Part shown: piece by piece, positions 1 through 64,000 of the stretch
Layout of the letters: each line of letters opens with the position of its first letter
How positions within the stretch are numbered: position 1 is the stretch's first letter
Source: Mycolicibacterium tusciae JS617
GTDB lineage: Bacteria > Actinomycetota > Actinomycetes > Mycobacteriales > Mycobacteriaceae
Length of the DNA: 64,000 nt
Assembly (NCBI RefSeq): GCF_000243415.2
Contig: NZ_AGJJ02000003.1
Span: forward strand, 124,001 to 188,000
Direction: 5' to 3'
Program-made: the position numbers and the translations under genes
The notes under the pieces: generated by a model
Databases searched by the model: none
What the model saw: the letters and a program-made list of their open reading frames with translations, nothing else
Told to the model about the DNA's origin: nothing

Positions 1-4
1 CGGT

Positions 5-22
5 CGTCATCAAATGATGACG
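5..22. repeat. Perfect inverted repeat at window start
   Basis: CGTCATCA-AA-TGATGACG, two 8-bp arms around a 2-nt centre. It could be a protein-binding site or a short hairpin. Apart from this repeat I see no supportable gene in 1-358. Confidence 0.4.
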
Positions 23-358
23 GCGCACAGCCGGTAGGCGAGTAACCGGAGCCAGCAGCCCTGCACCCGGGCCGATAGTCTGGTCGACGGTCACTGGGGC
101 CGACTCACCGACGGGGCGGTCGACCTGATGAATGACCGAGTTGCCCGTCTCCGAGCGACTTTCGTGGAGATGTGGCAGCGTTTGAGTAGCCGGCGGCCGG
201 GCATCTCTCGCTGGCTATGATTGACAGTGGCTTGTGAAGTCTCGGAAGCGAGATCCGGCTAGCGGTGTGGAGTTATGAATACTGCTGAATACTCGATGCC
301 GTACGGGAGAACCTCCTCATCGAAGGCCTCCAGGATTGCTTCAACTTGGGAAACGTGC

Positions 359-612
359 CTAGAGCGCGCGGATGTAGCTGATCTCGGGCAGCGGCACCAC
401 CGCCCCGACTGCGGCGGTGTTGGTCACGATCATCGCCTTCTCTTGTAGATCCGCAGCGTCATTCCGGGACCCGTACCGGTGGCTGGGGGTATCAGTCGTT
501 TGCCAAAACAGAGTCCCATCGTTGGGGATCGCTTGCGAGCGAATAGTTGGCGCGGGCAGCGATTGACGCTTCCCGCGTGGGGTCGCGCATGAGCAGTTTG
601 TCGCTGCTGCTG
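359..612 (-). pseudogene. Start-less reading frame, possible gene relic
   Basis: On the minus strand a frame open from about 612 to the stop at 359-361 reads like real protein, ending ...VVPLPEISYIRAL, but has no plausible start codon and overlaps the end of the 492-806 gene in another frame. One reading is that the 492-806 gene once continued into this frame and was shifted; another is that it is the tail of a separate broken gene. It is cargo-side DNA of the Tn7-like element. Confidence 0.3.
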
Positions 613-806
613 ATCAGGCGGTCGTGCAAATCGGAGACGTCTCCCATACGGATCCCGCGTGTGCCGTCGGGACCCAGTCGTCGGGCCGCAAGGACGGGTT
701 TCGCTACCGCCCATGTTTTGATTTCGGCTTCGATCGCGTTGTAGTTCTGGGCGGTCGATTCCTGATGTGACTCACGTGGCGTGAGCTTCAGCTGGATAAG
801 TGTCAC
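492..806 (-). CDS. Hypothetical 104-aa protein next to tniQ
   Basis: A 104-aa frame with balanced composition, unlike the Arg/Pro-rich shadow frames opposite it. I recognise no domain. It lies 84 bp downstream of tniQ on the same strand, so it may be the last gene of the transposition operon or the first cargo gene. Its 3' part overlaps a second protein-like frame that runs on to 359, so the true C-terminus is uncertain and a frameshift is possible. Confidence 0.45.
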   Translation of the reverse strand: MTLIQLKLTPRESHQESTAQNYNAIEAEIKTWAVAKPVLAARRLGPDGTRGIRMGDVSDLHDRLISSSDKLLMRDPTREASIAARANYSLASDPQRWDSVLAND

Positions 807-890
807 CAGATCAGTCAGGTCGGCACGCCCGTAGCTGGCCGCACAACCGGCGGTGCCTATTCGGAGGGCAGATCCGCTCTCCGGAAACCT

Positions 891-2663
891 TCAAGGTGGA
901 CGCCAGGTCAGGGGACCCCTGGGCCGCAATGTATTTGTGGTCATCATCCACTCGTATGCGCCGTAGAACGCCTCGCCATACTCGTCATCGATGACGATTC
1001 GCCTTGCCGGCCAGCTGTCGTGCTCGTCGTCGGGAAGCGTGAACGTCCCAGCCGCGTAGCGCATGTCGCCGCCGGTGAACAGTTCCCAATATCGTGCAGT
1101 GACGGCTCGCACGGGTTCGCCGCGTCTATTGCGGGCGTGAACACCCACGTGGATAAGAGCGTTCCACAGCCGCCTTTTGTCGTCGGCGATGACACGCCGT
1201 TGTTGGTAGTCGATCGGCGGGGGACAGCGGCGTAATTGTTCCTTCAGCTCGGTGAGTGCGGCGAGGGCATCAGGCCAGAGACCAGCCCGGACGACCTGTC
1301 GCCAATACTGCGTCACCGGCACGGCGATGCCCTTCGGCAGCCCCAAGTCCAACGCGACGATCGACCACGGCCTCGTATCCCCAATCTTTACGAGCGCCAT
1401 GGCTTGTGCAGCCGCGGGCAGCAAGCTGTTCTGAGCGGCTTCACCCCACACGGTTGCCGGCCACAGAACCTGCGGAACGCGCGCACGGTCCAGGTCCGCG
1501 ACCCCGGGCTCGTGCTCAGGAAGGCGAAACCAGGTGCGGTCGTCGTTCTCGCGGAGGGGGTACCGAGGATGGACGTGGCCGCACTCGAAGGTGAGTTGCG
1601 CGGCTGGGCTCAGCGTGGGACGAACGGCGCCCAGCCGGATCGCCGCGAGGAGAGGATTGCGCTTTCGGCGCAGCAGCACGTTATCGGGACCCACAGGAGT
1701 CACCGGTCCGGCAGGATTGAGCAGGCCAACGCCGTCGGCGCGTTTCGCCGCTGCCGTCGTCGAAGGCGAGCCCAGCACTACGCCAGCCTTGCGTAGCGCT
1801 TGCACCAGCGATGGGCGATGGAAACTGTCTTCGAAAAGACTGACGACTCTTATCGATTCGTCGACGAGTTGGCAGAGAGCGTCGAAGGCGATCGTCGTGG
1901 TCACCTCGACGCCGGTGAGCCGGAGCAACCCGTCGGGGTCATGGACGTACTGCTGCCACAGTTGGTAGGCAAGCGCGTGAGCCTGCACCGCTTCGCTGTC
2001 CATGTCGAACAATTCGATCGACCGCAGATCGAAACCGCATCGCCGCTTCTTGATCATGCGACCGCTTTGGCGGCGGGGTCGGTTCGGGCAGCTGTATGCG
2101 GGAGCGTCGGGCTCCCGAGACAGCCACGATGCTGTCGAAAAGGGAGGATCTCCGCAGCGTGGGCATGCGCGGACGAGCAGACATGCGTGTGCGGTGCATG
2201 TGGTGCCGAAGAGGCTGGCCCATTCTCGTTTCCACCGCGGATCGGGTTGGGCCAGACAGGGTGGGCAAAACGCGGTGCCAGTTGGAATCAGCCGCGAGGT
2301 TGCGCGGTAGCGCTTGAGGTAATCGACGATCGCGGAGTTGGGCAGCATTTCGGCTGCTGCAGCGGCGACGTCACGGGGTTCGCAGCCGAGTTGTCGCGCG
2401 AGCAGGTCGGCGTGCTCGCGCAGGAGCCGGACCAGTTGGGTGGGGCGGTCCACGCGGTCTTCGATACCGGCCTCGGCGATCAGCTCTCGTGGGGTGATGG
2501 CGTAACGGCTGGCGGCCCGCGACAACCAACCCTCGATTGCTTCGTCGGCGCCGATCGGTACTGCGATCGGCCAGCGGTCAATGTCGTAACCGGCGGTGAC
2601 CGATCTGAGCGAAGGTTCGGGGGCCTGCGCTTCAGGTCGCTGAGCTGCTGACCTGAGCTGCAT
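891..2663 (-). CDS. tniQ: TniQ/TnsD-family target-site protein
   Basis: 590 aa. The N-terminal part (about residues 30-190) has the TniQ signature: a Pro-rich lead-in, EGWLSRAASRYAITP, then a treble-clef type zinc region with FCPPC and ACPRCG pairs separated by a HxC-containing stretch. The long C-terminal half is the variable DNA-recognition part typical of TnsD-like members. In Tn7-family elements TniQ/TnsD selects the insertion site and recruits the AAA+ regulator. The start overlaps the end of tnsC by 32 nt, so the two are translationally coupled; a later start is possible. It is the last core gene of the leftward tnsA-B-C-tniQ operon. Confidence 0.85.
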   Translation of the reverse strand: MQLRSAAQRPEAQAPEPSLRSVTAGYDIDRWPIAVPIGADEAIEGWLSRAASRYAITPRELIAEAGIEDRVDRPTQLVRLLREHADLLARQLGCEPRDVAAAAAEMLPNSAIVDYLKRYRATSRLIPTGTAFCPPCLAQPDPRWKREWASLFGTTCTAHACLLVRACPRCGDPPFSTASWLSREPDAPAYSCPNRPRRQSGRMIKKRRCGFDLRSIELFDMDSEAVQAHALAYQLWQQYVHDPDGLLRLTGVEVTTTIAFDALCQLVDESIRVVSLFEDSFHRPSLVQALRKAGVVLGSPSTTAAAKRADGVGLLNPAGPVTPVGPDNVLLRRKRNPLLAAIRLGAVRPTLSPAAQLTFECGHVHPRYPLRENDDRTWFRLPEHEPGVADLDRARVPQVLWPATVWGEAAQNSLLPAAAQAMALVKIGDTRPWSIVALDLGLPKGIAVPVTQYWRQVVRAGLWPDALAALTELKEQLRRCPPPIDYQQRRVIADDKRRLWNALIHVGVHARNRRGEPVRAVTARYWELFTGGDMRYAAGTFTLPDDEHDSWPARRIVIDDEYGEAFYGAYEWMMTTNTLRPRGPLTWRPP

Positions 2664-3699
2664 TGTCGGCTGTGGTCGCCGCGATCAGATCGGCGTTGAT
2701 CGTTTCAGCACCGGACGTGATGGCCAGATAGCTGACCCGGTCGAGGAGGTTGGTCAGCGAAGCGATTCTGCCTTGGGTGCGGCGATGCAATTCCTTGGCG
2801 TGGTCAACCAGCATGCCCGGCTGTGCATCGGCGAGTTTGATATGGGTCTCCAGTACGCGAAGCAGGCTGATCCAGCCGCGGAAGCTGGCGTCGGGCTCGA
2901 GGGCGAACGGTGCGACCTTGCATCGGGTCGCGCGTCGGCTGGTCTGCGCGTACGCGGCTTGCTCCCCGAGGAGGCCCTCATCGAAGAAGCGCTTTTCCTG
3001 CAGCTTCACACCGACGTAGATGAACGTCACGGCCATCTCGTTGGCCAGGCCCTTGAGATGATTGGAGACCTCGGCACCGTGCCGATGACGGAAGTCGATG
3101 AAGTGGAGATCGTCAATGACGATCAGCCGGGTTTGGCAGCTGGTGACGCAATCGACCGCCAGAGCCCCGAGCTTGGACGTGGATGCTCGGTCGACGGCGG
3201 GGTGCCCGTAGAAGCGCAGGATCTGCTGATTGAGACCCTTGAGGGTGATACCCGCGCTGAGAGGAACGAACGCAACCGGTAGGCGCTGATGGCCCTCGGA
3301 GGTCTGCGGGCCATCACGTCGATACACCTTCTGGTGAAAGTCTCGCGCGTAGCGGGTGGCGATCGTCGTCTTGCCCAGCCCGGGCTCGGCATCGATGACG
3401 ACCGAGCCGCGCAGGCGGTCGCTGTCACGGCGATTCGACGCCATCACCTGATCGATAACGCCGTACGCGGCTTTGAGCTGGGCGGTCTTGACGGTGGGGA
3501 GGTTGGCGTTCCAGACCATCCGTGCTTCGTTGTAGTCCTCCAGCTGGTCAGCAGGCAGCGCATCCATCTGCTGACGACTGATGACCTCGAAATCATCGCG
3601 CGGACCCGAACTCACGAACGCGTTCCAGCCCTGCTTGCGCGACAACTGGTAGCGTGCGCTGTCGTTCGTCGACAACCATCGGGCCCACGGGTTCGTCAT
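2632..3699 (-). CDS. tnsC: TnsC/TniB-like AAA+ transposition regulator
   Basis: 355 aa. Walker A is EPGLGKTT (residues 105-112, Lys110) and Walker B is RLIVIDDLHFID (191-202). In the family this ATPase bridges target selector (TniQ) and transposase (TnsA/TnsB) and enforces target immunity. The frame is open further upstream, but that extension is antisense-like Arg-rich sequence overlapping tnsB. The ATG at 3699 overlaps the tnsB stop as ATGA, the standard junction in this operon, so I use it. Confidence 0.85.
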   Translation of the reverse strand: MTNPWARWLSTNDSARYQLSRKQGWNAFVSSGPRDDFEVISRQQMDALPADQLEDYNEARMVWNANLPTVKTAQLKAAYGVIDQVMASNRRDSDRLRGSVVIDAEPGLGKTTIATRYARDFHQKVYRRDGPQTSEGHQRLPVAFVPLSAGITLKGLNQQILRFYGHPAVDRASTSKLGALAVDCVTSCQTRLIVIDDLHFIDFRHRHGAEVSNHLKGLANEMAVTFIYVGVKLQEKRFFDEGLLGEQAAYAQTSRRATRCKVAPFALEPDASFRGWISLLRVLETHIKLADAQPGMLVDHAKELHRRTQGRIASLTNLLDRVSYLAITSGAETINADLIAATTADNAAQVSSSAT

Positions 3700-5747
3700 T
3701 CGCGGAATACCTCGAAAGCCTCTTCGCCGGGGTTCTCTTCGTAGTAGCGCTCGAAGACGTCGTCGAGATCGTCGGTTATCCGGGCAGATGTCTGTTGGCG
3801 TCGCGCAACGAGATCGATGACTGCTGGTACCGAGGCAGCCGTGCGGTCGTCTTGGTCGTGGGTGTCCTCGGCCAGTGACTGGGCATGGGCAGCGCGCGTA
3901 GCGGCGATGCGTTTGGCAAGAGCGCGGTCTCGCCGGGTCATGACCGCATCGCGGCTCCACTCCTCCAACAGATCGTGAACTGCCTGGGAGGGGTCGATGT
4001 GGCGATTCTGGCGGACGCTCACGCCCTTGGCGTAGTCGGCGGCGTCCTGGCCGAACGGACCGAGCAAGGCAGCGGCGTGATCCCAGTCCAGGCGGTGCCA
4101 CTCGGTGGTGTCGGGGTTTCTGAAGTGAATGAACCGCACGTCGTGGTTGTCGATGCTGAAGGGCCAGCGACCCGCGTGCTTGCCGCCGTACGGAGATCGG
4201 CATCCGCGGAAACCGTTCAAGCCCTCGCCGTCGTAGATGCGTCCGTTGACCTCCACGCCGTAGTGCTGGATGGTGCGCCACTCGACGTCGAGGAACTCGT
4301 AGGCCAAGTCGCGCCGAGTCGGCAGCGTCAAAGCACCGGAGCGAGCCAAACCTATCTCCCACATTTCGGCGGGAGAGAAATTGCCGGGGCCCAGCTCCGG
4401 CACGCACAACCCGCGGTGTTTGGTGCGGTGATATACCGAACCGACCCACTCGCGGATGATCTGTTCGAGTTCTCCGACGTAGTAGAACGCCTGGCCTTCG
4501 ACGTCCTTGCCGCGCGAGTAGACGTCTTGGCCCTTGTATGCCGGAAGGTGTTGCAACAGTGACTGTCTCAAGGTGAGGAAGAAGCGTTCGATCGTTGGTT
4601 TGTCCGTCGGTTTGTTCGGGATTGCCGGTTGGATCGAGATGCCGAATCGGGCACATACCCCGATGACATGAGCCGAGAGGTACTGGCGGCCGTGGTCGAC
4701 AACGATGGTCTCCGGAACAAGACCCGGACGATGATTGGGTGCCGAATCAGTGATGGCGCTGATGTCTTCGAAGCCCACTAGAACAGTTTTTGGTATGCCG
4801 TGGAATGGCCACACGCACTGCTCGCTGTCGTCGATTCCGAATTGCTGAGTGACCGACTGATAAAGCACGTTCGCGACGTCTTGCGACTTGGTCGATACCG
4901 GCATCAAGCGCAGGCCCAGAACGCAGCGGGTGTAAAGATCCATAGCGACGGTGAGCTCAACCGGAACCCATCGCAGGGTCACCGGCTCCATCGCGAAAAC
5001 GTCGAGGGGAGTGGTGTCCAAGACGACGTATTCGCCTGGCCGGGTCGCTCTGAGTCGACCGTACGGGCCTGCGGGGCGACCGGCGGCTGACCGACGTGCC
5101 TTGGCGCTGCCGAACGTGTATAACCCTTTTGAGTTTGCTGCAACTCGCCGGTAGGCGGCAGAGCGCGAAGGTAGCGCGACGGCGCCGCCGTACTCCGCCT
5201 CGACGGCTCGATGTGTCGCGTCGATCGCAGCGCCGCGCGTCGGTGTCGAGGCGTTCGTGAAACTGCGAAGCACGCGCTTGAGCGTTGTCTCCCAACGGGG
5301 ATCAACCTGTGGTGCCCGCTTTCGGGTCAGCCTCGAATCTGCAAGACCGGCGACGCCCGACTGGCTGTAACTCTGTATCCACCGGCGCAGGGTCTTTGTC
5401 GAGACGGATAGCTCGGCCGCTTTGTGTTGGATAGCGCGGCCTCGATCGCCCTTGCGGGGGCATGGGTCGTCGAGAACTGATCGCACGGCGTCGGCACGGC
5501 GTTCAAGTTCGGCGAACGCAGTTGAATCGAGCATCCCCAGGACGACGGGCACCAGTTCGCGGTCCTGCGGGCTCGGCGAAGGCTCCACTATTGGCTGGGC
5601 ATACCTCGCCAATGTGGCAATTGTGGCGGTGCGGATTGACTGCCCCGACGACAAGGTGACGCTACCGCGACCGAACTCGGTAATGGTCCAGACGTCACCG
5701 TCGAACCACAGTTGGCTACCGAGCGCCAATTCAACCGCGGCGGTCAC
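3696..5747 (-). CDS. tnsB: TnsB-like DDE transposase
   Basis: 683 aa. Residues about 100-200 hold helix-turn-helix DNA-binding segments (STKTLRRWIQSYSQSGVAGL and a following one). The RNase H-fold core has D244 (YVVLDTTPLDVF), D351 (TIVVDHGRQY) and E387 (KPTIERFF), a complete DDE triad, followed by a Mu-transposase-like C-terminal barrel. It cuts the 3' ends of the element and joins them to target DNA. Start and stop overlap tnsA and tnsC by 4 nt (ATGA) on both sides. All catalytic residues are present, so the protein looks functional. Confidence 0.9.
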   Translation of the reverse strand: MTAAVELALGSQLWFDGDVWTITEFGRGSVTLSSGQSIRTATIATLARYAQPIVEPSPSPQDRELVPVVLGMLDSTAFAELERRADAVRSVLDDPCPRKGDRGRAIQHKAAELSVSTKTLRRWIQSYSQSGVAGLADSRLTRKRAPQVDPRWETTLKRVLRSFTNASTPTRGAAIDATHRAVEAEYGGAVALPSRSAAYRRVAANSKGLYTFGSAKARRSAAGRPAGPYGRLRATRPGEYVVLDTTPLDVFAMEPVTLRWVPVELTVAMDLYTRCVLGLRLMPVSTKSQDVANVLYQSVTQQFGIDDSEQCVWPFHGIPKTVLVGFEDISAITDSAPNHRPGLVPETIVVDHGRQYLSAHVIGVCARFGISIQPAIPNKPTDKPTIERFFLTLRQSLLQHLPAYKGQDVYSRGKDVEGQAFYYVGELEQIIREWVGSVYHRTKHRGLCVPELGPGNFSPAEMWEIGLARSGALTLPTRRDLAYEFLDVEWRTIQHYGVEVNGRIYDGEGLNGFRGCRSPYGGKHAGRWPFSIDNHDVRFIHFRNPDTTEWHRLDWDHAAALLGPFGQDAADYAKGVSVRQNRHIDPSQAVHDLLEEWSRDAVMTRRDRALAKRIAATRAAHAQSLAEDTHDQDDRTAASVPAVIDLVARRQQTSARITDDLDDVFERYYEENPGEEAFEVFRE

Positions 5748-6475
5748 GATCGAACTCCAATTTCAACAACCGAATTGGAACTCAGCGGCCGTGTCAGATC
5801 CGCCCGGAGTTCATGGTGCCAAAGCAGCCACAGCACCGCTCTACGGGCCGCCCAGCGAGGCTGTTTCGTCGCGGATTCCAATTGGCCGAACGTCAGCCCA
5901 GGACGAATGGCAGATCGGACTGCGGCGACGGTCGTCTCGTCGACGAATTCGCTTCGCCTGCCTGCTGCAATCTGGCGGATGTTGGCGAGCACAATTGGAT
6001 CTGCGCCAGTCCACACCTCGTACCTCCAGCACTGCGATGCGCAGACCCGCGAGGTCCATTCAAAGACAGCCGCAACCTTGGGATGCGTCACCAAGTCCGC
6101 GGGCTTGACGTCCACCACCACGAAGCTGCCGTCGCTGCGGCTCAGCAGAAGATCCGGGACGTGACGGCGGGCCGCGCCGTCGTCATCGCCCACAAGCCAC
6201 AGAGGCTGAGTCGCGATGCCGACGACTTCCGGATCAAAATCGGCCATCAGCAACCGGTCACGTTCCAGAAGGCTCTCGTACTTCAGGTGGGTCCTTGTGG
6301 TCACCGACCAGAACAAGCCTGGATAGTGCTTCTGACCCGCGAATGACCGGATTGGGCGGACAGGCAGCCCTTGAACAACCGACGACAGCCGGACATTCCC
6401 GACAGTCGTCGAGCGCTCGTCTCCGTCAGAGGACACATAGTGACATTGCGTCCCGCTGAGCTGGCCCTGGCCCAC
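5744..6475 (-). CDS. tnsA: TnsA-like heteromeric transposase endonuclease subunit
   Basis: 243 aa, PD-(D/E)xK nuclease of the actinobacterial TnsA-like type. Visible features are the FAGQKHYPGLFWSVT block, YESLLERDRL (candidate catalytic Glu67 or Glu71), VPDLLL (Asp108) and VVVDVKP (Asp122, Lys124). It nicks the 5' ends of the element so that transposition is cut-and-paste. The first about 35 residues are not conserved-looking; the true start may be further in. It is the first gene of the operon and lies closest to the putative right end, as tnsA does in Tn7. Confidence 0.85.
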   Translation of the reverse strand: MGQGQLSGTQCHYVSSDGDERSTTVGNVRLSSVVQGLPVRPIRSFAGQKHYPGLFWSVTTRTHLKYESLLERDRLLMADFDPEVVGIATQPLWLVGDDDGAARRHVPDLLLSRSDGSFVVVDVKPADLVTHPKVAAVFEWTSRVCASQCWRYEVWTGADPIVLANIRQIAAGRRSEFVDETTVAAVRSAIRPGLTFGQLESATKQPRWAARRAVLWLLWHHELRADLTRPLSSNSVVEIGVRS

Positions 6476-6533
6476 ATCCGGAAGTCTGCGCTACGTGGAC
6501 GTCGTATCGAGACAACGACACGCTCCGGGACAT

Positions 6534-6581
6534 GTCTTGGACAGATAAGTGGGACTTGGACACAAAATATGCGATCCGACA
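6534..6581. mobile_element. Putative right end of the Tn7-like element (TnsB sites)
   Basis: Two near-identical direct repeats, GTCTTGGACA (6534-6543) and GACTTGGACA (6553-6562), spaced 19 bp, lie just outside tnsA, followed by a possible terminus ending CCGACA at 6581. Tn7-like ends carry spaced TnsB-binding repeats and finish in ACA. The exact terminus and the 5-bp target duplication cannot be fixed without the left end, which is not visible and is probably upstream of the window. Confidence 0.5.
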
Positions 6582-7031
6582 TGTATGTTCGCCCTATGCT
6601 TGACAAGGGGATTACGCTCGGGGCCGAGGAGCTTGCGATCGAGAGTCCCGAGCGACACCCCAGGTGCAATTAGCTCGTCAACTATTCGGTAAGCGCATCA
6701 CCGCGTATGCGCCGCACACCGACCTGCGTGAATAGCCCGCGCACTCCCTCATACCGCCGCTGAGCATCCCCGCGCGTGATTCCGCCGCGCCGGCACCGCA
6801 CACCAGGCGCACCCAGACCGATGCTCAGCAACGGCCACCGGGCACCACACACCACTTCCCTGACAACCGGTTTGACAACACCAAATCCCCAGCTCATCGT
6901 CTCTGACTGTGACCGCCATCACACGTATTCGGGGCGGTTGACAACCCTCTCGGGAACCGCTGTGCAAACCCCTGCAACAACCTTCACCGATTCCATAAGC
7001 GCGTCACCACTCCGCGACGCCAAGGAATCCG
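6582..7031. other. Intergenic stretch outside the transposon
   Basis: No convincing gene. It contains an imperfect direct repeat, TAAGCGC(A/G)TCACC, at about 6689-6702 and 6995-7008. Short frames here have skewed composition and are not supported. Presumably it holds the promoter of the following sigma-like gene. Confidence 0.4.
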
Positions 7032-7748
7032 ATGAACACCTGGGACCACCTCACCGAGCAGGCCCACCGTCTCCTCACCCGGTCGCGCCGCGCCGACCTC
7101 ACTCCCGCGGTGACCCTCGTCCAATCACTGCATAAGCAGCCCCCGTCGTCACCAGCGGCGATCTGCGCTCACCTCGGCACCGCGTCGACCGCGCTGCCCC
7201 AGCTCGCCCGCTACGCCCGCAGCGGCGACCGGCACGCACTACTGATGGCCGCCGTCCTGATGCGCCACCCGCTGCGCCGCATCGCCGACAGGGCCGACCC
7301 GGACGGCTACTGCTCCACCGACAGCGACGCCCGCGACAACGCCACCCTCGCGGTCTTCTTCGAGATCATCCGCACCGCCCCCGAACCACAGCTCCTCAAC
7401 TCGCGCTACCTCTACAACAAGACCCTGCGCAAGACCCTCGAAGCCCGACCCGCGCCCGTATCACCAGACGTCGCCACCCGAGTCGATCCGCACTCCCAAA
7501 CGCTGGATCGACCCGACTTCGGCACCGACTACGACCACACCGCCAACCTGCTCCAGCTGGCCCGCGACCGCCGCATCATCACCGCCCTCGAACACGACAC
7601 CCTGCGCACGCTCTACCTCAACTCCGACGTGTTCAGCCCGTCTTCCGCCGCCCGCACCTTGGGCGCCAACGTCAGCGCCGTCGAACGCCGCGCCCAACGC
7701 GCCATCCGCAAGCTGTGCACCTACTACGACAGCGAGGTGGCCGCATGA
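7032..7748 (+). CDS. Sigma-70 region 4-like HTH regulator
   Basis: 238 aa. The C-terminal 50 residues (LEHDTLRTLYL...SAARTLGANVSAVERRAQRAIRKL) resemble a sigma-70 region 4 helix-turn-helix; the N-terminal part is not recognisable. It is either a divergent sigma factor or a DNA-binding regulator. It overlaps the next gene, a cutinase, by ATGA, so the pair is one operon and it may control the exported enzyme. ATG at 7032 is preceded by AAGGAATCCG, a weak ribosome site. Confidence 0.6.
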   Translation: MNTWDHLTEQAHRLLTRSRRADLTPAVTLVQSLHKQPPSSPAAICAHLGTASTALPQLARYARSGDRHALLMAAVLMRHPLRRIADRADPDGYCSTDSDARDNATLAVFFEIIRTAPEPQLLNSRYLYNKTLRKTLEARPAPVSPDVATRVDPHSQTLDRPDFGTDYDHTANLLQLARDRRIITALEHDTLRTLYLNSDVFSPSSAARTLGANVSAVERRAQRAIRKLCTYYDSEVAA

Positions 7749-9106
7749 AGCGCCACCACCGGCTCGCAGCCCTGACAACCGCCCCGCTGGTCTCCGCGAC
7801 ACTGCTTCTCAACACCGCCCCCGCCGCCCTGGCCGCCAACTGCCCAGCCGTCCAAGCCATCGCCGTCCCGGGCACCACCCAGACCACCCCCAACGCCGAC
7901 CCCAACAAGCCCGTCGGCGTGCTCGGAGACATCCTCGAACCGCTGCGCAAGAACTCCCCAGTCCGGCTCGTCACCTACTACACGCCCTATCCGGCGACCA
8001 TCGTCGGAGGCACCGACGGCGGCGGCTACCGCGCCTCCAAGAACGCCGGCATCGACGCCACCAACGCCCGCCTCAAGTCCGTCGCCGATGCCTGCCCCAG
8101 CACCGTGTTCATCCTCACCGGATACAGCCAGGGAGCCGACGTCGCAGGCGACGTCGCCGCCGCCATCGGCAACAACCGCGGAGTCATCCCCGCCAGCCGA
8201 CTCCTCGGCGTCGCACTCGTCGCCGACCCCTCCCAAGCCCCCGTCGGCCAGCCCACCATCGGCCTACCCGACCAAGGACTCGGTTTCGCCGGCGTGCGCT
8301 CCGGCGGCTTCGGATCCCTGACCCAGCGCAACGGCCTGCTATCGGTCTGCGCCCCCCGCGACTACTACTGCAACCTGCCCCAGGGCGAGCTGGTGATGCG
8401 CATGATCGGCCACCTCGGATCCCAGCTCGACGCCGCCGACCCCTCCGGCTCCGCCAAGAAGCTCGCCACCCTCTTCATGACCGGGCTCGTCGCCCCCGCG
8501 GCAGCGGCCATCACCCAGATCCTGAAGCTGGTCAGCGACCCCAACCTGATCCCCAACCTGATCTCCCGCGGAATCGCCTTCGCCAAGGCGCTCGCCCAAC
8601 AGCTGTTCTGGCTCGCCGGCCCCCAGGTCGCCGCCCCCGCAGCCGACCTTGTCAACGCCGTCACCAACGTCATCAGCCTGGTCACCTCACGCTCCTGGGC
8701 GGCGATCCCCGCCGCCATCACCACCATCGCCAACAGAGCCAACGCCGTAGGCACCGCACTGGCCCAGATGAAGGACCGCACCACCACCATCAACGTCAGC
8801 GGCTTCGGCCCTGTCGGCGCCGGGCTCGCGCAGCCCGGCGTCAACATTGGCAACCTGGCCACCGCCGTCCTCAACGCCATCAGCGTCGCCACCGGCGGCG
8901 TCGGCACCCAGGCCACCGGCATGTTCGGCCCCACCTTCTCGCAGTTCTCCGCCGCCAACGTCGCCGCAGCACTCAAGCGCTACGCCGAGTTCATCAAGGG
9001 CGGCTTCCATGAGAGCTACAGCAAGACCCCCCTCGACAAGGCCGGCCACACCGGCACCCAGATCGTTCAGCGCTACTTCGTCAACCAAATCAACAAGCTC
9101 GTGTGA
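7745..9106 (+). CDS. Cutinase-family exported serine esterase
   Basis: 453 aa. Signal peptide 1-31 with an ALAAN cleavage region. The cutinase domain runs about 33-235: nucleophile Ser128 in TGYSQGADV, Asp206 between two cysteines (CAPRDYYC) and His223, a complete triad as in mycobacterial culp/cutinase proteins. A further about 220 residues follow that ordinary 220-aa cutinases lack; they are Ala-rich and helical, with a conserved-looking end (GFHESYSKTPLDKAGHTGTQIV). Mycobacterial cutinases act as lipases or phospholipases in the envelope. The ATG at 7745 overlaps the regulator's stop (ATGA), so I use it rather than the open upstream extension. Confidence 0.85.
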   Translation: MKRHHRLAALTTAPLVSATLLLNTAPAALAANCPAVQAIAVPGTTQTTPNADPNKPVGVLGDILEPLRKNSPVRLVTYYTPYPATIVGGTDGGGYRASKNAGIDATNARLKSVADACPSTVFILTGYSQGADVAGDVAAAIGNNRGVIPASRLLGVALVADPSQAPVGQPTIGLPDQGLGFAGVRSGGFGSLTQRNGLLSVCAPRDYYCNLPQGELVMRMIGHLGSQLDAADPSGSAKKLATLFMTGLVAPAAAAITQILKLVSDPNLIPNLISRGIAFAKALAQQLFWLAGPQVAAPAADLVNAVTNVISLVTSRSWAAIPAAITTIANRANAVGTALAQMKDRTTTINVSGFGPVGAGLAQPGVNIGNLATAVLNAISVATGGVGTQATGMFGPTFSQFSAANVAAALKRYAEFIKGGFHESYSKTPLDKAGHTGTQIVQRYFVNQINKLV

Positions 9107-9154
9107 AAGGCGGATCTCCATGCTCCTCGACACCCACCACAGCGAGCAATGCTG

Positions 9155-9472
9155 ATGCAGAAAGGCACCCTCTACATGGACTACGGGCTCAGGCTGTTGA
9201 CCGATCCCACCGGCCGGATCACCCTCACCGGCTGGGCCGAAACCGGCACCAGCGCCACCGACCCCGACGCCCCGGTCCGCACCGATCACTGGCCGACCTA
9301 CGACCTCTGTGAGAGCCGCGAGCAATTGCCCGCACGTCTTCAAGAACTTGGGCTAGATCTCGCGCCCGGGGCCGATCTCAACGACCTCGACAAGGCCTGG
9401 GATGTCTACGTCCGCCACCCCGATATCGCCGCCCTCAAGACCGCGCTCGACCGCCAGAGGTCCGCCCGGTGA
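9155..9472 (+). CDS. Hypothetical 105-aa protein behind a leader ORF
   Basis: No domain recognised; acidic small protein with one cysteine. Upstream lies an 11-codon ORF (9120-9155, MLLDTHHSEQC) with an AAAGG ribosome site whose stop overlaps this ATG as TGATG, so translation is probably coupled. An in-frame ATG two codons earlier (9149) is the alternative start. It is 48 bp after the cutinase and probably in the same transcript. Confidence 0.6.
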   Translation: MQKGTLYMDYGLRLLTDPTGRITLTGWAETGTSATDPDAPVRTDHWPTYDLCESREQLPARLQELGLDLAPGADLNDLDKAWDVYVRHPDIAALKTALDRQRSAR

Positions 9473-9886
9473 CAGGTCGAACTCTGCCTGCGCCAGCCCG
9501 CGCCAATGGCTTCCGGCCGACCCATCGGCGGGCGTCGCGATCCATCGTCAGCGGGTGTTCTCAATGGCGGTTGACGGTGCCTGCCGCGGCTTCATTGGCG
9601 CCTGGCCAAGGGTGCGCACCACGGCGCACAGAGGCGCGCCAGCGGCGGCTCAGGGGCGGCGGGCAGTGACCTGTTCCTCCGTGGGTGCCGTCAACGAGAA
9701 GGATGGATGTGGGGCTTCGCTCAGCGCTCCCGGACCGGCCTGCGCCGCATCTCGCCGGAGCCGCGCCATGGGTGCGCCACCCACCCCGCGGCGCGTTCGA
9801 TCCATTTCTGCTGAGGACAACAGTGCAGGTGGTTCCACCATGCTGCTCGGCCTCTCCGAACACCTTCGCCACGCCTGGGTCAGACC
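9473..9886. other. Gene-free stretch
   Basis: Several frames are open on both strands but all look Arg/Pro/Ala-biased. I see no convincing gene, terminator or repeat. Confidence 0.4.
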
Positions 9887-10387
9887 ATGATCACGGGCTC
9901 CAAGCACTACGCCCGACTGTTCTGGTCACTGCTGCCGCCATGGGCCGCTCCGGTCGCCGACCCATGCGAAGACCCACACGAAACGGTGACGGTCGACGGT
10001 GTAGCCCTGGACCTGGCGATCGCTCCATTTATCGTCGATCTCTGGCGGCGCGGGATCGCCACGTACAACTCCTGCCAGGGAGACCCCGGCCTCTACCGGT
10101 TGCACGCATCCCGGCATCCGGCCGAAGGCGCACCGACCGGCAATCCCTACGCGGCCTACCTCACGGTGGACGACCTGGACGCCGCCCGAGCAGTGGCCGA
10201 GATTCTCGCCCCGCCAGCTCAGAACTTGGTGGCCTTCAGCGCGGACGGAGTTCCTGACGGGCGATGGTGGTTTGTGCACTTCCACCCGTCCCTGCTGCGG
10301 CAGTGGCTCGCCGCCCGACCGCCCCACCGTGCCCTTGGCGCCCCGCTAGACAACGACAGTTCGGTGCGGGCCGTCCGAGGGCAATAG
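9887..10387 (+). CDS. Hypothetical 166-aa protein
   Basis: Contains a pattern seen in many plasmid and phage proteins: an acidic strand, then PFIVDLWRRGIATYNSCQGD (about residues 47-66), and WWFVHFHP near the end. I cannot assign a function. It lies in a short gene run before a VapBC pair, separated from it by about 70 bp. Confidence 0.6.
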   Translation: MITGSKHYARLFWSLLPPWAAPVADPCEDPHETVTVDGVALDLAIAPFIVDLWRRGIATYNSCQGDPGLYRLHASRHPAEGAPTGNPYAAYLTVDDLDAARAVAEILAPPAQNLVAFSADGVPDGRWWFVHFHPSLLRQWLAARPPHRALGAPLDNDSSVRAVRGQ

Positions 10388-10420
10388 GTGCGTGTCGGGC
10401 CGAGGCTCAGACCCGGATGT

Positions 10421-10457
10421 GTACACGACGTGCTACACGGGACTACCATGTGCTACA
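10421..10457. promoter_or_regulatory. Candidate VapB operator/promoter
   Basis: GTGCTACA occurs twice, at 10430-10437 and 10450-10457, exactly 20 bp apart (two helical turns), next to TGTGTACACG. The second copy overlaps the vapB start, fitting autorepression by the antitoxin and a leaderless or short-leader transcript. Confidence 0.5.
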
Positions 10458-10717
10458 TGAAAAGCTACGGTGTCCGCGAACTACGACAGAATGCGTCCAT
10501 GGTTCTGCGTGAAGTCGCCGCCGGCGAAACCGTCGAGATCACCAGCAACGGCCACCCCGTCGCACAGATGATCCCGGCCGCGCACGACCCGTGGACCGCC
10601 CTGATCGCCAGTAGGGAAGTCACCCCCGCCCGCACCGGACCGGCCAGCATCCTCAGTCGGCCACCACGCCACTACAGCCCCGCCCCCGCACCGGCCGCCC
10701 AGCAGGACCTCCGGTGA
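10457..10717 (+). CDS. Type II antitoxin, Phd/YefM-VapB type
   Basis: 86 aa. The N-terminal KSYGVRELRQNASMVLREVAAGETVEITSNGHPVAQMIP is a classic Phd/YefM-fold DNA-binding antitoxin; the Pro-rich C-terminal 40 residues would bind and block the toxin. ATG at 10448 is an alternative start three codons earlier. Its stop overlaps the PIN toxin start (GTGA), giving a coupled pair with the repeated GTGCTACA boxes just upstream. Confidence 0.85.
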   Translation: MKSYGVRELRQNASMVLREVAAGETVEITSNGHPVAQMIPAAHDPWTALIASREVTPARTGPASILSRPPRHYSPAPAPAAQQDLR

Positions 10718-11115
10718 TCTACCTCGATGCCACCGCCATGATGAAACTCATCGCCCACGCCCCCGAATCCCAGGCCCTCACCCAGTACCTGAGCGCCCAC
10801 ACCGACACCGCCTGGATCACCTGCGCCCTGACCCGCGCCGAGCTGCTCCGCGCGACCGCCACCCTGCCCGCCGAAGCCACCGAGCACGCCCACCACGTCC
10901 TGGCCGGCATCGACACCGTGGGCGTCACCGATCGACTCCTCGACGCAGCCGTGGCCCTCACCCCCGCACCGGACCGCACCACCGACGCCCTGCACATCGC
11001 CTCAGCACTCAGCGCCGGCCCTCGGCTACGCACCCTGGTCACCTACGACCCCGATCTTGCGCGAGCCGCCACCGCCCACCACATCACCACCGTCCGCCCC
11101 GGAGGTTCACCGTGA
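10714..11115 (+). CDS. vapC: VapC-family PIN ribonuclease toxin
   Basis: 133 aa, normal VapC length. Acidic residues of the PIN active site are visible: D5 (IYLDATA), E43 (TRAELLR), D91 (TTDALHIA) and D107/D109 (TYDPDL). It should cleave tRNA or rRNA when free of antitoxin. GTG start overlapping the antitoxin stop. The next gene starts inside its last codons, so the operon continues into a membrane-protein gene. Confidence 0.85.
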   Translation: MIYLDATAMMKLIAHAPESQALTQYLSAHTDTAWITCALTRAELLRATATLPAEATEHAHHVLAGIDTVGVTDRLLDAAVALTPAPDRTTDALHIASALSAGPRLRTLVTYDPDLARAATAHHITTVRPGGSP

Positions 11116-11495
11116 TACGCGCCCTCGTCACCGCGGCGCTGCTGGCCGGCACCGCCATCCACTTCGGCGTCGACCCCAATATCGCCCTCGGCTACGCCCT
11201 GGTGCTCACCGTCACCCTGTGGTTCCTGTGGCCGCCGGTGCGCGTCATCACGCGCCTGATCCGGCGCCGCCGCCGCCGCAGCCAGCCCCACCGCAGCCCG
11301 GCCCGGGTCACCCCGGCCGCACCGCAGCTGACGCAGATCAATCACCACCATCACTACTACGGCGGCCTGCCGCCGGCGGCAGCCCCGGCGCCGCGGCCCG
11401 ACTACAGCCGCCCAGCGCTCCCGCTGCGCACCGAGGGCCAGAAGCGGCACGACGAGATCTACGACACCATCATCGACATTGACGAGACGCCTTGA
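11112..11495 (+). CDS. Small membrane protein with basic and His-rich tail
   Basis: 127 aa. One long or two short hydrophobic helices in residues 3-47, then a block of eight arginines, then INHHHHYYGG and a Pro-rich tail ending in acidic residues. The topology is a short anchor with a cytoplasmic tail. GTG start overlapping vapC by 4 nt; its own stop overlaps the next gene by 4 nt. Function unknown. Confidence 0.65.
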   Translation: MIRALVTAALLAGTAIHFGVDPNIALGYALVLTVTLWFLWPPVRVITRLIRRRRRRSQPHRSPARVTPAAPQLTQINHHHHYYGGLPPAAAPAPRPDYSRPALPLRTEGQKRHDEIYDTIIDIDETP

Positions 11496-12418
11496 CCATG
11501 ACTCCTGACGAGCCGCAGACCGACCAAGCCTGGGAGAACCGGCGCCTGATCCTGGCCTCCCTCGCCCCACGCACGGCCACCCGCCCAGCTCGCCGCGGCG
11601 CCGCCACTGACATCGACGAGAGCCTCACCGACGCCAGCGGCGACCCCGCCAAGAAGCCGTGGCTGCTCACCCGGGGCGTGCGGGCATCCGGTCGGGCCGC
11701 GGCCGCCGGCGGGCGCGCGTTCAACAAGAGGGTGCCCCGCGAGAACCGGGCCCGCGTCGCCGTCCTCACCGCCGCGGGCATCGTCGTCCTGCTGGTCGCG
11801 TTGACCGGCGTCAACTACCTGACCACCGAGGTCAACCCGGCCGCCGCACCCACCAATGCCACCGCGGCGCCGCCCCCACCGCCCAGCCAAGCACCGCTGC
11901 GGCGCGACACCATCCTGAGCGGTGTCACCGCCAAGGACGTCTGCCCACGCGACCCGCTCTACAGCGATTCCAATCGCGCGTTCGACGGCGACTTCAACAC
12001 CGCCTGGGTCTGCACACGCGTCAAGAATCAGGACGGCCAGCAGCTTCAGGTCGACTTCGGCCGCCAGGTCACCCTCACTCAGATCCGCGCGATCGGTGGC
12101 TTCGACGCCACCGCTCCCGACGGCACCGACCAATGGTCCAAGCACCAGCTCGTCACCAAACTCGAGGTGTGGTTCCCCAAGGACCTGCGCCGCGATCCGG
12201 TGACCATTGACACCGGCGGCGTCCGCGACTGGCGGTTCATCACCCTGAACCCACCCGCCACCGTCAGCACGCTACTGATCCGGGTCGCCGAAACCTCCGA
12301 CCCACCAACACCGGCGACCAGCGAGACCACAGCACCCAACCCGGACGAGGTGACCTCGGTGGCGATGTCGGAAATCCAGTTCATCGGCATCGACGGCATC
12401 ACCGCACCGACCACGTAG
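11492..12418 (+). CDS. Membrane-anchored discoidin-like glycan-binding protein
   Basis: 308 aa. A cytoplasmic N-terminal 85 residues, one membrane helix (about 90-110), a Pro/Ala linker, then an extracellular jelly-roll domain of F5/8 type C or NADase-type glycan-binding kind: DSNRAFDGDFNTAWVC and LQVDFGRQVTLTQIRAIGG are typical, ending with MSEIQFIGID. The fold usually binds cell-wall sugars. It is in the same overlapping gene string as the previous membrane protein. No enzyme domain is present. Confidence 0.7.
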   Translation: MTMTPDEPQTDQAWENRRLILASLAPRTATRPARRGAATDIDESLTDASGDPAKKPWLLTRGVRASGRAAAAGGRAFNKRVPRENRARVAVLTAAGIVVLLVALTGVNYLTTEVNPAAAPTNATAAPPPPPSQAPLRRDTILSGVTAKDVCPRDPLYSDSNRAFDGDFNTAWVCTRVKNQDGQQLQVDFGRQVTLTQIRAIGGFDATAPDGTDQWSKHQLVTKLEVWFPKDLRRDPVTIDTGGVRDWRFITLNPPATVSTLLIRVAETSDPPTPATSETTAPNPDEVTSVAMSEIQFIGIDGITAPTT

Positions 12419-12628
12419 CCATCCACGCGCGGTGTCCAGGTGAGCCCTTATCCTGAACCGGTGCCGCCGCGGCGGCCGGACTCCCGATCGGAACGGATCG
12501 CCCACGTCGATCCGCACCACCATCTCGGGACAAGACCCACGGGGTTTCCGCGAACCACCCACCGAAGACGTCGCACCGCAGATGTGGGCTGCACGCGGCG
12601 ACCACCTTTGGACGGGATGTGATTCGCG

Positions 12629-13627
12629 ATGACCGACAACAACGGTTTCAAGGCCAGAGCACGCAAGCACCAGAAAGCTACGGGGGACTCCTACACCCGG
12701 GCGCTCCGCCAGGTCGACCGCGACCGCGCAGCGTCACCGACGCCGGACACCACTCGCACGCTGCTTAATCTGCTCCAGGACTGCACTGCCGATCCCGCGC
12801 ATCCGCCCCTGCGGGTTCCGCTCGGCCAGCAGCCCGACGGCCGCCCCGTGTGGCTCGACCTCCGCGAGGAATCCGACGGCGGCCACGGCCCGCACGGGAT
12901 CATCACGGGCGTCGGAGGCGCCGGAAAATCCGTCGCCCTGGCGTCGCTTGTCTTCGCCATGTGTGCCCAGTACACGCCCGACGTCGTGCAAGTCATTCTC
13001 GCCGACGCGCAACAGCACAGCGCCTTCCATAGTTTCGCCGGCTATCCGCACGTCGCCGCGACATTCACCAATCTGGAGGACGACGCCGCCGCGGCGACTG
13101 AGTTCGTCGACAGCATTCGCGCCGCCTTCGACGTGCGCTCCCGCGCCTTGCGCGACGTCGGCATGCGCATCGACGGCGCACCCCTCGGTCACATCAGCGA
13201 GTATCACGACGCCCGCCGCGCTCTCGGTGCGGACCTGCCGGCGTTGCCGTACGTCATCGTCGTCATCGACGACGTTCCTGCCCTGCTGAGGAGCAATCCG
13301 GACCTCAAGACGCACCTCGACAAGCTCACGCGTCGAGGTCGTGCAGTCGGCGTCCACCTGGTGTGCACGGCCGGTAGTCACTCGGCGGCGTTTCGCACTC
13401 TCGTCGGCGAGAACCTCACCTGGCGCATCGCCTTCCAATCCGCCACCGAAGCCGAATCTCGATGGGCGATCGGCACCACTGACGCGGCGCACATCCCCGC
13501 CGACCGGCGTGGGTTCGGCTACTTCGTGCCCGGGCCAGGCGCGCCGCCGATCCCCTTCCAGTCCTTCCACCCGCCTCGCTCCGTCATCGCAGCAGCGGGG
13601 CGACGCCTCGCCGGCGGAGGGCAGTGA
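12629..13627 (+). CDS. Solo EccC-like FtsK/SpoIIIE ATPase domain
   Basis: 332 aa. Matches one ATPase domain of EccC, the motor of mycobacterial type VII (ESX) secretion: PLGQQPDGRPVWLDL, then Walker A GVGGAGKS (about residue 90), the ILADAQQHSAFHSF...PHVAATFTNLEDD segment where EccC has DFKGG, Walker B VIVVIDDV, and the RAVGVHLVCTAG sensor strand. EccC proteins normally carry three such domains plus membrane helices; here there is one and no helix, and no other esx/ecc gene is nearby. It could be a detached regulatory subunit or a DNA/protein translocase of a mobile element. Confidence 0.75.
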   Translation: MTDNNGFKARARKHQKATGDSYTRALRQVDRDRAASPTPDTTRTLLNLLQDCTADPAHPPLRVPLGQQPDGRPVWLDLREESDGGHGPHGIITGVGGAGKSVALASLVFAMCAQYTPDVVQVILADAQQHSAFHSFAGYPHVAATFTNLEDDAAAATEFVDSIRAAFDVRSRALRDVGMRIDGAPLGHISEYHDARRALGADLPALPYVIVVIDDVPALLRSNPDLKTHLDKLTRRGRAVGVHLVCTAGSHSAAFRTLVGENLTWRIAFQSATEAESRWAIGTTDAAHIPADRRGFGYFVPGPGAPPIPFQSFHPPRSVIAAAGRRLAGGGQ

Positions 13628-13628
13628 C

Positions 13629-14123
13629 ATGGTGGCGATCAACTCCGACCGGATGGTCAGCGTCACCGCCGCCAAGCCCAAATTGAATGCGCTCGTCGGC
13701 GATGCTCACGAAGGCTTCATCACCCACATCGTCACCCACGGCCAGGTGGCGGCCCACCTCGTTCCCGCGTCGACCCCCATCATCGACGACCCCATCGCGA
13801 TGCAGTACATGGTGTCGGCCGTCATCGCGCGCGACACGACCCCCGAGGTGTGCGCTCGTAGATTCACCTCCGACGGCCGGTTCACCATCGACGGCAGCAG
13901 CGGTGTCGTCCGCGTTCTTGGCTGGGCGTGGCGCACCGATCCCTCCACGCTGTTCATGCCGATCCTCAGCGAGTACATCGCCGCGCTGTCCACTACCGCC
14001 GGGCGAGCACTCACCCTCGCCGACATCCAGTCCGGCATGGCCCAGGGGCTCGCTGCCGGCGTCTTGAGCCGAAGCGAAATCGTCGCCGCACTCGCCTACG
14101 CCGGCGAACACTGGCACGCCTGA
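13629..14123 (+). CDS. Phd-like N-domain fused to unknown C-domain
   Basis: 164 aa. Residues 5-45 (RMVSVTAAKPKLNALVGDAHEGFITHIVTHGQVAAHLVP) look like a Phd/YefM antitoxin fold; the remaining 120 residues are unrelated and helical. ATG starts 1 nt after the stop of the EccC-like gene. It may be a transcriptional autoregulator of that pair rather than a true antitoxin, as no toxin follows. Confidence 0.6.
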   Translation: MVAINSDRMVSVTAAKPKLNALVGDAHEGFITHIVTHGQVAAHLVPASTPIIDDPIAMQYMVSAVIARDTTPEVCARRFTSDGRFTIDGSSGVVRVLGWAWRTDPSTLFMPILSEYIAALSTTAGRALTLADIQSGMAQGLAAGVLSRSEIVAALAYAGEHWHA

Positions 14124-14208
14124 CACTGCACGCGCCCAACAGCGCAGATTGCGCCACCGCCCCGTCAGCGAACCGTGCGCCGTCGGGTCCCGCGCGTACC
14201 GTCGAAAG

Positions 14209-14304
14209 GTGCCAAACCGCAGGGCCAAGATCGCCGTGCGCGACCCCGCGTGCGCGCCGATGCTGGCCACTCTGGGCGCCCCGCGGACAGGCGCTGGCCA
14301 ATGA
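14209..14304 (+). pseudogene. Decayed copy of the ligase 5' end
   Basis: From GTG 14209 a 31-codon frame reads VPNRRAKIAVRDPACAPML...GAGQ then TGA, almost the same as the first 31 residues of the ligase at 14994 (VPPRRPRIAVRDPVFAPML...GAGQ). The DNA upstream also matches (GCGTACCGTCGAA). The copy stops at a TGA overlapping the next start codon, so this is a fragment left by duplication or by replacement of a ligase gene. Confidence 0.75.
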
Positions 14305-14519
14305 GCAACGACGAGTCCGACCTGGCGCAGGCCTTCCGCCTGCTGGCAGCGTTGCAAGACAGCATCGTTCAGACAACGAGGATGATCGAGAAGTGCGAGC
14401 GGCAACGCCCCCCTCGGACTCCGCCAGGACCGCAAGAGCGGGCGTTGCGTCGCGAACTTTCCGAGGCGCACGGTCACGTCAACCGCATCTATGAACGATT
14501 CCCCGAGACGCGGCCATAG
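14301..14519 (+). CDS. Small helical protein, 72 aa
   Basis: Charged, helix-forming sequence (AQAFRLLAALQDSIVQTTRMIEKCE and RALRRELSEAHGHVNRIYERF), likely a two-helix coiled coil. The ATG overlaps the TGA of the ligase fragment, so it may now be translated by coupling to that fragment's start. Function unknown. Confidence 0.55.
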   Translation: MSNDESDLAQAFRLLAALQDSIVQTTRMIEKCERQRPPRTPPGPQERALRRELSEAHGHVNRIYERFPETRP

Positions 14520-14585
14520 CTCTGATGCGGAAGTCCGACGCGAATGTGCGCAGTCCGACACCGGCCACCACCTCGATGTGCCGCT

Positions 14586-14936
14586 TCATGACGTGGGGTG
14601 CGCGAACGGTATCGCGCTGGCGACGATCGCCACGACCATCCCGGTTTCCGACCCGGACTCATGCATCTCACCCGGGAGCCATGTGGCTGCCTGACCTTGA
14701 GTGATCGGCACTCTGGTGCCACTCTCGCCGGCAACCCAGCCCGACCCGTCGACCACCGCGAAAAGTTGATGCATTCCGGCCCTGTGACGCCCCAGCTGCC
14801 CACCAGGACCGCACCAAGCGATATGCACCCGAAGCTCTGCACCCGCGGTCATTCGGGCGAGCTGACACATCTCGACGCCATGGCTGCCGTGCTCGTCGCC
14901 ATCCAGGTCACCTCGCGGCAGCTCGACGAAATCCAT
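14586..14936 (-). CDS. Cupin-fold protein
   Basis: 116 aa. A single cupin domain: motif 1 region GGQLGRHRAGMHQLFAVVDGSGWV (His residues as metal ligands) and motif 2 region ITQGQAATWLPGEMHESGSETGM. Such small cupins bind metal and small ligands or act as stress sensors. It is divergent from the ligase (starts 58 bp apart), so they may share a regulatory region. The opposite strand is open but lacks family features here. Confidence 0.75.
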   Translation of the reverse strand: MDFVELPRGDLDGDEHGSHGVEMCQLARMTAGAELRVHIAWCGPGGQLGRHRAGMHQLFAVVDGSGWVAGESGTRVPITQGQAATWLPGEMHESGSETGMVVAIVASAIPFAHPTS

Positions 14937-14993
14937 GCCAGGCAGTGTCCCTCACCAAAGCTGGCTCTATCAGCGCGCGCGTACCGTCGAATC

Positions 14994-15986
14994 GTGCCCC
15001 CTCGCAGGCCCAGGATCGCTGTGCGCGACCCCGTGTTCGCGCCGATGCTGGCCACCCTGGGCACCCCGCGGACCGGCGCTGGCCAGGCGATTGAGTGGAA
15101 GATGGATGGGCAGCGGGCCACCGTTGTGGTCGACGACGAAGTGACCGTGTTCTCACGCAACGGGGCCGACGTGTCTCGATGTTTCCCTGAGTTGTCGGGG
15201 ATCGCCGCGGCCGTCGGTGGTCGTCGCGTGGTCCTCGACGGCGAGATCGTGGCCCTCGACGGCCAGGGCCGGCCGTCGTTCACCCAGCTGCAGCGCCGCT
15301 GGCCGCAACAACGCCGGCCGGGACCGGAGCTGCTGCGCGAGGTGCCCGTCCGACTGTGTGGCTTCGACGTTTTGGCCATTGACGGCCGCACCATCACCGG
15401 CGAGCCCTACGGGCAGCGCCGCGAGCTGCTCGACGCCCTGATGGTCGTCGAGAAGTCGCGGGTGCTGACCGTGCCCCGCGCCATGGTCGGCGTCGACCCG
15501 GCCGACGCGCTGCACGCCGCCGAGACCCACGGCATGGAGGGCATTTTGGTCAAGGCGCTCGACGCGCCCTACCTGCCGGGGGAGCGCAGCGCGTTCTGGG
15601 TGAAGCAGCCGGTCCGTGCGAGCTGCGAGCTGGCGATCGCCGGTTACTGGTGTGCCGGCGGGCCTGGTGGGCGCAGCAAGGTGGGCTCGCTGCTGATGGC
15701 CGGCCACGACGCCGCCGGAGACCTGGTGGCCATCGCTCAGGTCGGCACCGGGTTCAGCGAGAACACCCGCAGCCGTCTCTACGCGCTGCTGCACTCGATT
15801 GAGCAGCCGACGTCGCCGGTGGCCAACCGTGTCGAGATCCCGGGTGTTCGGTGGGTGGCTGCCCGCCACGTCGCCGAGATCGCCTATCGGGAGTATGTGC
15901 CGGGCCGCTGGCTTCGCCACACCTCGTTCAAGGGTCTGCGTGAGTCGGCGGATCCCGCCCGGATCCGCGTGCCCGAGTACGCATGA
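14994..15986 (+). CDS. ligC: ATP-dependent DNA ligase, LigC-like
   Basis: 330 aa. Adenylation motif I is EWKMDGQRATV with Lys35 as the nucleophile; VLDGEIVAL, GFDVLAIDG, MEGILVKA and FWVKQP give the remaining nucleotidyltransferase motifs; the C-terminal OB domain runs from about residue 220 (GSLLMAGHD...ARHVAEIAYREYVPGRWLRHTSFKGLR). Mycobacterial LigC proteins of about 350 aa seal nicks in excision repair. I place the start at GTG 14994, because the frame upstream is antisense to the cupin gene and the decayed copy at 14209 starts at the same codon. Confidence 0.85.
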   Translation: MPPRRPRIAVRDPVFAPMLATLGTPRTGAGQAIEWKMDGQRATVVVDDEVTVFSRNGADVSRCFPELSGIAAAVGGRRVVLDGEIVALDGQGRPSFTQLQRRWPQQRRPGPELLREVPVRLCGFDVLAIDGRTITGEPYGQRRELLDALMVVEKSRVLTVPRAMVGVDPADALHAAETHGMEGILVKALDAPYLPGERSAFWVKQPVRASCELAIAGYWCAGGPGGRSKVGSLLMAGHDAAGDLVAIAQVGTGFSENTRSRLYALLHSIEQPTSPVANRVEIPGVRWVAARHVAEIAYREYVPGRWLRHTSFKGLRESADPARIRVPEYA

Positions 15987-15990
15987 GGTG

Positions 15991-16173
15991 CTACTTCTCG
16001 CGCAGCCCGGCGGCGACGGCCAGGCCGGTGGCCACCACCGACAGCAGGGTGGTGTTGCCGATGTCGGCCAGGCCGTCGGTGCTGCCGGTGCGGGCCACGA
16101 CGTAGAAGCACAGCGTCAGGTACGCGACGCTGTGGACGGCCAGGATGAGGATGATGATGATGTTGGTCTTCAC
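15991..16173 (-). CDS. Small membrane protein with RTGSTxGLADIGN motif
   Basis: 60 aa, two hydrophobic helices (about 4-26 and 42-56) joined by a loop ARTGSTDGLADIGN. Nearly the same loop and topology occur in the 53-aa protein at 17867-18028 on the other side of the kinase gene. Conservation of the loop rather than the helices suggests it is the functional part. It lies 35 bp downstream of the kinase, same strand. Confidence 0.65.
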   Translation of the reverse strand: MKTNIIIILILAVHSVAYLTLCFYVVARTGSTDGLADIGNTTLLSVVATGLAVAAGLREK

Positions 16174-16208
16174 GCTAATTTCCGCGTGAAGTCGGCCCTT
16201 TCACAGGG

Positions 16209-17819
16209 TTACGAGTGCACAGACCACCAGCGATAGAGGCTTTCCATGGCGCGGCGGTCGGCCTGGACGACGTTGAGCAGCAGGTCAGAGTCGGTGGTCC
16301 ACGCGATGACGGCCTTGTCGCCGTCGATGCCGCAGTAGAGCGTCCCGGCGACGATGTTCGGGGTGGCGTTGCGCCGCCACGCACCCGGGCTCTGGATGTT
16401 GCCGGGGCACACGACGGTCGTCGACCCGCTCACCACGTCACCGAAAGCCGCCTGCAGCGCCGCCTCGTCGTCGGCCAACGTGAACGTCCCCGACGCGGGC
16501 CCGTCGGCGTCGGTGTTGGCCGCGCACGTCATCACGGCCCGCGCCCCGGCCGGCGCCGCGCTCGGATCGCAGCTGCCGGAGGGGTAGCCCGCCGGCAGCA
16601 GGCCCATCAGCTCCTCTTGGGCTGCGGTGTCGACGGTCGCCGTGGGCTGCGGGGCGGCGGTGGGTGCCGGCTCCGACTCCCGCATCACCAGCATGGCGAT
16701 CAGTACCCCGGCGGCCACCGTCAAGACCCCCGCCACACTCCACAGCACCACGACGGGGTTGACCTTCGGGGCCTGCGGGCGCGGCCGGCGCACCTTCTGG
16801 GCCGGCCGGAAATCGGGTAGCTCACCACTGAACCGCTGCCCGCCGGCGGGGACCTCTGCGGCCAGCCCCGCATAGCCCGGAGGTGGGGGAGGCGGCGGAA
16901 GGGTGGGGCGTGGCCGCGCCGACGGACCATCCGGCATGGCGCGGTACGGCGCCGCTGCGCCAGCTGGCGGCGCAGCCTGGTGCACCGCCGCGGCCGCTGC
17001 CGCGGCGAACTCGCGCGCCGATCCGAACCGCTGCGCCGGATCCTTGGCCAACGCCCGGGCGATCACCGCATCGAGATCCGGCGTCGCCCAGGGCAGGTGA
17101 TCGGAGACCCGGGGCTGAGGCTGCGCCAAGTGCGCGCGAACGGTGCCGACCGCATCCCCGGCCTCAAAGAACGGCTGCCGTCCAGTCAGCAGACGGAACA
17201 GCGTGCACCCCAGCGAGTAGAGGTCAGCGCGCCCGTCGACCGCCAGCCCGTTGATCACTTCCGGAGCGGAGTAGGCCAGCGTCGCGGTGAACGCACCGTC
17301 GATCGCCCGGTCGGAATCTTCGATCGGGCGCGCGACGCCGAAGTCACTGAGGAACACCCGCTCCCCGTCGCCGACCTCCCCGCTGAGCAGCAGGTTGGCC
17401 GGCTTCACGTCGTGGTGCACCACGTTGCGCTGATGGGCGTAATCCAACGCCTTGGCGACCTCGCTGACGATGTGGATCGCGCGGTGCGGGGTCATCGCGC
17501 CGGCGCGCAGCGCGTCCTCGGCGTCGGTGCCGTCCACGTACTGCAGCGCGATCCAGAGTTGGCCGTCGGTTTCACCACGGGAGTAGACCGAGACGATGCC
17601 GGGGTGATCGAACTGGGCCACGATGTCGGCCTCGCGGGTGAACCGCTCGCGGAACGATCGATCGCGCGACATCTCTGGGCTGAGCACCTTGAGCGCGTCA
17701 TAGCGCGGCAACGTCGGATTCTTCGCCAGATAGACCGTGCCCATGCCGCCGGTACCCAGGACGCGTTCGATGCGGTACCCCGCCACCACTGACCCCACCT
17801 CGATCATGGTGTCAAGCAT
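16209..17819 (-). CDS. Membrane Ser/Thr protein kinase, PknH/PknE-like
   Basis: 536 aa. Kinase domain residues 14-275: Gly loop [10 protein letters not shown] (21-30), catalytic Lys44, loop [10 protein letters not shown] (Asp137), DFG at 159-161. The usual HRD is HHD, so it lacks the arginine that links activation-loop phosphorylation to activity. A Pro-rich linker, one membrane helix (about 365-390) and a Cys-containing extracellular sensor ending LYRWW follow. Such kinases sense envelope signals. ATG 17807 is an alternative start; the open extension upstream is not kinase-like. Flanked by two paralogous small membrane proteins, which may be partners. Confidence 0.85.
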
Positions 17820-17866
17820 GCGGCACGCGACGGCCACAGTGGGCAAACGCCCCGCCTCCCGCATGG

Positions 17867-18028
17867 TCACTGTTTGACCAAGGCCGCGAGCGCGCCCAGG
17901 ACGACGGCGACCGCGGCCGCGTTGCCGATGTCGGCCAGGCCGGCGGTGCTGCCCGTGCGGGAGATCCCGTAGGCGCACAGCCCGAGGTAGGCGAAGCCGA
18001 AGCCGATCAGTGAGGTGGTGAGGACCAT
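17867..18028 (-). CDS. Small membrane protein, paralogue of 15991-16173
   Basis: 53 aa, two hydrophobic helices around [14 protein letters not shown]. It is 47 bp upstream of the kinase on the same strand, so the order is small protein, kinase, small protein. A GTG two codons earlier is an alternative start. Function unknown; position and shared loop suggest a structural or sensory role with the kinase. Confidence 0.6.
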
Positions 18029-18294
18029 CTTCACGATGCGCGTCCCTTCCCGTGTTCGTTGGACCATCCACCTGTTGTTGGCGGTCGACCCAAGGTCTAC
18101 AGGGGAGGGGTGCAGAGTCCCGGTGCGCGCGATCTCCGCCCAACCCTTCTGATGTCACGTGACGAATGACCGGGTGGTACGTCAACCCGGTACAACTGGC
18201 TGAAATTGCAGGGTGCTCGGCCCGTGGTTCTGTCCGGATCCGGTGAGAGAATCCAGATGAGACCGAGGACCGCAACATCCGGACGGACGCGCGC

Positions 18295-19827
18295 ATGAGA
18301 CTGGTTACGCCCGAGGAATGGACGGCCCACACCCAGTGGTACCGCCGCACCCTCACCGCTGAGACGGTCGGGGAGATCTTCGCTGTCGACGAGGGCGTCC
18401 TGCGTGTGCTGCCCGGGTTTCTCGCCGCGTTCCCACCGAGCCGCCACGTCGAGATGCAGTGGAGCCTGGCCGACGTCTACAACTACATCGCCGAGGTCAC
18501 GCCCAGCCACGTCACCTGGATCCCGCGCCTGTTCCCGCTGCCGGCGGCCCCGACATGGCCGGCCCGCATGCTGTACGCGACAGCGGTGGAGATCGGCCCG
18601 GGCGGACAGGAGTTCGTCGTGCACGCCTGGGATCCGCCAGATGGCCGCGGCCACATCGCGGTCGGCTACCCGGTGCGCGACTGCCCCGGCGCCACCACTC
18701 CCGAGGCCGCGTACCGGCTCATGAGCCAGCTCAGCTGGGCCAGCGCTGTCGTCATCCCCACCGGCCACGACGCACCCCGCGGTTACCGCAGAGCCCAGCC
18801 TGGTGTGTGGGTCGCCGACGGACGCCGGGTCATGCTGGGCGGCGGCGTCGAAGGGGTCCACGGCGTCCAGCACGGCGTGTGGGGCGATGTCGCCAACCTG
18901 CTGCGCACCGACGTCCCCTGGTGGCCCCAGGGGCTCCGCGAACGCGACGCGATGTTGGCGTGGCGGCCCGGCGATGACCCGTTGGCGATCGCGCCGGCCA
19001 CCGCCGACCGCGACCCAGCCGCGCTACTCGACGTCCTCACCCCGGACAGCTCCACCGGGCTGCGCCACACCGTCGCCAAAATGATCCACGCCATCGAGTA
19101 CGAGCTGTGCAGCCAACTCGAGTCCGGCGCCACCTACGGACCGTTCCCCGGACTGACGCAGGCCGCGTTCGCCTCCCTCAACCCCGAAGCACCCCGGCCC
19201 CGCACCGCCGGCGAGACCGCACTGTTCCTGCACCAGCAGATCGCCAACCCGCTCGTCGCCGCCCGCGCCGCGGCCGTCGCCGGCGGCTACCCGATCGCCC
19301 ACAAGACCCACGTCATCAAGCCCGCCCACCACGACAACACCTTGGTGCGCCTCTGGCTCGACCGGCTCCGCCCGGCCTCCACCGCGCGCCGCGACGAGAT
19401 CGGATTCCAGCTCGCGCTCTCGACGCTGGCGACCGAACTCGGCCCGGAGGACCACCTGGCGCCGACCGGGTTCTTCGTCGACTCGGACTGGCCGGACTGT
19501 TGGGTCGTCGCCTCTGGCGAGACGGTCATCGCCACCTGCGGGACCTCGGTGCCCGCTCGCGGTGTGCTGCGCAAGGCCTACGTCGCTGACGGGGCGGCGT
19601 TCTTCTCTGACAGCTGCGGCGTGGTGTGGCCGCTGCCGTACAAGAAGGACCGGCCGACCAACACCGTCGAGGACCTGGCCCAGGCCTTGTCGCGCCTCAT
19701 GGCCGATGCCGGCGCGGACGTGGAGGACCCGGCTGCCGACGTCGACACCAACGCGCTGGTGTGGCGCCAGCTCCAGATCGCGGCCCGGCCGATGACCCTC
19801 AACGCCGACGACTTCATCCCGCGCTGA
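18295..19827 (+). CDS. Hypothetical 510-aa protein
   Basis: No recognised domain, no signal peptide or membrane helix. Trp-rich stretches occur in the first 200 residues and a conserved-looking C-terminal half begins near residue 255 ([22 protein letters not shown]). Balanced composition and mycobacterial codon use support a real gene. Divergent from the kinase cluster, with about 265 bp of intergenic DNA between the starts. Confidence 0.65.
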
Positions 19828-19855
19828 TGCTTACGGCGTTTGGAAGGCGTCCAGC

Positions 19856-20032
19856 TCACGCGTGATCTCCACGCCGTCCTTCTCGACGAGGGTCTCCGGA
19901 GATCTCGTTGACTCGCTCGCGTTCGGCAGCGAGCTGGCGCACCTCATCGGCGATCATCGGATCGTCGACAAGCTGCGCAATTCGGTCGTTGGCGCTACGA
20001 AAATGCGTAGGCACATCCTGCTCACTCGCCAT
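19856..20032 (-). CDS. Small acidic/basic helical protein, probably frameshifted
   Basis: 58 aa from ATG 20032 (MASEQDVPTHFRSANDRIAQL). The last about 12 residues (DPRREGRRGDHA) look like a wrong-frame tail. In the neighbouring frame the DNA encodes TLVEKDGVEITRELDAFQTP and a stop at about 19833, a more natural ending. So a 1-nt indel near 19905 may have changed the C-terminus, or the assembly has an error. The recurrent 19-bp palindrome lies 40 bp upstream. Confidence 0.5.
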   Translation of the reverse strand: MASEQDVPTHFRSANDRIAQLVDDPMIADEVRQLAAERERVNEISGDPRREGRRGDHA

Positions 20033-20071
20033 GGTCCTCACCTCTCTGCTCACCATATGAGGGTGATGTCG

Positions 20072-20090
20072 GTGATGCAGCCTGCATCAC
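20072..20090. promoter_or_regulatory. Recurrent palindrome, copy 1
   Basis: GTGATGCAG-C-CTGCATCAC, perfect 9-bp arms with a single centre base. It lies between the divergent genes starting at 20032 (-) and 20260 (+). Same sequence as copies at 24357, 36800 and 41161. Confidence 0.7.
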
Positions 20091-20259
20091 GGGACGATCA
20101 CAACCGAGGCACACGTGGCACACCAACGACCACCACCCCCACACGGCACGCCAGCGGGTGCGCCACCGCGCTAGATGCCGCTGGGCCAGCCCACAGACCT
20201 ACGCCAGTTGACGCCCTATCCGTAGAATCACATTGCCGACAGGCGATGTGAGGAGCGGA

Positions 20260-20508
20260 ATGTCCATCAGCGCCAGCGAGGCTCGACAGCGCCTGTTTCC
20301 GCTCCTCGAACAGGTCAACACCGACCACGAACCGGTACGCATCACCTCCAAAGGAGGCGATGCCGTCCTCATGTCCGCCGCCGACTACGACTCCTGGCAA
20401 GAGACGGTCTACCTATTCCGATCACCCGAGAATGCGCGAGGCCTCATGGAGGCAGTCGCCCGCGACAAAGCCGCGCACCCCGCGCCCGTGACGGATCCGC
20501 GACAGTGA
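20260..20508 (+). CDS. relJ: RelJ/YefM-type antitoxin, orphan
   Basis: 82 aa, very close to M. tuberculosis RelJ (Rv3357): MSISASEARQRLFPLLEQVN, then VLMSAADYDSWQETVYLFRSPENARGLMEAVARDKA. The usual last about 15 residues that help wrap the YoeB/RelK toxin are replaced by PAPVTDPRQ, and no YoeB-like toxin gene follows; the next gene is on the other strand. So this is an antitoxin without its toxin, possibly able to neutralise a chromosomal RelK. Start chosen by family alignment; an open extension of nine codons precedes it. Confidence 0.85.
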   Translation: MSISASEARQRLFPLLEQVNTDHEPVRITSKGGDAVLMSAADYDSWQETVYLFRSPENARGLMEAVARDKAAHPAPVTDPRQ

Positions 20509-20529
20509 CCGGCTTCCCGAACGCGCCTG

Positions 20530-21648
20530 TCACTCGTCAAGGAACCACGCGCGTACCTTCAGCCACCATTTCGGCAGCGGGGGAGGCGGCGGAGGCGCGC
20601 TCGGCCGTGGGGGCGGAGCAGGAACAGGCCTTGACTCGATCCGCGGCGGCGGCACAAATGCCCTCGGTGGCGGTGCCGGCTGCACTACTGGCACTGGAGC
20701 ACTAATCGGAAACGGCTGAGCGGCAGGTGTATTCGGCCGCTCCACGGAAACCGGCAAATCGTTCGATGAGGGCGGACGGAGTTGCCGCGCGTGCGCCTGG
20801 ACTGTCTCCAAATCGGACGTCAGAGCCCATGCAGCTCCAGCACGAGGCAGACCTGGGGTCCCGGGAGGGAACCACTGACGGCGACCGTCGATGATCTCGC
20901 CAAGGAACTCCTCCAGTGGCATATATCCGGTGCGCAGCGCCGGCCCGTCAGCCGCTTCGTCGAGGCGTGCGGCGGTGGCGTACACCGACATTGCAGCGAA
21001 CTCGTTCTCGGCAGGTTTGATCCAAGGACGCAGCGGCTGATACCGAGACCTCACGTGATGCACCTTGACCTTCGCGCCGGGGTACTTGAACACCGCCTTG
21101 CCCAGCCTGCTGCTCGCCTCCGGACCACTCCGCCCCACCGCACCGGAGTCGGGATCGGGCACCAGCCAGAGAACCGCCTTGGCGCCGTTCTTCAGCCGCG
21201 CCTCGGTGCGTTGATCGAACTTCGTATCCCAGCGTTGAACCTCGATCGACAGATCGGCCGCCGGCACGTAGATATCGGAATCCGTTGCCGCGTGCTCCGG
21301 CACAGCCTCCACGCCCCTGGCCCGAAGCATCCGCACAATCTCCACCTGAAACCAGCGATGCTTCTGCGACATCAACCCACCCCCACCCGAAGGCCGGCGC
21401 GAATTGGCGTGCGAGCAGTTGGAATCGGAGCGTCGCGCCAGCCACCGCGTCCCGTTGGCGTTGCTGCGAGGCACCTGAAACTGCACGGGACAGCCCGGCT
21501 CTGGGCAGACAAGAAACCCCGACGGAAGCTGGGTCATCACCTCCCAGTCCTCGTCGTTGTACACCCAATACGGGTAAGACCGCGGGGGCTGGTCACGACG
21601 TTGGGCGGTCTGCTTCGTGCCGCCATCGTCGAGGTGCGGATGGTCCAT
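20530..21648 (-). CDS. CoiA-like nuclease-domain protein
   Basis: 372 aa. N-terminal zinc-type motif CPEPGCPVQF...CSHA, then a restriction-fold core (residues about 95-190) with EHAATDSDIYVPAADLSIEVQRW, where Asp and the Glu-x-Gln match the CoiA-type PD-(D/E)xK signature. The C-terminal 120 residues are Pro-rich and end in WWLKVRAWFLDE, perhaps a membrane-touching helix. CoiA acts in natural transformation in Firmicutes; role here unknown. Convergent with relJ, 21 bp apart. ATG 21648 is preferred over ATG 21678. Confidence 0.6.
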   Translation of the reverse strand: MDHPHLDDGGTKQTAQRRDQPPRSYPYWVYNDEDWEVMTQLPSGFLVCPEPGCPVQFQVPRSNANGTRWLARRSDSNCSHANSRRPSGGGGLMSQKHRWFQVEIVRMLRARGVEAVPEHAATDSDIYVPAADLSIEVQRWDTKFDQRTEARLKNGAKAVLWLVPDPDSGAVGRSGPEASSRLGKAVFKYPGAKVKVHHVRSRYQPLRPWIKPAENEFAAMSVYATAARLDEAADGPALRTGYMPLEEFLGEIIDGRRQWFPPGTPGLPRAGAAWALTSDLETVQAHARQLRPPSSNDLPVSVERPNTPAAQPFPISAPVPVVQPAPPPRAFVPPPRIESRPVPAPPPRPSAPPPPPPLPKWWLKVRAWFLDE

Positions 21649-21904
21649 GCACCCAATTGTCAGTCCCAGCACAGACACTTTCGGGCAATCCCGATCCGGC
21701 TCCGCGGATCAGCCTGGCGCAGCGCGCCAACCCTGCGCCGGGCGTGTGCGCCCACTGCGCCAGCACTCTGGCGCGCGCCACCAGCCGCGCCGGTCGCGCC
21801 TATGGGTTGGCGCAGCCGCGATTCTGAACGGTGTCCATTCCGGCCCTTAGATTCGACCCGACGCCTCACATTGCGCAGCGGCCCGGCCGGGAAAGGACTT
21901 CACG

Positions 21905-22210
21905 ATGTCGACCATCCGCTCAACTGCGGAGCTGGCGCTACTGCCCACCATGTCGGTCGTCCAGTTCCGCGGAGCCGCTCTCGGCACCCGTAATCGCCTC
22001 GTCTGGCAGCTCGACCAGGAGTGGTTCTCTCCCGGCAGCACCGAGTCCCACCCCACCGACTGCTTCCCGCCCGAGGCGTTCCCCGCCGTCGTCCTCTGGA
22101 CCCCACGACGCCGCACCCCCGGCCGGAGCCGGCGCCACCTGCAGCCTGTCCCGTCCCGCCGGGCGGAAGCGGCTACTGATCAAGGGGACAGGCTCGATGA
22201 GCAGGCCTAA
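21905..22210 (+). CDS. Hypothetical 101-aa protein
   Basis: Residues 16-65 look conserved (MSVVQFRGAALGTRNRLVWQ, PPEAFPAVVLW), the rest is Arg-rich. Probably a small plasmid/phage-type protein. First of a string of three short genes, overlapping the next by 14 nt. Confidence 0.5.
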   Translation: MSTIRSTAELALLPTMSVVQFRGAALGTRNRLVWQLDQEWFSPGSTESHPTDCFPPEAFPAVVLWTPRRRTPGRSRRHLQPVPSRRAEAATDQGDRLDEQA

Positions 22211-22427
22211 TTTCGATGCCCGCACGTTGACCGAAGCTGTGGAGTCGGCACCCGACTATCCGGAGGTCAAGGCCGAGCAGGTCCGGCTGTACGCCCTGAA
22301 GCAGGACGCTGATGAGGCCTACGCCGCGGCGTCCAGGCGCATGGACGAGATTTGGGATCGCGAAGCCACCCGGCTGTTCGGGCCGCCGCCGTCGCGCGGA
22401 TCCACACCCCACGTTGGTCGCCCGTGA
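22197..22427 (+). CDS. Hypothetical 76-aa protein
   Basis: Helical, charged protein (KAEQVRLYALKQDADEAYAAASRRMDEIWDREATRLFGPP), no family recognised. ATG lies inside the end of the preceding gene, suggesting coupled translation. Confidence 0.5.
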   Translation: MSRPNFDARTLTEAVESAPDYPEVKAEQVRLYALKQDADEAYAAASRRMDEIWDREATRLFGPPPSRGSTPHVGRP

Positions 22428-22455
22428 TCGACCTGGACAGCGAAGCGCCCTCGAC

Positions 22456-22665
22456 ATGAGCCGCCAGGCGCCATCCGGCTACGTCAATGTGCCGCTGCCG
22501 CTTGCCTGCGCCACCTGCGGCCACCAGTGGCCCGACGACTGCACCTGCCCGCACCCTGCGGCCTGCCGTACATGCGCCCAGCCCCTCGCCAACCCGTCAA
22601 CGGCCGCCGGCTACTGCAACTCACGCTGCTTCCGGCTCGCACCAGCCGCGCCAGCAGCCCACTGA
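22456..22665 (+). CDS. Small Cys-rich protein, possible zinc ribbon
   Basis: 69 aa with eight cysteines, CATCGHQW, CTCPHP, CRTC and CNSRC, plus His residues, compatible with two zinc sites. Third gene of the short string. Low complexity at the end; could be a chance frame, but the Cys spacing favours a real gene. Confidence 0.45.
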   Translation: MSRQAPSGYVNVPLPLACATCGHQWPDDCTCPHPAACRTCAQPLANPSTAAGYCNSRCFRLAPAAPAAH

Positions 22666-22753
22666 GGGTCCGGTAACCGCACACCTGCGGATCGCCGACC
22701 TGCGCGAATAACAGAAAATAACGGGTGTCCGACCTTGACGTTACTGTGGGGGA

Positions 22754-24046
22754 ATGTTGAATACCCCCGCATTCGGCGAGTTCGTCAAAGAGGCCCGCGG
22801 AGCCCGCTCCCAGGCCGACCTGGCCGACAAGGCCGACACCTTCCGCCAACGATTCGGCCAGATCGAAAGTGGACAACCCCACGACCTGACCGACTCCGCG
22901 CTCGCGCAGCTCGACGCCGCTTTCGAGTGGCCCACCGACTTCGCGCAATCCGCTCTGCGCGCCACCCTGAACGACGAGCATCCCGTCACCTACAAGCCCT
23001 ACGAAGCCTCCGACTGGGACCCCTGCCGCCTCGGGTACTTCGCCGACGGGTCGGTCCTCATCAGCGTCAACAGGATCGCGTCGACCGCCCCCGCAGCTGC
23101 TTTCTTCCCCATGATCGTTGCGGCCCGCCGGACAACGCTCATCGACATCCGCGCCCTCGACGACGACGAACGCTTGTCTCTTGGCCGACTGGCCGGCCAG
23201 TGGAGTGGCATCACCAACGACTCCGGCCGCGCCGTCTGCGCCGTCGCCGCCCACCCCGACTCGGGCGACCATCGTTGGACCCCCGTCGCCATCGATCCTC
23301 TGCCCGGCATCACCAGCCTCAGCCAGGCACTCACGCTGACCCGCCGCCTGCGCCCCATCGTCGGACGAAATTTCGCCGCCGACGACGACATGGCGGTCGC
23401 CTTGACACTGCTGGCCGCCGCGATCGACCTCGGCGACACTTTAGACAAGCTCGACACCCCCAATGGGATCGCCCTGCTCGCTCGCCCGCACGGCCCCTCA
23501 ACGGCCAACTGGTCCAGACTGCTGGAGATCGCCGGACTGCCTCCGCACCGCTACCGCCAGGCCGACCTCACCCGAGTGTTCCGCGGCCTGTTCGACGCCC
23601 GAGACGCCCTCATCGACATCGCCTACGACCCCGGCGCACCAACACCGATCTCCATGCTCAGGCAGCCCGACGTCGTTGCCGCCCAGGACCTCAGCGGCTC
23701 TCTGCTGCTGTTCGACTCTCACCTCACGCCAGAGCTGCCCGTAGTTGTGCACGCCGCCCTGGCCGCCGCCGGCCACCCACTACCGATCGTCATCAGCACC
23801 GAAGTCGCCAGCCTCTTATCCGACGACTTCACCGGCCTGGCCATCGACATCAACAACATCGCCACGCCGTTGCCCACCGGTTCGGGCTGGCTATGGCAGT
23901 GGCGCACTGGCGACCTGCCGTACGCCACGATCACCAACTACGACAGCACCACTCGCCGCGCCGTCTACACCGAGCGCGGCCTGTCGCACGGCATCGACCT
24001 GCCCAACCCGTACCCGGTGTCAGTCCCGGCCGGGACAATGCCCTGA
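22754..24046 (+). CDS. HTH (XRE-like) N-domain protein, 430 aa
   Basis: Residues 5-45 (FGEFVKEARGARSQADLADKADTFRQRFGQIESGQ) form a lambda-repressor-like helix-turn-helix; the other 380 residues are unrecognised alpha/beta sequence. Resembles large actinobacterial regulators with a ligand or enzyme domain. Upstream TTGACG at 22735 may be a -35 element, giving a very short leader. The next gene's ATG overlaps its TGA. Confidence 0.65.
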   Translation: MLNTPAFGEFVKEARGARSQADLADKADTFRQRFGQIESGQPHDLTDSALAQLDAAFEWPTDFAQSALRATLNDEHPVTYKPYEASDWDPCRLGYFADGSVLISVNRIASTAPAAAFFPMIVAARRTTLIDIRALDDDERLSLGRLAGQWSGITNDSGRAVCAVAAHPDSGDHRWTPVAIDPLPGITSLSQALTLTRRLRPIVGRNFAADDDMAVALTLLAAAIDLGDTLDKLDTPNGIALLARPHGPSTANWSRLLEIAGLPPHRYRQADLTRVFRGLFDARDALIDIAYDPGAPTPISMLRQPDVVAAQDLSGSLLLFDSHLTPELPVVVHAALAAAGHPLPIVISTEVASLLSDDFTGLAIDINNIATPLPTGSGWLWQWRTGDLPYATITNYDSTTRRAVYTERGLSHGIDLPNPYPVSVPAGTMP

Positions 24047-24360
24047 TGACCGCTGACGCCCACCCCCACCACACCGTGCAGAAGCCGCGGCGGCGCACCG
24101 AGCCGGTCGAGATCGCCGACTTCACGATGCTGGTGCGGGTGCCGGGCCGACCCGACGCGATCCGCGCATTCACCGACGCAGAAGACACCGAGGCCCACCA
24201 GTACGCCGCCGAAACAGGCGGAACCGTTGTCCCGCTACCACTTCCACCACCGAACGGCTACACCGTCGGCCCTGACGGCAATCTGATACCAGCACTGCCA
24301 CCAACCTGCGCCGGCATGGCCGACACCCCGAGCCCGATCGCCGATACCCCCGGCGCGTGA
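24046..24360 (+). CDS. Hypothetical 104-aa protein
   Basis: Starts with a His/Arg-rich stretch, then a compact beta-rich part (VEIADFTMLVRVPGRPDAIRAF) and a Pro-rich tail. TGATG overlap with the HTH gene, so one operon. Its stop codon lies inside palindrome copy 2, which is unusual. Function unknown. Confidence 0.6.
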   Translation: MTADAHPHHTVQKPRRRTEPVEIADFTMLVRVPGRPDAIRAFTDAEDTEAHQYAAETGGTVVPLPLPPPNGYTVGPDGNLIPALPPTCAGMADTPSPIADTPGA

Positions 24361-24375
24361 TGCAGCCTGCATCAC
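24357..24375. promoter_or_regulatory. Recurrent palindrome, copy 2
   Basis: GTGATGCAG-C-CTGCATCAC, identical to copy 1. It overlaps the stop codon of the preceding gene and is followed by 280 bp without a gene (24376-24656), in which I see only a good ribosome site near the end. As RNA it would form a stem, but no T-tract follows, so a terminator is less likely than a protein site. Confidence 0.7.
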
Positions 24376-24656
24376 GAAGCCATCACAGAACCCGCGCTCC
24401 GAATCGGCGGTCCGGGCCATCGACTCGGTGCCGCATCGCGCACGTCCCAAGCGGACCCGCAGCTGTATCATTCGACCTAATCGCCGCGCCGTTCGGCGGG
24501 AACCCGCGCACCGGATCCCATGAATCCACCAGCGGGCCACGCCCTCGGGGCGATGCGGCAAGTGGAGCCAACACCCACGACAAACGAACACCACGCAGGG
24601 CGGTCATGGGACGCCCATCAGATACCCGGTGTCCGCACGTTGAAAGAAGGCCCACC

Positions 24657-25151
24657 ATGAGTCCCGCCCGTAAAGCCAAGCCGCGCAACAACGCCCGTAC
24701 CTCATCCGCCCGCGCCATCCAAAAGCGCGAAGGCGTGCCCTACCGCCAGGCAGTAGCCCGCGCAGACGCCGACCACAAAAACCGCAACACAATCTCGTGG
24801 CTCCCGGCGGCCAGCAAACGCAGTGCCGCAGCACTCGACGAGGCCCACGCAGCACTGCTCCGCTGCGGTGATCAGCCGGAACTGCAGCAAGGCGCCGCGT
24901 ACATCGCCTGGCTCGCCCACGATCTGCGACGCCTCAGTCCCCTCCACCCCTACGGAAGCACACTCGTCGAGGAACGCCCACCGCTGCCCACCGAGCTGCC
25001 TGCACACCGCAATGACGAGGAACTGGCCAACGCTGCAGCCAGCCTGCGCGAGGCCTCACGCGAACTCGAAGAGGGCTGCAGCGGCCAGACCGCTGCCGCG
25101 ATTCAGGCGACCCTGAGCAGACTGCAGACCTGGTGCACGGCAGGACCGTAG
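24657..25151 (+). CDS. Hypothetical 164-aa helical protein
   Basis: Basic N-terminus (SPARKAKPRNNARTSSARAIQKREG) and helix-forming, acidic remainder with DEAHAALLRCGDQPELQQGAAYIAWL. The ATG follows GAAAGAAGG (24642-24650), a good ribosome site, which fixes the start; the open extension upstream is not coding-like. A DNA- or RNA-binding role for the basic tail is only a guess. Confidence 0.6.
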   Translation: MSPARKAKPRNNARTSSARAIQKREGVPYRQAVARADADHKNRNTISWLPAASKRSAAALDEAHAALLRCGDQPELQQGAAYIAWLAHDLRRLSPLHPYGSTLVEERPPLPTELPAHRNDEELANAAASLREASRELEEGCSGQTAAAIQATLSRLQTWCTAGP

Positions 25152-25248
25152 CCAGACCCCGCGCCGCCGGCCGCCAGCCGCCACCTGAGCCGCATAGATG
25201 CCACCGTTCTGTGCGGCGCAGGTCTACTCAGGGGCACGTCGCCGAGCC

Positions 25249-25356
25249 ACTCTAAAAGCACTCGAAAATTCCTCGTGCGTTCAGCGTGCCCAGAAAAGGC
25301 CTGTACCAGGGCAAACATGCCGGACTCGAAAGCTACTCGAAAGCTACTAGAAAAGT
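25249..25356. repeat. 11-bp tandem repeats in two clusters
   Basis: Cluster one (25249-25270) is two 11-mers, ACTCTAAAAGC and ACTCGAAAATT; cluster two (25324-25356) is three, ACTCGAAAGCT twice and ACTAGAAAAGT. The 11-bp period puts all copies on one helix face. They lie in an intergenic stretch (25152-25434) with no gene, upstream of a VapBC pair. Confidence 0.6.
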
Positions 25357-25396
25357 CGTTGAGTTATCCGGCGGCGATCCAGGCAACGCACCGGAG

Positions 25397-25427
25397 GTGT
25401 CACACCGTAGCGCTGCCGGTGTTACAC
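25397..25427. promoter_or_regulatory. VapBC operator and leaderless promoter
   Basis: GTGTCACAC (25397-25405) and GTGTTACAC (25419-25427) are near-palindromes 22 bp apart. The second contains TTACACT, a good -10 whose expected transcription start falls at or next to the GTG at 25435, so the mRNA is probably leaderless and repressed by the antitoxin. Confidence 0.55.
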
Positions 25428-25434
25428 TCGATGG

Positions 25435-25692
25435 GTGCCCACAGCTCGCCGGCGCCACGCCATCACCGAAACCGATGAGATCGCCCAGGCGCTCGACGCG
25501 GCCCGCCGTACATGGCCACACCTCGCCGACAAACCTGGCGAGCTGTTGCGCCAGCTGATCCTGACCGGCGAACACGCACTCACCGACGCCACCGAGAAGC
25601 GCCTGCAGGCGATCGCCTCCACCAGCGGCATGTTCCCCGAGGCCTTCCCAGCCGGATACCTCGACGACCTCCGCCAGGACTGGCCCGAATGA
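25435..25692 (+). CDS. VapB-like antitoxin
   Basis: 85 aa. Helical antitoxin-like sequence (RRRHAITETDEIAQALDAARRTWPHLADKPGELLRQLILTGEHAL) with an acidic, Trp-containing C-terminus that would bind the toxin. GTG start, leaderless; stop overlaps the PIN toxin ATG (ATGA). Identity rests on position and length as much as sequence. Confidence 0.75.
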   Translation: MPTARRRHAITETDEIAQALDAARRTWPHLADKPGELLRQLILTGEHALTDATEKRLQAIASTSGMFPEAFPAGYLDDLRQDWPE

Positions 25693-26075
25693 TCGTCCTC
25701 GACGCCAGCGTGCTGATCGCCCACTTCCAGCCCGCCGACCCCCACCACTCCCGGGCGAGCCGACTCCTCGCCGAACACCATCACCACCAATTCGTCGTCA
25801 ACACCATCACATTGGCTGAGGTCCTCGTAGGCCCAGCCCGCGTCGGGCAAACTGACGCGTTCCGCCAAGCACTCGACACCCTGGCGATCCAGACCCACGG
25901 CCTCGACGCGAACGCCGCCGTACCCCTGGCCGAGCTGCGCGCGCAGACGGGACTCAAGCTGCCCGACTGCTGCGTGCTCTACACCGCTGAACGTCAAAAC
26001 GACTGCCTCATCGCCTCATTCGACGTCCGGCTGAATACGCAGGCGCAACGCCTCCAGATCAGCACCGTCAACTGA
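25689..26075 (+). CDS. vapC: VapC-family PIN ribonuclease toxin
   Basis: 128 aa. PIN residues: D5 (IVLDASVLIAHF), E43 (TLAEVLVGP), D97 (KLPDCCVLYTA) and D115 (ASFDVRL). Full length with all acidic residues, so probably active. Second of the three VapBC pairs in the window and not close in sequence to the first. Confidence 0.85.
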   Translation: MIVLDASVLIAHFQPADPHHSRASRLLAEHHHHQFVVNTITLAEVLVGPARVGQTDAFRQALDTLAIQTHGLDANAAVPLAELRAQTGLKLPDCCVLYTAERQNDCLIASFDVRLNTQAQRLQISTVN

Positions 26076-26114
26076 TCGCCCAAGATGTCGCACCCCGGCC
26101 CTACAGTTCCGGAC

Positions 26115-27593
26115 ATGGACGTCGAGCTACGCGCGTACCGGTTCGCGCTCGACCTCACGCCCGCTCAGGAACAGCAGGTCCGCCAGCACGCCGGCGCCGC
26201 CCGCTGGGCATACAACCACGCCCTGGCCGCCAAGTTCGCCGCGCTCGACGAGCGTCGGGCCACCATCGCCGCGCTCGTCGAGCAGGGCGTGGACCCGAAA
26301 GCCGCTGCCGCGCAGGCCCCGCGGATCCCGACGAAGCCGGCCATCCAGAAAGCCCTCAACGCCACCAAGGGCGATGACCGGACCGGCGCCGACGGCCCCT
26401 GCCCGTGGTGGCACAGCGTCTCCACCTACGCATTCCAATCCGCGTTCGCCGACGCCGACACCGCCTGGGGCAACTGGCTTTCTTCGGTCACAGGCGGCCG
26501 CGGCGGTCAACGGGTCGGTAAGCCGCGGTTTAAGAGCAAGCACCGCTCCCGCGACTCGTTCCGAATCCACCACGACGTCCGCAACCCCCGGATACGGCCC
26601 GACGCCGGGTACCGCCGAATCATCGTGCCCCGCCTCGGATCCCTACGCCTGCACGAATCCACCAAACGGCTCTGCAAGGCCATCGACCGCGGCGCAGTCA
26701 TCCAATCCGTCACCATCAGCCGCGGCGGCCACCGCTGGTACGCCAGCATCCTCACCAAGGCCCCCGCATCCACAGCCACCCCATCCCGGCGCCAACGCGC
26801 AGCCGGCACAGTCGGCGTCGACGCCGGCGTCCACCACCTGGCCGCCCTCTCCACCGGCGACCTCATCGACAACCCACGACACCTCAACCACGCCCGCACC
26901 CGACTCACCAAGGCCCAGCGCGCACTGGCCCGCACGAAGAAAGGCTCCACGCGGCGCCGTCGCGCAGCTGCCCGCGCCGGCCGGGTCCACCACCACATCG
27001 CCGAACAGCGCGCCACCACGCTGCACACCCTCACCAAACGCCTCGCCACAGGATGGGCGACCGTGGCGATCGAAGACCTCAACGTCGCCGGCATGACCCG
27101 CTCAGCCCGCGGCACCGTCGAAAAGCCCGGCACGAACGTCCGCGCGAAATCCGGGCTCAACCGCTCGATCCTCGACGCATCGCCTGGCGAACTCCGCAGG
27201 CAACTCACCTACAAGACTCGCTGGTACGGATCCGCCCTCGCGCTCTGCGATCGCTGGTATCCCTCCAGCCAGACATGCTCGACATGCGGCGCGAGATCCA
27301 AGCTCCGCCTGTCCCAGCGTGTGTTCCACTGCGCAGCGTGCGACCTCAAGCTCGATCGAGACGTCAACGCCGCGATCAACGTCGCCACGCACGCCGTGGT
27401 GGCCGTCGCCTCCGACACCGGGGAGACGCAAAACGCCCGCCGAGACCCGCCGCCCACCCCCGCACCAGCGGGACCACAGCGCCAGGTCACCGACGCGGGA
27501 AGACCACACCGCACCGGTGCGGCCACCTCAGCCGAGCAATCGGCTGATCACCTCAAAACAACCGACCAGGCCCCATTAACCCTGGTCAGCTAG
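26115..27593 (+). CDS. tnpB: TnpB-family RNA-guided nuclease (possible Cas12n/V-U-like)
   Basis: 492 aa from ATG 26115. N-terminal wedge/REC part with RYAFxLdLT-type opening and RWAYNHALA, then PRFKSKHRSRDSFRI. Split RuvC with D236 (GVDAGVHHLA), E320 (VAIEDLNVAGM) and D414/D416 (LDRDVNAAIN); zinc ribbon CSTCG (388-392) and CAAC (406-409). All catalytic residues are present. After residue 430 a Pro/Ala tail coincides with where the guide RNA of TnpB loci lies. No TnpA (Y1 or serine recombinase) is adjacent; instead 29-nt repeats start 2 nt after the stop. So it may be a stand-alone TnpB or a TnpB-like type V effector. Confidence 0.85.
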   Translation: MDVELRAYRFALDLTPAQEQQVRQHAGAARWAYNHALAAKFAALDERRATIAALVEQGVDPKAAAAQAPRIPTKPAIQKALNATKGDDRTGADGPCPWWHSVSTYAFQSAFADADTAWGNWLSSVTGGRGGQRVGKPRFKSKHRSRDSFRIHHDVRNPRIRPDAGYRRIIVPRLGSLRLHESTKRLCKAIDRGAVIQSVTISRGGHRWYASILTKAPASTATPSRRQRAAGTVGVDAGVHHLAALSTGDLIDNPRHLNHARTRLTKAQRALARTKKGSTRRRRAAARAGRVHHHIAEQRATTLHTLTKRLATGWATVAIEDLNVAGMTRSARGTVEKPGTNVRAKSGLNRSILDASPGELRRQLTYKTRWYGSALALCDRWYPSSQTCSTCGARSKLRLSQRVFHCAACDLKLDRDVNAAINVATHAVVAVASDTGETQNARRDPPPTPAPAGPQRQVTDAGRPHRTGAATSAEQSADHLKTTDQAPLTLVS

Positions 27594-27594
27594 T

Positions 27595-27916
27595 GTGCGC
27601 TCCGCACGCGCAGAGGCGAGTCCTCCTCATCAGCGTCAACAACAACAAACAACAACAGGATCGCTTCGACCGTGCGCTCCGCACACGCAGAGGCGAGTCC
27701 CGCTTAGTGTCACTAGTGCTGCGCTGGGCAGACGGTTGAGTGCGCTCCGCACACGCAGAGGCGAGTCCCGAAGCTCGCGGGCTGCGGCCGGTGCCCGCCC
27801 CCCGCGCACAGAGGTGGGTCCTCCAGTGCAAGCCCCCAAGGCGCCAAGCCGCGCAAGCCACCACCCAGCCCGCCAGCCCGTCTCGGGGGAGCGCCCGCGC
27901 GCACAGACGCGAGCCC
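27595..27916 (+). CRISPR. Five CRISPR-like direct repeats, irregular spacing, no cas genes
   Basis: Three near-identical 29-nt repeats begin GTGCGCTCC and end GGCGAGTCC: 27595-27623, 27672-27700 and 27740-27768 (copies 2 and 3 identical, copy 1 differs by one base). Two degenerate ones follow at 27791-27821 and 27889-27916. The inner CTCCGC...GCAGAG can form a stem, as in type I-E and V-U repeats. Gaps are 48, 39, 22 and 67 nt, unlike a healthy array. Spacer-like gaps differ from each other. No cas1, cas2 or Cascade gene is in the window; the only candidate effector is the TnpB gene 2 nt upstream. Confidence 0.45.
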
Positions 27917-28037
27917 CTGCGCCGGGTTCGCTGAAAGCAGCCTGTCGGTCCGCTCCTTGCACATAACCAGCGGTCGTTCAACCGCCTTACCAGCAATTGC
28001 TGTTTCCAATGTCGCCAGATGCTGGGACAATGCAGGT

Positions 28038-28562
28038 ATGGGTGCACAGACCACCGTGAAGATCCAGATGGATCAGCTGGAGTCCGCAGCGGGCAAAGCC
28101 GGGCAGACACTGACGGGCAGCACGATCCCGCCGATTCCGCCGCCGCCCCCTGCGGCGATGTCGCAGCTTGATGCTGCCCTGGCGCTGGTGTCCACGCAGG
28201 GCGAAGTGCTGCGGACCAAGGTCGACACGCTGGACTCCACGTGGGCGACCAAGCAGCAGGCAGCGCTGATCGAGGGTCCACCGGTGCTGCAGCAGCAGGA
28301 CGTCGCAGGTGCCCAGGACATGGAGCGCAGTAGCGAGTTCCCGATGCCGCAGGTCAAGCCCCCGGTCGGCCCGTCTGACCCGACCGGTGTGCAGCCCGCG
28401 AGCTTCGGATCTTCCCCGGTCCCGGAGAACGGACCGTGGGGCCTGGAGGACGGTGAGTGGGAGCTTGACGAGTGGGGGACACCCCAGCCGGTATGGCCCG
28501 ACTTCGGCGGTGGTGGCGCCGGACCAGGGTCTGGTGTTTCCGGCGGCGTAGCGCCAATCTAG
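28038..28562 (+). CDS. Helical Pro-rich protein, ESX-substrate-like
   Basis: 174 aa. Residues 1-85 form two helices separated by a Pro loop (TTVKIQMDQLESAAGKAGQTL, then AMSQLDAALALVSTQGEVLRTK) with VDTLDSTW, reminiscent of the helical-hairpin proteins secreted by or associated with type VII systems; the C-terminal 80 residues are Pro/Gly/Trp-rich. No signal peptide. First gene of a four-gene envelope operon. Family assignment is inference. Confidence 0.55.
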   Translation: MGAQTTVKIQMDQLESAAGKAGQTLTGSTIPPIPPPPPAAMSQLDAALALVSTQGEVLRTKVDTLDSTWATKQQAALIEGPPVLQQQDVAGAQDMERSSEFPMPQVKPPVGPSDPTGVQPASFGSSPVPENGPWGLEDGEWELDEWGTPQPVWPDFGGGGAGPGSGVSGGVAPI

Positions 28563-28595
28563 ATGTAGAGCAGGACGGACCAGAGAGGAATCAGG

Positions 28596-29210
28596 ATGTC
28601 GTCGATCGCGCCGCCCCCGGCATACCCGACGTGGCCTCCGCAGCAGCCGTACCCACCGGCGCCGCAGAAGCCCCGCCGGCGCTGGCCCGCGATCGCAGCC
28701 GCCGCAGGCGTCGGCGCACTCGCGGCCGGCCTGATCACCACCCTGATCACCATCGCCGTCACCCCCGGAACCACCACCGCGGCCGCTCCGGCGCCTCCCA
28801 CCGTCACCGAGACCGCAGGACCGCCGCCCCCACCCGCAGCGCTGCCAGCCGCCCAGGCGGACGCACAGACCTGCCACGCATGGGGAACCGCGACCACCTT
28901 GGTGACCGCGGGAACGGCGGCCATGAAGGTCATCCCGGACGGCACGGACATCACCAGCCCCGCGGTTCAGGGCAACCCGTCCTGGAAGTCGTCAGTTGGC
29001 CGCGCTAGCGGTCTGTTCGGCCAAGCGGCGGACACGTTCGAGTCGCAAATCGCGCCCGGCACCAGCTCCTCGCTTGCCGGAGTTGCGGACACAACGGTTA
29101 GTTCCCTACGCACGCTCTCCGAGGCCTACCGGTCCTTCGACCCTGCAAGCGGCAACTCAGTTGCGGTTTTCCGAACAAGCCAGCAAGCGATGGATTGGCT
29201 TTGCCGATGA
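28596..29210 (+). CDS. Single-pass membrane protein, Pro-rich cytoplasmic tail
   Basis: 204 aa. Pro-rich N-terminus (PPPAYPTWPPQQPYPPAP), Arg cluster, membrane helix about 32-55, Thr/Pro linker, then an extracellular helical domain with QADAQTCHAWGTA and a final Cys, which may form a disulfide. The next gene is a clear paralogue with the same architecture; its ATG overlaps this stop (ATGA). Confidence 0.7.
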   Translation: MSSIAPPPAYPTWPPQQPYPPAPQKPRRRWPAIAAAAGVGALAAGLITTLITIAVTPGTTTAAAPAPPTVTETAGPPPPPAALPAAQADAQTCHAWGTATTLVTAGTAAMKVIPDGTDITSPAVQGNPSWKSSVGRASGLFGQAADTFESQIAPGTSSSLAGVADTTVSSLRTLSEAYRSFDPASGNSVAVFRTSQQAMDWLCR

Positions 29211-29875
29211 ATCCCAACAGATTTGGGGTGGACACGGCCTTCCCCCCTCCGCCGCCCCCGGGGTTTCCTCTCCCTCCGCCGCCGCCGGGGCTTCCCCTCC
29301 CTCCGCCTCGGCGTCCAAGCGGCAAGAAGCTGTGGCCTGTGTTGGTTATGGCTGGCGCGATCAGCGCTGTCATCGCCTCGACAGCCGCTGCCGTAATTAC
29401 GGTGCAGGCTCGGGGCACCTCCGAGTCACAAGACATTTCGGCACCTGTGACAGTGACGGTCGCTGCTCCCACTCCCGCTGCCCCCGCGCCGCTGCCAGCA
29501 GATCAGGCGAATCGTCAGACCTGCCAGGAGGGTTTCATTGCTACGCAGGCACCGACGAAATCAGCTACTGAAGCACTGTCGATCCTTCCTGCCGAAGTGA
29601 AGGTCCTCGATCCAGCAGTGCAGCAGAATCCCGAATGGGCCAGCGCTGTCCGTACAGCAGGCGGGTACTACACCCAGGCGAGCGAAGCACTGCGCGCAAG
29701 AATTGCTCCCGGCACTACACCTGTCCTTGCTAACGCCGCTGACACCACTGTGAAGGCTTTTCGTGTGCTGGGTGACGCCTACACCAAGTTCGAGCCCATA
29801 GCAGGGAATGCTCACGACCTCGCGGTCGAGGCGTCGGACCAGATGGTCGCCCTGTGCACACGCTTAGCGCCTTAG
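29207..29875 (+). CDS. Single-pass membrane protein, paralogue of previous
   Basis: 222 aa. Pro-rich N-terminus made of PPPPPPGFPLPPPPPGLP-type repeats, membrane helix about 46-70, then an extracellular domain with ANRQTCQEGF, AVQQNPEWASAV, RIAPGTTPVLANAADTTV, each matching a segment of the preceding protein. Tandem duplication is clear. Likely an envelope partner of the large downstream protein. Confidence 0.7.
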   Translation: MNPNRFGVDTAFPPPPPPGFPLPPPPPGLPLPPPRRPSGKKLWPVLVMAGAISAVIASTAAAVITVQARGTSESQDISAPVTVTVAAPTPAAPAPLPADQANRQTCQEGFIATQAPTKSATEALSILPAEVKVLDPAVQQNPEWASAVRTAGGYYTQASEALRARIAPGTTPVLANAADTTVKAFRVLGDAYTKFEPIAGNAHDLAVEASDQMVALCTRLAP

Positions 29876-29893
29876 TCGAAAGGGTTATGCACG

Positions 29894-32344
29894 GTGGCTT
29901 TTGGTGAGGTCATGATGCCGGCGACCGAGCATTCGGCAGAGATTCTTGCTGGGTCGTGGCCGGCGCAGAGCGTGATGTCTTGGTCCGGGTATGCGATGGA
30001 TTACTCGCAGGCCGCCAATCGGCTGTTCAAAGAGCTGGACACTCAGGCGGACATCAAGGACATTCTCGGCCCGATGGAGGGCGCCTTTATCGACTCCGCT
30101 CGGGGCTTGGCGATGGGCCGAGAGACGGCCCTGCAGAATCGAATTGAGGCCTATCGACACATCTCGAAAAAGGCGCACTGGGCGGCCAACGAGTTGCATT
30201 CCACGAAGTCCGATCTCGTCGAGATCGTGAAGCAGGCCGAGGAGAACATCAAAACCTCGCGCGAGAACGCCGAGAAAGCTAAGGCTTTGGCGCGCGCCAA
30301 CCCGCTCGCTGGGGAGCCGGCGGTCGCGGCCATCGAGAGCCAGCTGCAGAGCGCCATTGCGGCGATCGTCGCGCTGGCCAAGTCGAATGCGATGGCACGG
30401 GATTCGCAGGGCGCGGGAACCGTGACAGCTCTGTCGACTGACATCTCCCAGTGGGCGGCGCCCTTCGCCAATCACGTCCTCCCGCAGTCGGGTGGCATCC
30501 CGGACATGGGTGGCCTGCCGGCGGCGCCGGCGCCGCCCGTGCCCGCATCGCCGGGAGGGATCAAGCCAGTTGACTACACCAGCACTGGGGATAACCTCCG
30601 GCAAGCTGGTGGCACTGACACCGCCCAGAACGCGTCCAACAACACTCAAGGCCAGCCCGAGAACAACGTCCAACAGACGGCTTTCAAGCAGCCCGACAAG
30701 ATCGAGCCTCATGAAGCCGGAAAGCCGCAGACCTCGTCCCCTCCAGCTTCGGCTCCGTCGTCGCCGTCTCCGAGTTCTGCTGGTAGCAGCAGTAATCCGA
30801 GTTCGGTGTTGGGTCAGATGATGAAGCCGGCGTCGTCGGGGAGTTCGTCGTCTTCTCCTGCTTCGTCTTCGTCTTCGTCGGCGTCGAGTAGTGCATCGAG
30901 TCCTGCTTCGGCGTCGCAGTCGAGTCAGATGGCTAATGCGAACGGTGCGAATGCCGGGGCGGGGACGGGCGCTGGCGCGAACGCTGCGGCGAATGCTGCT
31001 GGGCGGGGGCCGGGTATGGCGAGCTTGGGGTCGGGGATCGCAGACACGTCGGCGAAGATGGCTTCGGGTGCGGTCAACGCAGCCAGTAACGCGGTGAGCA
31101 CCGCCACCAATGTTGGCTCCAATGTGGCGCAGAACGTGGTGCAGGCGGCCGCTCAGGCGCCGGCCGCGGCGTCTCCTGCTGCCGCGGCGACGGCGCCGGC
31201 TTCGGTCGGTGGTGCTCCGGTCAGTGGTGGGGCGCCGATGGGCATGATGCCGGCAGCTCCTGCCGGTGGTGTGGGGCCGGTGAACCCGGTGACCTCCGGT
31301 GGTGGCGCGCCTTCAGCTCCGGCCGCGACGCCGACGTCGCCGGCTGCGGGCCCGGTCGGTGGTGGTGTGCCGCAGGCGAGCGCGGCTGGGGCGGCGGGTT
31401 CAACGTTGGCGCCGGTGGCGGTGCCGCACTCGTCGATACGCGGGATTGGTGCCGACGGCGCTACGGGGGACGTGATTTTCGATCAGGCGATGGACGCCGG
31501 CCAGGACGTCATCAAGGCCCTGGTGGCGCAGACCCTGGGCACGGGCTATATCGACATTCACTATGCGGTGTCGCTGATTTGGGAGCGTGGCGGCACGATC
31601 ACGGCGTGGATGGCCACCAGCGAGGGTGCGTCCTACATCCCGCTGGGTGTGCGTGTCCCGCACGATGTTCGGCTGTCGATTACGGATCCGATCATCGGCC
31701 ACGAACTGACCAAGACCTCATCCGAAGCCGGCGGCGCGAACCCGCTGGAGGTTGTGGTGCGCCAGGCCGAGGCCCGCGAGCAGGCGGCCCCCGGCTCGCG
31801 GGTGCTGGCGCTGGCGTCGTCGTTGCCGATGGACCGGGTGATGGACTGGGCCGGGGTTGTCGGTGCGCGGCCTGTCAGCGTGAATCCGAAAGAGGTTGGT
31901 CGGACCACGGGTCCCGATATGTCAATGCTGCATCGGTGCGCGGTCGCGATGCCGTGGGAGTGGCGGCAGGCCAGCGCATTCAGCGAGGAGGACCGGCTGC
32001 GGGTGGCGGCGCGTCACATGCACATGGCGGCCAACGCCGGGCACCTGGGCGGCGGCGCGGCTGAGCGTGTGATCGAGTTGTTCGAGGAGCGCCAGCCGAT
32101 CCCGGAGGCGTTGTGGGCGGATGTTGCTAAGCAGCGGTTCATGGCGTTGATCGGGTACCAGATGGCGATGAGTAACGCCGGCCAGGGTGGCGCGGAGCCG
32201 CCGGCGCGGCTTCTCGCGTCGGCGCGCGCTGCTGAGGTTGTGCTGTGCCTTCGGGACTATGGGAGCGCGGAGGGTTGCGCGGATCTGCTGTATGCGTCGA
32301 GGTTGGCGGGCGCTCCGCTGAGCCCGGCGGCCGCTGTCGCGTAA
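29894..32344 (+). CDS. Large ESX-associated-type protein (DUF5631/DUF5632-like)
   Basis: 816 aa. N-terminal about 200 residues helical (SWSGYAMDYSQAANRLFKEL...), middle 200-500 Pro/Ser/Ala-rich and low complexity, C-terminal about 510-816 a folded region (GDVIFDQAMDAGQDVIKALVAQTL..., WERGGTITAWMATSEGASYIP, RHMHMAANAGHLGGGAAERVIELF). The layout resembles mycobacterial Rv3899c-type proteins found beside ESX loci; this is from memory and unverified. GTG start; ATGs 18 and 21 nt later are alternatives. The last 349 bp recur at 33437-33785. Confidence 0.65.
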   Translation: MAFGEVMMPATEHSAEILAGSWPAQSVMSWSGYAMDYSQAANRLFKELDTQADIKDILGPMEGAFIDSARGLAMGRETALQNRIEAYRHISKKAHWAANELHSTKSDLVEIVKQAEENIKTSRENAEKAKALARANPLAGEPAVAAIESQLQSAIAAIVALAKSNAMARDSQGAGTVTALSTDISQWAAPFANHVLPQSGGIPDMGGLPAAPAPPVPASPGGIKPVDYTSTGDNLRQAGGTDTAQNASNNTQGQPENNVQQTAFKQPDKIEPHEAGKPQTSSPPASAPSSPSPSSAGSSSNPSSVLGQMMKPASSGSSSSSPASSSSSSASSSASSPASASQSSQMANANGANAGAGTGAGANAAANAAGRGPGMASLGSGIADTSAKMASGAVNAASNAVSTATNVGSNVAQNVVQAAAQAPAAASPAAAATAPASVGGAPVSGGAPMGMMPAAPAGGVGPVNPVTSGGGAPSAPAATPTSPAAGPVGGGVPQASAAGAAGSTLAPVAVPHSSIRGIGADGATGDVIFDQAMDAGQDVIKALVAQTLGTGYIDIHYAVSLIWERGGTITAWMATSEGASYIPLGVRVPHDVRLSITDPIIGHELTKTSSEAGGANPLEVVVRQAEAREQAAPGSRVLALASSLPMDRVMDWAGVVGARPVSVNPKEVGRTTGPDMSMLHRCAVAMPWEWRQASAFSEEDRLRVAARHMHMAANAGHLGGGAAERVIELFEERQPIPEALWADVAKQRFMALIGYQMAMSNAGQGGAEPPARLLASARAAEVVLCLRDYGSAEGCADLLYASRLAGAPLSPAAAVA
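31996..32344 (+). repeat. Direct repeat A, 349 bp (copy in place)
   Basis: 3' end of the 816-aa gene, including its stop. Repeated 1441 bp downstream with about five base changes and no gap. Confidence 0.9.
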
Positions 32345-32382
32345 TAGGTGGGTCTGGGCCGTGCGGAGACGGGTGTGAGGCG

Positions 32383-33318
32383 GTGGATACCGCCAGGATC
32401 AAAGGGGTCGAGCCGCCGATCCACATAGCTGCGCAGGAACTGCGCGCGTGGCGTCCAGACGAGGTGAAGGCCACCGAGTTTTCCTGTATCGGGTGCACGG
32501 CCGATGTGCACCCGAAGGCCTACGAGATGAATCGGCGTGTCCAGGCGCATTTCTCGCTGTATAGATTCCGTTCTCCTCATGACGCCGGCTGTTCGGAGGG
32601 GCCGCTTGCCGCGGCCGCGACCAGCAGTAGCGACGAAGCGGACAACGAGATCCCTACCGTGGCGTGTTGGCCGACCCGATTGGTCGAGACGCCGATGCAA
32701 CGCAAAGTCGTCGACCCCGATGCCGCACTCCCCGCGGCAGTCGATCGACGCAACAGCACACGCAGCGTTGGCGTGGGTAAGGGTGGCGGTGGTCGGCCCT
32801 CAGCGTCGGCGCGGGCGTATTCGATCCGCCCGTTCGCGCACGCGTTCTCACGGATGAACAGAGGACAGCGGGAGCGGGAGCCGATTGTGCTGCCGGGCGT
32901 GGACGCCAATCGATACGCCTTTGCTTTTAAGCGGTTGCCGCAGTGGACCATTGAGCCGCTCAAGTATCCGCTTCGGGTGTTCTATGGGCAGCTGCGGTGG
33001 GCTGCTGATGTCGACGACACGGGCAGCGAGTTCCGGATCCCGTTGCATGCCGGCGAGTGGGACTCTGAGCAGAAGCGGTTTGCGCGGACCTGGGAGTTGC
33101 GGGTTGATCACACCGGGTGGGCGACACGGGCGCGCGCCGCCTTTCTCAACGAGCTGGAATCCGCCAAAAACCAGGCCCGCGATGAAGGTAAGCAGCCCTG
33201 GTTTTTCGCGTTGACCGCTCAGCGTCGGGGTGAGCCGGGTGTGATCGAGACGGGGGACCGTCGCTTGGTGGCGTTCTTTCCGCTGACCGACGCGGAGGCT
33301 GCGCGTCTGGCCCGATGA
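32383..33318 (+). CDS. Hypothetical 311-aa protein with CoiA-type zinc motif
   Basis: N-terminal FSCIGCTADVHPKAYEMNRR...AHFSLYRF...HDAGC has the Cys/His spacing of the N-terminal zinc part of CoiA-like proteins; no nuclease core is evident. The C-terminal half (RVFYGQLRWAADV, DRRLVAFFPLTDAEAARLAR) may be an independent domain. GTG start chosen because the upstream frame is antisense-like within the previous gene. A decayed copy of its 3' end lies at 34289-34350. Confidence 0.55.
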   Translation: MDTARIKGVEPPIHIAAQELRAWRPDEVKATEFSCIGCTADVHPKAYEMNRRVQAHFSLYRFRSPHDAGCSEGPLAAAATSSSDEADNEIPTVACWPTRLVETPMQRKVVDPDAALPAAVDRRNSTRSVGVGKGGGGRPSASARAYSIRPFAHAFSRMNRGQREREPIVLPGVDANRYAFAFKRLPQWTIEPLKYPLRVFYGQLRWAADVDDTGSEFRIPLHAGEWDSEQKRFARTWELRVDHTGWATRARAAFLNELESAKNQARDEGKQPWFFALTAQRRGEPGVIETGDRRLVAFFPLTDAEAARLAR

Positions 33319-33428
33319 CGGACACGTGTACCGCACATTGTGTCACTAACATGCGCTACCGCGGGCGTCTGCGGCATTTGTGGCAAGAAGGTGCGATACG
33401 GGGTGGCCGGCGCATAGCTATGAAATCG
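33228..33428 (+). repeat. Direct repeat B, left copy
   Basis: 3' end of the 311-aa gene, the intergenic DNA and what would be the fic start (ATG changed to ACG, early stop). Matches 34289-34489 at a constant offset of 1061 bp without gaps over most of its length. Confidence 0.75.
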
Positions 33429-33785
33429 GTCCACGAGCTGCGGGTGGCGGCGCGTCACATGCACATGGCGGCCAACGCCGGGCACCTGGGCGGCGGCGCG
33501 GCTGAGCGTGTGATCGAGTTGTTCGAGGAGCGCCAGCCGATCCCGGAGGCGTTGTGGGCGGATGTTGCTAAGCAGCGGTTCATGGCGTTGATCGGGTACC
33601 AGATGGCGATGAGTAACGCCGGCCAGGGTGGCGCGGAGCCGCCGGCACGGCTTCTCGCGTCGGCGCGCGCTGCTGAGGTTGTGCTGTGCCTTCGGGACTA
33701 TGGGAGCGCGGAGGGTTGCGCGGATCTGCTGTATGCGTCGCGGTTGGCGGGTGCTCCGCTGAGCCCGGCGGCGGCCGTCGCGTAA
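33420..33785 (+). CDS. Free-standing C-terminal domain copy, 121 aa
   Basis: ATG 33420 gives MKSVHELR, then the last 115 residues of the 816-aa protein almost unchanged (VAARHMHMAANAGHLGGGAA...PLSPAAAVA). It sits behind a duplicated copy of the fic promoter region. Either a new, expressed solo domain or a passive remnant. The near-absence of changes suggests a recent event or selection. Confidence 0.65.
   Translation: MKSVHELRVAARHMHMAANAGHLGGGAAERVIELFEERQPIPEALWADVAKQRFMALIGYQMAMSNAGQGGAEPPARLLASARAAEVVLCLRDYGSAEGCADLLYASRLAGAPLSPAAAVA
33437..33785 (+). repeat. Direct repeat A, second copy
   Basis: Copy of 31996-32344. The sequence before 33437 is unrelated to the original context, so the left breakpoint is sharp. 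Confidence 0.9.
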
Positions 33786-33791
33786 AGGGGT

Positions 33792-34205
33792 CTATTGGCC
33801 GGGGCAGATTGCTGCGGAGCCGCGTAGGTCGAGGATGTTGTCATGCGTCCCGTCTGGGTCGCCCTCAAAGCCCCAGTCGCCGTTGACGTGCTTCCATGTT
33901 GCGGCATCTTGGAGCGTCTCGGTTCCATGGCTACCTGAGATCTCGATATCTGCAGTTTGTGCGCCGTCTGTCGGCCGAGTGGAGGACGCCTGTGTGCCAT
34001 CGGGTGCCGTGATGACTGCGGTGAGGTTGTTATCTGCCTCGGTGCAAACGATTTTGAGGTCAGTCACGTCGATTGGTTCTTCGTAGAAGTCGACTTTGCC
34101 AACCGAGGTTTTGAAGAACGTCCCCGGCCAGGTTCGTTCGTCGCTGGCGCATCCTGCACTCGCTGTAAGGGCTATCACCGCAATGATGACGCCGATGAAC
34201 TTCAT
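33792..34205 (-). CDS. Lipoprotein, 137 aa
   Basis: Signal MKFIGVIIAVIALTASAGC with lipobox Cys19, so exported and lipid-anchored. The mature part is small, acidic and beta-rich with one further pair of cysteines (IVCTEAD, AICPGQ). It may resemble the mycobacterial 19-kDa (LpqH) lipoprotein family but I cannot confirm. The ribosome site GGGGAGGG precedes the ATG at 34205 and decides the start; the longer frame is antisense to duplicated DNA. Confidence 0.75.
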   Translation of the reverse strand: MKFIGVIIAVIALTASAGCASDERTWPGTFFKTSVGKVDFYEEPIDVTDLKIVCTEADNNLTAVITAPDGTQASSTRPTDGAQTADIEISGSHGTETLQDAATWKHVNGDWGFEGDPDGTHDNILDLRGSAAICPGQ

Positions 34206-34288
34206 AGGTCCCTCCCCGTAGAACCTGTTCCGATTATTGTGCGCTGAGAATCGCGTCAGCTGCATTGCACGGTGCTCCGGGGCGCCGC

Positions 34289-34489
34289 CCGCGACGGGGT
34301 GAGAGCGGGGTGCGATCGAGACCGGGGACCGCCCTTGTGGCGTTGTGTTCCGCTGGGTGACGGGGGGAGACTCCGCGCCTCGATACGTGTGCCGCACTTT
34401 ATGTCGCTAACGTGCGCTAGAGTGGGCATATACGGCGTTTGTGACGAGAAGGTGCGATATGGATTGGCCAGCGCATGGCTACGAGACGC
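34289..34489 (+). repeat. Direct repeat B, right copy
   Basis: Begins in a decayed copy of the 3' end of the 311-aa gene, then the intact fic promoter region and first codons of fic. Offset 1061 bp from 33228-33428. Confidence 0.75.
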
Positions 34490-35646
34490 GTCCCTGGGTT
34501 CCGCGTGGACGCCAGGGCAATCGAGACGATCGCATGCTGGCCGAGTACACCGCGGCTATACCCCCGGCGATCGCCGAGCTGAGCTACGACCCGGCTGGCG
34601 CGGTGGCCCGGGGCCACGATGCGGCGCTGATCGAGGTCGCGCGCCTGGAGGCCGGTTGGGGTCAGTACCTGGCCCCGGTGGGGGATTTTCTGCTGCGCAG
34701 CGAGTCGGTGGCGTCGTCGCGGATCGAGCAGATCGACGCCGGGTGGCGTGCGTTCGGCAAGGCCGCGGCCGGCGGTAAGGCCACCGAGGCCGCCCGGTCT
34801 CAGCTCGCCGCCGTGGAAGCCCTTGGTGAGTTGGTCGCATCTGCGGACGCCGGGCCGATCGGGCTGGGTGAGATTCTGCGTGCGCATGCACTGTTGATGG
34901 CGCCTGATCCGTATGCCGGCGAGCCGGGGGCGCTGCGCAGTGTGCAGAACTGGATCGGTGGAAGCGATTTCTCGCCACTGGGAGCGAGTTTCGTACCTCC
35001 GCCACCGGATCTGGTGGCGGCGTTGATGGAGGACCTGCTGGCGTTCGCCGCGCGGGATGATCTTCCGGCCGTCGCTCAGGCGGCCATCGTGCACGCCCAG
35101 TTCGAGTCGATCCACCCGTTCATCGACGGCAACGGTCGTATCGGTAGGGCGGTGTTGTCGGCGGTCCTGCGGCGGCGAGGATTGACGCGGGTGGTGACGG
35201 TGCCGATCGCATCGGTGATGCTCGCGGACACGCAGACGTATTTCGCGCGGCTGGGAGACTATCGCCGCGGTGACGTTGACGCCCTGGTGGCCTATGTGTC
35301 GGCCGCGGCGGTGCATGCCAGTGCTGCTGCGCAGGAGTCGGCTCGACGGTTGGCGGAGTTGCCGCAGCGGTGGCGAGAGTTGGCGCGGCCGAGGGCCGGT
35401 TCGGCTGATGAGGCTTTGATCGATGCGCTGTTGGGGACGCCGGTGTTCGGCGCGGAGACTGCGCAGCGGTTGACGGGAACCATTGATACCAGCACCTATC
35501 GGGCATTGGGCCGGTTGGTCGAGGCCGGTGTCCTGGAGGTGTTGTCGGGTGGGTCGCGCAACCGGATCTGGGCGGCGAGCGACGTGCTGGCGGAGCTGGA
35601 TGCGCTCACTGAGGCGGTGGGTCGACGAACGGCCAACGGGCTGTAG
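34459..35646 (+). CDS. fic: Fic-family AMP-transferase, class II-like
   Basis: 395 aa. The Fic motif HPFIDGNGRIGR is at 219-230 with catalytic His219. A candidate inhibitory helix precedes the core: SSRIEQI (86-92), with Ser-x-x-x-Glu90 but Gln where G/N is usual, as in class II Fic proteins that inhibit themselves. A winged-helix-like C-terminus (TGTIDTSTYRALGRLVEAGVLEVL) may bind DNA. Likely transfers AMP to protein targets. ATG 34459 chosen over 34441 because the duplicated promoter copy aligns there. Confidence 0.85.
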   Translation: MDWPAHGYETRPWVPRGRQGNRDDRMLAEYTAAIPPAIAELSYDPAGAVARGHDAALIEVARLEAGWGQYLAPVGDFLLRSESVASSRIEQIDAGWRAFGKAAAGGKATEAARSQLAAVEALGELVASADAGPIGLGEILRAHALLMAPDPYAGEPGALRSVQNWIGGSDFSPLGASFVPPPPDLVAALMEDLLAFAARDDLPAVAQAAIVHAQFESIHPFIDGNGRIGRAVLSAVLRRRGLTRVVTVPIASVMLADTQTYFARLGDYRRGDVDALVAYVSAAAVHASAAAQESARRLAELPQRWRELARPRAGSADEALIDALLGTPVFGAETAQRLTGTIDTSTYRALGRLVEAGVLEVLSGGSRNRIWAASDVLAELDALTEAVGRRTANGL

Positions 35647-35673
35647 CGCAAAGGGGGGTCGCTGCGCTCCCAG

Positions 35674-36111
35674 TTATGTTCGTAGACCGGTGCTTTCGAT
35701 GACGGGCCAGTAGCCGATGATGCTGTCGCCGAATTCGAGGTCGGTTTGGGGGAAGCCGGTGCCGATGGCCAGCAGTGGTTCGGCGGCGAGTTGTGCCGTG
35801 GCGTAGGTCATGCAGTCACCGAAATTGAGGCTGGCGCTGTGGTTGCCGCGCCCGAATCGCTGGTAGGCGCGTTGGGCGGCGTAGGCGTGTTCTGCGGTGA
35901 AATCTGTTACGTCAAGGTTGATTTCGCTGCGTAGCCGCTCGAATAGGGTCCGCGCTACGGGCCCTTGTCGTGCGGTGAGCACGATGAGCGTTTCGGCGAG
36001 CGTGGCGGCGCCGATGACGGGGTTGCGGGTGTTGGCCAGCGCGGCGGCTACTTGCTCGGCGGCGGGCTCATTCTGGATGAGGGCGATCAGGGCTGAGGTG
36101 TCGACGATCAA
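35674..36111 (-). CDS. vapC: VapC-family PIN ribonuclease toxin
   Basis: 145 aa. PIN residues: D4 ([11 protein letters not shown]), E41 (LAETLIVL), D99 (NFGDCMTYA). The fourth acidic position is less clear ([12 protein letters not shown]). The start appears to be TTG at 36111, 2 nt after the antitoxin stop. Third VapBC pair of the window. Convergent with fic. Confidence 0.85.
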
Positions 36112-36113
36112 GG

Positions 36114-36377
36114 TCAGACTCCGGTGGTGGGGTCGTAGCCGAGGATCGTTTCGCGCTCCGCTTTGGTGGTGGGGGTGCGGCCGGGCAGGAGAGGCCAGAT
36201 TTCGTTGCGCATGATGTCGAGTAGGTGGGTGGCTCGTCCGCCGTCGCGCGATTCGGTGATGGATAGTTGGGCGCGCAGGGCGTCGCGGATGGCCCGGGTT
36301 TTGTTGGTGTGGCCCATTCGGGCTGCTAGTTCGCCTGCTAGTCGGTCGACTTCGGGGTCTTTGATGTTCATCGCCAT
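36114..36377 (-). CDS. vapB: VapB antitoxin, Rv0623-like transcription factor family
   Basis: 87 aa. [37 protein letters not shown] is a typical VapB ribbon-helix-helix N-terminus of the Rv0623-like family; the C-terminus (EIWPLLPGR...ILGYD) is the toxin-binding tail seen in that family. ATG 36371 is an alternative start. An inverted repeat operator lies just upstream. Confidence 0.85.
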
Positions 36378-36384
36378 AGGGTAG

Positions 36385-36414
36385 ATGGTACTATTTTGTC
36401 GCACTAGGTACCAT
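36385..36414. promoter_or_regulatory. VapB operator, shared divergent promoter
   Basis: ATGGTAC (36385-36391) and GTACCAT (36408-36414) are perfect 7-bp arms 16 nt apart, 8 bp upstream of vapB and overlapping the region upstream of the divergent 94-aa gene. Fits a ribbon-helix-helix dimer-of-dimers site. Confidence 0.55.
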
Positions 36415-36424
36415 GGAGGATGTG

Positions 36425-36709
36425 ATGGGACAGAAGCGGCCGTACAAAGTGCGCTTCCACTTTGATGGCACCAAGCAGTTCAGCAACGACGCCCTCCCAG
36501 AGGCGTACGTCATCGACACCTCCAGGCCAATAGACGGCTGTTCGTCGCACACCGACATCTCTGTCGCCGAGGCGGCCGCGCGCCGGGTGTCACGGAATGG
36601 CGGTAGCGCACGAATACTGCTCCGCGACAGCTCCACTGGCGTCGAGTCAGAGATCACGAACTATGAGCCGTACGAGGCGGCAATGCAAGACCTCGCGCAC
36701 AACGAATAG
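36425..36709 (+). CDS. Hypothetical 94-aa protein
   Basis: Beta-rich small protein ([29 protein letters not shown]). GGAGG at 36415-36419 sets the start at ATG 36425, not ATG 36413. Divergent from vapB and probably sharing its operator. Function unknown. Confidence 0.6.
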
Positions 36710-36799
36710 CGGGGAGTTCTCACCCCGAGTGCGGCTAAACGTGTTAAGCACGAGATTTTCTGGTGACATTGCGCCGTCTCGGTTTGTTGTAGGTCTGAC

Positions 36800-36818
36800 G
36801 TGATGAAGGCTGCATCAC
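36800..36818. promoter_or_regulatory. Recurrent palindrome, copy 3
   Basis: GTGATGAAG-G-CTGCATCAC, one arm mismatch relative to the others. Lies in the gene-free 36710-36950, about 130 bp upstream of a small membrane protein gene. Confidence 0.65.
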
Positions 36819-36950
36819 GGGCCCGTTCCCGTGAGCGATTCCCCCGCGTGTCCGGGTTCAGTTCTAGAGTCCCAACGTAGTGAGGCTTGACTGGGATGCG
36901 TGGTTCGCCGAAACGGTGGCGCGCGGCCCGCGAAACATAGGAGATGAAGC

Positions 36951-37298
36951 GTGACCGATTTCGTTGAGAGTTTGAGCGCATCTGTTCCGGCATGGTCGTT
37001 TTGGCTCGCGTTGGCGGTGCTGGCCTTCTCCGGGGCGCTCTTCATGGTGAGGCGCTCAACTAATGCCGATGCACTTTTTGTTGGCTTCATTCTCGCTGGT
37101 GTCATCCTCTGGACGCCGAGTATCACGGTCATGTCATTCCAGGGTGGTGTAGCCAGCGTGAATGAGTACTTCGAGAGCTTGTCGCCCAAATCTCTATGGG
37201 TCGCTGCTCTCGCGGCGCTGGTGTGGATGGTCGGTGGCGTCGTGGCGATCGCAAGGACGTGGAGGACGTCGACGGGCCAGAACTCCACTGCCAAATAG
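36951..37298 (+). CDS. Small membrane protein, 115 aa
   Basis: Three likely helices (about 16-35, 42-62 and 84-102). GTG start with an AGGAG site 8 nt upstream. Stop TAG overlaps the GTG of the next gene (TAGTG). Function unknown. Confidence 0.6.
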   Translation: MTDFVESLSASVPAWSFWLALAVLAFSGALFMVRRSTNADALFVGFILAGVILWTPSITVMSFQGGVASVNEYFESLSPKSLWVAALAALVWMVGGVVAIARTWRTSTGQNSTAK

Positions 37299-37873
37299 TG
37301 TTTTTGGCTCACCGCCTTGCCGGCGTCGTGATTGACGACGCCGATTTCAAGGTGCTGATAGCGATCGCCCGCTCAGGGGACCTGATGATTGCAGGGTCTT
37401 CGACGCACCCGGTAATGGCAAGGCGTGCGCAGAATCTCGATCGACGCGGGTTGGCCCGATATGTCAGTGGCGCCGAAGGGGGCTGGTCGGCGGGGATGTG
37501 GGCTGCGTACCCGACCTGCAATGGGTTCAATGCGATGTGGCGGCACGCCGGCGACACCCACGTGGATGGGTGCGGGTCGGTGTGGAATGCCGACGGCAGC
37601 TGTTCGGGGTGCCGGGAGGTGCGCCGGCTGGACCTGCTGGCGTGCGAGCGGTACATCGAGGCGCTACCGGCTGAGGCGAGGGACGCGGAGCTGCGCACGG
37701 CGGCGCTGTGGTGCGGCGAGCACGGGTTTATCCGCCGGGCCGATGTGACGACCGGGAAGACGTGCCGGTTCGGCGGGTCCCCGATCCACGATGGCGGGCT
37801 GGACCGGGTGAGCCATTCAGCGTATGCGTTGTCGCTGCGGGGATCGAAAGCGGCACATGATGATTACTCATGA
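37298..37873 (+). CDS. Hypothetical 191-aa protein with Cys-rich centre
   Basis: Residues about 85-120 contain CNGFNAMWRHAGDTHVDGCG and CSGCREVRR, a possible metal site; the following part is helical (LACERYIEALPAEARDAELR). GTG 37298 overlaps the previous stop and is preferred; GTG 37328 is possible. Next gene overlaps its end. Confidence 0.55.
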   Translation: MFLAHRLAGVVIDDADFKVLIAIARSGDLMIAGSSTHPVMARRAQNLDRRGLARYVSGAEGGWSAGMWAAYPTCNGFNAMWRHAGDTHVDGCGSVWNADGSCSGCREVRRLDLLACERYIEALPAEARDAELRTAALWCGEHGFIRRADVTTGKTCRFGGSPIHDGGLDRVSHSAYALSLRGSKAAHDDYS

Positions 37874-38204
37874 CGGCCCGATGGGGGAGATGCCGATCGA
37901 GGACCTTGACCGGCCCCCAGGTGGCGCCCCTGGTGGCGCGGCCGCGCCGACGTCGCGGTCCGCTCAGCGGCGCCAATGCCCGTACTGCTTCACCAATCGG
38001 TCGGTCATCATTTATGGCGAGCTGAAGGGGTGCGAGGACCGGGCGCTGCAGGCGTTGCGGCGTGCTCATCCCGAGGAGTACGACGAGTATCTGAGGCGTG
38101 AGCAGCAGGCCGCGGAGACCGCGGCCGCCACGTTGTGGGAGTACCACCTGGCCGACCAGTGCGACCGGGGGCGATCGTCGAGGGCCGGCCGGAAGAGGAG
38201 TTGA
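37857..38204 (+). CDS. Hypothetical 115-aa protein, one Cys pair
   Basis: Contains RRQCPYCFTNRSVIIYGELKGCEDRAL, like half of a zinc ribbon, then a helical segment with EEYDEYLRREQQAAETAAATLWEYH. Starts inside the end of the preceding gene; phage/plasmid-like gene string. Confidence 0.55.
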   Translation: MMITHDGPMGEMPIEDLDRPPGGAPGGAAAPTSRSAQRRQCPYCFTNRSVIIYGELKGCEDRALQALRRAHPEEYDEYLRREQQAAETAAATLWEYHLADQCDRGRSSRAGRKRS

Positions 38205-38332
38205 TGGTGAGCAGATGCGACGCGGAGTTGTGCCCGATGTGGGACGGCGAGACGTGCCCGTGCGACACGTTCGATCTGGACCGCGACAACCTGCCCACCG
38301 ACGGCACCTTCGTCATCGAGCAGGCGCGATGA
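38204..38332 (+). CDS. 42-aa Cys-rich peptide
   Basis: SRCDAELCPMWDGETCPCDTF, four cysteines in 20 residues, then an acidic tail. TGATG overlap with the previous gene. Probably metal-binding. Short but well placed. Confidence 0.45.
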   Translation: MVSRCDAELCPMWDGETCPCDTFDLDRDNLPTDGTFVIEQAR

Positions 38333-38372
38333 GTCAGGTTGTGCATCAACGGGATTACCTGGTGGTGGCGTA

Positions 38373-38747
38373 GTGGCTGGCGCTGTGCTTTCTACCCCGC
38401 ATCTGCTGTTTTACATGCCGGAGGAGTCGATCGCGTCGCTGACGGAGCGGTGGGAGGACTGGGTGGCCCGCGACGCCACGGTGGTGACCCGCAAAGACCA
38501 GAGTCAGGACACCTCTGGGGTGTTGTTCGAGCTGCTGCGCACGCGCATCATGCTGCGGCCGGCGTTGACGGAGGCGGTGGCGATCGCCGAGCCGCGCCTG
38601 GATCGCACGAAGAGCGCCGGCACCTCGCTGATTTTTTACCCGTTCTTGCCGTGGCCCTGGCCGAACGCGTCTCTGGGGTATCTGGTCGACGGGGATCCCG
38701 ACACGTTGTGGCTCGTTCCTCGCGAGCTGACGGTCGACGACTTCTAG
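38373..38747 (+). CDS. Hypothetical 124-aa protein
   Basis: Trp/Pro-rich with LLFYMPEESIASLTERWEDW and FYPFLPWPWPNASLGYLVDG; no domain recognised. GTG start. In the same string of short genes as its neighbours. Confidence 0.55.
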   Translation: MAGAVLSTPHLLFYMPEESIASLTERWEDWVARDATVVTRKDQSQDTSGVLFELLRTRIMLRPALTEAVAIAEPRLDRTKSAGTSLIFYPFLPWPWPNASLGYLVDGDPDTLWLVPRELTVDDF

Positions 38748-38757
38748 CAGCGCACCG

Positions 38758-39150
38758 GTGTCGAAGGATCAGGCGCGCAGCGAGCGCGACCGTGTGAAGG
38801 CCATCGCCTCGGGCCAGCAGGGGTGGGGCGTGATCGGCGACTCGCTCAACCATCAGCGCTACCTGAAGCTGCTGCCGGGCCGGTACCGGAATCGGCGCAA
38901 ATGCTGGTGCGGCTGCGGCGGGAAGATCTCCCACGGCGGCTACGCGAACGGGCTGGCGATGACGTCGGGGTGCGAGTGGGCGATGCGGCGGTGGGTGAAA
39001 GATCCGCTCTGGCACGCCAAGGCGAAGCTGGCCGAGCTGCACGTCCGCCAGCGAGGTGAGGACGCCGAGGTCTGCGCCGCGTGCACGACGGCCTGGCCGT
39101 GCGAAATAGCGCGGCTGCTCGACCCGGCGTTGGTCACTGAGAGGTCATAG
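38758..39150 (+). CDS. Hypothetical 130-aa Cys-containing protein
   Basis: Contains [17 protein letters not shown] and [19 protein letters not shown], two possible metal-binding clusters. The second resembles a short pattern common in phage proteins (VCxxCxxxWPC). GTG start, 10 nt after the previous stop. Confidence 0.55.
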
Positions 39151-39167
39151 GTGGTGTCCCGCGCGCG

Positions 39168-39183
39168 TGCCACACTTGTGGCA
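39168..39183. promoter_or_regulatory. MazE operator palindrome
   Basis: TGCCACA-CT-TGTGGCA, perfect 7-bp arms whose right arm ends on the A of the mazE start codon; CG-rich arms extend outward imperfectly. Suggests autorepression and a leaderless transcript. Confidence 0.55.
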
Positions 39184-39416
39184 TGCGCGCGCGGGTGAGC
39201 ACGACGGTCGATGCTGACCTGCTGGACCGTGCCCGGGCCCTCATGGCCGGCGCCAAGGATCACGCCCTCTTCGACCAGGCGCTGAGCGCGCTGCTGGCGG
39301 CCAATCGGGCTGCTGAGGTCGACGCCAGCTACGCCGCCTACGACGAGCTGCCGGCCGACGAGCCGGATCAGTGGGGCGACGTCGAGCAGTGGCGCGAATC
39401 GGCGGGGCAGCGGTGA
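39183..39416 (+). CDS. mazE: MazE-type antitoxin
   Basis: 77 aa. [20 protein letters not shown] is a ribbon-helix-helix N-terminus as in mycobacterial MazE antitoxins; the C-terminus is acidic with two Trp ([14 protein letters not shown]), typical of the toxin-blocking tail. Stop overlaps the toxin start (TGATG). Confidence 0.8.
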
Positions 39417-39733
39417 TGCTGCCCGCGCGCGGTGAGTTGTGGTGGTGCGCCGCCGGCGCTGGGCAGCGGCCCGTGGTGGTCCTGTCGCGTGATGTGGCGA
39501 TCCCTCGGCTGCGTCGAGTGTTGGTGGCCCCGTGCACGACGACGGTGCGCGGGCTGGCCAGTGAGGTGGTCCTGACGCCTGGTGAGGATCCGGTGCCGCA
39601 GCGGTCGGCGGTGAATCTTGATTTGGTCGAGAGCGTTCCGCTGGCGGCACTGGAATCGCGGTTGGGTCGGTTGGCCGATGACCGGATGCGGGCGGTGTGC
39701 GCGGCGCTGGCCGTCGCGGTGGACTGGCGTTGA
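39416..39733 (+). CDS. mazF: MazF/PemK-type endoribonuclease toxin
   Basis: 105 aa. RGELWWCAAGAGQRPVVVLSRD, then VLVAPCTTTVRGLASEVVL and NLDLVESVPLAAL are the characteristic MazF strands, with the Arg/Thr/Ser active-site region in PCTTTVR. Cleaves single-stranded RNA at specific triplets or longer sites. A TTG-started frame overlaps its stop downstream. Confidence 0.85.
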   Translation: MLPARGELWWCAAGAGQRPVVVLSRDVAIPRLRRVLVAPCTTTVRGLASEVVLTPGEDPVPQRSAVNLDLVESVPLAALESRLGRLADDRMRAVCAALAVAVDWR

Positions 39734-39895
39734 GCAGATACGCCGAATTTGAGGCCCTGGGCGCCGTCGGGAGCGCCTATGAGCGGTGGACTGAGGCCAA
39801 CACCCGCCTTGACGACGCGATGGGTGAGGCGGCCGCTCAGGAGGCCGCCCCACCGGTGGCCGAGATGGACGCCGACTTCCAGGCCGGACTCGAGG
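39730..39895 (+). pseudogene. Truncated third gene of the MazEF transcript
   Basis: From TTG 39730, overlapping the mazF stop, a helical frame (SRYAEFEALGAVGSAYERWTE, then AEMDADFQAGLE) runs to about 39895, where it turns into antisense of the esterase. It looks like the 5' part of a gene cut by a recombination joint. Confidence 0.5.
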
Positions 39896-41118
39896 TGACC
39901 CGGGGTCGGTCCGAGCATCGGCGCGTCGGACCACGCGCCCGGTTCGCCGAACAGGAAGGGCAGCTCGATGCAGTGGCATGCGCCCAGGGGGGCCCGCCGC
40001 GGCTGCCAGTCGAAGCGGTAGGTGCCGACGCGGCCGCCGTGGGCGCGCCACGTCTCGACAAAGCGGGTGGCCCCGAAGAAACGGTTGGTGACCAGTGGTC
40101 CAGCGGCGCGAATGATGCTGCGTTGTAGCGGCTTTAGCGTGCTGAGCCGCGCCACCTGCGGTTTCAGCGCGACGAAAGGTGTGGCGTCGTGCTTAGTGTG
40201 TCCGATCAGCAGTTCCACGCGGCGGGTGGCGTCGGCGATCCGGCCGGGCAGCTCCGCCGCGGTGGGTAGCGGACCGCGGCCCATCCGCGGCGCGAACGCC
40301 AACCCGCCGATCCACCCGAAACCCTGCGCTGCCGCTACCCCGACCGCCTCGGCCGCCAACAATTGATCCCAGGTCGCTGTCCGCGGATCGGTCCCGGCCA
40401 GAGACGAGACGATGGCGCGGTCCACGGCTTGCGTCAAGTCCTCGCGGGCGGCGATGACGTCCCCGTTGCCGGTGCCCACACCGAGTGGGGCGCTCTGGAG
40501 GATCGCGCGGTGGAAGAGCCCGTGGGCCTGCTCGCTGAGCATCAGCGCGACGACGGTGTCGGCGCCTGCGGACTGACCGAATGCGGTGACGTTGGCGGGA
40601 TCTCCGCCAAATGCGGCGATGTTGTCGCGAATCCACTGCAGCGCAAGGATCTGGTCGCGCAGTCCCGCGTTGTCGGTGCCCTCAACGCCGATCGGGTTCG
40701 CGTACCCAAAGATGCCCAGTCGGTAGCTGACGGTGACCACGACGACGTTGCCCTCGCGGGCCAGCGCTGTTGCGTCGTATTTCGGCGACTCACCAGTGCC
40801 CGCGACGTAAGCGCCGCCGTGGAACCACACCATCACCGGGAGGTTTTCGGAACCGGTCGGGGCGGTGACGGAGAGGACCAGGCAGTCCTCGCCGAAGGTC
40901 AGGTCGCCCAGCATGTCGCCGGCGACGAAGTTCAGCCGTCCCGGTCGTTGTGGGCACACCGGTCCTCGCCCGGCCGCGTCCGTGGCGCCCGGGGCGCTCC
41001 GTGGTGGTGGTGTCGGCGCTTTGAACCGTTCCGCCTGCCCGTAGGGCAGGCCGCGGGCATGCAGCACGCCGTCGCGCTCGTCGACCGCGATGGCTCCGCT
41101 GCTGATCGCCAATTCCAT
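39890..41118 (-). pseudogene. Type-B carboxylesterase, 3'-truncated
   Basis: About 410 residues of a carboxylesterase: PVMVWFHGGAYVAG oxyanion hole, FGQSAGADTV nucleophile Ser, CHCIELPFLFG catalytic His. After GAWSDAPMLG the usual C-terminal 60-90 residues are missing; the frame runs on to 39241 as antisense of the mazEF transcript, which cannot be native. A joint near 39890-39905 has removed the end. Activity is doubtful although the triad is kept. Start ATG 41118; palindrome copy 4 lies 43 bp upstream. Confidence 0.75.
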
Positions 41119-41160
41119 GCCACCGAAGGTAGTGCGGCGCGCTACGCCAGCTGTGCTTCG

Positions 41161-41179
41161 GTGATGCAGGCTGCATCAC
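41161..41179. promoter_or_regulatory. Recurrent palindrome, copy 4
   Basis: GTGATGCAG-G-CTGCATCAC, perfect arms, centre base G. Between the esterase start and the stop of the 129-aa gene, same spacing (about 42 bp) to the minus-strand start as copy 1. Confidence 0.7.
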
Positions 41180-41186
41180 GAGTCGG

Positions 41187-41576
41187 TTACGGGGCGGTTG
41201 AGCCGGCGTCGGTGTAGTCGGTGTCGTCGAGGTCCCACATTGCCCCGTTGGGGTCGCGCACGGTGTCGTGTTCGCACTGCGGGCAGCGGAATGCGGTGAT
41301 GAGTCCGACGAGGTGGCGGTGGCCGCGTAGGCGGGCCGGGCCGATCGCCGGGGGTGCGCTTGCCTGGTCGGTCCAGATGCGGCCCACGTTGATCTGGGGT
41401 GCTGCGGTGGTGCCGCAGTGGTCGCAGCGTTCCGGTCGACGCGGCGGCGGGCAGATCATGACGCCGGCGGTGTCGCTCCAGTCGCTCCACTGCACGGGGA
41501 GGCCGTCCCATCGTGGTGGCAGGTCATGGTCGCGTGGCCACAGGTCGAGGCCGATCTGTCCGGCTGGGGTCTTCAC
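41187..41576 (-). CDS. Hypothetical 129-aa zinc-ribbon protein
   Basis: Two CxxC pairs: CDHCGTTAAP and CPQCEHDT about 46 residues apart, fitting one zinc ribbon; Trp-rich N-terminus. Downstream partner of the 150-aa gene (3-nt gap). Phage/plasmid-type. Confidence 0.6.
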   Translation of the reverse strand: MKTPAGQIGLDLWPRDHDLPPRWDGLPVQWSDWSDTAGVMICPPPRRPERCDHCGTTAAPQINVGRIWTDQASAPPAIGPARLRGHRHLVGLITAFRCPQCEHDTVRDPNGAMWDLDDTDYTDAGSTAP

Positions 41577-41579
41577 TGG

Positions 41580-42032
41580 TCAGGTCCAGGGTCGGGTGAT
41601 GGCGTCCATGTGGTGGTCCTGGGTGGCGCGGGCCGCGCGCCGCTGGGCGCGGTGGTCGCGGGTGTAGCGCCGGGACAGGATCCAGAGGTCGCGGGCGTTG
41701 GGTTCGACGCCGGCGAGGTAGTGCAGCTGGGGATCGGTCAGTCTGGCCGGGTGTCCGTTGGCGTTGATGCCGGTGATGACGACGTTGCCTCGTAGCAGGG
41801 GGACCTGTCGGGCGGTGAATGTCGTTGTGGCGAGGAGTAGTTCAGTGGCGCGGCGGTTGAGTTGTGTGTGGGAGGAGTGCGTGGCTGGGGTGAACCAAAA
41901 GACGGTGGTAATCAGCTGGGCGGTGACGGTCTCCAGGCGGTGCTCGCGCACCAGGTCGGCGATGTCGCCGGTGCCCTGTAGCTCCACCTTGTAGAGGCGG
42001 CCGTTGTGGCTGGCGTGGATGGCTTGAATCAT
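41580..42032 (-). CDS. Hypothetical 150-aa protein
   Basis: MIQAIHASHNGRLYKVELQGTGDIADLVREHRLETV looks like a compact beta domain; the C-terminal 40 residues are Arg/His-rich. GACGAGG upstream of ATG 42032 is a reasonable ribosome site and I prefer it over ATG 42053. Confidence 0.6.
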   Translation of the reverse strand: MIQAIHASHNGRLYKVELQGTGDIADLVREHRLETVTAQLITTVFWFTPATHSSHTQLNRRATELLLATTTFTARQVPLLRGNVVITGINANGHPARLTDPQLHYLAGVEPNARDLWILSRRYTRDHRAQRRAARATQDHHMDAITRPWT

Positions 42033-42134
42033 GTGACACCTCGTCGTCTGCACGTGTTGCGGAGTCTAGGGAGCGCACTGGACACGGGCGAGGGATTGTG
42101 GTGCAGTGCCTGGAGGTTGCGCGGTTGCTCGGGT

Positions 42135-42353
42135 TCAGCGCAGGGTTTTGAGTGCGTCCAGGAAGGCCCAGCCGCCGCCGGTGCCGGCGCCGCCTGCTGC
42201 GGCCAATACAGCTGCAGTCCAGATCAGCCGCTTGATGCGTCGCACCAGCCGCAGCAGCGCCAGTGCGACGAGTACTCCGACGGCGCCGATGACCACCATC
42301 AGTAGCGGACTCGTCCCAATACCAGCGGCGTCCAACAGATTCGGATCGGTCAT
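42135..42353 (-). CDS. Small membrane protein, 72 aa
   Basis: Two hydrophobic helices (about 14-36 and 43-58) around LVRRIKRLIW. Start ATG 42353; 33 bp downstream of the 58-aa gene. Function unknown; holin-like or anchor-like sizes are possible. Confidence 0.55.
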   Translation of the reverse strand: MTDPNLLDAAGIGTSPLLMVVIGAVGVLVALALLRLVRRIKRLIWTAAVLAAAGGAGTGGGWAFLDALKTLR

Positions 42354-42386
42354 GATGCCGCCCCTGAGACGGCACCGGTCTCGGCG

Positions 42387-42563
42387 TCAGCCATCCAGCT
42401 CGCCCCAGCTGTTCGTGGTCGAGCGGATCTCGCCGGCCGGTGAAGCCTCCGAGGAGTGCGCGGCGTGGCGGCCCTCGGTCGTCGGGTCAGCGTTGTCAGG
42501 TGTCGTCGATTCTTCTGGCTTTGAGTGTCGGCCCACGCCGTCATCCCTCTCCTCGTTGATCAT
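42387..42563 (-). CDS. Acidic 58-aa protein
   Basis: MINEERDDGVGRHSKPEEST...GEIRSTTNSWGELDG, hydrophilic and probably disordered. I prefer this frame over an overlapping Arg/Pro-rich frame that ends at 42350, because its composition is protein-like and ATG 42563 is well placed. Function unknown. Confidence 0.5.
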   Translation of the reverse strand: MINEERDDGVGRHSKPEESTTPDNADPTTEGRHAAHSSEASPAGEIRSTTNSWGELDG

Positions 42564-42597
42564 TCGGACACGTCGGCTGATGCATGCCTCGTCCGTT

Positions 42598-42918
42598 TCA
42601 TCGGACGAGTCGTGCCTTCGCAGCGGTCAGTTCGCGCCTCGCGGTCTCGATGAGCGCGGCGAGGTCGCTGCCGCGCTCGCTTTCTGCGTACTCGATGTCG
42701 TAGACCGGGCCGGCCAGCTCCGCCAACGTGCGAGCAGCTCGCCGGGACGCGTCTATCGCCGCGTGCAGTTCGTCGTCGAGACGGGCTCGCAGTTCGATGA
42801 TCGCGGCCTCATGGTCGATCTCGGCGGCGGTGAGTCGCCCCGCTGCACGGTCGGCGGCGTCTTGGGCTGCGGTCCCGTTGCGCACGAACTCGCTGAGGAA
42901 GTGTGTGGATTGGGTCAT
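42598..42918 (-). CDS. Helical 106-aa protein
   Basis: Almost entirely helix-forming: AAEIDHEAAIIELRARLDDELHAAIDASRRAARTLAEL is a likely coiled coil. Start ATG overlaps the stop of the 74-aa gene (ATGA), so both are one transcript. Confidence 0.6.
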   Translation of the reverse strand: MTQSTHFLSEFVRNGTAAQDAADRAAGRLTAAEIDHEAAIIELRARLDDELHAAIDASRRAARTLAELAGPVYDIEYAESERGSDLAALIETARRELTAAKARLVR

Positions 42919-43139
42919 CGTGCCGCCGCTCGGATGCCGGCGGCCGCGGCCTCGGGTGACAGTCCTTGCTTCCAGTTGTCGTGGAACTCGTCGAGCGAGT
43001 ACCCGTCGGTGTCGGAGTCGCCGTCAGCGGAGTGTCCGAGGAGTGCTTCGACGGCGTTGATCCAGCGCTCCCATGCGGTGGGTTCGCAGGCGGCTGATTC
43101 GTAGGCCCAGCGGTCGATGTGGTCGTTTCCCGCGCTCAT
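42915..43139 (-). CDS. Hypothetical 74-aa protein
   Basis: SAGNDHIDRWAYESAACEPTAWERW and YSLDEFHDNWKQGLSPEAAA; acidic, Trp-rich, no family recognised. ATGA overlaps on both sides place it in the middle of a three-gene operon. Confidence 0.55.
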   Translation of the reverse strand: MSAGNDHIDRWAYESAACEPTAWERWINAVEALLGHSADGDSDTDGYSLDEFHDNWKQGLSPEAAAAGIRAAAR

Positions 43140-43396
43140 CGGTCGGCCCGCCCTGCTGCCCGGACGGGGGCGGGGTCGTAGCAGGCCCGGTGGCCGTCGT
43201 TGGAGTAGTGCTCGGCGGCGCCGGCGCATCCTCTCGGGCAGCCGCCGGTAGCGGTGCGGCCACCGCCGGAGTGCGGGCATACTCCGCGCTGGCGGCCGGC
43301 ATGGTCCTCGTCGAGGTGGTGGATGGGCAGGGCGTCGTCGGGGTAGAAATCGTCGTCGGCCGCGGCCCGCTCGTCGAGCACGTCGTGTGTCTGCAT
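43136..43396 (-). CDS. Cys/His-rich 86-aa protein
   Basis: Acidic N-terminus (DVLDERAAADDDFYPDDALPIHHLDEDH), then CPHSGGGRTATGGCPRGC and HRACYDP, probably metal-binding. First gene of the operon reading to 42598. Confidence 0.5.
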   Translation of the reverse strand: MQTHDVLDERAAADDDFYPDDALPIHHLDEDHAGRQRGVCPHSGGGRTATGGCPRGCAGAAEHYSNDGHRACYDPAPVRAAGRADR

Positions 43397-43550
43397 CGCG
43401 GTGATCTCCCTTCGGGTCGTGAGGGGATTGTCTCTCGGCGGCCTGACACCGCGGGGGATCGCCGGCAGGCCTGCCACTAAACGTCGTGGTCGCCGCGGAC
43501 GTCGGGCCGGTAGGATCGGTTCTCGGCCGATAGCGCATGGAGGTGCGGTG

Positions 43551-43724
43551 ATGGAGCGAAAGACACCCAAGAAGGTGGTGGTGTCGAAGGCTGCCGTCAA
43601 GAAGGCCGGGATGCGGTCCACCAAGGCGTCGGCCAAGCTGGAGGGCCGGGTCGTGCCAGCCGGTCACCGCCAATCAGCCGCGGTGAAGGCCTACCTCGCG
43701 AAGCAGCAGCCGCCCAAGCGCTGA
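43551..43724 (+). CDS. Class I Fic antitoxin (VbhA/FicA-like)
   Basis: 57 aa, very basic. Residues 27-32 are SAKLEG, an exact match to the Fic inhibitory motif (S/T)xxxE(G/N), in which the Glu blocks ATP gamma-phosphate placement in the partner. Followed with 1-nt overlap (TGATG) by a Fic protein lacking an obvious motif of its own, as in class I pairs. GGAGG upstream sets ATG 43551. The Lys-rich N-terminus could bind DNA. Confidence 0.75.
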   Translation: MERKTPKKVVVSKAAVKKAGMRSTKASAKLEGRVVPAGHRQSAAVKAYLAKQQPPKR

Positions 43725-44356
43725 TGCCGCTAACGCCTGGTTACGGCGAAACTCCGCTGCCTCACGACGAACTTGATGCTCTACTGACTGAGGTCGTCGA
43801 GATCCTCGACAAGCCGGTCACCCGGGCGGACGTCTATGCCCTCGAACAGAGCTTGCAGGAGCAGGTGTTCGATGCGTTGATGCCGGCGGCGCTGGACGGC
43901 TCGTTGCCGCTCGACGAGCTTCTCGGCGACTACTTCATCCGTGATCTCCATACCCAGTTGTTCGGGCCGATCTGGCAGTGGGGCGGGCGGCCGCGTCAGC
44001 TCGAACTCAACATCGGCGTCGCTCCCGAACTGATCGCCGTCGAGCTGCGCAACGCGCTCGACTCGATCGCCTGGCGGTGGGAACACACCGACGACTGGAC
44101 TCCCCGCCAGTTGGGGATCGTGGTCCATGCCGAGACGGTTCGCATACACCCGTTCGTTGACGGAAACGGCCGCACAACAAGGCTTCTCGCTGACCTCGTT
44201 TTCGCCGCGGCCCAAGACCCCACCGAGCAGCAGTACGACTGGGATCTGGACAAGCCGCGCTACATCGGGCTGCTGCGTGCCTTCGACATGCACCGGGACG
44301 TGACGGATCTCGCTGCGTTCGTCGGCGTTGAGCAGATCGAGCAGCAGGAGCCCTAA
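43724..44356 (+). CDS. Fic/Doc-family toxin
   Basis: 210 aa. Fic motif HPFVDGNGRTTRLL at 142-155 with catalytic His142; the preceding region has the helical Fic core (YALEQSLQEQVFDALMP, FIRDLHTQLFGPIWQWGG). Size and order after a small basic protein match class I Fic toxins (VbhT, FicT), which AMPylate targets such as gyrase and topoisomerase IV. The target here is unknown. Separate from the larger class II-like Fic at 34459. Confidence 0.85.
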   Translation: MPLTPGYGETPLPHDELDALLTEVVEILDKPVTRADVYALEQSLQEQVFDALMPAALDGSLPLDELLGDYFIRDLHTQLFGPIWQWGGRPRQLELNIGVAPELIAVELRNALDSIAWRWEHTDDWTPRQLGIVVHAETVRIHPFVDGNGRTTRLLADLVFAAAQDPTEQQYDWDLDKPRYIGLLRAFDMHRDVTDLAAFVGVEQIEQQEP

Positions 44357-44426
44357 GGCGAACGGAAATCGGCCGGCCAACGAACGCGGCGCGGCGGTCG
44401 GGCGTTGGCGGCTATCGGCATCGACC

Positions 44427-44912
44427 TCAGTTGCGCATGTTGGCGAATGGGCGCATTCCGTGATGGGCGCGGAATCGCACGATCATGTCCGTTTCGGTCG
44501 AGGCCGCCTCGGCGTCGTCGGTGATACGCCATCCGACGAGGAGGTTGGCGTGATCGGCCAGCTGCCATATCCGTCGGCCTCCGGAGTGGCCGACCGGTTC
44601 CCCGGCACCGAACCGGCGGAATTCATCGAGCCGTTTACGCAGGCCGCGGCGTCCGCTGCTCCCCGCGTTGGCCTTGCCGATGTAGACGATGCGGGTGCCG
44701 GAAACCCACAGCGCCTGCAGGTCGGCGACGGGCACGGTCGGGTCCTTGCCCTTGAAGTGGCCGGCAGGGGAGACGTCGAGGAATGACGGGGGATCGTCGG
44801 TGGGTCGGACGATGACGTACACGCCTGGATCGGTGGGCACGTTGGCGGTGGGCAGCGCGGCGAACGGCACCCATCCGGTGAAGGCGTCCAGGTCGATTGG
44901 TTCAGTGGTCAC
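44427..44912 (-). CDS. GIY-YIG-like nuclease-domain protein
   Basis: 161 aa. GVYVIVRP and RIVYIGKAN form the GIY and YIG strands, followed by GLRKRLDEFRRFGAG with the usual Arg and HSGGRRIWQL, then DAEAASTETDMIVRFRAHHG where the catalytic Glu is expected. Similar solo GIY-YIG proteins occur in defence and phage loci. Convergent with the Fic toxin. Confidence 0.7.
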   Translation of the reverse strand: MTTEPIDLDAFTGWVPFAALPTANVPTDPGVYVIVRPTDDPPSFLDVSPAGHFKGKDPTVPVADLQALWVSGTRIVYIGKANAGSSGRRGLRKRLDEFRRFGAGEPVGHSGGRRIWQLADHANLLVGWRITDDAEAASTETDMIVRFRAHHGMRPFANMRN

Positions 44913-44956
44913 GGCAGCTTTCTGGTGCGTTCGTCGAGCAGTTCGGTTCGATGGTG

Positions 44957-45388
44957 TCAGCGGCGCCGGCGGCGTTCGGTGTCGAGGTCGACGACGCCTT
45001 TGGGGCTGACGTCGGCGATGCTTTCGCGGCCGGAGACGGTGGTTGCGCCCTGGTGTTCGGCGACGGCCGCGGCGATCCGGTCGGCCATGGTGCTGATCGT
45101 GTCGTCGGTGAGGTAGACCTTGGCGGCTTGGCGGCCGATGCGCATAAGGCGAGCTACGTGGTCCACGTCGGCGGAGATGTCCTGGCGGGCGACGTCCTCG
45201 CTGACGGTCAGTCCATGGCGGTCAGCGAGCAGTTTGACCAGCAGGGCGGCGCGGTCGTCGAGCCACGGTGAGCGGCGCGCTTTGGTCATCGCTGGCACGG
45301 TGGTCGCGCTGGGTGTCGACGTCGGGCTGCCATGCCGGAACGGTACCGGCTCGCCGCCGCCGTTCCAGGTGGGCAGTGTCAGCGCCAC
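44957..45388 (-). CDS. Hypothetical 143-aa helical protein
   Basis: Residues 35-110 helical (RAALLVKLLADRHGLTVSEDVARQD, VDHVARLMRIGRQAAKVYLTDDTIS), possibly a DNA-binding fold; basic end. ATG 45289 is an alternative start. The last gene before the Hma operon, on the opposite strand; 45389-45676 between them shows no other gene. Confidence 0.55.
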   Translation of the reverse strand: MALTLPTWNGGGEPVPFRHGSPTSTPSATTVPAMTKARRSPWLDDRAALLVKLLADRHGLTVSEDVARQDISADVDHVARLMRIGRQAAKVYLTDDTISTMADRIAAAVAEHQGATTVSGRESIADVSPKGVVDLDTERRRRR

Positions 45389-45676
45389 GACCGCATGATG
45401 GCGGCCATCCGGGGTGGCTTCGGTGTGGCTGGATGCGCGCCGCTGAGCGCGGAGATCACGGGGAGTGCCGATAGCCGAGGATCCACTAGCCGGCGGTTTC
45501 CCGACTCGAAGCGGCGCCTACGAGGTGTGCGCGGTCAGTTGAGAGGGTGCAGAGTGCAGTTGGCCGGCGCTGACGGCGCGTGAACGCCATCGAGAGCGAT
45601 CGCAGCAACTATCGTGCATGGGGGTTCTCCCGCGAAGGTGTGGAGTTGATGGCGGCACCCGAGGGGGAGGTTGATC

Positions 45677-48600
45677 GTGACGTTTGACCGCGGTCAGCGG
45701 GTCCGTGTTCAGGCTGCCGGTGTGCCCGAGTTCGCGACGATCCGCTTCGCTATTCCCGGCGATTCTGACGGTTCGTGGGACTTGATCCTGGTCGACGACG
45801 AGGACCGCCGGCATGAGATCAATCTGGCTGCCGACGACACCACCACCGTGCGCACACTCGTCAGCGATGGGCACGGGGATTCCGCGCGAGTGCTGGCCGC
45901 CATGTGGACGCAGTGGATGGACGCCGCGGCGACCAACGCGGAGTCCAGCGCGATGGCGTCGATGCCCCTCAAGCCATACGCGCATCAGACCACCGCGGTG
46001 TACGGCGCGATGCTGCCGCAACCTCAACTAAGGTTTCTGCTCGCCGACGAACCCGGTACCGGTAAGACGATCATGGCGGGGTTGTATCTGCGCGAGATGC
46101 AGCGCCTCGGCTTGGTGAAGCGCGCGCTGATCGTCTGCCCCGCCAACTTGGCCTCAAAGTGGGTCGATGACTTCTCCCGTCTGCTCGGTGGCGGTCTGCG
46201 GCAGATCACCTCGGCGACGGTGCGTGAGGACGCATTGAACTCCAATGATCTGTGGGTCGTTTCGCTCGAATTGGCGGCGGTCAATCCGGCCGTCCAGGAC
46301 GCGCTGCGCCCGGACAAGGCCGGATGGGATCTAGTGGTGTTCGACGAGGCCCACCGGTTGACTCCGACCGCGGCGGGATTCCACCAAGTGGGTCGTCTGC
46401 TGGCGAAGAACACCCCGCGGGCACTGCTGATGACCGCGACCCCCCACCGTGGCAAGGAATGGCTATTCCGGCACCTCCTGCACTTGGTCGACCCAGCCAT
46501 CTATCCCGATCCTGGTAGCGATCCAAATGTCGCCCTGTCGGCGCTGCGGCCCGGCCCCATCCACTTCCTTCGCCGGATGAAGGAAGATCTGGTCGACTAC
46601 GACGGCAAGACGCGGCTGTTCAAGGGACGCTTCGCCGCAAATCACAGCGTCGCCCTCAGCCAAGCCGAGTACGCCTACTACCAGGCCGCGCTGGACATGG
46701 TGGAGCAGTACTTCCCCCAGACGGCGCAACCGCTGGCCCGGATGGTGTACGGAAAGCGGGCCGCGTCGAGCCTCTACGCGTTGGCCGAGACGCTGCGGCG
46801 ACGGTCCACCCACATGGGAGAGATGAGCGAGGCCGAGGCCGCGCTCATCGCCGAGAGCAGCGGCGACGGCGATGAGAGCGAAGTCGACGAGGCGAAGGTC
46901 ATTCACACCGGGTCGACGTCCACGCGTGCAGAGCGCACTGCCATCAAGGGACTGCTCGACCGGATCGACGCCACCATCTCCGATTCCGCATGGCTGCCAT
47001 CGAAGTGGCGGCGCCTCACGGAGGATTGCTTGTCCAAGCACGCGATCCTTCCGGGCAACGGTGAGCAGGCCGTGGTGTTCACCGAGTACGCCGATTCGGC
47101 GCAGTGGATCTCCGATCGACTCAACGCCGAGGGTTACACCGCGAAGATGTATTCGGGCCGGCAGAGCAAGCCCGACCGCGATGAGGTCCGAAAAGCATTC
47201 ATGCGCGGCGACTTTCAGGTGATTGTCACCACCGATGCGGGCAACGAGGGTATCGATCTACAGGCTGCGCACGTCCTGGTGAACTACGACATCCCGTGGT
47301 CGTTGGTGCGGTTGGAGCAGCGGATGGGTCGCATCCACCGGGTGGGACAGCTCCGCGAGGTCTACCTGTACAACCTGGTGGCCACCGACACCCGCGAAGG
47401 TGAGACGCTGCTGCGTCTACTCGACAACTTCGTCACCGCGGCCAACGAGTTGCACGGGCAGATGTTCGACAGCCTCTCCGCGGTCGCCGAGATCACCGGG
47501 GTGGATTACGACCGCTGGTTGACTGACCTGTACGGCAACGACGAGGCCAAGAAGCAGGTCGCGATCGACGCGGCTAGGGCTGTTCAGGCCCAGGAGCTGA
47601 CGCGCGTAGCCCGCCAGGTGCGTGACAACGAGCGTCGGTTGGCCAGCCAGGTCGATGCCGTGGCGGCGCTGACACTGTTGCAACGAGATCTGTTCGCGCG
47701 CATCAATCCCGCGATCGTGGAGGCGTACCTGGATCGGCTGTCAGCGGCTGGGGTGCTGCAGGCCGCGCCCACCGCGGCGGGTCCGGGATTTCGTCGGCTG
47801 TCGTTGGCCGGACAATCCCTGCCGCCATCGCTGGGGGGTGGCGCAGACGCGCACATCGCTACCAGCGGGGAGGCTGTGCGCGCCGCTGAAGAGAGTATCG
47901 ACGTGGGGGACACCGTCACCCTGGGACCGGGTGAGCCGGCGTTCACCGATCTGATTGCCTTGGCTGACCGCGCTCTGGCCGAGGACCTCTACCAGTCGGG
48001 TGCGGCCGCCGATCCGAGCAGTCTGACGCCGTATGACCTCTACGCCTACGAGGCGACCATGACCGAGAGCGACGGCAAGCGAGCCAGTGTGTGGGCGACG
48101 CTGGTCAAGGTCGATGACAGCGGTAACGCCCGCGCGGTGCGGTGGGAGACGTTGGCCAACCTGGTGCCGACCGAGACTGCTGGCACCGCAGCCCATCCCG
48201 CGCGTGAGGGGCGCGCTCAAGAGGTGGCCAGGGCGGTGGCCGAGACCACGGTGACCGAGCACCGGAAGGTGCGGACCGACTGGTTCGGGCAGGCGCGGCG
48301 GGATCTGAACAATCTTCCGTTGAATCTGACCGAGGGAATTGAGGACCGTGACACTCGGGTGGCTCTTCGTCGGCAGTTCCAGGTGCAGACATCGGCGCGG
48401 GTCGCGGAGTTGGAGCGTCTCACCGACGTGCAGTTGACCGACCCGAAGTTGGTGGGCCGGATCCGTGTGGTGGCGGCCGCCGACGCAAGTACGCAGGCCG
48501 AGATCGACGCAGAGATGGTGTCGATGAGTCATGTGCGTCAACTGCTGGTCGATGACGGCTGGGTGGTCGAGGACGTGCACACCGAGGGACGCGGTTACGA

Positions 48601-48886
48601 CCTGGAAGCTCGGCGTAACAGCCAGATCCGGCACGTCGAGGTCAAGGGAGTGCTGGACAGCGCGGCCAGCAATGGGATTCGGATGACGGGCAACGAAGTT
48701 CTCATCGCCACTCAGCATCGCCGCAACTACTGGCTGTACGTGGTCGATCAGTGCGCCGATGGGGTAGGTCGGTTCTTCGGCGCCTACGAGGACCCCGCCA
48801 CCTTGTTCTCTACCGACATGACTGGGGACGCGATCTTCCGCGTACCGGGCAGCAGCCTGAAGAGCGCACCGGGAAGCAATCTATGA
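45677..48886 (+). CDS. hmaH: Hma system SNF2-type helicase with DUF3883 nuclease-like end
   Basis: 1069 aa. Walker A DEPGTGKT (about 123-130), DEAH (about 222), MTATPHRG, and helicase C-domain motifs VFTEYADSAQWI and EQRMGRIHRVGQ (about 545). The C-terminal about 940-1045 is DUF3883: GRGYDLEARR and RHVEVKG give the Asp and Glu-x-Lys of a PD-(D/E)xK-type fold. GGGGGAGG ends 6 nt before GTG 45677, which I use. First gene of the helicase-methylase-ATPase operon; overlaps the methylase by ATGA. The symbol is descriptive. Confidence 0.85.
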   Translation: MTFDRGQRVRVQAAGVPEFATIRFAIPGDSDGSWDLILVDDEDRRHEINLAADDTTTVRTLVSDGHGDSARVLAAMWTQWMDAAATNAESSAMASMPLKPYAHQTTAVYGAMLPQPQLRFLLADEPGTGKTIMAGLYLREMQRLGLVKRALIVCPANLASKWVDDFSRLLGGGLRQITSATVREDALNSNDLWVVSLELAAVNPAVQDALRPDKAGWDLVVFDEAHRLTPTAAGFHQVGRLLAKNTPRALLMTATPHRGKEWLFRHLLHLVDPAIYPDPGSDPNVALSALRPGPIHFLRRMKEDLVDYDGKTRLFKGRFAANHSVALSQAEYAYYQAALDMVEQYFPQTAQPLARMVYGKRAASSLYALAETLRRRSTHMGEMSEAEAALIAESSGDGDESEVDEAKVIHTGSTSTRAERTAIKGLLDRIDATISDSAWLPSKWRRLTEDCLSKHAILPGNGEQAVVFTEYADSAQWISDRLNAEGYTAKMYSGRQSKPDRDEVRKAFMRGDFQVIVTTDAGNEGIDLQAAHVLVNYDIPWSLVRLEQRMGRIHRVGQLREVYLYNLVATDTREGETLLRLLDNFVTAANELHGQMFDSLSAVAEITGVDYDRWLTDLYGNDEAKKQVAIDAARAVQAQELTRVARQVRDNERRLASQVDAVAALTLLQRDLFARINPAIVEAYLDRLSAAGVLQAAPTAAGPGFRRLSLAGQSLPPSLGGGADAHIATSGEAVRAAEESIDVGDTVTLGPGEPAFTDLIALADRALAEDLYQSGAAADPSSLTPYDLYAYEATMTESDGKRASVWATLVKVDDSGNARAVRWETLANLVPTETAGTAAHPAREGRAQEVARAVAETTVTEHRKVRTDWFGQARRDLNNLPLNLTEGIEDRDTRVALRRQFQVQTSARVAELERLTDVQLTDPKLVGRIRVVAAADASTQAEIDAEMVSMSHVRQLLVDDGWVVEDVHTEGRGYDLEARRNSQIRHVEVKGVLDSAASNGIRMTGNEVLIATQHRRNYWLYVVDQCADGVGRFFGAYEDPATLFSTDMTGDAIFRVPGSSLKSAPGSNL

Positions 48887-51618
48887 CCTGGATGATCGAA
48901 CGTTGGTTCCCGTGCGCGGAGGTCAGCGCGCATAGTCAGTCCGGTTGGGGCAGCGGTAATTCCGAGGTCGGCATCATGACGTGGTTCGCCAAGCGGCCCA
49001 CCGCTCAGGCTAAGGCGGCCACCATTTGCTCGCTGCTGCCCTGGCCAGATGACCCCGCCGAGCAGCAGGATCTGCAGCAGCTGGTCCGAGACGCGATGAC
49101 AGGTCGTTTCGCGGCCGTTGACGCTCTGAACAAGAAGATCGCGGCAAGCCACACTTCGCCCGTGTCGACGCTGGACCCGTTCAGCGGCCGCGGCATGATC
49201 CCGTTGGAGACCGCCCGGCTGGGCCTTACCGCCTATGCGATCGACTACAGCCCAGTCGCCGTGTTGGCGTCGCGGCTTCTCACCGATTACCCGTTTCGGG
49301 ACTGGGACAACGAGCCGGCACTGCCCTTCGACCAGTCCCAATTGGGAACTCGGGCTCGGCTCGTCGGTGATGTCGACGCGATCTTCCGCGAGGTCTCCAC
49401 TCGGCATGAGGAGGCGCTAGCGCGGTTTTACCCCGAAGTGGGTGGTCGACAGGCTTGGGGTTATCTGTGGGCGGTCACCATTCCGTGCCAGGAATGCTCG
49501 CGGCCGTTCCCGCTGATCGGACGACTAAATTTGCGCCAACCGAGCACTCGGCGAAACCGCAGGACCAAGACCACGTTTGAAGATCCTGGCCAGGCCTATT
49601 ACATCGAGACCGACAACGCTTCTGGCACGTGGTCAGTGGTCGTCCACGACGGCGAGCCGCAGCGTGCACCCACCCGCCAGGTCCCGCCGGGTCGGAGCAA
49701 GTACGACAGCAACGGCCGGCTGGCCGTGTGCCCGTTCTGCGGTCACGCGCACGACCGCCACATGCAGATGCGCATCCTGGCCGAAGGGCACGGTGACGAC
49801 GCGCCCCTGCTGGCGGCCGATCTGGACGCCGACGTCGGCAAGTCCTATCGGGCGTTGGAGCCGGTCGAGTTGGACGCGATCGCCGCCGCCACTGCCGCGG
49901 TCGGTGACCAGCCTCGGTTCGGTCCGTTCCTGACGGCGGTGCCCGACGAGCAGATCCCCGCGGGCAATACCTGGACCGTGCAGGCCACGGTGTACGGGAC
50001 ACGCACCTACGGCCAGATGATGAATGCGCGTCAAACGTTGTCGTTCGTGACGCTGGCGCGGGTGATTGGTGACATCGGACGCGAGCTGGCCGGCAACGGC
50101 AATAGCGACGAGTACGTGCGTGCGATGACCGGTTACTGCGCCGCGGCGATGGCCCGCAAGATTCGGCGCGCCACTCGCGGGTGCACGTTGGACCCGAAGC
50201 TGAACAAGGTCAACGACGTGTTCGCGACCGAATCGAGCCTGAACTTCTCGTTTGACTACTTCGAGGTCGGGTTGGCCGACGGTCCCGGCAGCTGGGACTC
50301 CGTGGCGGGCGGCACGTTGAGTGCGTTGGAGGCGACGATGCCGCCGTCTACCGGTCACCCGTGCGACGTGCGCAGAGGATCAGCGGTCAGTCTGCCGTTC
50401 CGCGACCGCAGCATCTCCGCTGTCGTCACCGACCCGCCCTACGACGCGATGATCGACTACAGCGACGCCAGCGACTTGTTCTATGTGTGGATCAAACGGG
50501 CGCTGGCCGAGTCGTGGCCCGAGATCGGTTTCACCGCACACGAACTGGGCGTGCAGGAGAAGCAAGAAGAGATCATCGTCAAGAAGGGCGGCACCAGCAA
50601 CAACGATCACCGCAACCGCCAGCACTACGACACTCTGATCACCAAGGCGTTCGCCGAGGCTCAGCGGGTGGTCGCCGAGGACGGCATCGTCACGATCGTG
50701 TTCGGGCACGGCGAGCCGGAAGTCTGGCAGCGGCTGTTGACCGCCATCCGCGACGCCGGGTTGGTGTTGACCGGCGCCTGGCCGGCCAAGACCGAGCCCG
50801 GCGGCAAGGTTGGGTTCACCAACATCGTCACCACGTTGACGATGACGTGTCGACCCGCACCCGCAGGACGCTCATCGGGACGAAAGGGTGCCGTCGAAGC
50901 CGAATTGAAGGCCGAGATCCGCCGCCGGTACCCGGAGTGGGAACGATGGGGCCTGGCGCCGGCGGACATGTTGATGGCGGCCGCCGGTCCCGCGATGGAA
51001 GTCGTCGGCCGCTACAGCGACGTCCTCGACGCGCGGGGCAACCCGGTCGACATCTACACGTTCCTTCCGTTAGCGCGCGCTGCGGTGCAGGAAGCCATGG
51101 CCGTCGAGATCAACCACCAGCCGTTGGATAGCTTTGATGCCCGGACTCGGTTCGCGCTGTGGTGGGTTCGCCTCTATGGCCGTCAGGTGCAGGCCAAGTC
51201 CGAGTTGCGTTGGCAGACATTGGCCTCTGCGCTGGAGATCACGCAAATCCGTGACCTGATCCGCGACTCGGGCAACGGTGTTCAGTTTGTCGATGCGGCC
51301 CGCTTCTCCACCAAGATCGACGCCGACTCGGCTGCCATCGACGTGGTGTTGGCTTTGGCGAGGGTGTCCGAGGACGGTCTGGACGCGATGGGTCAGGTAT
51401 TGGCCGACGCCGGCCGCGACGCCGACGACGTACATCTGTGGGCGGCGATCCAGTTCTTGGCCGACCGACTACCCGACAACGATCCCGATGCCGTGGCCCT
51501 GACCCGGATGCTGCGCACCCGCACGGCCATCGGCACCGCGGCGGGCACCGCGACCGCCACCGGCACCGCTGCGGCGCTGCGGCAGCAGGATGCCGACGAC
51601 CAGCTCAAGCTCATGTGA
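48883..51618 (+). CDS. hmaM: Hma system DUF1156 (COG1743) adenine DNA methylase
   Basis: 911 aa. Starts with the DUF1156 region (MIERWFPCAEVSAHSQ). SAM-binding motif DPFSGRGMIPLE (about 98), zinc ribbon CQEC and CPFC, catalytic motif TDPPYDAMIDYSDASDLFYVW (about 515), and FGHGEPEVWQRLL. N6-adenine methylase of the type paired with DUF499 ATPases; presumably marks self DNA. C-terminal 200 residues are a separate helical domain with an Ala/Thr-rich end. ATGA overlap with the helicase. Confidence 0.85.
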   Translation: MTWMIERWFPCAEVSAHSQSGWGSGNSEVGIMTWFAKRPTAQAKAATICSLLPWPDDPAEQQDLQQLVRDAMTGRFAAVDALNKKIAASHTSPVSTLDPFSGRGMIPLETARLGLTAYAIDYSPVAVLASRLLTDYPFRDWDNEPALPFDQSQLGTRARLVGDVDAIFREVSTRHEEALARFYPEVGGRQAWGYLWAVTIPCQECSRPFPLIGRLNLRQPSTRRNRRTKTTFEDPGQAYYIETDNASGTWSVVVHDGEPQRAPTRQVPPGRSKYDSNGRLAVCPFCGHAHDRHMQMRILAEGHGDDAPLLAADLDADVGKSYRALEPVELDAIAAATAAVGDQPRFGPFLTAVPDEQIPAGNTWTVQATVYGTRTYGQMMNARQTLSFVTLARVIGDIGRELAGNGNSDEYVRAMTGYCAAAMARKIRRATRGCTLDPKLNKVNDVFATESSLNFSFDYFEVGLADGPGSWDSVAGGTLSALEATMPPSTGHPCDVRRGSAVSLPFRDRSISAVVTDPPYDAMIDYSDASDLFYVWIKRALAESWPEIGFTAHELGVQEKQEEIIVKKGGTSNNDHRNRQHYDTLITKAFAEAQRVVAEDGIVTIVFGHGEPEVWQRLLTAIRDAGLVLTGAWPAKTEPGGKVGFTNIVTTLTMTCRPAPAGRSSGRKGAVEAELKAEIRRRYPEWERWGLAPADMLMAAAGPAMEVVGRYSDVLDARGNPVDIYTFLPLARAAVQEAMAVEINHQPLDSFDARTRFALWWVRLYGRQVQAKSELRWQTLASALEITQIRDLIRDSGNGVQFVDAARFSTKIDADSAAIDVVLALARVSEDGLDAMGQVLADAGRDADDVHLWAAIQFLADRLPDNDPDAVALTRMLRTRTAIGTAAGTATATGTAAALRQQDADDQLKLM

Positions 51619-51658
51619 GGACCTAACCCCTTGTGACCGTTCAACCAGGAGGATCACC

Positions 51659-54600
51659 ATGACGACCCCCGTGACGCCGTGGTGGAAGGCGCTCAAGATC
51701 CGCCAGGAGATCCTGTCGACATCGGGACAGATCGACGACGTGCAGATGTCGTTGTTCGCCGCGGTCCACGGTGCCGGCGCTACGCGGCCGCCCTACGCCG
51801 ACGCCGGCTACTACGGGGACATCACCCACCCCACTGAGCGTTTGGTGGATCTGCTCACCGAGATCGCCATCCGCATCGGAGGCGGCGACGACTACTTGAA
51901 GGCCCGCGCGGTCACTCGCCTCGATCAGGGCATGGGCGGCGGCAAGTCCCACGCCTGCATCGGGGCTTTCCATCTGGCTGCGCATCCGGAGGCGCTGCTG
52001 GGCACGGAGTTGGGCAAGCAGGTGGCTGCGCGCGCGAAGGCCAAGACCGGTCAGCCGCTGGCCCAGGATCTGCGCGGTCCGCACGTCGTAGTTCTGCCGT
52101 GCGACAACATGACGCCGGGGGCCTCAGTCCAAGAATATGACGGGCCGGCGGTCAACCTCTACGAACGGTTCCTGTGGCGGCTATTTTCCAAGGATTACTC
52201 GCTTTTTGAGCGGTATCAACCTTTTTGGAGTGACAAGCACAAGATCGCCGAGGCGATCAGGGCGGTGAACCGGCCGGTTCTGATCATCGTCGACGAGGTG
52301 CTCGACTACATCGGCAACGGGTTAGACGGGGCCAACAAACCCGACCTCGCTGCGCAGGACATTGCATTTCTGCGGGCGCTGCTCGATGTCGTCAACGACG
52401 TTCCCAACGTGGCGATGCTGATGGTGATGATCGCCTCCGACGCCGACCAGACCGCCCTGTCGAAGGCCGCCCAGGAACGTCGCGACGACCTCAACCGTCT
52501 ACTAGAACGCAACGGCTTCCCCGCAACAGTCACCGAGGTAGGCGACTTCGCCGACATCCTACGGAGGCGCCTGTTCGACTCCGAGCCAGCCGCGGAGGTG
52601 GTGGCAGCCACCGCAGCGCAATACGACGCCGTGTTCGCCGACAAGGGGTGGAGCAAGAACGTCTGGGACACCATCGGGACCACCTGGCGCGACCGCTGGA
52701 CCGAGGAAGTCGCCGCCTGCTACCCGTTTCATCCGATGTTGATGTCGCTGGCCAAAGATGAGTGGAGCAAGGTCACCGGCTTCCAGCGTGTGCGATCGAC
52801 GATCCGGATCTTCGCCGCGACGGTCTACGCGCAGCAGGAGCGCGGCAAGGCCGGCGAATGGGTGCCCACCCTCATTGGCCCTGGTGACTTTCCACTGGCC
52901 GAATCCGCCGTGCGCGAGGCGATCTTGGGTAGCGGGCTCGTCGAGGACGAACGCACGATCGCGAACTACCGCAGCCTTGCCGAGATTGAGGTCGTCAACC
53001 ACGCCGGAGACAGCGGCACTGCCCGGCGTCAGGATCTCAATCGGGAGTCGCTCTTGTGGAGTGAGGCGAACCCACGGGCCGCCGAGCGAGCCGCCACCTT
53101 CATCTTCATGGCTAGCATCGTCGGAACCCTTCGACCGGGCCGCGGCCGCGGCGCCAGCGCACCGGAAGTGAAAGCGGCCACCAGCATTCCGAACGTCGCC
53201 TACACGATCACCGACGCCGACGCGGTGGTCGCAGAGCTGGTCGACGTTGACCGCGGACTCAGTGCACTGGACATCATCCCGGGCCAGGGGAACAACAAGC
53301 CGGCGCGGTACTTTCTCTCGACGCGGCTCACCCATCGGATGCTGGTCAACAACATTCGCCGCACCATCACCGAGGCCGAGCGTGACGCCGTACTGGTCGA
53401 GTTCGCGCAGAGGCTCGCCAGCACCGGCCCTTTCCGTGAACTCAGGTTCGTCGCCGCCGACGCCACACGCACGCCTGCTGAGGTGCTTTCCACCGCTGGC
53501 CTGGATACCGCTTTCACCACCCGCCTGGTCTTGCTGGATCCCGCCCAGTTCAGTCTCCGCAACGGCGCCGAGGCCGCCACCCTGGAGGCGTTGCACGCAG
53601 CCACCGGGTTAGGGCAGGGGCCAGAGCAGTTGCCGGTGCAGTGGGCCAGCAGCGCAGTGTTCGCGGTGGTGAACACGCAGCGACGCAGCCTGGCGCGCAG
53701 TGTGGCCGCGGAGTACCTGGCTCGAAGCAAGGCCCTGGCAGCTCCCGAGGTGCAGGCCGACGATGAGTTGAAAGCCACTGGCACTAAGGAACTTTCCGCG
53801 GCGAAGGAACAACTCGAGAAGGCTTTGAAACGGGCGTACCAGCACGTCGCGTATGTCGCTCAGCCCGATCCCGACGGCGAGCGGTACCTCGACCAGCTCA
53901 CCTTCGATGACGACACCCTCACCGCACTCAACGGCACCATCGTGTGGAAGGGCCTCGCAGATCGAGACAAGGTGTTCGACGCCGGCCAGTTCGGCTCCCA
54001 CGCCTTGCTGCACAACCTGCGCGAGCAGGACTATGGGAAGACGCTTTCGGACATCCGCGCCGCGTTCTACAGCGCTCCGAGGCTGCCGCTGCTCTACGAG
54101 AGTGACCGCGACCTCCAGCAGGCCATCTACGACGCGGTGAGCCAAGGTCTGTTGCGCATCGTCGATGCCGCTGGCACCGCCGTCGAAGTCACCACACCCG
54201 GTCAGGTGAACCTGACCAGCACAGCGCTGAGAATCGCCGCGCCCAGTCCTACACCTGCCTCCGAAGGTGACGGTGCCCCTTCCGATGGCGGTCAGGGGGA
54301 TGCCCACGCTGGCGGCTCGGGCTCGACGACGACCGGCACGGCTGGCGTCGGTGCGACGGCTACGGCAGCCAGTACCGGGTCCGGGTCCGGTGCAGCCGCC
54401 GGTGCAGCCGCCGGCGCCGGTGGGCAGGCCACTCCTGAGGTTTCCGCCGATCGGCAGGTGGCGTTCTCGTTCACTAGCAACTTGCTGGCGGGCGCCGAGA
54501 CAGCCGACGGATTCGCTGCCCTCTTCCGGGCGTTCTACATGGCACTCGACGAACGCCAGATCAGTTATCTACAGGGCACACTGCAGCTCGTCGCGAACTC

Positions 54601-54670
54601 CTCGGTCGTCGACCAGATCCAGCCGCTGCTAGACGACCTGGGTATCACGGCGACCATCAAAGAGCTTTGA
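51659..54670 (+). CDS. hmaA: Hma system DUF499 (COG1483) AAA+ ATPase
   Basis: 1003 aa. Starts TPWWKALKIRQEI; Walker A QGMGGGKSHACI (about 90-101), Walker B PVLIIVDEVLDYIG (about 205), sensor region VAMLMVMIASDADQTALS. A 70-residue Gly/Ala/Ser/Thr linker (about 860-930) separates the main body from a short C-terminal domain (FTSNLLAGAETADGFAALF...). AGGAGG upstream of ATG 51659, 40 nt after the methylase stop. DUF499 proteins with DUF1156 methylases form anti-phage clusters. Confidence 0.85.
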   Translation: MTTPVTPWWKALKIRQEILSTSGQIDDVQMSLFAAVHGAGATRPPYADAGYYGDITHPTERLVDLLTEIAIRIGGGDDYLKARAVTRLDQGMGGGKSHACIGAFHLAAHPEALLGTELGKQVAARAKAKTGQPLAQDLRGPHVVVLPCDNMTPGASVQEYDGPAVNLYERFLWRLFSKDYSLFERYQPFWSDKHKIAEAIRAVNRPVLIIVDEVLDYIGNGLDGANKPDLAAQDIAFLRALLDVVNDVPNVAMLMVMIASDADQTALSKAAQERRDDLNRLLERNGFPATVTEVGDFADILRRRLFDSEPAAEVVAATAAQYDAVFADKGWSKNVWDTIGTTWRDRWTEEVAACYPFHPMLMSLAKDEWSKVTGFQRVRSTIRIFAATVYAQQERGKAGEWVPTLIGPGDFPLAESAVREAILGSGLVEDERTIANYRSLAEIEVVNHAGDSGTARRQDLNRESLLWSEANPRAAERAATFIFMASIVGTLRPGRGRGASAPEVKAATSIPNVAYTITDADAVVAELVDVDRGLSALDIIPGQGNNKPARYFLSTRLTHRMLVNNIRRTITEAERDAVLVEFAQRLASTGPFRELRFVAADATRTPAEVLSTAGLDTAFTTRLVLLDPAQFSLRNGAEAATLEALHAATGLGQGPEQLPVQWASSAVFAVVNTQRRSLARSVAAEYLARSKALAAPEVQADDELKATGTKELSAAKEQLEKALKRAYQHVAYVAQPDPDGERYLDQLTFDDDTLTALNGTIVWKGLADRDKVFDAGQFGSHALLHNLREQDYGKTLSDIRAAFYSAPRLPLLYESDRDLQQAIYDAVSQGLLRIVDAAGTAVEVTTPGQVNLTSTALRIAAPSPTPASEGDGAPSDGGQGDAHAGGSGSTTTGTAGVGATATAASTGSGSGAAAGAAAGAGGQATPEVSADRQVAFSFTSNLLAGAETADGFAALFRAFYMALDERQISYLQGTLQLVANSSVVDQIQPLLDDLGITATIKEL

Positions 54671-54679
54671 GGCACAGCG

Positions 54680-55282
54680 CTACTGCGGAGCCGTGAACAC
54701 CCATTTGAGCGCGCTGGTCAGGTGCGTCACGTAGTCGTCTTGTTCCGAGCGAGGCTGGCGGGCGATCCAGGACGGGTGCGGCGCGAACAGCAGTCGTGTC
54801 GGGTCGGTGGCGGTCGGAATTCTGCGGGGGCGGGTAAACGGCCACGGCAGCACCGGGGCATCGGGGCGGAGGTGTTCGAGGGTGGCGCGAGCGTCACGGC
54901 CCAGGGCGATGATCAGTCGTGGTTCCACGATGGCGATTTCGCGGTCCAGGTAGGGGCGGCAGTTGTCGATCTCATGGGGTAGCGAGGGCCGGTTCTGCGG
55001 CGGGTGGCAGTGCACCACGTTGGTGGTGAAGACAGCTTCCTTGACCAGTTCGGCGGCGGCCAGGGCACGGTCGAGAAACCGTCCGCTGCCGCCGGTGAAA
55101 GGGATCTGGGTGGCCATGCACGGACCGCACAGGCTCTGCCCGACGACCATCACCGGGGCCTGGGCCGAGCCGTAGCCGGGTGCCGCCTGGGTGACTTCGG
55201 GAATGTTCATGCCAGGGCAGAGGGCGCAGTTCTTGATGCGGGTGGCCAAGGTGCGCATGCGGCGCTCGCGAGTATCGGTCAT
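54680..55282 (-). CDS. Uracil-DNA glycosylase, family 4/5 (Fe-S)
   Basis: 200 aa. Four cysteines for a 4Fe-4S cluster: C19, C22 (NCALCPG), C92 and C108 (VVHCHPPQNRPSLPHEIDNC). Motif A region VMVVGQSLCGPC...IPFTGGSGRFLD is divergent: the usual GEAPG is GQSLCGPC, with two extra cysteines. HPSWIARQ (His169) is motif B. Removes uracil or deaminated bases. Ends 10 bp from the Hma ATPase stop, convergent, and is the last gene of a four-gene operon. Confidence 0.8.
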   Translation of the reverse strand: MTDTRERRMRTLATRIKNCALCPGMNIPEVTQAAPGYGSAQAPVMVVGQSLCGPCMATQIPFTGGSGRFLDRALAAAELVKEAVFTTNVVHCHPPQNRPSLPHEIDNCRPYLDREIAIVEPRLIIALGRDARATLEHLRPDAPVLPWPFTRPRRIPTATDPTRLLFAPHPSWIARQPRSEQDDYVTHLTSALKWVFTAPQ

Positions 55283-55743
55283 CGACGCCACACGTTGACG
55301 CGATCGGTTGTGAGCGGTTTGTCTTGTGGGCCTTTGATATACGGCAGGATGAACTTCGGCCGGCGTTGGCTGTGGTTGGGTCCGCAGGCTTGTTGGCGCC
55401 AATGCGGACTGACCCACCACCGCCGGTTGTAGATGCGTTCGGTCGCGGTGTCGGACTTCTCGGTGGGCGGCCTTGTGGGGCGGCGCAGTTCGATGATCGT
55501 GACGGGCGGGTTCTGCCGGGTGTTCGGCGTTGCCGCCTGCGACGGCTGGGCGGGGGAGTCGTTGATGGTTCTGTTCTCGGTGACCCCGGGTTGGCTCATC
55601 AGCAGCCACGCGGCGCCGACGACGCTGATGAAGGGGTGGGAGTCCTCGGTGCCGTTGGCTTCGTCGGTGCGGGTGTCGTTGGGGTCCAGGACGATGGTGT
55701 TGGCTGCCCACAGTGGGGTGGTGACCTGGTAGGGCGCGATCAG
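55279..55743 (-). CDS. Hypothetical 154-aa protein, CTG start proposed
   Basis: IAPYQVTTPLWAANTIVLDPN, ISVVGAAWLLMSQPG, ERIYNRRWWVSPHWRQQACG; no family recognised. No ATG, GTG or TTG suits; a CTG at 55743 overlaps the previous TGA as CTGA, mirroring the ATGA junctions on either side, so I propose it as the start. Its end overlaps the UDG start by ATGA. Confidence 0.55.
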   Translation of the reverse strand: MIAPYQVTTPLWAANTIVLDPNDTRTDEANGTEDSHPFISVVGAAWLLMSQPGVTENRTINDSPAQPSQAATPNTRQNPPVTIIELRRPTRPPTEKSDTATERIYNRRWWVSPHWRQQACGPNHSQRRPKFILPYIKGPQDKPLTTDRVNVWRR

Positions 55744-55982
55744 TTCGGGTTGCTTGGTGCGGCGTCTTTGATGGCTTGGGTTTCGGCTTTCATGATCTGC
55801 ATTTCGGTGGCGAGCTTGGCCTGCATCCGCTCCAGCCGGCGGGCACCGGGACCGTCGGCGTCGGTCATCGGCGCCAGGCCCTCGCTGAAGCGCTCGATGG
55901 TGCGGTCCAGGGCGGTGCACCAGTGCCGGCGGATGTCGGGGACGCTGGTGGCTGCCCAGGTGACGCCTTGGCGGCGGCTCAC
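55740..55982 (-). CDS. Helical 80-aa protein
   Basis: RRHWCTALDRTIERFSEGL then RRLERMQAKLATEMQIMKAETQAIKD, probably a helical hairpin or coiled coil. ATGA overlap with the 586-aa gene upstream. Likely a small subunit of whatever this operon makes. Confidence 0.6.
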   Translation of the reverse strand: MSRRQGVTWAATSVPDIRRHWCTALDRTIERFSEGLAPMTDADGPGARRLERMQAKLATEMQIMKAETQAIKDAAPSNPN

Positions 55983-57739
55983 GGGGTTGGCCCGTCGAGC
56001 AGGGCCAGGAGCGCGGTGTCGCGGCGACGGCTCAGCAGGCCTGCTACGTCTTCGGGTTGGCAGTCCAGGGCCCGGGCGAAGCCGGCGGCCGGATCGGCCG
56101 TCTGCGTGCCGAGCAGCGCCAGCAAGCGCTGCTGGGGGTCGGCGTCGGCGGGGATCCGGATCATCTCGACGACGCCGGCGCGCAGGTTGAAGACCATCAC
56201 GATGGTGTCGCCGAGTTCGGCGCCCAGAGTGGTGGCAGGTCCGCGGATCGAGCCGATGCTGGCGCCGTTGAGTGAGGACAGCCGCCAGAACACGGTGATG
56301 TCGGCCGGTGTGCCGACGAACGCTCGCTGCTGGCCGGGGTAGACACCGAGGGCGGAGGCGATCGCGGGAGTCAGGATCTGTCCGGAACCGCGCAGCGTGT
56401 CGACGGTGACCGGCATCTCGACGCGGATCTCGTTGTCTCCGTTGCGGTACGCGCCGCGCACGGTATTCAGGGGTGCAGTCGGTGGCCAGCAGTCGGACTT
56501 CTTGCGGCGGCGCACCATGCCCTTGTCGATCACGAAAGCGGGGGCGCTGAAGTAGGAGCGGATGGAGTTTTCGGAGACGTCGGGAAAGGCTGCGGTGATG
56601 TCGTCGATGAGGACCTGGGTGCTGAGGCGGCGTCCCCGAGCTGCCTTGATGCGGGTAGCGATCTCAGAGAACAGGCCGGTGTATTCGGCGATGCCCCAGG
56701 TGCGCACCGCCCAGGCCTGAAGGGAGGCGCGGGTGAACCGCGGGTCCTGGTAGAGGGCTGTGCGGACAGAGTCCTCGTTGGCGTTGATGGTGGCGGCAAG
56801 CACCGCGGAGGTGGTCGGCGTCCCCGATAGGTGCAGTGCGGCTTCGGTTTTGTCGGCGATGGTGGGGCCCCATCGCACCCATTGGTCGTCGAAGCGGCGC
56901 AGGCCTGGGTAGTTGTCGATGAACGCGGCGGCGATCTGGTCGCTGACGCCGAGGTCGACGAGTTCACCGGTGAGCGTCGCCGTCGTGGGTGCGCCCTGCT
57001 CGATGAGGACAGTTTCGAGGGCGGCGGTGGCTGCTTCCAGTCCGCCGGCGACCTCCAGCCAGGGGTCGTGTGGGCTGTAGGGGCCGGCGAGGTGCAGCAG
57101 CATGTCGCCGGCGTCGGTGTCCCACTCGACGCCCATGTCGTTCAGCGTTTGGCGCGCGGTGTGTTCATCGGTGAGCGGGCCCAGACGGCGGCGCAGATCG
57201 TGGGCGTAGTCGGTCACGGCCGTATGGGCTGGGTCGGCGAGTAGGTCGGTGAATCTGCGGTAGGCGCGAGGGTGGCTGCGCTGCACGTTGACCAGCGCGA
57301 CGCCGAGGTGGCGGGCGATCTCGCGGGTGGGTGTGGGGCGCCGCGGCCACCTGCGGGTCGCGAGCAACGCGTGGTCGTATGCGGTGAGCCGGTCGATAAG
57401 TCTGCGGGTGGCGGTGGCGGCGTCCGCTGGCTCGCCGGCCGGGGTGGATCGGGCCACGGCGACGGCCTCGCGTGCGGCGGTCAGGATGGAGCGCACCGTG
57501 CCCAGCCCGCCCTTGGGTCGCTCGACCAGGGAGGTGATGGTGTGGTCGGCGAGGTCTGACCAGGTGGCGAAGTCGGGGCCGTAGAAGGTGCGGGCGCGCC
57601 CGGGGAGCCAGCCGTAGGGGATGGCTTGGTCGGCGATGTCGTCGAGGCCGTCGATGAGGTCGCCGATGGGGGTGTTGGTGCGGCCCTGGATGGTGTCCCA
57701 CCAGGTGGCGGTGTCGAGGTGCTCGCTGACCATCGTCAT
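55979..57739 (-). CDS. Large protein with sigma-like HTH, first gene of UDG operon
   Basis: 586 aa. GGLGTVRSILTAAREAV near residue 85 resembles the helical motif of RNA polymerase alpha C-terminal domains, and PTREIARHLGVALVNVQRSHPRAYRRF (about 137-163) a sigma region 4-type helix-turn-helix; later repeats (STQVLIDDITAAFPDVSENSIRSYF) look like winged helices. No catalytic motif seen. Possibly a DNA-binding scaffold or regulator for the UDG operon and the convergent Hma genes. Confidence 0.65.
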   Translation of the reverse strand: MTMVSEHLDTATWWDTIQGRTNTPIGDLIDGLDDIADQAIPYGWLPGRARTFYGPDFATWSDLADHTITSLVERPKGGLGTVRSILTAAREAVAVARSTPAGEPADAATATRRLIDRLTAYDHALLATRRWPRRPTPTREIARHLGVALVNVQRSHPRAYRRFTDLLADPAHTAVTDYAHDLRRRLGPLTDEHTARQTLNDMGVEWDTDAGDMLLHLAGPYSPHDPWLEVAGGLEAATAALETVLIEQGAPTTATLTGELVDLGVSDQIAAAFIDNYPGLRRFDDQWVRWGPTIADKTEAALHLSGTPTTSAVLAATINANEDSVRTALYQDPRFTRASLQAWAVRTWGIAEYTGLFSEIATRIKAARGRRLSTQVLIDDITAAFPDVSENSIRSYFSAPAFVIDKGMVRRRKKSDCWPPTAPLNTVRGAYRNGDNEIRVEMPVTVDTLRGSGQILTPAIASALGVYPGQQRAFVGTPADITVFWRLSSLNGASIGSIRGPATTLGAELGDTIVMVFNLRAGVVEMIRIPADADPQQRLLALLGTQTADPAAGFARALDCQPEDVAGLLSRRRDTALLALLDGPTP

Positions 57740-57856
57740 GGGTGCGCCGCCTGCCCTTCCTCGAACACCGTCAGGTGTGGAAGTTTACCGGCTCTGACAG
57801 GCCGGTCAGAGCGGACATTTGCGGGGCGCTCGACGGCGCCCGGCCCGGATCCGCGG

Positions 57857-58345
57857 CTAGCTTGGTGAGCCGGCCGGGCGTTGGCGAGCGCGCTGGTAAG
57901 CGGCGCGGTACTCGTCTGTGGCGATGCCGAGCACGGCAGCGAGGGCTTCGGCGTTCTTGTCGGAAAGCGGATATTCGCCGCGCTCGATGCGCTGCAGGAT
58001 CGCCGTGGCAATGTGCGCGCTGGCGGCCAGCTGAGGCTGGGTGAGCCCGCTCATGACGCGCCAGTCTCCGGGGTAGCGCTGATCGGGGGAGATGAGGACA
58101 ACGGCCTCGATCGGGGCTTTCAGCACCGCCATCACCGCGGCGAGGATGTCGACTTGCGGTGTGCGGGTCCCGGCTTCCCAGTGGTGAACGGTGCTCAGTG
58201 AGGCACCCGAGAGCCGGGCGAGGTCGCTGACGCTGATCCCTCTGCTTTGACGCAGCGCGCTGAAGGCGTGTCGGTCGAAGCCGTGCAGGACGCGGCGGGT
58301 CATGCGGCGACCGTGCGGTTGGTTCTCATTGCGGACCAGACTCAT
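57857..58345 (-). CDS. Tandem XRE-family HTH regulator
   Basis: 162 aa. Two lambda-repressor-like domains: FSALRQSRGISVSDLARLSGASLSTVHHWEAG (first) and GLTQPQLAASAHIATAILQRIERGEYPLS (second). Likely a dimeric repressor of a nearby operon, perhaps the one just downstream at 57739. ATG 58303 is an alternative start. Confidence 0.8.
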   Translation of the reverse strand: MSLVRNENQPHGRRMTRRVLHGFDRHAFSALRQSRGISVSDLARLSGASLSTVHHWEAGTRTPQVDILAAVMAVLKAPIEAVVLISPDQRYPGDWRVMSGLTQPQLAASAHIATAILQRIERGEYPLSDKNAEALAAVLGIATDEYRAAYQRARQRPAGSPS

Positions 58346-58531
58346 CGCTCCACCGCCGTAATGTGTATAGAGAGAGTTTCAGAGGCGTTGTTTAGACGAG
58401 TATCATAACGTAGGATTTGGGCTGGTCGAAGGTGCTGGCTGGGGGGCCTGCATCGGGGTTTCGACGGCTGGTTTTTGCATCCACACCCCCACCCGCCCGT
58501 TGCAACCCCTTCCTTGCCTTGGAGGCCTTTC

Positions 58532-60571
58532 ATGGAACTATCCGCCCGCTCATATCTGAATGCCGGCATCGCGTTGACCGCTGCCAGCGCCATCGCCCTG
58601 ACCCCGGTTGTCGTCTCGCCCAACAACGCTCTTCATCTCCCGGTGCCGCACATCTCGACCTCGCAGGTCCAGCTCGCGGCCGCAATCAACCCCGCCGACG
58701 TCGCCGCCCTGGTGAGCAATCTCAATGCCGCCATGGGCTCGGTCACCTCCACGGTGTCCTCCCTGGTCGACAACTCCGGCCAGACCCTGGCTGGCGCCCT
58801 GAATTCCGCAGCGGGACTGAACAACACGCTGTGGGACGGTCTGATTCGCGCGGCCGGCGCAAACCCCACGCTCGCGTCGGTGATGATCGCGCTCAAGGCC
58901 GCCTCTGCCGGCGGGCTGTCGCAGCTGGCGGCGTCAGTCGACGCCGCCGGCGGCACCATCGCCTTGTCCAGCGGCCAGGTGGCCGGCCTGCTGACCTCCA
59001 CCGTCACCGGGTCCTTGGGTTCGGCCATGCAGGCGGTCACCAGCATCGTCAACGATCCGCTGTCCGCGGCGAGCTACCTGGGGCTGCTGACGACCCCGTT
59101 CGGCATCGCCGGCATGGCCCTGCAGGGCGGCATCAACGCAGTGGCAACCCTGGCCACCGGTGGCGTTGAACTTGCCAGCACCCTGGTCACTGGCGTCACC
59201 GCGCAGATCGGCAACGCGTTGGCGCTGGTGAATGGTGTCCTCGACTCCGGCAAGTCGCTGACCGACATCGCCCTGATCGACGGCGCGCTGACCGCGGTGC
59301 AGGGCATCGTGTCCGCGCCCGTCGCGGCCGCCCTGGCTGGCGTCAACGGCATCACCGGCGCCGTCGCCGACGTCGCGACCTTCGCCCTGGGCGCGGTGGC
59401 CGGCGGCGCCAACGCCGTGGTGTCGACATGGCTGGGCGACGCCTCGTCCGCCGGCGCGCTGCAGAGGGCCATCGCGGCGATCGGCTCGGCGCCGCTGAGC
59501 CCGTCCAGCTACACCGACGCGATCGGGGTTCTCCTCGGCGCCGGGTTCTCGACGGTGAAGACGGTCGCCGGCACGGTCAGTTCGTTCGCGTCGCTGCCAT
59601 TCCGGGTCGGCGCGGACCTCACCAACACCGGTGCCGCGGTGATCACCTCGTTCACCAACGGGCTCGCCGACGCGGCCAGCGGCCTGCTGCACGCGGTTGG
59701 CCTGTCTCCGTTGATTTCCGGTCTGCCCCGAGTGCTGGCCGGCGCCTTCTCCGGCGCTGTGAAGGTGGCGGCGTTCACCACCTCGGCCGCGCTGAACACG
59801 ATCGCGGCAGCGATCGACTTCGGCCAGGCCGTCGGCGGGATCTTCGATCGGACCTCAGTGCTATCCGCGGCCGCGGCGGGCCCGGCGGCGCTTCCGGCCT
59901 CAGGGCTGCGCACCGCCCTGGTCAGCACCTCGACCGAACTCGGCGACGCCGAGGCCACCGGCGAGGCGGCATCACCTGAATCAGCGAAGGATGCCGGCTC
60001 CCCCGAAGTGGCCGACGTGACGACAGCGATCGCGCCGGCCGAAGCCGAGCCCGTCGCCACGGTCGTCGAACCCGCCGCCGAGGACACCCTGCCCGAGCAG
60101 ACTCCCAGCACTCCCGAGGTCACCGAAGCCGGTGACGAGCTGCCCTCCGCGGCCGCGGAGGACAGCGAGACCGTGAACGACGGCGCAGAGTCGACGCCGG
60201 CCCCCGCGGCAACCACTGTCGACAAGCCCACGGCCGCTGACAAGCCGGCGGCGGCTGACGAGGCTGCCGACAACGACACGGTGTCCGATACCGTCACCGC
60301 ACCCGCCAAGAGTGGTACCACTCCCAAAGCTGACCGGACGGAAAGCTCAACGGGGACAGGACATCACACGGCCAGCACCACGCGCGCGGGCACCAGCACA
60401 GACGCGGGTGCGGAGTCCTACGGCCGGCACGCCTCCGGCGCGACCGCATCTGAGTCCTCACCCACGGGTGGACGTCACCGCAGCGTCTCCACTGCGCGGG
60501 ACAGCTCATCTGCCGGGTCGACGAGCGGATCCGCCTCGCAGTCGACCAGCAGTGACCGCGCAGCGGCCTAG
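58532..60571 (+). CDS. Exported Ala/Gly-rich mycobacterial protein, 679 aa
   Basis: N-terminal signal or anchor (YLNAGIALTAASAIALTPVVV), then about 430 residues of Ala/Gly/Val/Leu-rich helical repeats with recurrent LxGxxxA patterns, then a 220-residue acidic, Pro/Thr/Ser-rich C-terminus. I recall similar MELSARSYL... proteins in several mycobacteria, of unknown function; not a PE or PPE protein, since the PE/PPE N-terminus is missing. GGAGG 7 nt before ATG 58532 sets the start. Confidence 0.65.
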   Translation: MELSARSYLNAGIALTAASAIALTPVVVSPNNALHLPVPHISTSQVQLAAAINPADVAALVSNLNAAMGSVTSTVSSLVDNSGQTLAGALNSAAGLNNTLWDGLIRAAGANPTLASVMIALKAASAGGLSQLAASVDAAGGTIALSSGQVAGLLTSTVTGSLGSAMQAVTSIVNDPLSAASYLGLLTTPFGIAGMALQGGINAVATLATGGVELASTLVTGVTAQIGNALALVNGVLDSGKSLTDIALIDGALTAVQGIVSAPVAAALAGVNGITGAVADVATFALGAVAGGANAVVSTWLGDASSAGALQRAIAAIGSAPLSPSSYTDAIGVLLGAGFSTVKTVAGTVSSFASLPFRVGADLTNTGAAVITSFTNGLADAASGLLHAVGLSPLISGLPRVLAGAFSGAVKVAAFTTSAALNTIAAAIDFGQAVGGIFDRTSVLSAAAAGPAALPASGLRTALVSTSTELGDAEATGEAASPESAKDAGSPEVADVTTAIAPAEAEPVATVVEPAAEDTLPEQTPSTPEVTEAGDELPSAAAEDSETVNDGAESTPAPAATTVDKPTAADKPAAADEAADNDTVSDTVTAPAKSGTTPKADRTESSTGTGHHTASTTRAGTSTDAGAESYGRHASGATASESSPTGGRHRSVSTARDSSSAGSTSGSASQSTSSDRAAA

Positions 60572-60600
60572 AGGCGCGGATCAGCTATTCCGGTGGCTGT

Positions 60601-62397
60601 CTACCGGCTGAAGGTGAGCCCGACGACATACGCCGCTGGGATCGTGACGCTGTCGCGCAGCCCTTCTGGAGTGAAAGTCAGGGCACCGTTCTTATGCACC
60701 GATTCCACCACCCCGTCAATCTCACAAATGTTCGGGCCTTCTGTGTCGTGCCACCGAGATCCGGTTTGCAGCTCGACCTGGACGCGTCCGCCGACGCGCC
60801 AGTTGCCGCCGTCCGCCAGCCCCATGCTCAGAAGCGACAGGTCGTCGATGCCGTAGACGAAGGATGCGCCCGGCTCCAATGATCGGCGGACGGCGTAGGC
60901 CGTCCACTCGGGATCGGCAGCGTCGTTGCTGTAGACGTCGGGTGGTGAAGCGCCGGGGGCCAGTGGACGAGACGTCCACTGGTGGTGGTAGCCGGTCGGC
61001 TCGGCCATGCTCAGCCTTGCCTCTGCGACCTGAGATGACGGTTTGCGCCTTGAGCCGAACTCTCCGCGGACGATCGGAACCCCCGCCTGTCTGGCAAGTC
61101 GAACGGCCTGAAGGCCGTCCCCGGTGATGGGCTCACTGGGCATCGGTACCCGCAGTTCGGCCGTGTGCGCTGCCGCCCAGCTCGGGACTCTCAGCACCGC
61201 GACGCTGGTGCTGTCATAGCCGCCGTACCCGTCGCGCCCGTCGAGCTGATGGGGTCCGCTCACGACGTCGAACTGCGCGAGGTAGGCGATCGAATCCATT
61301 CCGTCCCTGATGAGCGGCCACCCAGGCACACACAACAAGTGGGTGCAGTCGTCGCTGGTGTCACCGTCGGTGGAGATCAGTCCACCGGCCGCCAGCTCAA
61401 GGCGCTCCACCCAGTCCGCCACTTGGGCACGGCGATGTGCTTGGGCGCTCCGCAGCGCCCAAGTGTGCACGCAGTCGCCCTCTACGAGCGGCGGATCGTG
61501 GGTCGGGCAACATGGCAGTGCACTCAAGTCGTGGACGTGAGGGAATTGCTCGTCGAAATGATCGGCGAGGCGATCAGCGCTGATACTGCCGCCACACTTC
61601 TTGGCTTCGCGCCACGTACCCGCGGTGACGTGCCACGGCGACGGCTGTTCGTATCCCGTTGCCGGCACCCCCATCATTCGCAGGTACCCGTCGGGACGCT
61701 TCGCGCATCCCGAAATCTGCAGGATCGCCCGTGATTCTTCGAGCGCCGGGCTGTCCGTCTCCACCATTCGGATCGCTCTCTCCAGGAGTGCGGACCGACC
61801 CGGGTTGTCTCCGATGCCTTCGGCTAGGCGCTGAGTGACGCATTCCGCTGAGCGCCGATGAGTGTCGATCACTGCCGTCACCGCCATAGTGGTTGTTTTC
61901 CAACTGATTCCACGCATTCGATGCAGGTGTTTCGCCGTGCTGCTGTCGAGCAGTCGCTGTTGCGCTTTCCATCGCGCGAACTGCAACCACGTCCAATCAC
62001 CATCGGCTGCGGCAGCGAGGCCTGCCTGCAACCACTCCTCAGCGCGCACCAGCTCAGCCACGACTGCGACGAAGGCATCCGCCTGCGGCGAGATCGTGGC
62101 ACGCGACAGACAGTCCCTGCAAACGTCGTAGCTTGCGATGTTGAAGTCCAGCGCGGGCACCCGATGAGACACCGGTGGTGGTTCTCGTTTTGCGTCAGGC
62201 CCCCAATACCGTTGACCGGGTACGTGTTTACAGCCAGACCTGTCGCCCGCCCAGTGGTACTTCGATTTGGATGACGATTGCCATAGCGGGATCTCGACGT
62301 CGGCCAGTTGATCGGGCACTTCCAGCTTTAGCGCATCCAATCGGTCACGTGTTACTGCCGCCAGATCACCGAGCATGACCCCAAGTATGCCGTCCAC
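60601..62397 (-). CDS. Hypothetical 598-aa protein
   Basis: No family recognised. Four Cys in CKHVPG...CRDCLSRA and a CCPTHDPP...C cluster suggest metal binding; a beta-rich C-terminal part ends with VGGRVQVELQTGSRW...VVESVHKNGALTFTPEG. Amino-acid mix and codon use are less GC-biased than neighbours in the middle, possibly a transferred gene. ATG 62376 is an alternative start. Confidence 0.6.
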   Translation of the reverse strand: MDGILGVMLGDLAAVTRDRLDALKLEVPDQLADVEIPLWQSSSKSKYHWAGDRSGCKHVPGQRYWGPDAKREPPPVSHRVPALDFNIASYDVCRDCLSRATISPQADAFVAVVAELVRAEEWLQAGLAAAADGDWTWLQFARWKAQQRLLDSSTAKHLHRMRGISWKTTTMAVTAVIDTHRRSAECVTQRLAEGIGDNPGRSALLERAIRMVETDSPALEESRAILQISGCAKRPDGYLRMMGVPATGYEQPSPWHVTAGTWREAKKCGGSISADRLADHFDEQFPHVHDLSALPCCPTHDPPLVEGDCVHTWALRSAQAHRRAQVADWVERLELAAGGLISTDGDTSDDCTHLLCVPGWPLIRDGMDSIAYLAQFDVVSGPHQLDGRDGYGGYDSTSVAVLRVPSWAAAHTAELRVPMPSEPITGDGLQAVRLARQAGVPIVRGEFGSRRKPSSQVAEARLSMAEPTGYHHQWTSRPLAPGASPPDVYSNDAADPEWTAYAVRRSLEPGASFVYGIDDLSLLSMGLADGGNWRVGGRVQVELQTGSRWHDTEGPNICEIDGVVESVHKNGALTFTPEGLRDSVTIPAAYVVGLTFSR

Positions 62398-62436
62398 CGA
62401 CGTCGGCCAGAGGCGAATCGAAAGTCGCCCGGGTGG

Positions 62437-63117
62437 TCACTGCCCTACGCGGTTGGCGATCTGCTGGGCGATCGTCAACGCGCCCTGGCTGGAGGCCGTG
62501 TCGCTGGAGCAGGCGCGGACATCTACGATGACTGCCGCCGCGGCGGTCAGGGCGTGCTGGCAGAGCAGCACCGTGCCCTGTCTGATGGAGCTGGCGGTCA
62601 GCATCCCCTGGGCCTCTTCCAGAGGCACGACGGTCCAGCTGCTGCCGCCCTCGTTGGCGCTCACGGCGTAGCTGCCCGGTGCACACGCTGTCCATGCCGT
62701 GCGGGCCTTGTCGTAGAACGCGCTGGCGGCCTCGGGTGTTGGGAATTCGACGACGGACTGATGGGCCAGGTGGGTGTAGCTCTGGCCGGGCTGGCGCAGG
62801 CTTTGGATGCTTGCGGCGGTGAAGTCGGTGCCGGCGTAGACCTGCTCTTGTCCGACGCTGCTGACGGCCAGACAGTCGACTGGGGTGATGTCGGCGCTGT
62901 CATCGCCCAGGGCGCTCGACGTGCTGTCCACGGTCATGCCGGTGGTGTTCATCGCCTCGTTGATCTCGTCGGCGGTGAGCAGCAGCGAGGTCAGTTCGGT
63001 GGCGCGGCGCGCATCGGCGCCGGGCTGCTGGTGGCCGGCGGTGGTCGTGGTGCAGCCGGCGGCGGTGATCGCGGCGATGGCGAGGGCGGCACAGCCGCGG
63101 ATGCGTGCGGTGCTCAT
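62437..63117 (-). CDS. Lipoprotein with PknH-like sensor domain
   Basis: 226 aa. Signal STARIRGCAALAIAAITAAGC with lipobox Cys22. The mature part matches the extracellular sensor of PknH and LppH-type lipoproteins: LLTADEINEAMNTTG, VDCLAVSSVGQEQVYAG, and a pair of cysteines near TACAPG and CQHALT that usually form disulfides. Role: envelope ligand binding. ATG 63117 overlaps the stop of the HNH gene (ATGA). Confidence 0.8.
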   Translation of the reverse strand: MSTARIRGCAALAIAAITAAGCTTTTAGHQQPGADARRATELTSLLLTADEINEAMNTTGMTVDSTSSALGDDSADITPVDCLAVSSVGQEQVYAGTDFTAASIQSLRQPGQSYTHLAHQSVVEFPTPEAASAFYDKARTAWTACAPGSYAVSANEGGSSWTVVPLEEAQGMLTASSIRQGTVLLCQHALTAAAAVIVDVRACSSDTASSQGALTIAQQIANRVGQ

Positions 63118-63812
63118 GCTGCTGGGGCTGGGCACGTCGCGGCCGCGGTGTTGTGTTCGGCGACGGTGATGGGCAGTTGGTACTTGACGGCCACCGTCAG
63201 GTAGCGCTGCACATAGGCGCAGGGTTGGAAGGCCGGGAGCCACTCGTCGAGGCGTTTGTCAGATTTTTGGCGGTTCGCCGGGCCGGAGACGGCCAGCAGT
63301 TCGGCGGCGTCGTTGGCGAAGATCTGGCGCTTCTGTGAATCCCATTGCCACGCACCGGCATCCCAGGCAGCGGAGAGCGCATAGACGTGATCCAGTTCTA
63401 CGTCTTCCAGCGCGACGCGTTGTCCGGTGTACGGATCGGGGTCGAGAAATCCATCAATCACCTTGCAATTATGCGTGTTCGGCTTGAACCTCACGTCACG
63501 TAATTGAGCTGCCATCTGGCGGTTGCGTGTGTCGCAACCCGTTTTGTCGAGCGGATCGTTCCAGGCCGGACCGAAAACACAGCCCTCGCCGCGGCGGCAA
63601 CCACGGTCATATCCCTCGACGTCGGCGATGCGGTCGACGACGCTGACCTGCTGCAAAAGCGCGCCCACATCGCCGGTCACATCGACGGCGACAGGGCGGG
63701 CGCTCGACGGCGGAAACGGGGCGATGTCGGGAACAAGGTTGGGGTTCAGCCACACTGCGGCGCCGACTACAGCTGCGGCGACTGTCCACCATTTCTTGCG
63801 CCGGATCCTCAT
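63114..63812 (-). CDS. Exported HNH nuclease, DUF1524/GmrSD C-terminal type
   Basis: 232 aa. N-terminal membrane or signal helix (KKWWTVAAAVVGAAVWLNP), then the DUF1524 domain: VELDHVYALSAAWDAGAW holds the Asp-His pair, with FANDAAELLAVSGPANRQKSDK as the HNH finger. Exported proteins of this kind are common in actinobacteria and are thought to cut DNA outside the cell or in the envelope. Pairs with the next lipoprotein in one operon; the gene upstream overlaps by ATGA. Confidence 0.8.
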   Translation of the reverse strand: MRIRRKKWWTVAAAVVGAAVWLNPNLVPDIAPFPPSSARPVAVDVTGDVGALLQQVSVVDRIADVEGYDRGCRRGEGCVFGPAWNDPLDKTGCDTRNRQMAAQLRDVRFKPNTHNCKVIDGFLDPDPYTGQRVALEDVELDHVYALSAAWDAGAWQWDSQKRQIFANDAAELLAVSGPANRQKSDKRLDEWLPAFQPCAYVQRYLTVAVKYQLPITVAEHNTAAATCPAPAA

Positions 63813-64000
63813 CGGAGCCTCAGCTTCAGTGAGGGCCGCACGCGCACCGTCTTGCGCAGCGTCTGGATCTGGAGAACACCGGTGTAGACCGCGGTGATGG
63901 CCCAGGATGCCAGCGCGGTGACGGGAACGAGTGTGTCGACGGCAGTGGGGATTTCACATCCGGCATCGGCCAGGCAGCTGGCGCCGAGGGCGAGCATGAA
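63809..64000 (-). CDS. Membrane protein, possibly incomplete at window edge
   Basis: 62 aa from ATG 63997, one clear helix (VTALASWAITAVYTGVLQI) and a basic tail; two cysteines near the start. The frame may continue beyond the window, so the start is not certain. It overlaps the HNH nuclease start by ATGA. Confidence 0.5.
   Translation of the reverse strand, partial: FMLALGASCLADAGCEIPTAVDTLVPVTALASWAITAVYTGVLQIQTLRKTVRVRPSLKLRLR

Follow-up and report, generated by a model that had tools for sequence, protein, structure and literature searches.

Here, we describe a locus in a 64,000-nucleotide stretch of DNA from Mycolicibacterium tusciae JS617 (the window) whose 492-aa protein, judging from its sequence, is almost certainly an effector of subtype V-N (Cas12n, formerly V-U4/C2c9). 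We think it probable that this V-N locus sits on a plasmid-like element, excludes related plasmids, was fed with spacers in trans by a type I-E system and has partly decayed. This reading is built on membership of the Cas12n family, the covariation of repeats and anti-repeats, an architecture of 29-nt repeats and 32-nt spacers, spacers that match their own replicon and the absence of Cas1, all of which are observed. In the proposed mechanism one nuclease gene would also encode, at its 3' end, the scaffold of its guide RNA. The repeats would pair with the anti-repeat of this scaffold, and the spacers would then guide DNA cleavage. New spacers would not be made by the locus itself; type I-E Cas1-Cas2 may have supplied them in trans in some former host, drawing them from elements of the same kind, and the array in the window would since have decayed in part.

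The effector and its place in the Cas12n family

The effector gene is located as follows.

26115..27593, + strand: cas12n (c2c9/V-U4) effector gene, 492 aa (open ORF, domains, profile scores, tree)

An alternative in-frame ATG at 26085, upstream of the cas12n start, would give a protein of 502 aa. The sequence-only reading had described a TnpB-family protein with intact catalytic residues, and the RuvC motifs VGVDAG (233), IEDLNV (319) and DRDVNAA (414) are indeed all present; the zinc ribbon CSTCG/CAAC is complete by motif check and alignment. The Pfam domains are OrfB_IS605, Cas12f1-like TNB and HTH_OrfB, and the NCBIfam model for IS607 TnpB scores 325.1, which is under its cut-off of 350. 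The PADLOC Cas12u4 model reaches 674.7 bits, and V-U4 is the best of the named V-U profiles. The same Cas12u4 profile gives 679.4 bits on the protein of Actinomadura craniellae, and 328 and 347 bits on two IS607 TnpB controls. A PADLOC model labelled Cas12f scores 703.3 bits on the window protein; the Cas12f and Cas12u4 models are also the top two for the A. craniellae protein, and thus the Cas12f label does not discriminate. The window protein is identical to this A. craniellae protein (P0105, 505 aa) at 287 of 493 positions (58%), and by species and length P0105 is presumably the published AcCas12n (506 aa). Pairwise comparison of cas12n with two relatives gave dN/dS values of 0.22 and 0.29, which describe the lineage and not only its latest evolutionary steps. 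The names given in public records are 'transposase' or 'TnpB family'.

Placed in a TnpB/Cas12 tree (49 of 50 rows; L010 was left out as too short), the effector groups with Cas12n and apart from the tested IS607 and Ktedonobacter-type TnpBs. All 30 rows labelled as having an array, the window included, fall into a single branch of 41 rows (support 99/96), which also holds 11 unlabelled rows and the A. craniellae protein. Outside this branch are the IS607 TnpB of Bifidobacterium (L220), six TnpBs from Ktedonobacterales and other bacteria, and the M. avium IS607 TnpB (L219), which has a long branch and an uncertain position. The window protein and the pMyong2 protein form a group (100/98) that is joined by three further mycobacterial loci (100/97). 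Arrays are present beside relatives down to about 40% identity. The array label, a judgement on degenerate arrays in the case of L022, L026, L085 and L088, changes 7 times on the tree; a single gain of the array followed by several losses would be a possible history.

The lack of a TnpA gene, noted from the sequence alone, was confirmed in so far as Pfam found no transposase in six neighbouring ORFs (22754-24043, 25435-25689, 25689-26072, 28038-28559, 28596-29207 and 29894-32341). The marks of an IS607/IS605 TnpB, namely grouping with TnpBs, a single guide at the element end and no array, do not describe this locus. As for membership in V-N, the array adjoins the effector and no cas1/cas2 lies at the locus, the absence being taken from the Cas1 search. 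Grouping and cognate array together support the comparison with type V-U effectors such as Cas12n that the sequence-only reading had made. Of the refuting outcomes listed with that reading, none of those open to computation occurred. It had also suggested that the locus may be a TnpB-to-Cas12 intermediate, an idea that the literature on Cas12n already contains and that is hence not new; Cas12n, its AAN PAM and a tracrRNA within the gene were known as well (both in PMC11641405, in excerpt). V-U loci have been described as TnpB homologues beside arrays that lack adaptation modules (PMC6452270, in excerpt), and TnpB is inferred to have become associated with arrays or adaptation modules about 50 times independently (PMC12669027, in excerpt). 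Cas12n is seen as an early stage on the way from transposon TnpB to CRISPR.

On the M. avium plasmid pP4-4a the Cas12n array is followed, within a few hundred bases, by an annotated IS607-family transposase (L005 6877-7470, corresponding to pP4-4a 58399-58992). It may be a trace of TnpB ancestry, or it may stand there by chance.

The guide scaffold and the array

The following features lie at the gene end and behind it.

27410..27594, + strand: predicted scaffold of the guide RNA (tracrRNA-like), which overlaps with the 3' end of cas12n, from its fold and the conserved hairpin; the 5' limit is a guess
27529..27546, + strand: conserved 7-bp hairpin with GNRA tetraloop, from comparison with relatives
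27547..27554, + strand: anti-repeat, pairing with GAGGCGA of the repeat with one C.A mismatch (helix score 4)
27595..27623, + strand: repeat 1, 29 nt, 1 mismatch
27624..27671, + strand: spacer 1, 48 nt, made up of 18 nt equal to 23055-23072, a 16-nt CAA-rich insert and 14 nt (13 identical) resembling 23073-23086
27672..27700, + strand: repeat 2, 29 nt, 0 mismatches
27701..27739, + strand: spacer 2, 39 nt, of which the first 22 nt have no other occurrence in the genome at up to 3 mismatches
27740..27768, + strand: repeat 3, 29 nt, 0 mismatches
27769..27790, + strand: spacer 3, about 22 nt, whose first 17 nt (18 if the final base of the repeat is included) equal the minus strand of 28391-28408
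27793..27821, + strand: degenerate repeat 4, from the array scan
27888..27916, + strand: degenerate repeat 5, from the array scan

The fold of 27410-27641 has a z of -5.2, and none of 200 shuffles was equally stable. Rfam gave no match at the gathering threshold in the window, and a promoter scan found nothing. In the loci compared a 7-bp GNRA hairpin lies near or at the gene end, and the next 10 nt or so are complementary to the 3' half of the repeat at that locus. In 28 loci the helix score of the loci's own repeat/anti-repeat pairs averages 6.48 against 4.47 for swapped pairs, and none of 2000 swaps reached the mean of the own pairs; L009 was retained in this set though its hairpin was probably wrongly chosen. 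Repeats that stay invariant among relatives had been named as a sign against the CRISPR reading, and the opposite was found: the repeats differ between relatives and co-vary with the anti-repeat in the gene, which indicates that the array belongs to the effector. Pairing of a scaffold from the effector gene with the repeat, as in V-N systems, is thus seen family-wide at the level of sequence, and in the window it is weak. The window score of 4, caused by one mismatch, is tied lowest of the 28 loci and lies below the swapped mean, and therefore the activity of the window copy is doubtful. A wholesale search for duplexes between repeats and upstream sequence was noisy and gave a clear signal only when anchored on the conserved hairpin. 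With the rule of hairpin plus anti-repeat, new members and their guides become predictable from sequence.

The three near-identical 29-nt repeats and two degenerate copies that had been reported are present (3 matches against 0.00 expected from 100 shuffles), and no further copy within 3 mismatches occurs elsewhere in the 7.3-Mb genome. Repeat 1 begins 1 nt past the stop codon, not 2 nt as first stated. From the reported gaps of 48, 39, 22 and 67 nt the first two hold, and the last two measure 22-24 and 66 nt depending on the register. The irregular gaps had been seen as the weak point of the CRISPR reading; they are largely explained by the 32-nt gaps of the family and the insert in spacer 1, with the 39- and 66-nt gaps left unaccounted for. 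Among the 124 gaps in 25 arrays of the Cas12n family, 85 are exactly 32 nt long and 103 fall within 31-33 nt. The A. craniellae locus (L032) has 9 repeats, with gaps of 32 nt in seven of eight cases and of 33 nt in one, and plasmid relatives from Micrococcus and Corynebacterium show 61-nt periods (5, 4 and 2 copies). Spacer 1 is a 32-nt spacer split by the 16-nt insert, as its 18 nt and 13 of its following 14 nt match the continuous stretch 23055-23086. The irregular gaps of the window hence look like decay of a unit of 29+32 nt. The pool behind these counts comprised 79 genome loci, 7 viral loci, two plasmid loci and the window, with L087 removed because it duplicates L014. The array scan covered 36 loci, mostly the nearer ones, and the 25 with usable repeats were kept, their repeat consensus and register being set by hand; L031, L033 and L034 were read by eye only.

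A side branch of Cas12n was seen in Streptomyces and Kitasatospora (L031, L033, L034, L035, L036 (about 4001-5940), with copies L225-L231). The three members read by eye have no downstream array, the third RuvC Asp motif D.NA is absent from all five in a simple motif search, and the scaffold hairpin is kept where it was read. There is a single repeat-like end, GACGATCC (GGCGATCC or GACGGTCC in some members), after which comes a conserved GTGTTCTGG[CG]AGA[TC]C. By its sequence this side branch looks like a nuclease-dead, single-guide regulator; a search for the target of its guide-like stretch found none. Cas12n relatives also lie on contigs classed as viral in IMG/VR (L085-L091), several with arrays of about 61-nt period, and L087 among them looks identical to the Kitasatospora chromosomal locus L014. 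Five Streptomyces plasmids (H66-H70) share with L014 a conserved stretch just past its last repeat, and a relative of the nuclease is present on two of these plasmids; this stretch is possibly an array boundary or an insertion site.

Spacers that match the own replicon, and the type I-E signature

The window is part of a contig of 218,299 bases in a genome of 7.3 Mb and four contigs. ESX genes of the EccB-, EccC- and MycP-like kinds lie on this contig, together with a kinase that shares 65% identity with a kinase of pP4-4a; a search of the contig with the relaxase, ParA and ParB of pP4-4a and with the ParA and replicase of pMyong2 gave no match. The separate 218-kb contig and the relatives of the locus suggest a plasmid-like element. 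Directly upstream of cas12n lie a small ORF (25435-25692, +, no Pfam family) and a gene for a PIN-domain protein (25689-26075, +), which by sequence are likely a VapBC pair with the PIN protein as toxin. A Tn7-like set on the minus strand (894-2663, 3699-5747 and 5744-6475) includes TniQ and an rve/HTH protein, with matches mostly under the Pfam cut-offs; its third ORF (5744-6475) may encode a candidate TniB-like ATPase. The C-terminal end of an 816-aa protein (29894-32344, +) recurs in a separate ORF of 156 aa (33315-33785, +).

Two spacers match places in the window.

23055..23086, + strand: protospacer-like match of spacer 1, within an uncharacterised gene (22754-24046, no Pfam family)
28391..28408, - strand: protospacer-like match of spacer 3, within the gene 28038-28562 (no Pfam family)

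Spacer 1 is identical to its own contig at 31 of 32 positions when the insert is excluded, and its 18-nt part occurs only once in the genome besides the array. The match of spacer 3 is short; it is unique besides the array, yet an overlapping 17-nt run recurs elsewhere on the contig. Such matches are enriched in the family. For 87 spacers from 13 arrays whose replicon sequence spans 15 kb or more, own-replicon matches outnumber foreign ones by 8 to 2 at 34 bits; the ratios are 6 to 1 at 36 bits and 4 to 0 at 38 bits. The foreign search space is 12.45 times larger than the own one (p ~4e-8 at 34 bits or more), so that the counts amount to a roughly 50-fold excess on the own replicon; spacer L025_3, a 29/29-nt match to its own 8.5-kb contig, stands outside this count. 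The own matches are concentrated, with 6 of 12 spacers in three replicons (the window contig, pMyong2 and pP4-4a), 0 of 12 at 34 bits in L006, L007, L008 and L010, and one each in L009 and L012. On pMyong2 and pP4-4a two spacers each match the own plasmid, their targets differ and the mismatches are scattered.

The flanks of the six own matches in the three replicons are AAC, AAC, AGC, ATC, AGT and CGG, with no AAG among them; the two in the window have CGG and ATC, that is, no AAN PAM. Two of the six keep AAN, and thus loss of the PAM alone cannot explain self-tolerance. The imperfect identities suggest that the donors of such spacers were relatives rather than the same element. Searches that in part scored a few candidates per genome, or covered about 3 kb of 2 of 130 records, brought to light no related plasmid whose protospacer is exact and has a PAM. 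Homologues of the target genes, sought in 401 family genomes each with a few best candidates per genome scored, were only the window's own copies, and 22700-24100 had no plasmid match; the donor plasmid was thus not found. The target region of pMyong2 matched pMyong2 only. In two mycobacterial plasmids whose backbones are related to that of pP4-4a, the roughly 3 kb read from each held no better protospacers for the tested pP4-4a and pMyong2 spacers. A phage origin of the window spacers, which had been considered, found no backing, as none of the first 34 spacers, the three of the window included, matched a phage at E 1. If the spacers come from elements of the same kind, the locus probably served the exclusion of related plasmids, and the own-plasmid spacers suggest competition among related plasmids as a selective reason for keeping the system.

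The form of the arrays points to type I-E. Compared with four I-E repeats from genomes of relatives (of five found; L099 was left out), 21 Cas12n repeats share a mean of 17.4 identities, against 11.5 +/- 0.3 when shuffled. From a total of 149 spacers, 121 were searched against plasmids and 94 against phages. Foreign plasmid matches at 30 or more of 32 positions were found for 7 of the 121, and AAG adjoins the protospacer in five of these seven in the best records (p ~1.6e-9), the other two having GAA and ATG; further records of spacers L020_2 and L020_4 have AGC and GCC flanks. The match set H66-H70 was excluded as a conserved stretch past the array, and H63 (29/32, E 0.2) and H64 (83%) were not counted. 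The phage search gave one match, to phage ZL12, with AGC beside the protospacer. In Streptomyces avermitilis the I-E system has 29-bp repeats, 32-bp protospacers and AAG (PMC4762764, in excerpt). From array dimensions, repeat type and PAM we therefore propose type I-E Cas1-Cas2 acting in trans, a proposal about spacer acquisition that is inferred from form. Cas1 and Cse1 gave no match in the genome of the window, and among 27 family genomes (two perhaps of the same strain) Cas1 matches occur in 7 and Cse1 matches in 9. An I-E signature mostly without I-E genes is compatible with use in trans or with a former host, and is no proof of either. A statement of this signature for Cas12n was not found in the literature searched, which did not extend to the founding Cas12n paper, and its novelty is thus not established. 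The signature across the family nevertheless names a concrete and testable donor of spacers for an effector without adaptation genes.

A bolder and more tentative version, to which we give somewhat less than even chances, is that the whole Cas12n family lives off I-E adaptation. The repeats would keep what Cas1-Cas2e needs (29 nt, a CCC..GGG core, 32-nt spacers, AAG), with the Cas6e stem mostly loosened for pairing with the scaffold. Plasmid-borne members would exclude kin plasmids and tolerate themselves through PAM loss, spacer mismatches or inserts.

Alternative readings and known systems

The locus might be a dead relic, its array gained accidentally from the host plasmid by naive I-E adaptation, self-targeting being lethal or neutral, and everything since decaying without function. 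The insert in spacer 1, the irregular gaps, the two degenerate repeats and the weak anti-repeat would all fit, and so would the own-plasmid spacers. Against this, the gene is open with its catalytic motifs intact, repeats 2 and 3 are identical, and dN/dS is 0.22-0.29 against two relatives, a measure that is lineage-wide and not confined to the last steps; we regard the relic as unlikely, though worth keeping in mind. Guides could also bind neighbouring genes uncut through 17-18 nt of identity and thereby control them. Binding without cutting has precedents in TldR-type and partial-match CRISPR regulation, two of the three good spacers start with 17-18 nt identical to neighbouring genes, and elsewhere Cas12n has a side branch that looks nuclease-dead, lacks the array and keeps one conserved guide-like stretch. 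However, the match of spacer 1 resumes beyond its insert, so that 18 nt is no designed length, and once this continuation was seen the idea of 18-nt matches as designed regulatory guides was largely dropped. The targets moreover lie inside genes, those of the other plasmids differ and have scattered mismatches, and the catalytic residues are intact, which makes such a regulator improbable.

Two further readings separate the array from the effector. An ordinary IS607/IS605 TnpB with repeats as accidental neighbours could appeal to the sub-cut-off NCBIfam name, to the names in public records and to the annotated IS607-family transposase after the array of the 72%-identical relative on pP4-4a. 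The tree, the profile scores, the arrays of relatives, the covariation with the anti-repeat and the lack of a transposase in the six scanned ORFs contradict it, and we consider it very improbable. That an orphan type I-E array, left from a lost Cascade, stands beside the gene by chance would agree with the I-E-like repeat length, spacer length and repeat motifs, but the position behind the gene is common to the 25 kept arrays, the repeats co-vary with the anti-repeat at the gene end, and Cse1 is without a match in 18 of the 27 family genomes (with the two perhaps identical strains). This reading is hardly credible.

A V-N locus that probably serves plasmid exclusion can be compared with several known systems. 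The A. craniellae Cas12n shares 58% identity, the scaffold at the 3' end, a downstream array and the lack of adaptation genes with the window, which differs in its short and worn array, a repeat 1 nt past the stop, a weaker anti-repeat and spacers that match its own contig. Type I-E arrays resemble those of the Cas12n family in their 29-nt repeats, 32-nt spacers and AAG PAM. The window's repeats are 29 nt long as well, but its gaps measure 48, 39 and 22-24 nt, and spacer 1 consists of 32 nt and an insert. Unlike type I-E, its genome gave no match to Cas1 or Cse1, and its repeat pairs with a Cas12n anti-repeat; in Cas12n repeats judged by eye the I-E stem is mostly loosened and kept in L009 and L024. 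Subtype V-M (Cas12m) is likewise a small Cas12 effector, enriched on plasmids and tied to inter-plasmid competition (PMC11656645, in excerpt). In Cas12m the RuvC-like domain is inactivated, whereas the window protein has three intact RuvC motifs and fits the V-U4 profile best. Comparable in the proposed biology is type IV-A3, which sets plasmid against plasmid with spacers acquired in trans (PMC11656645, in excerpt). In type IV-A several subunits form a class 1 complex that has a DinG helicase, while the locus in the window has one nuclease protein. If the bolder, family-wide version is true, plasmid-borne Cas12n loci would mirror the IV-A3 inter-plasmid conflict in class 2, by means of a nuclease and within about 2 kb.
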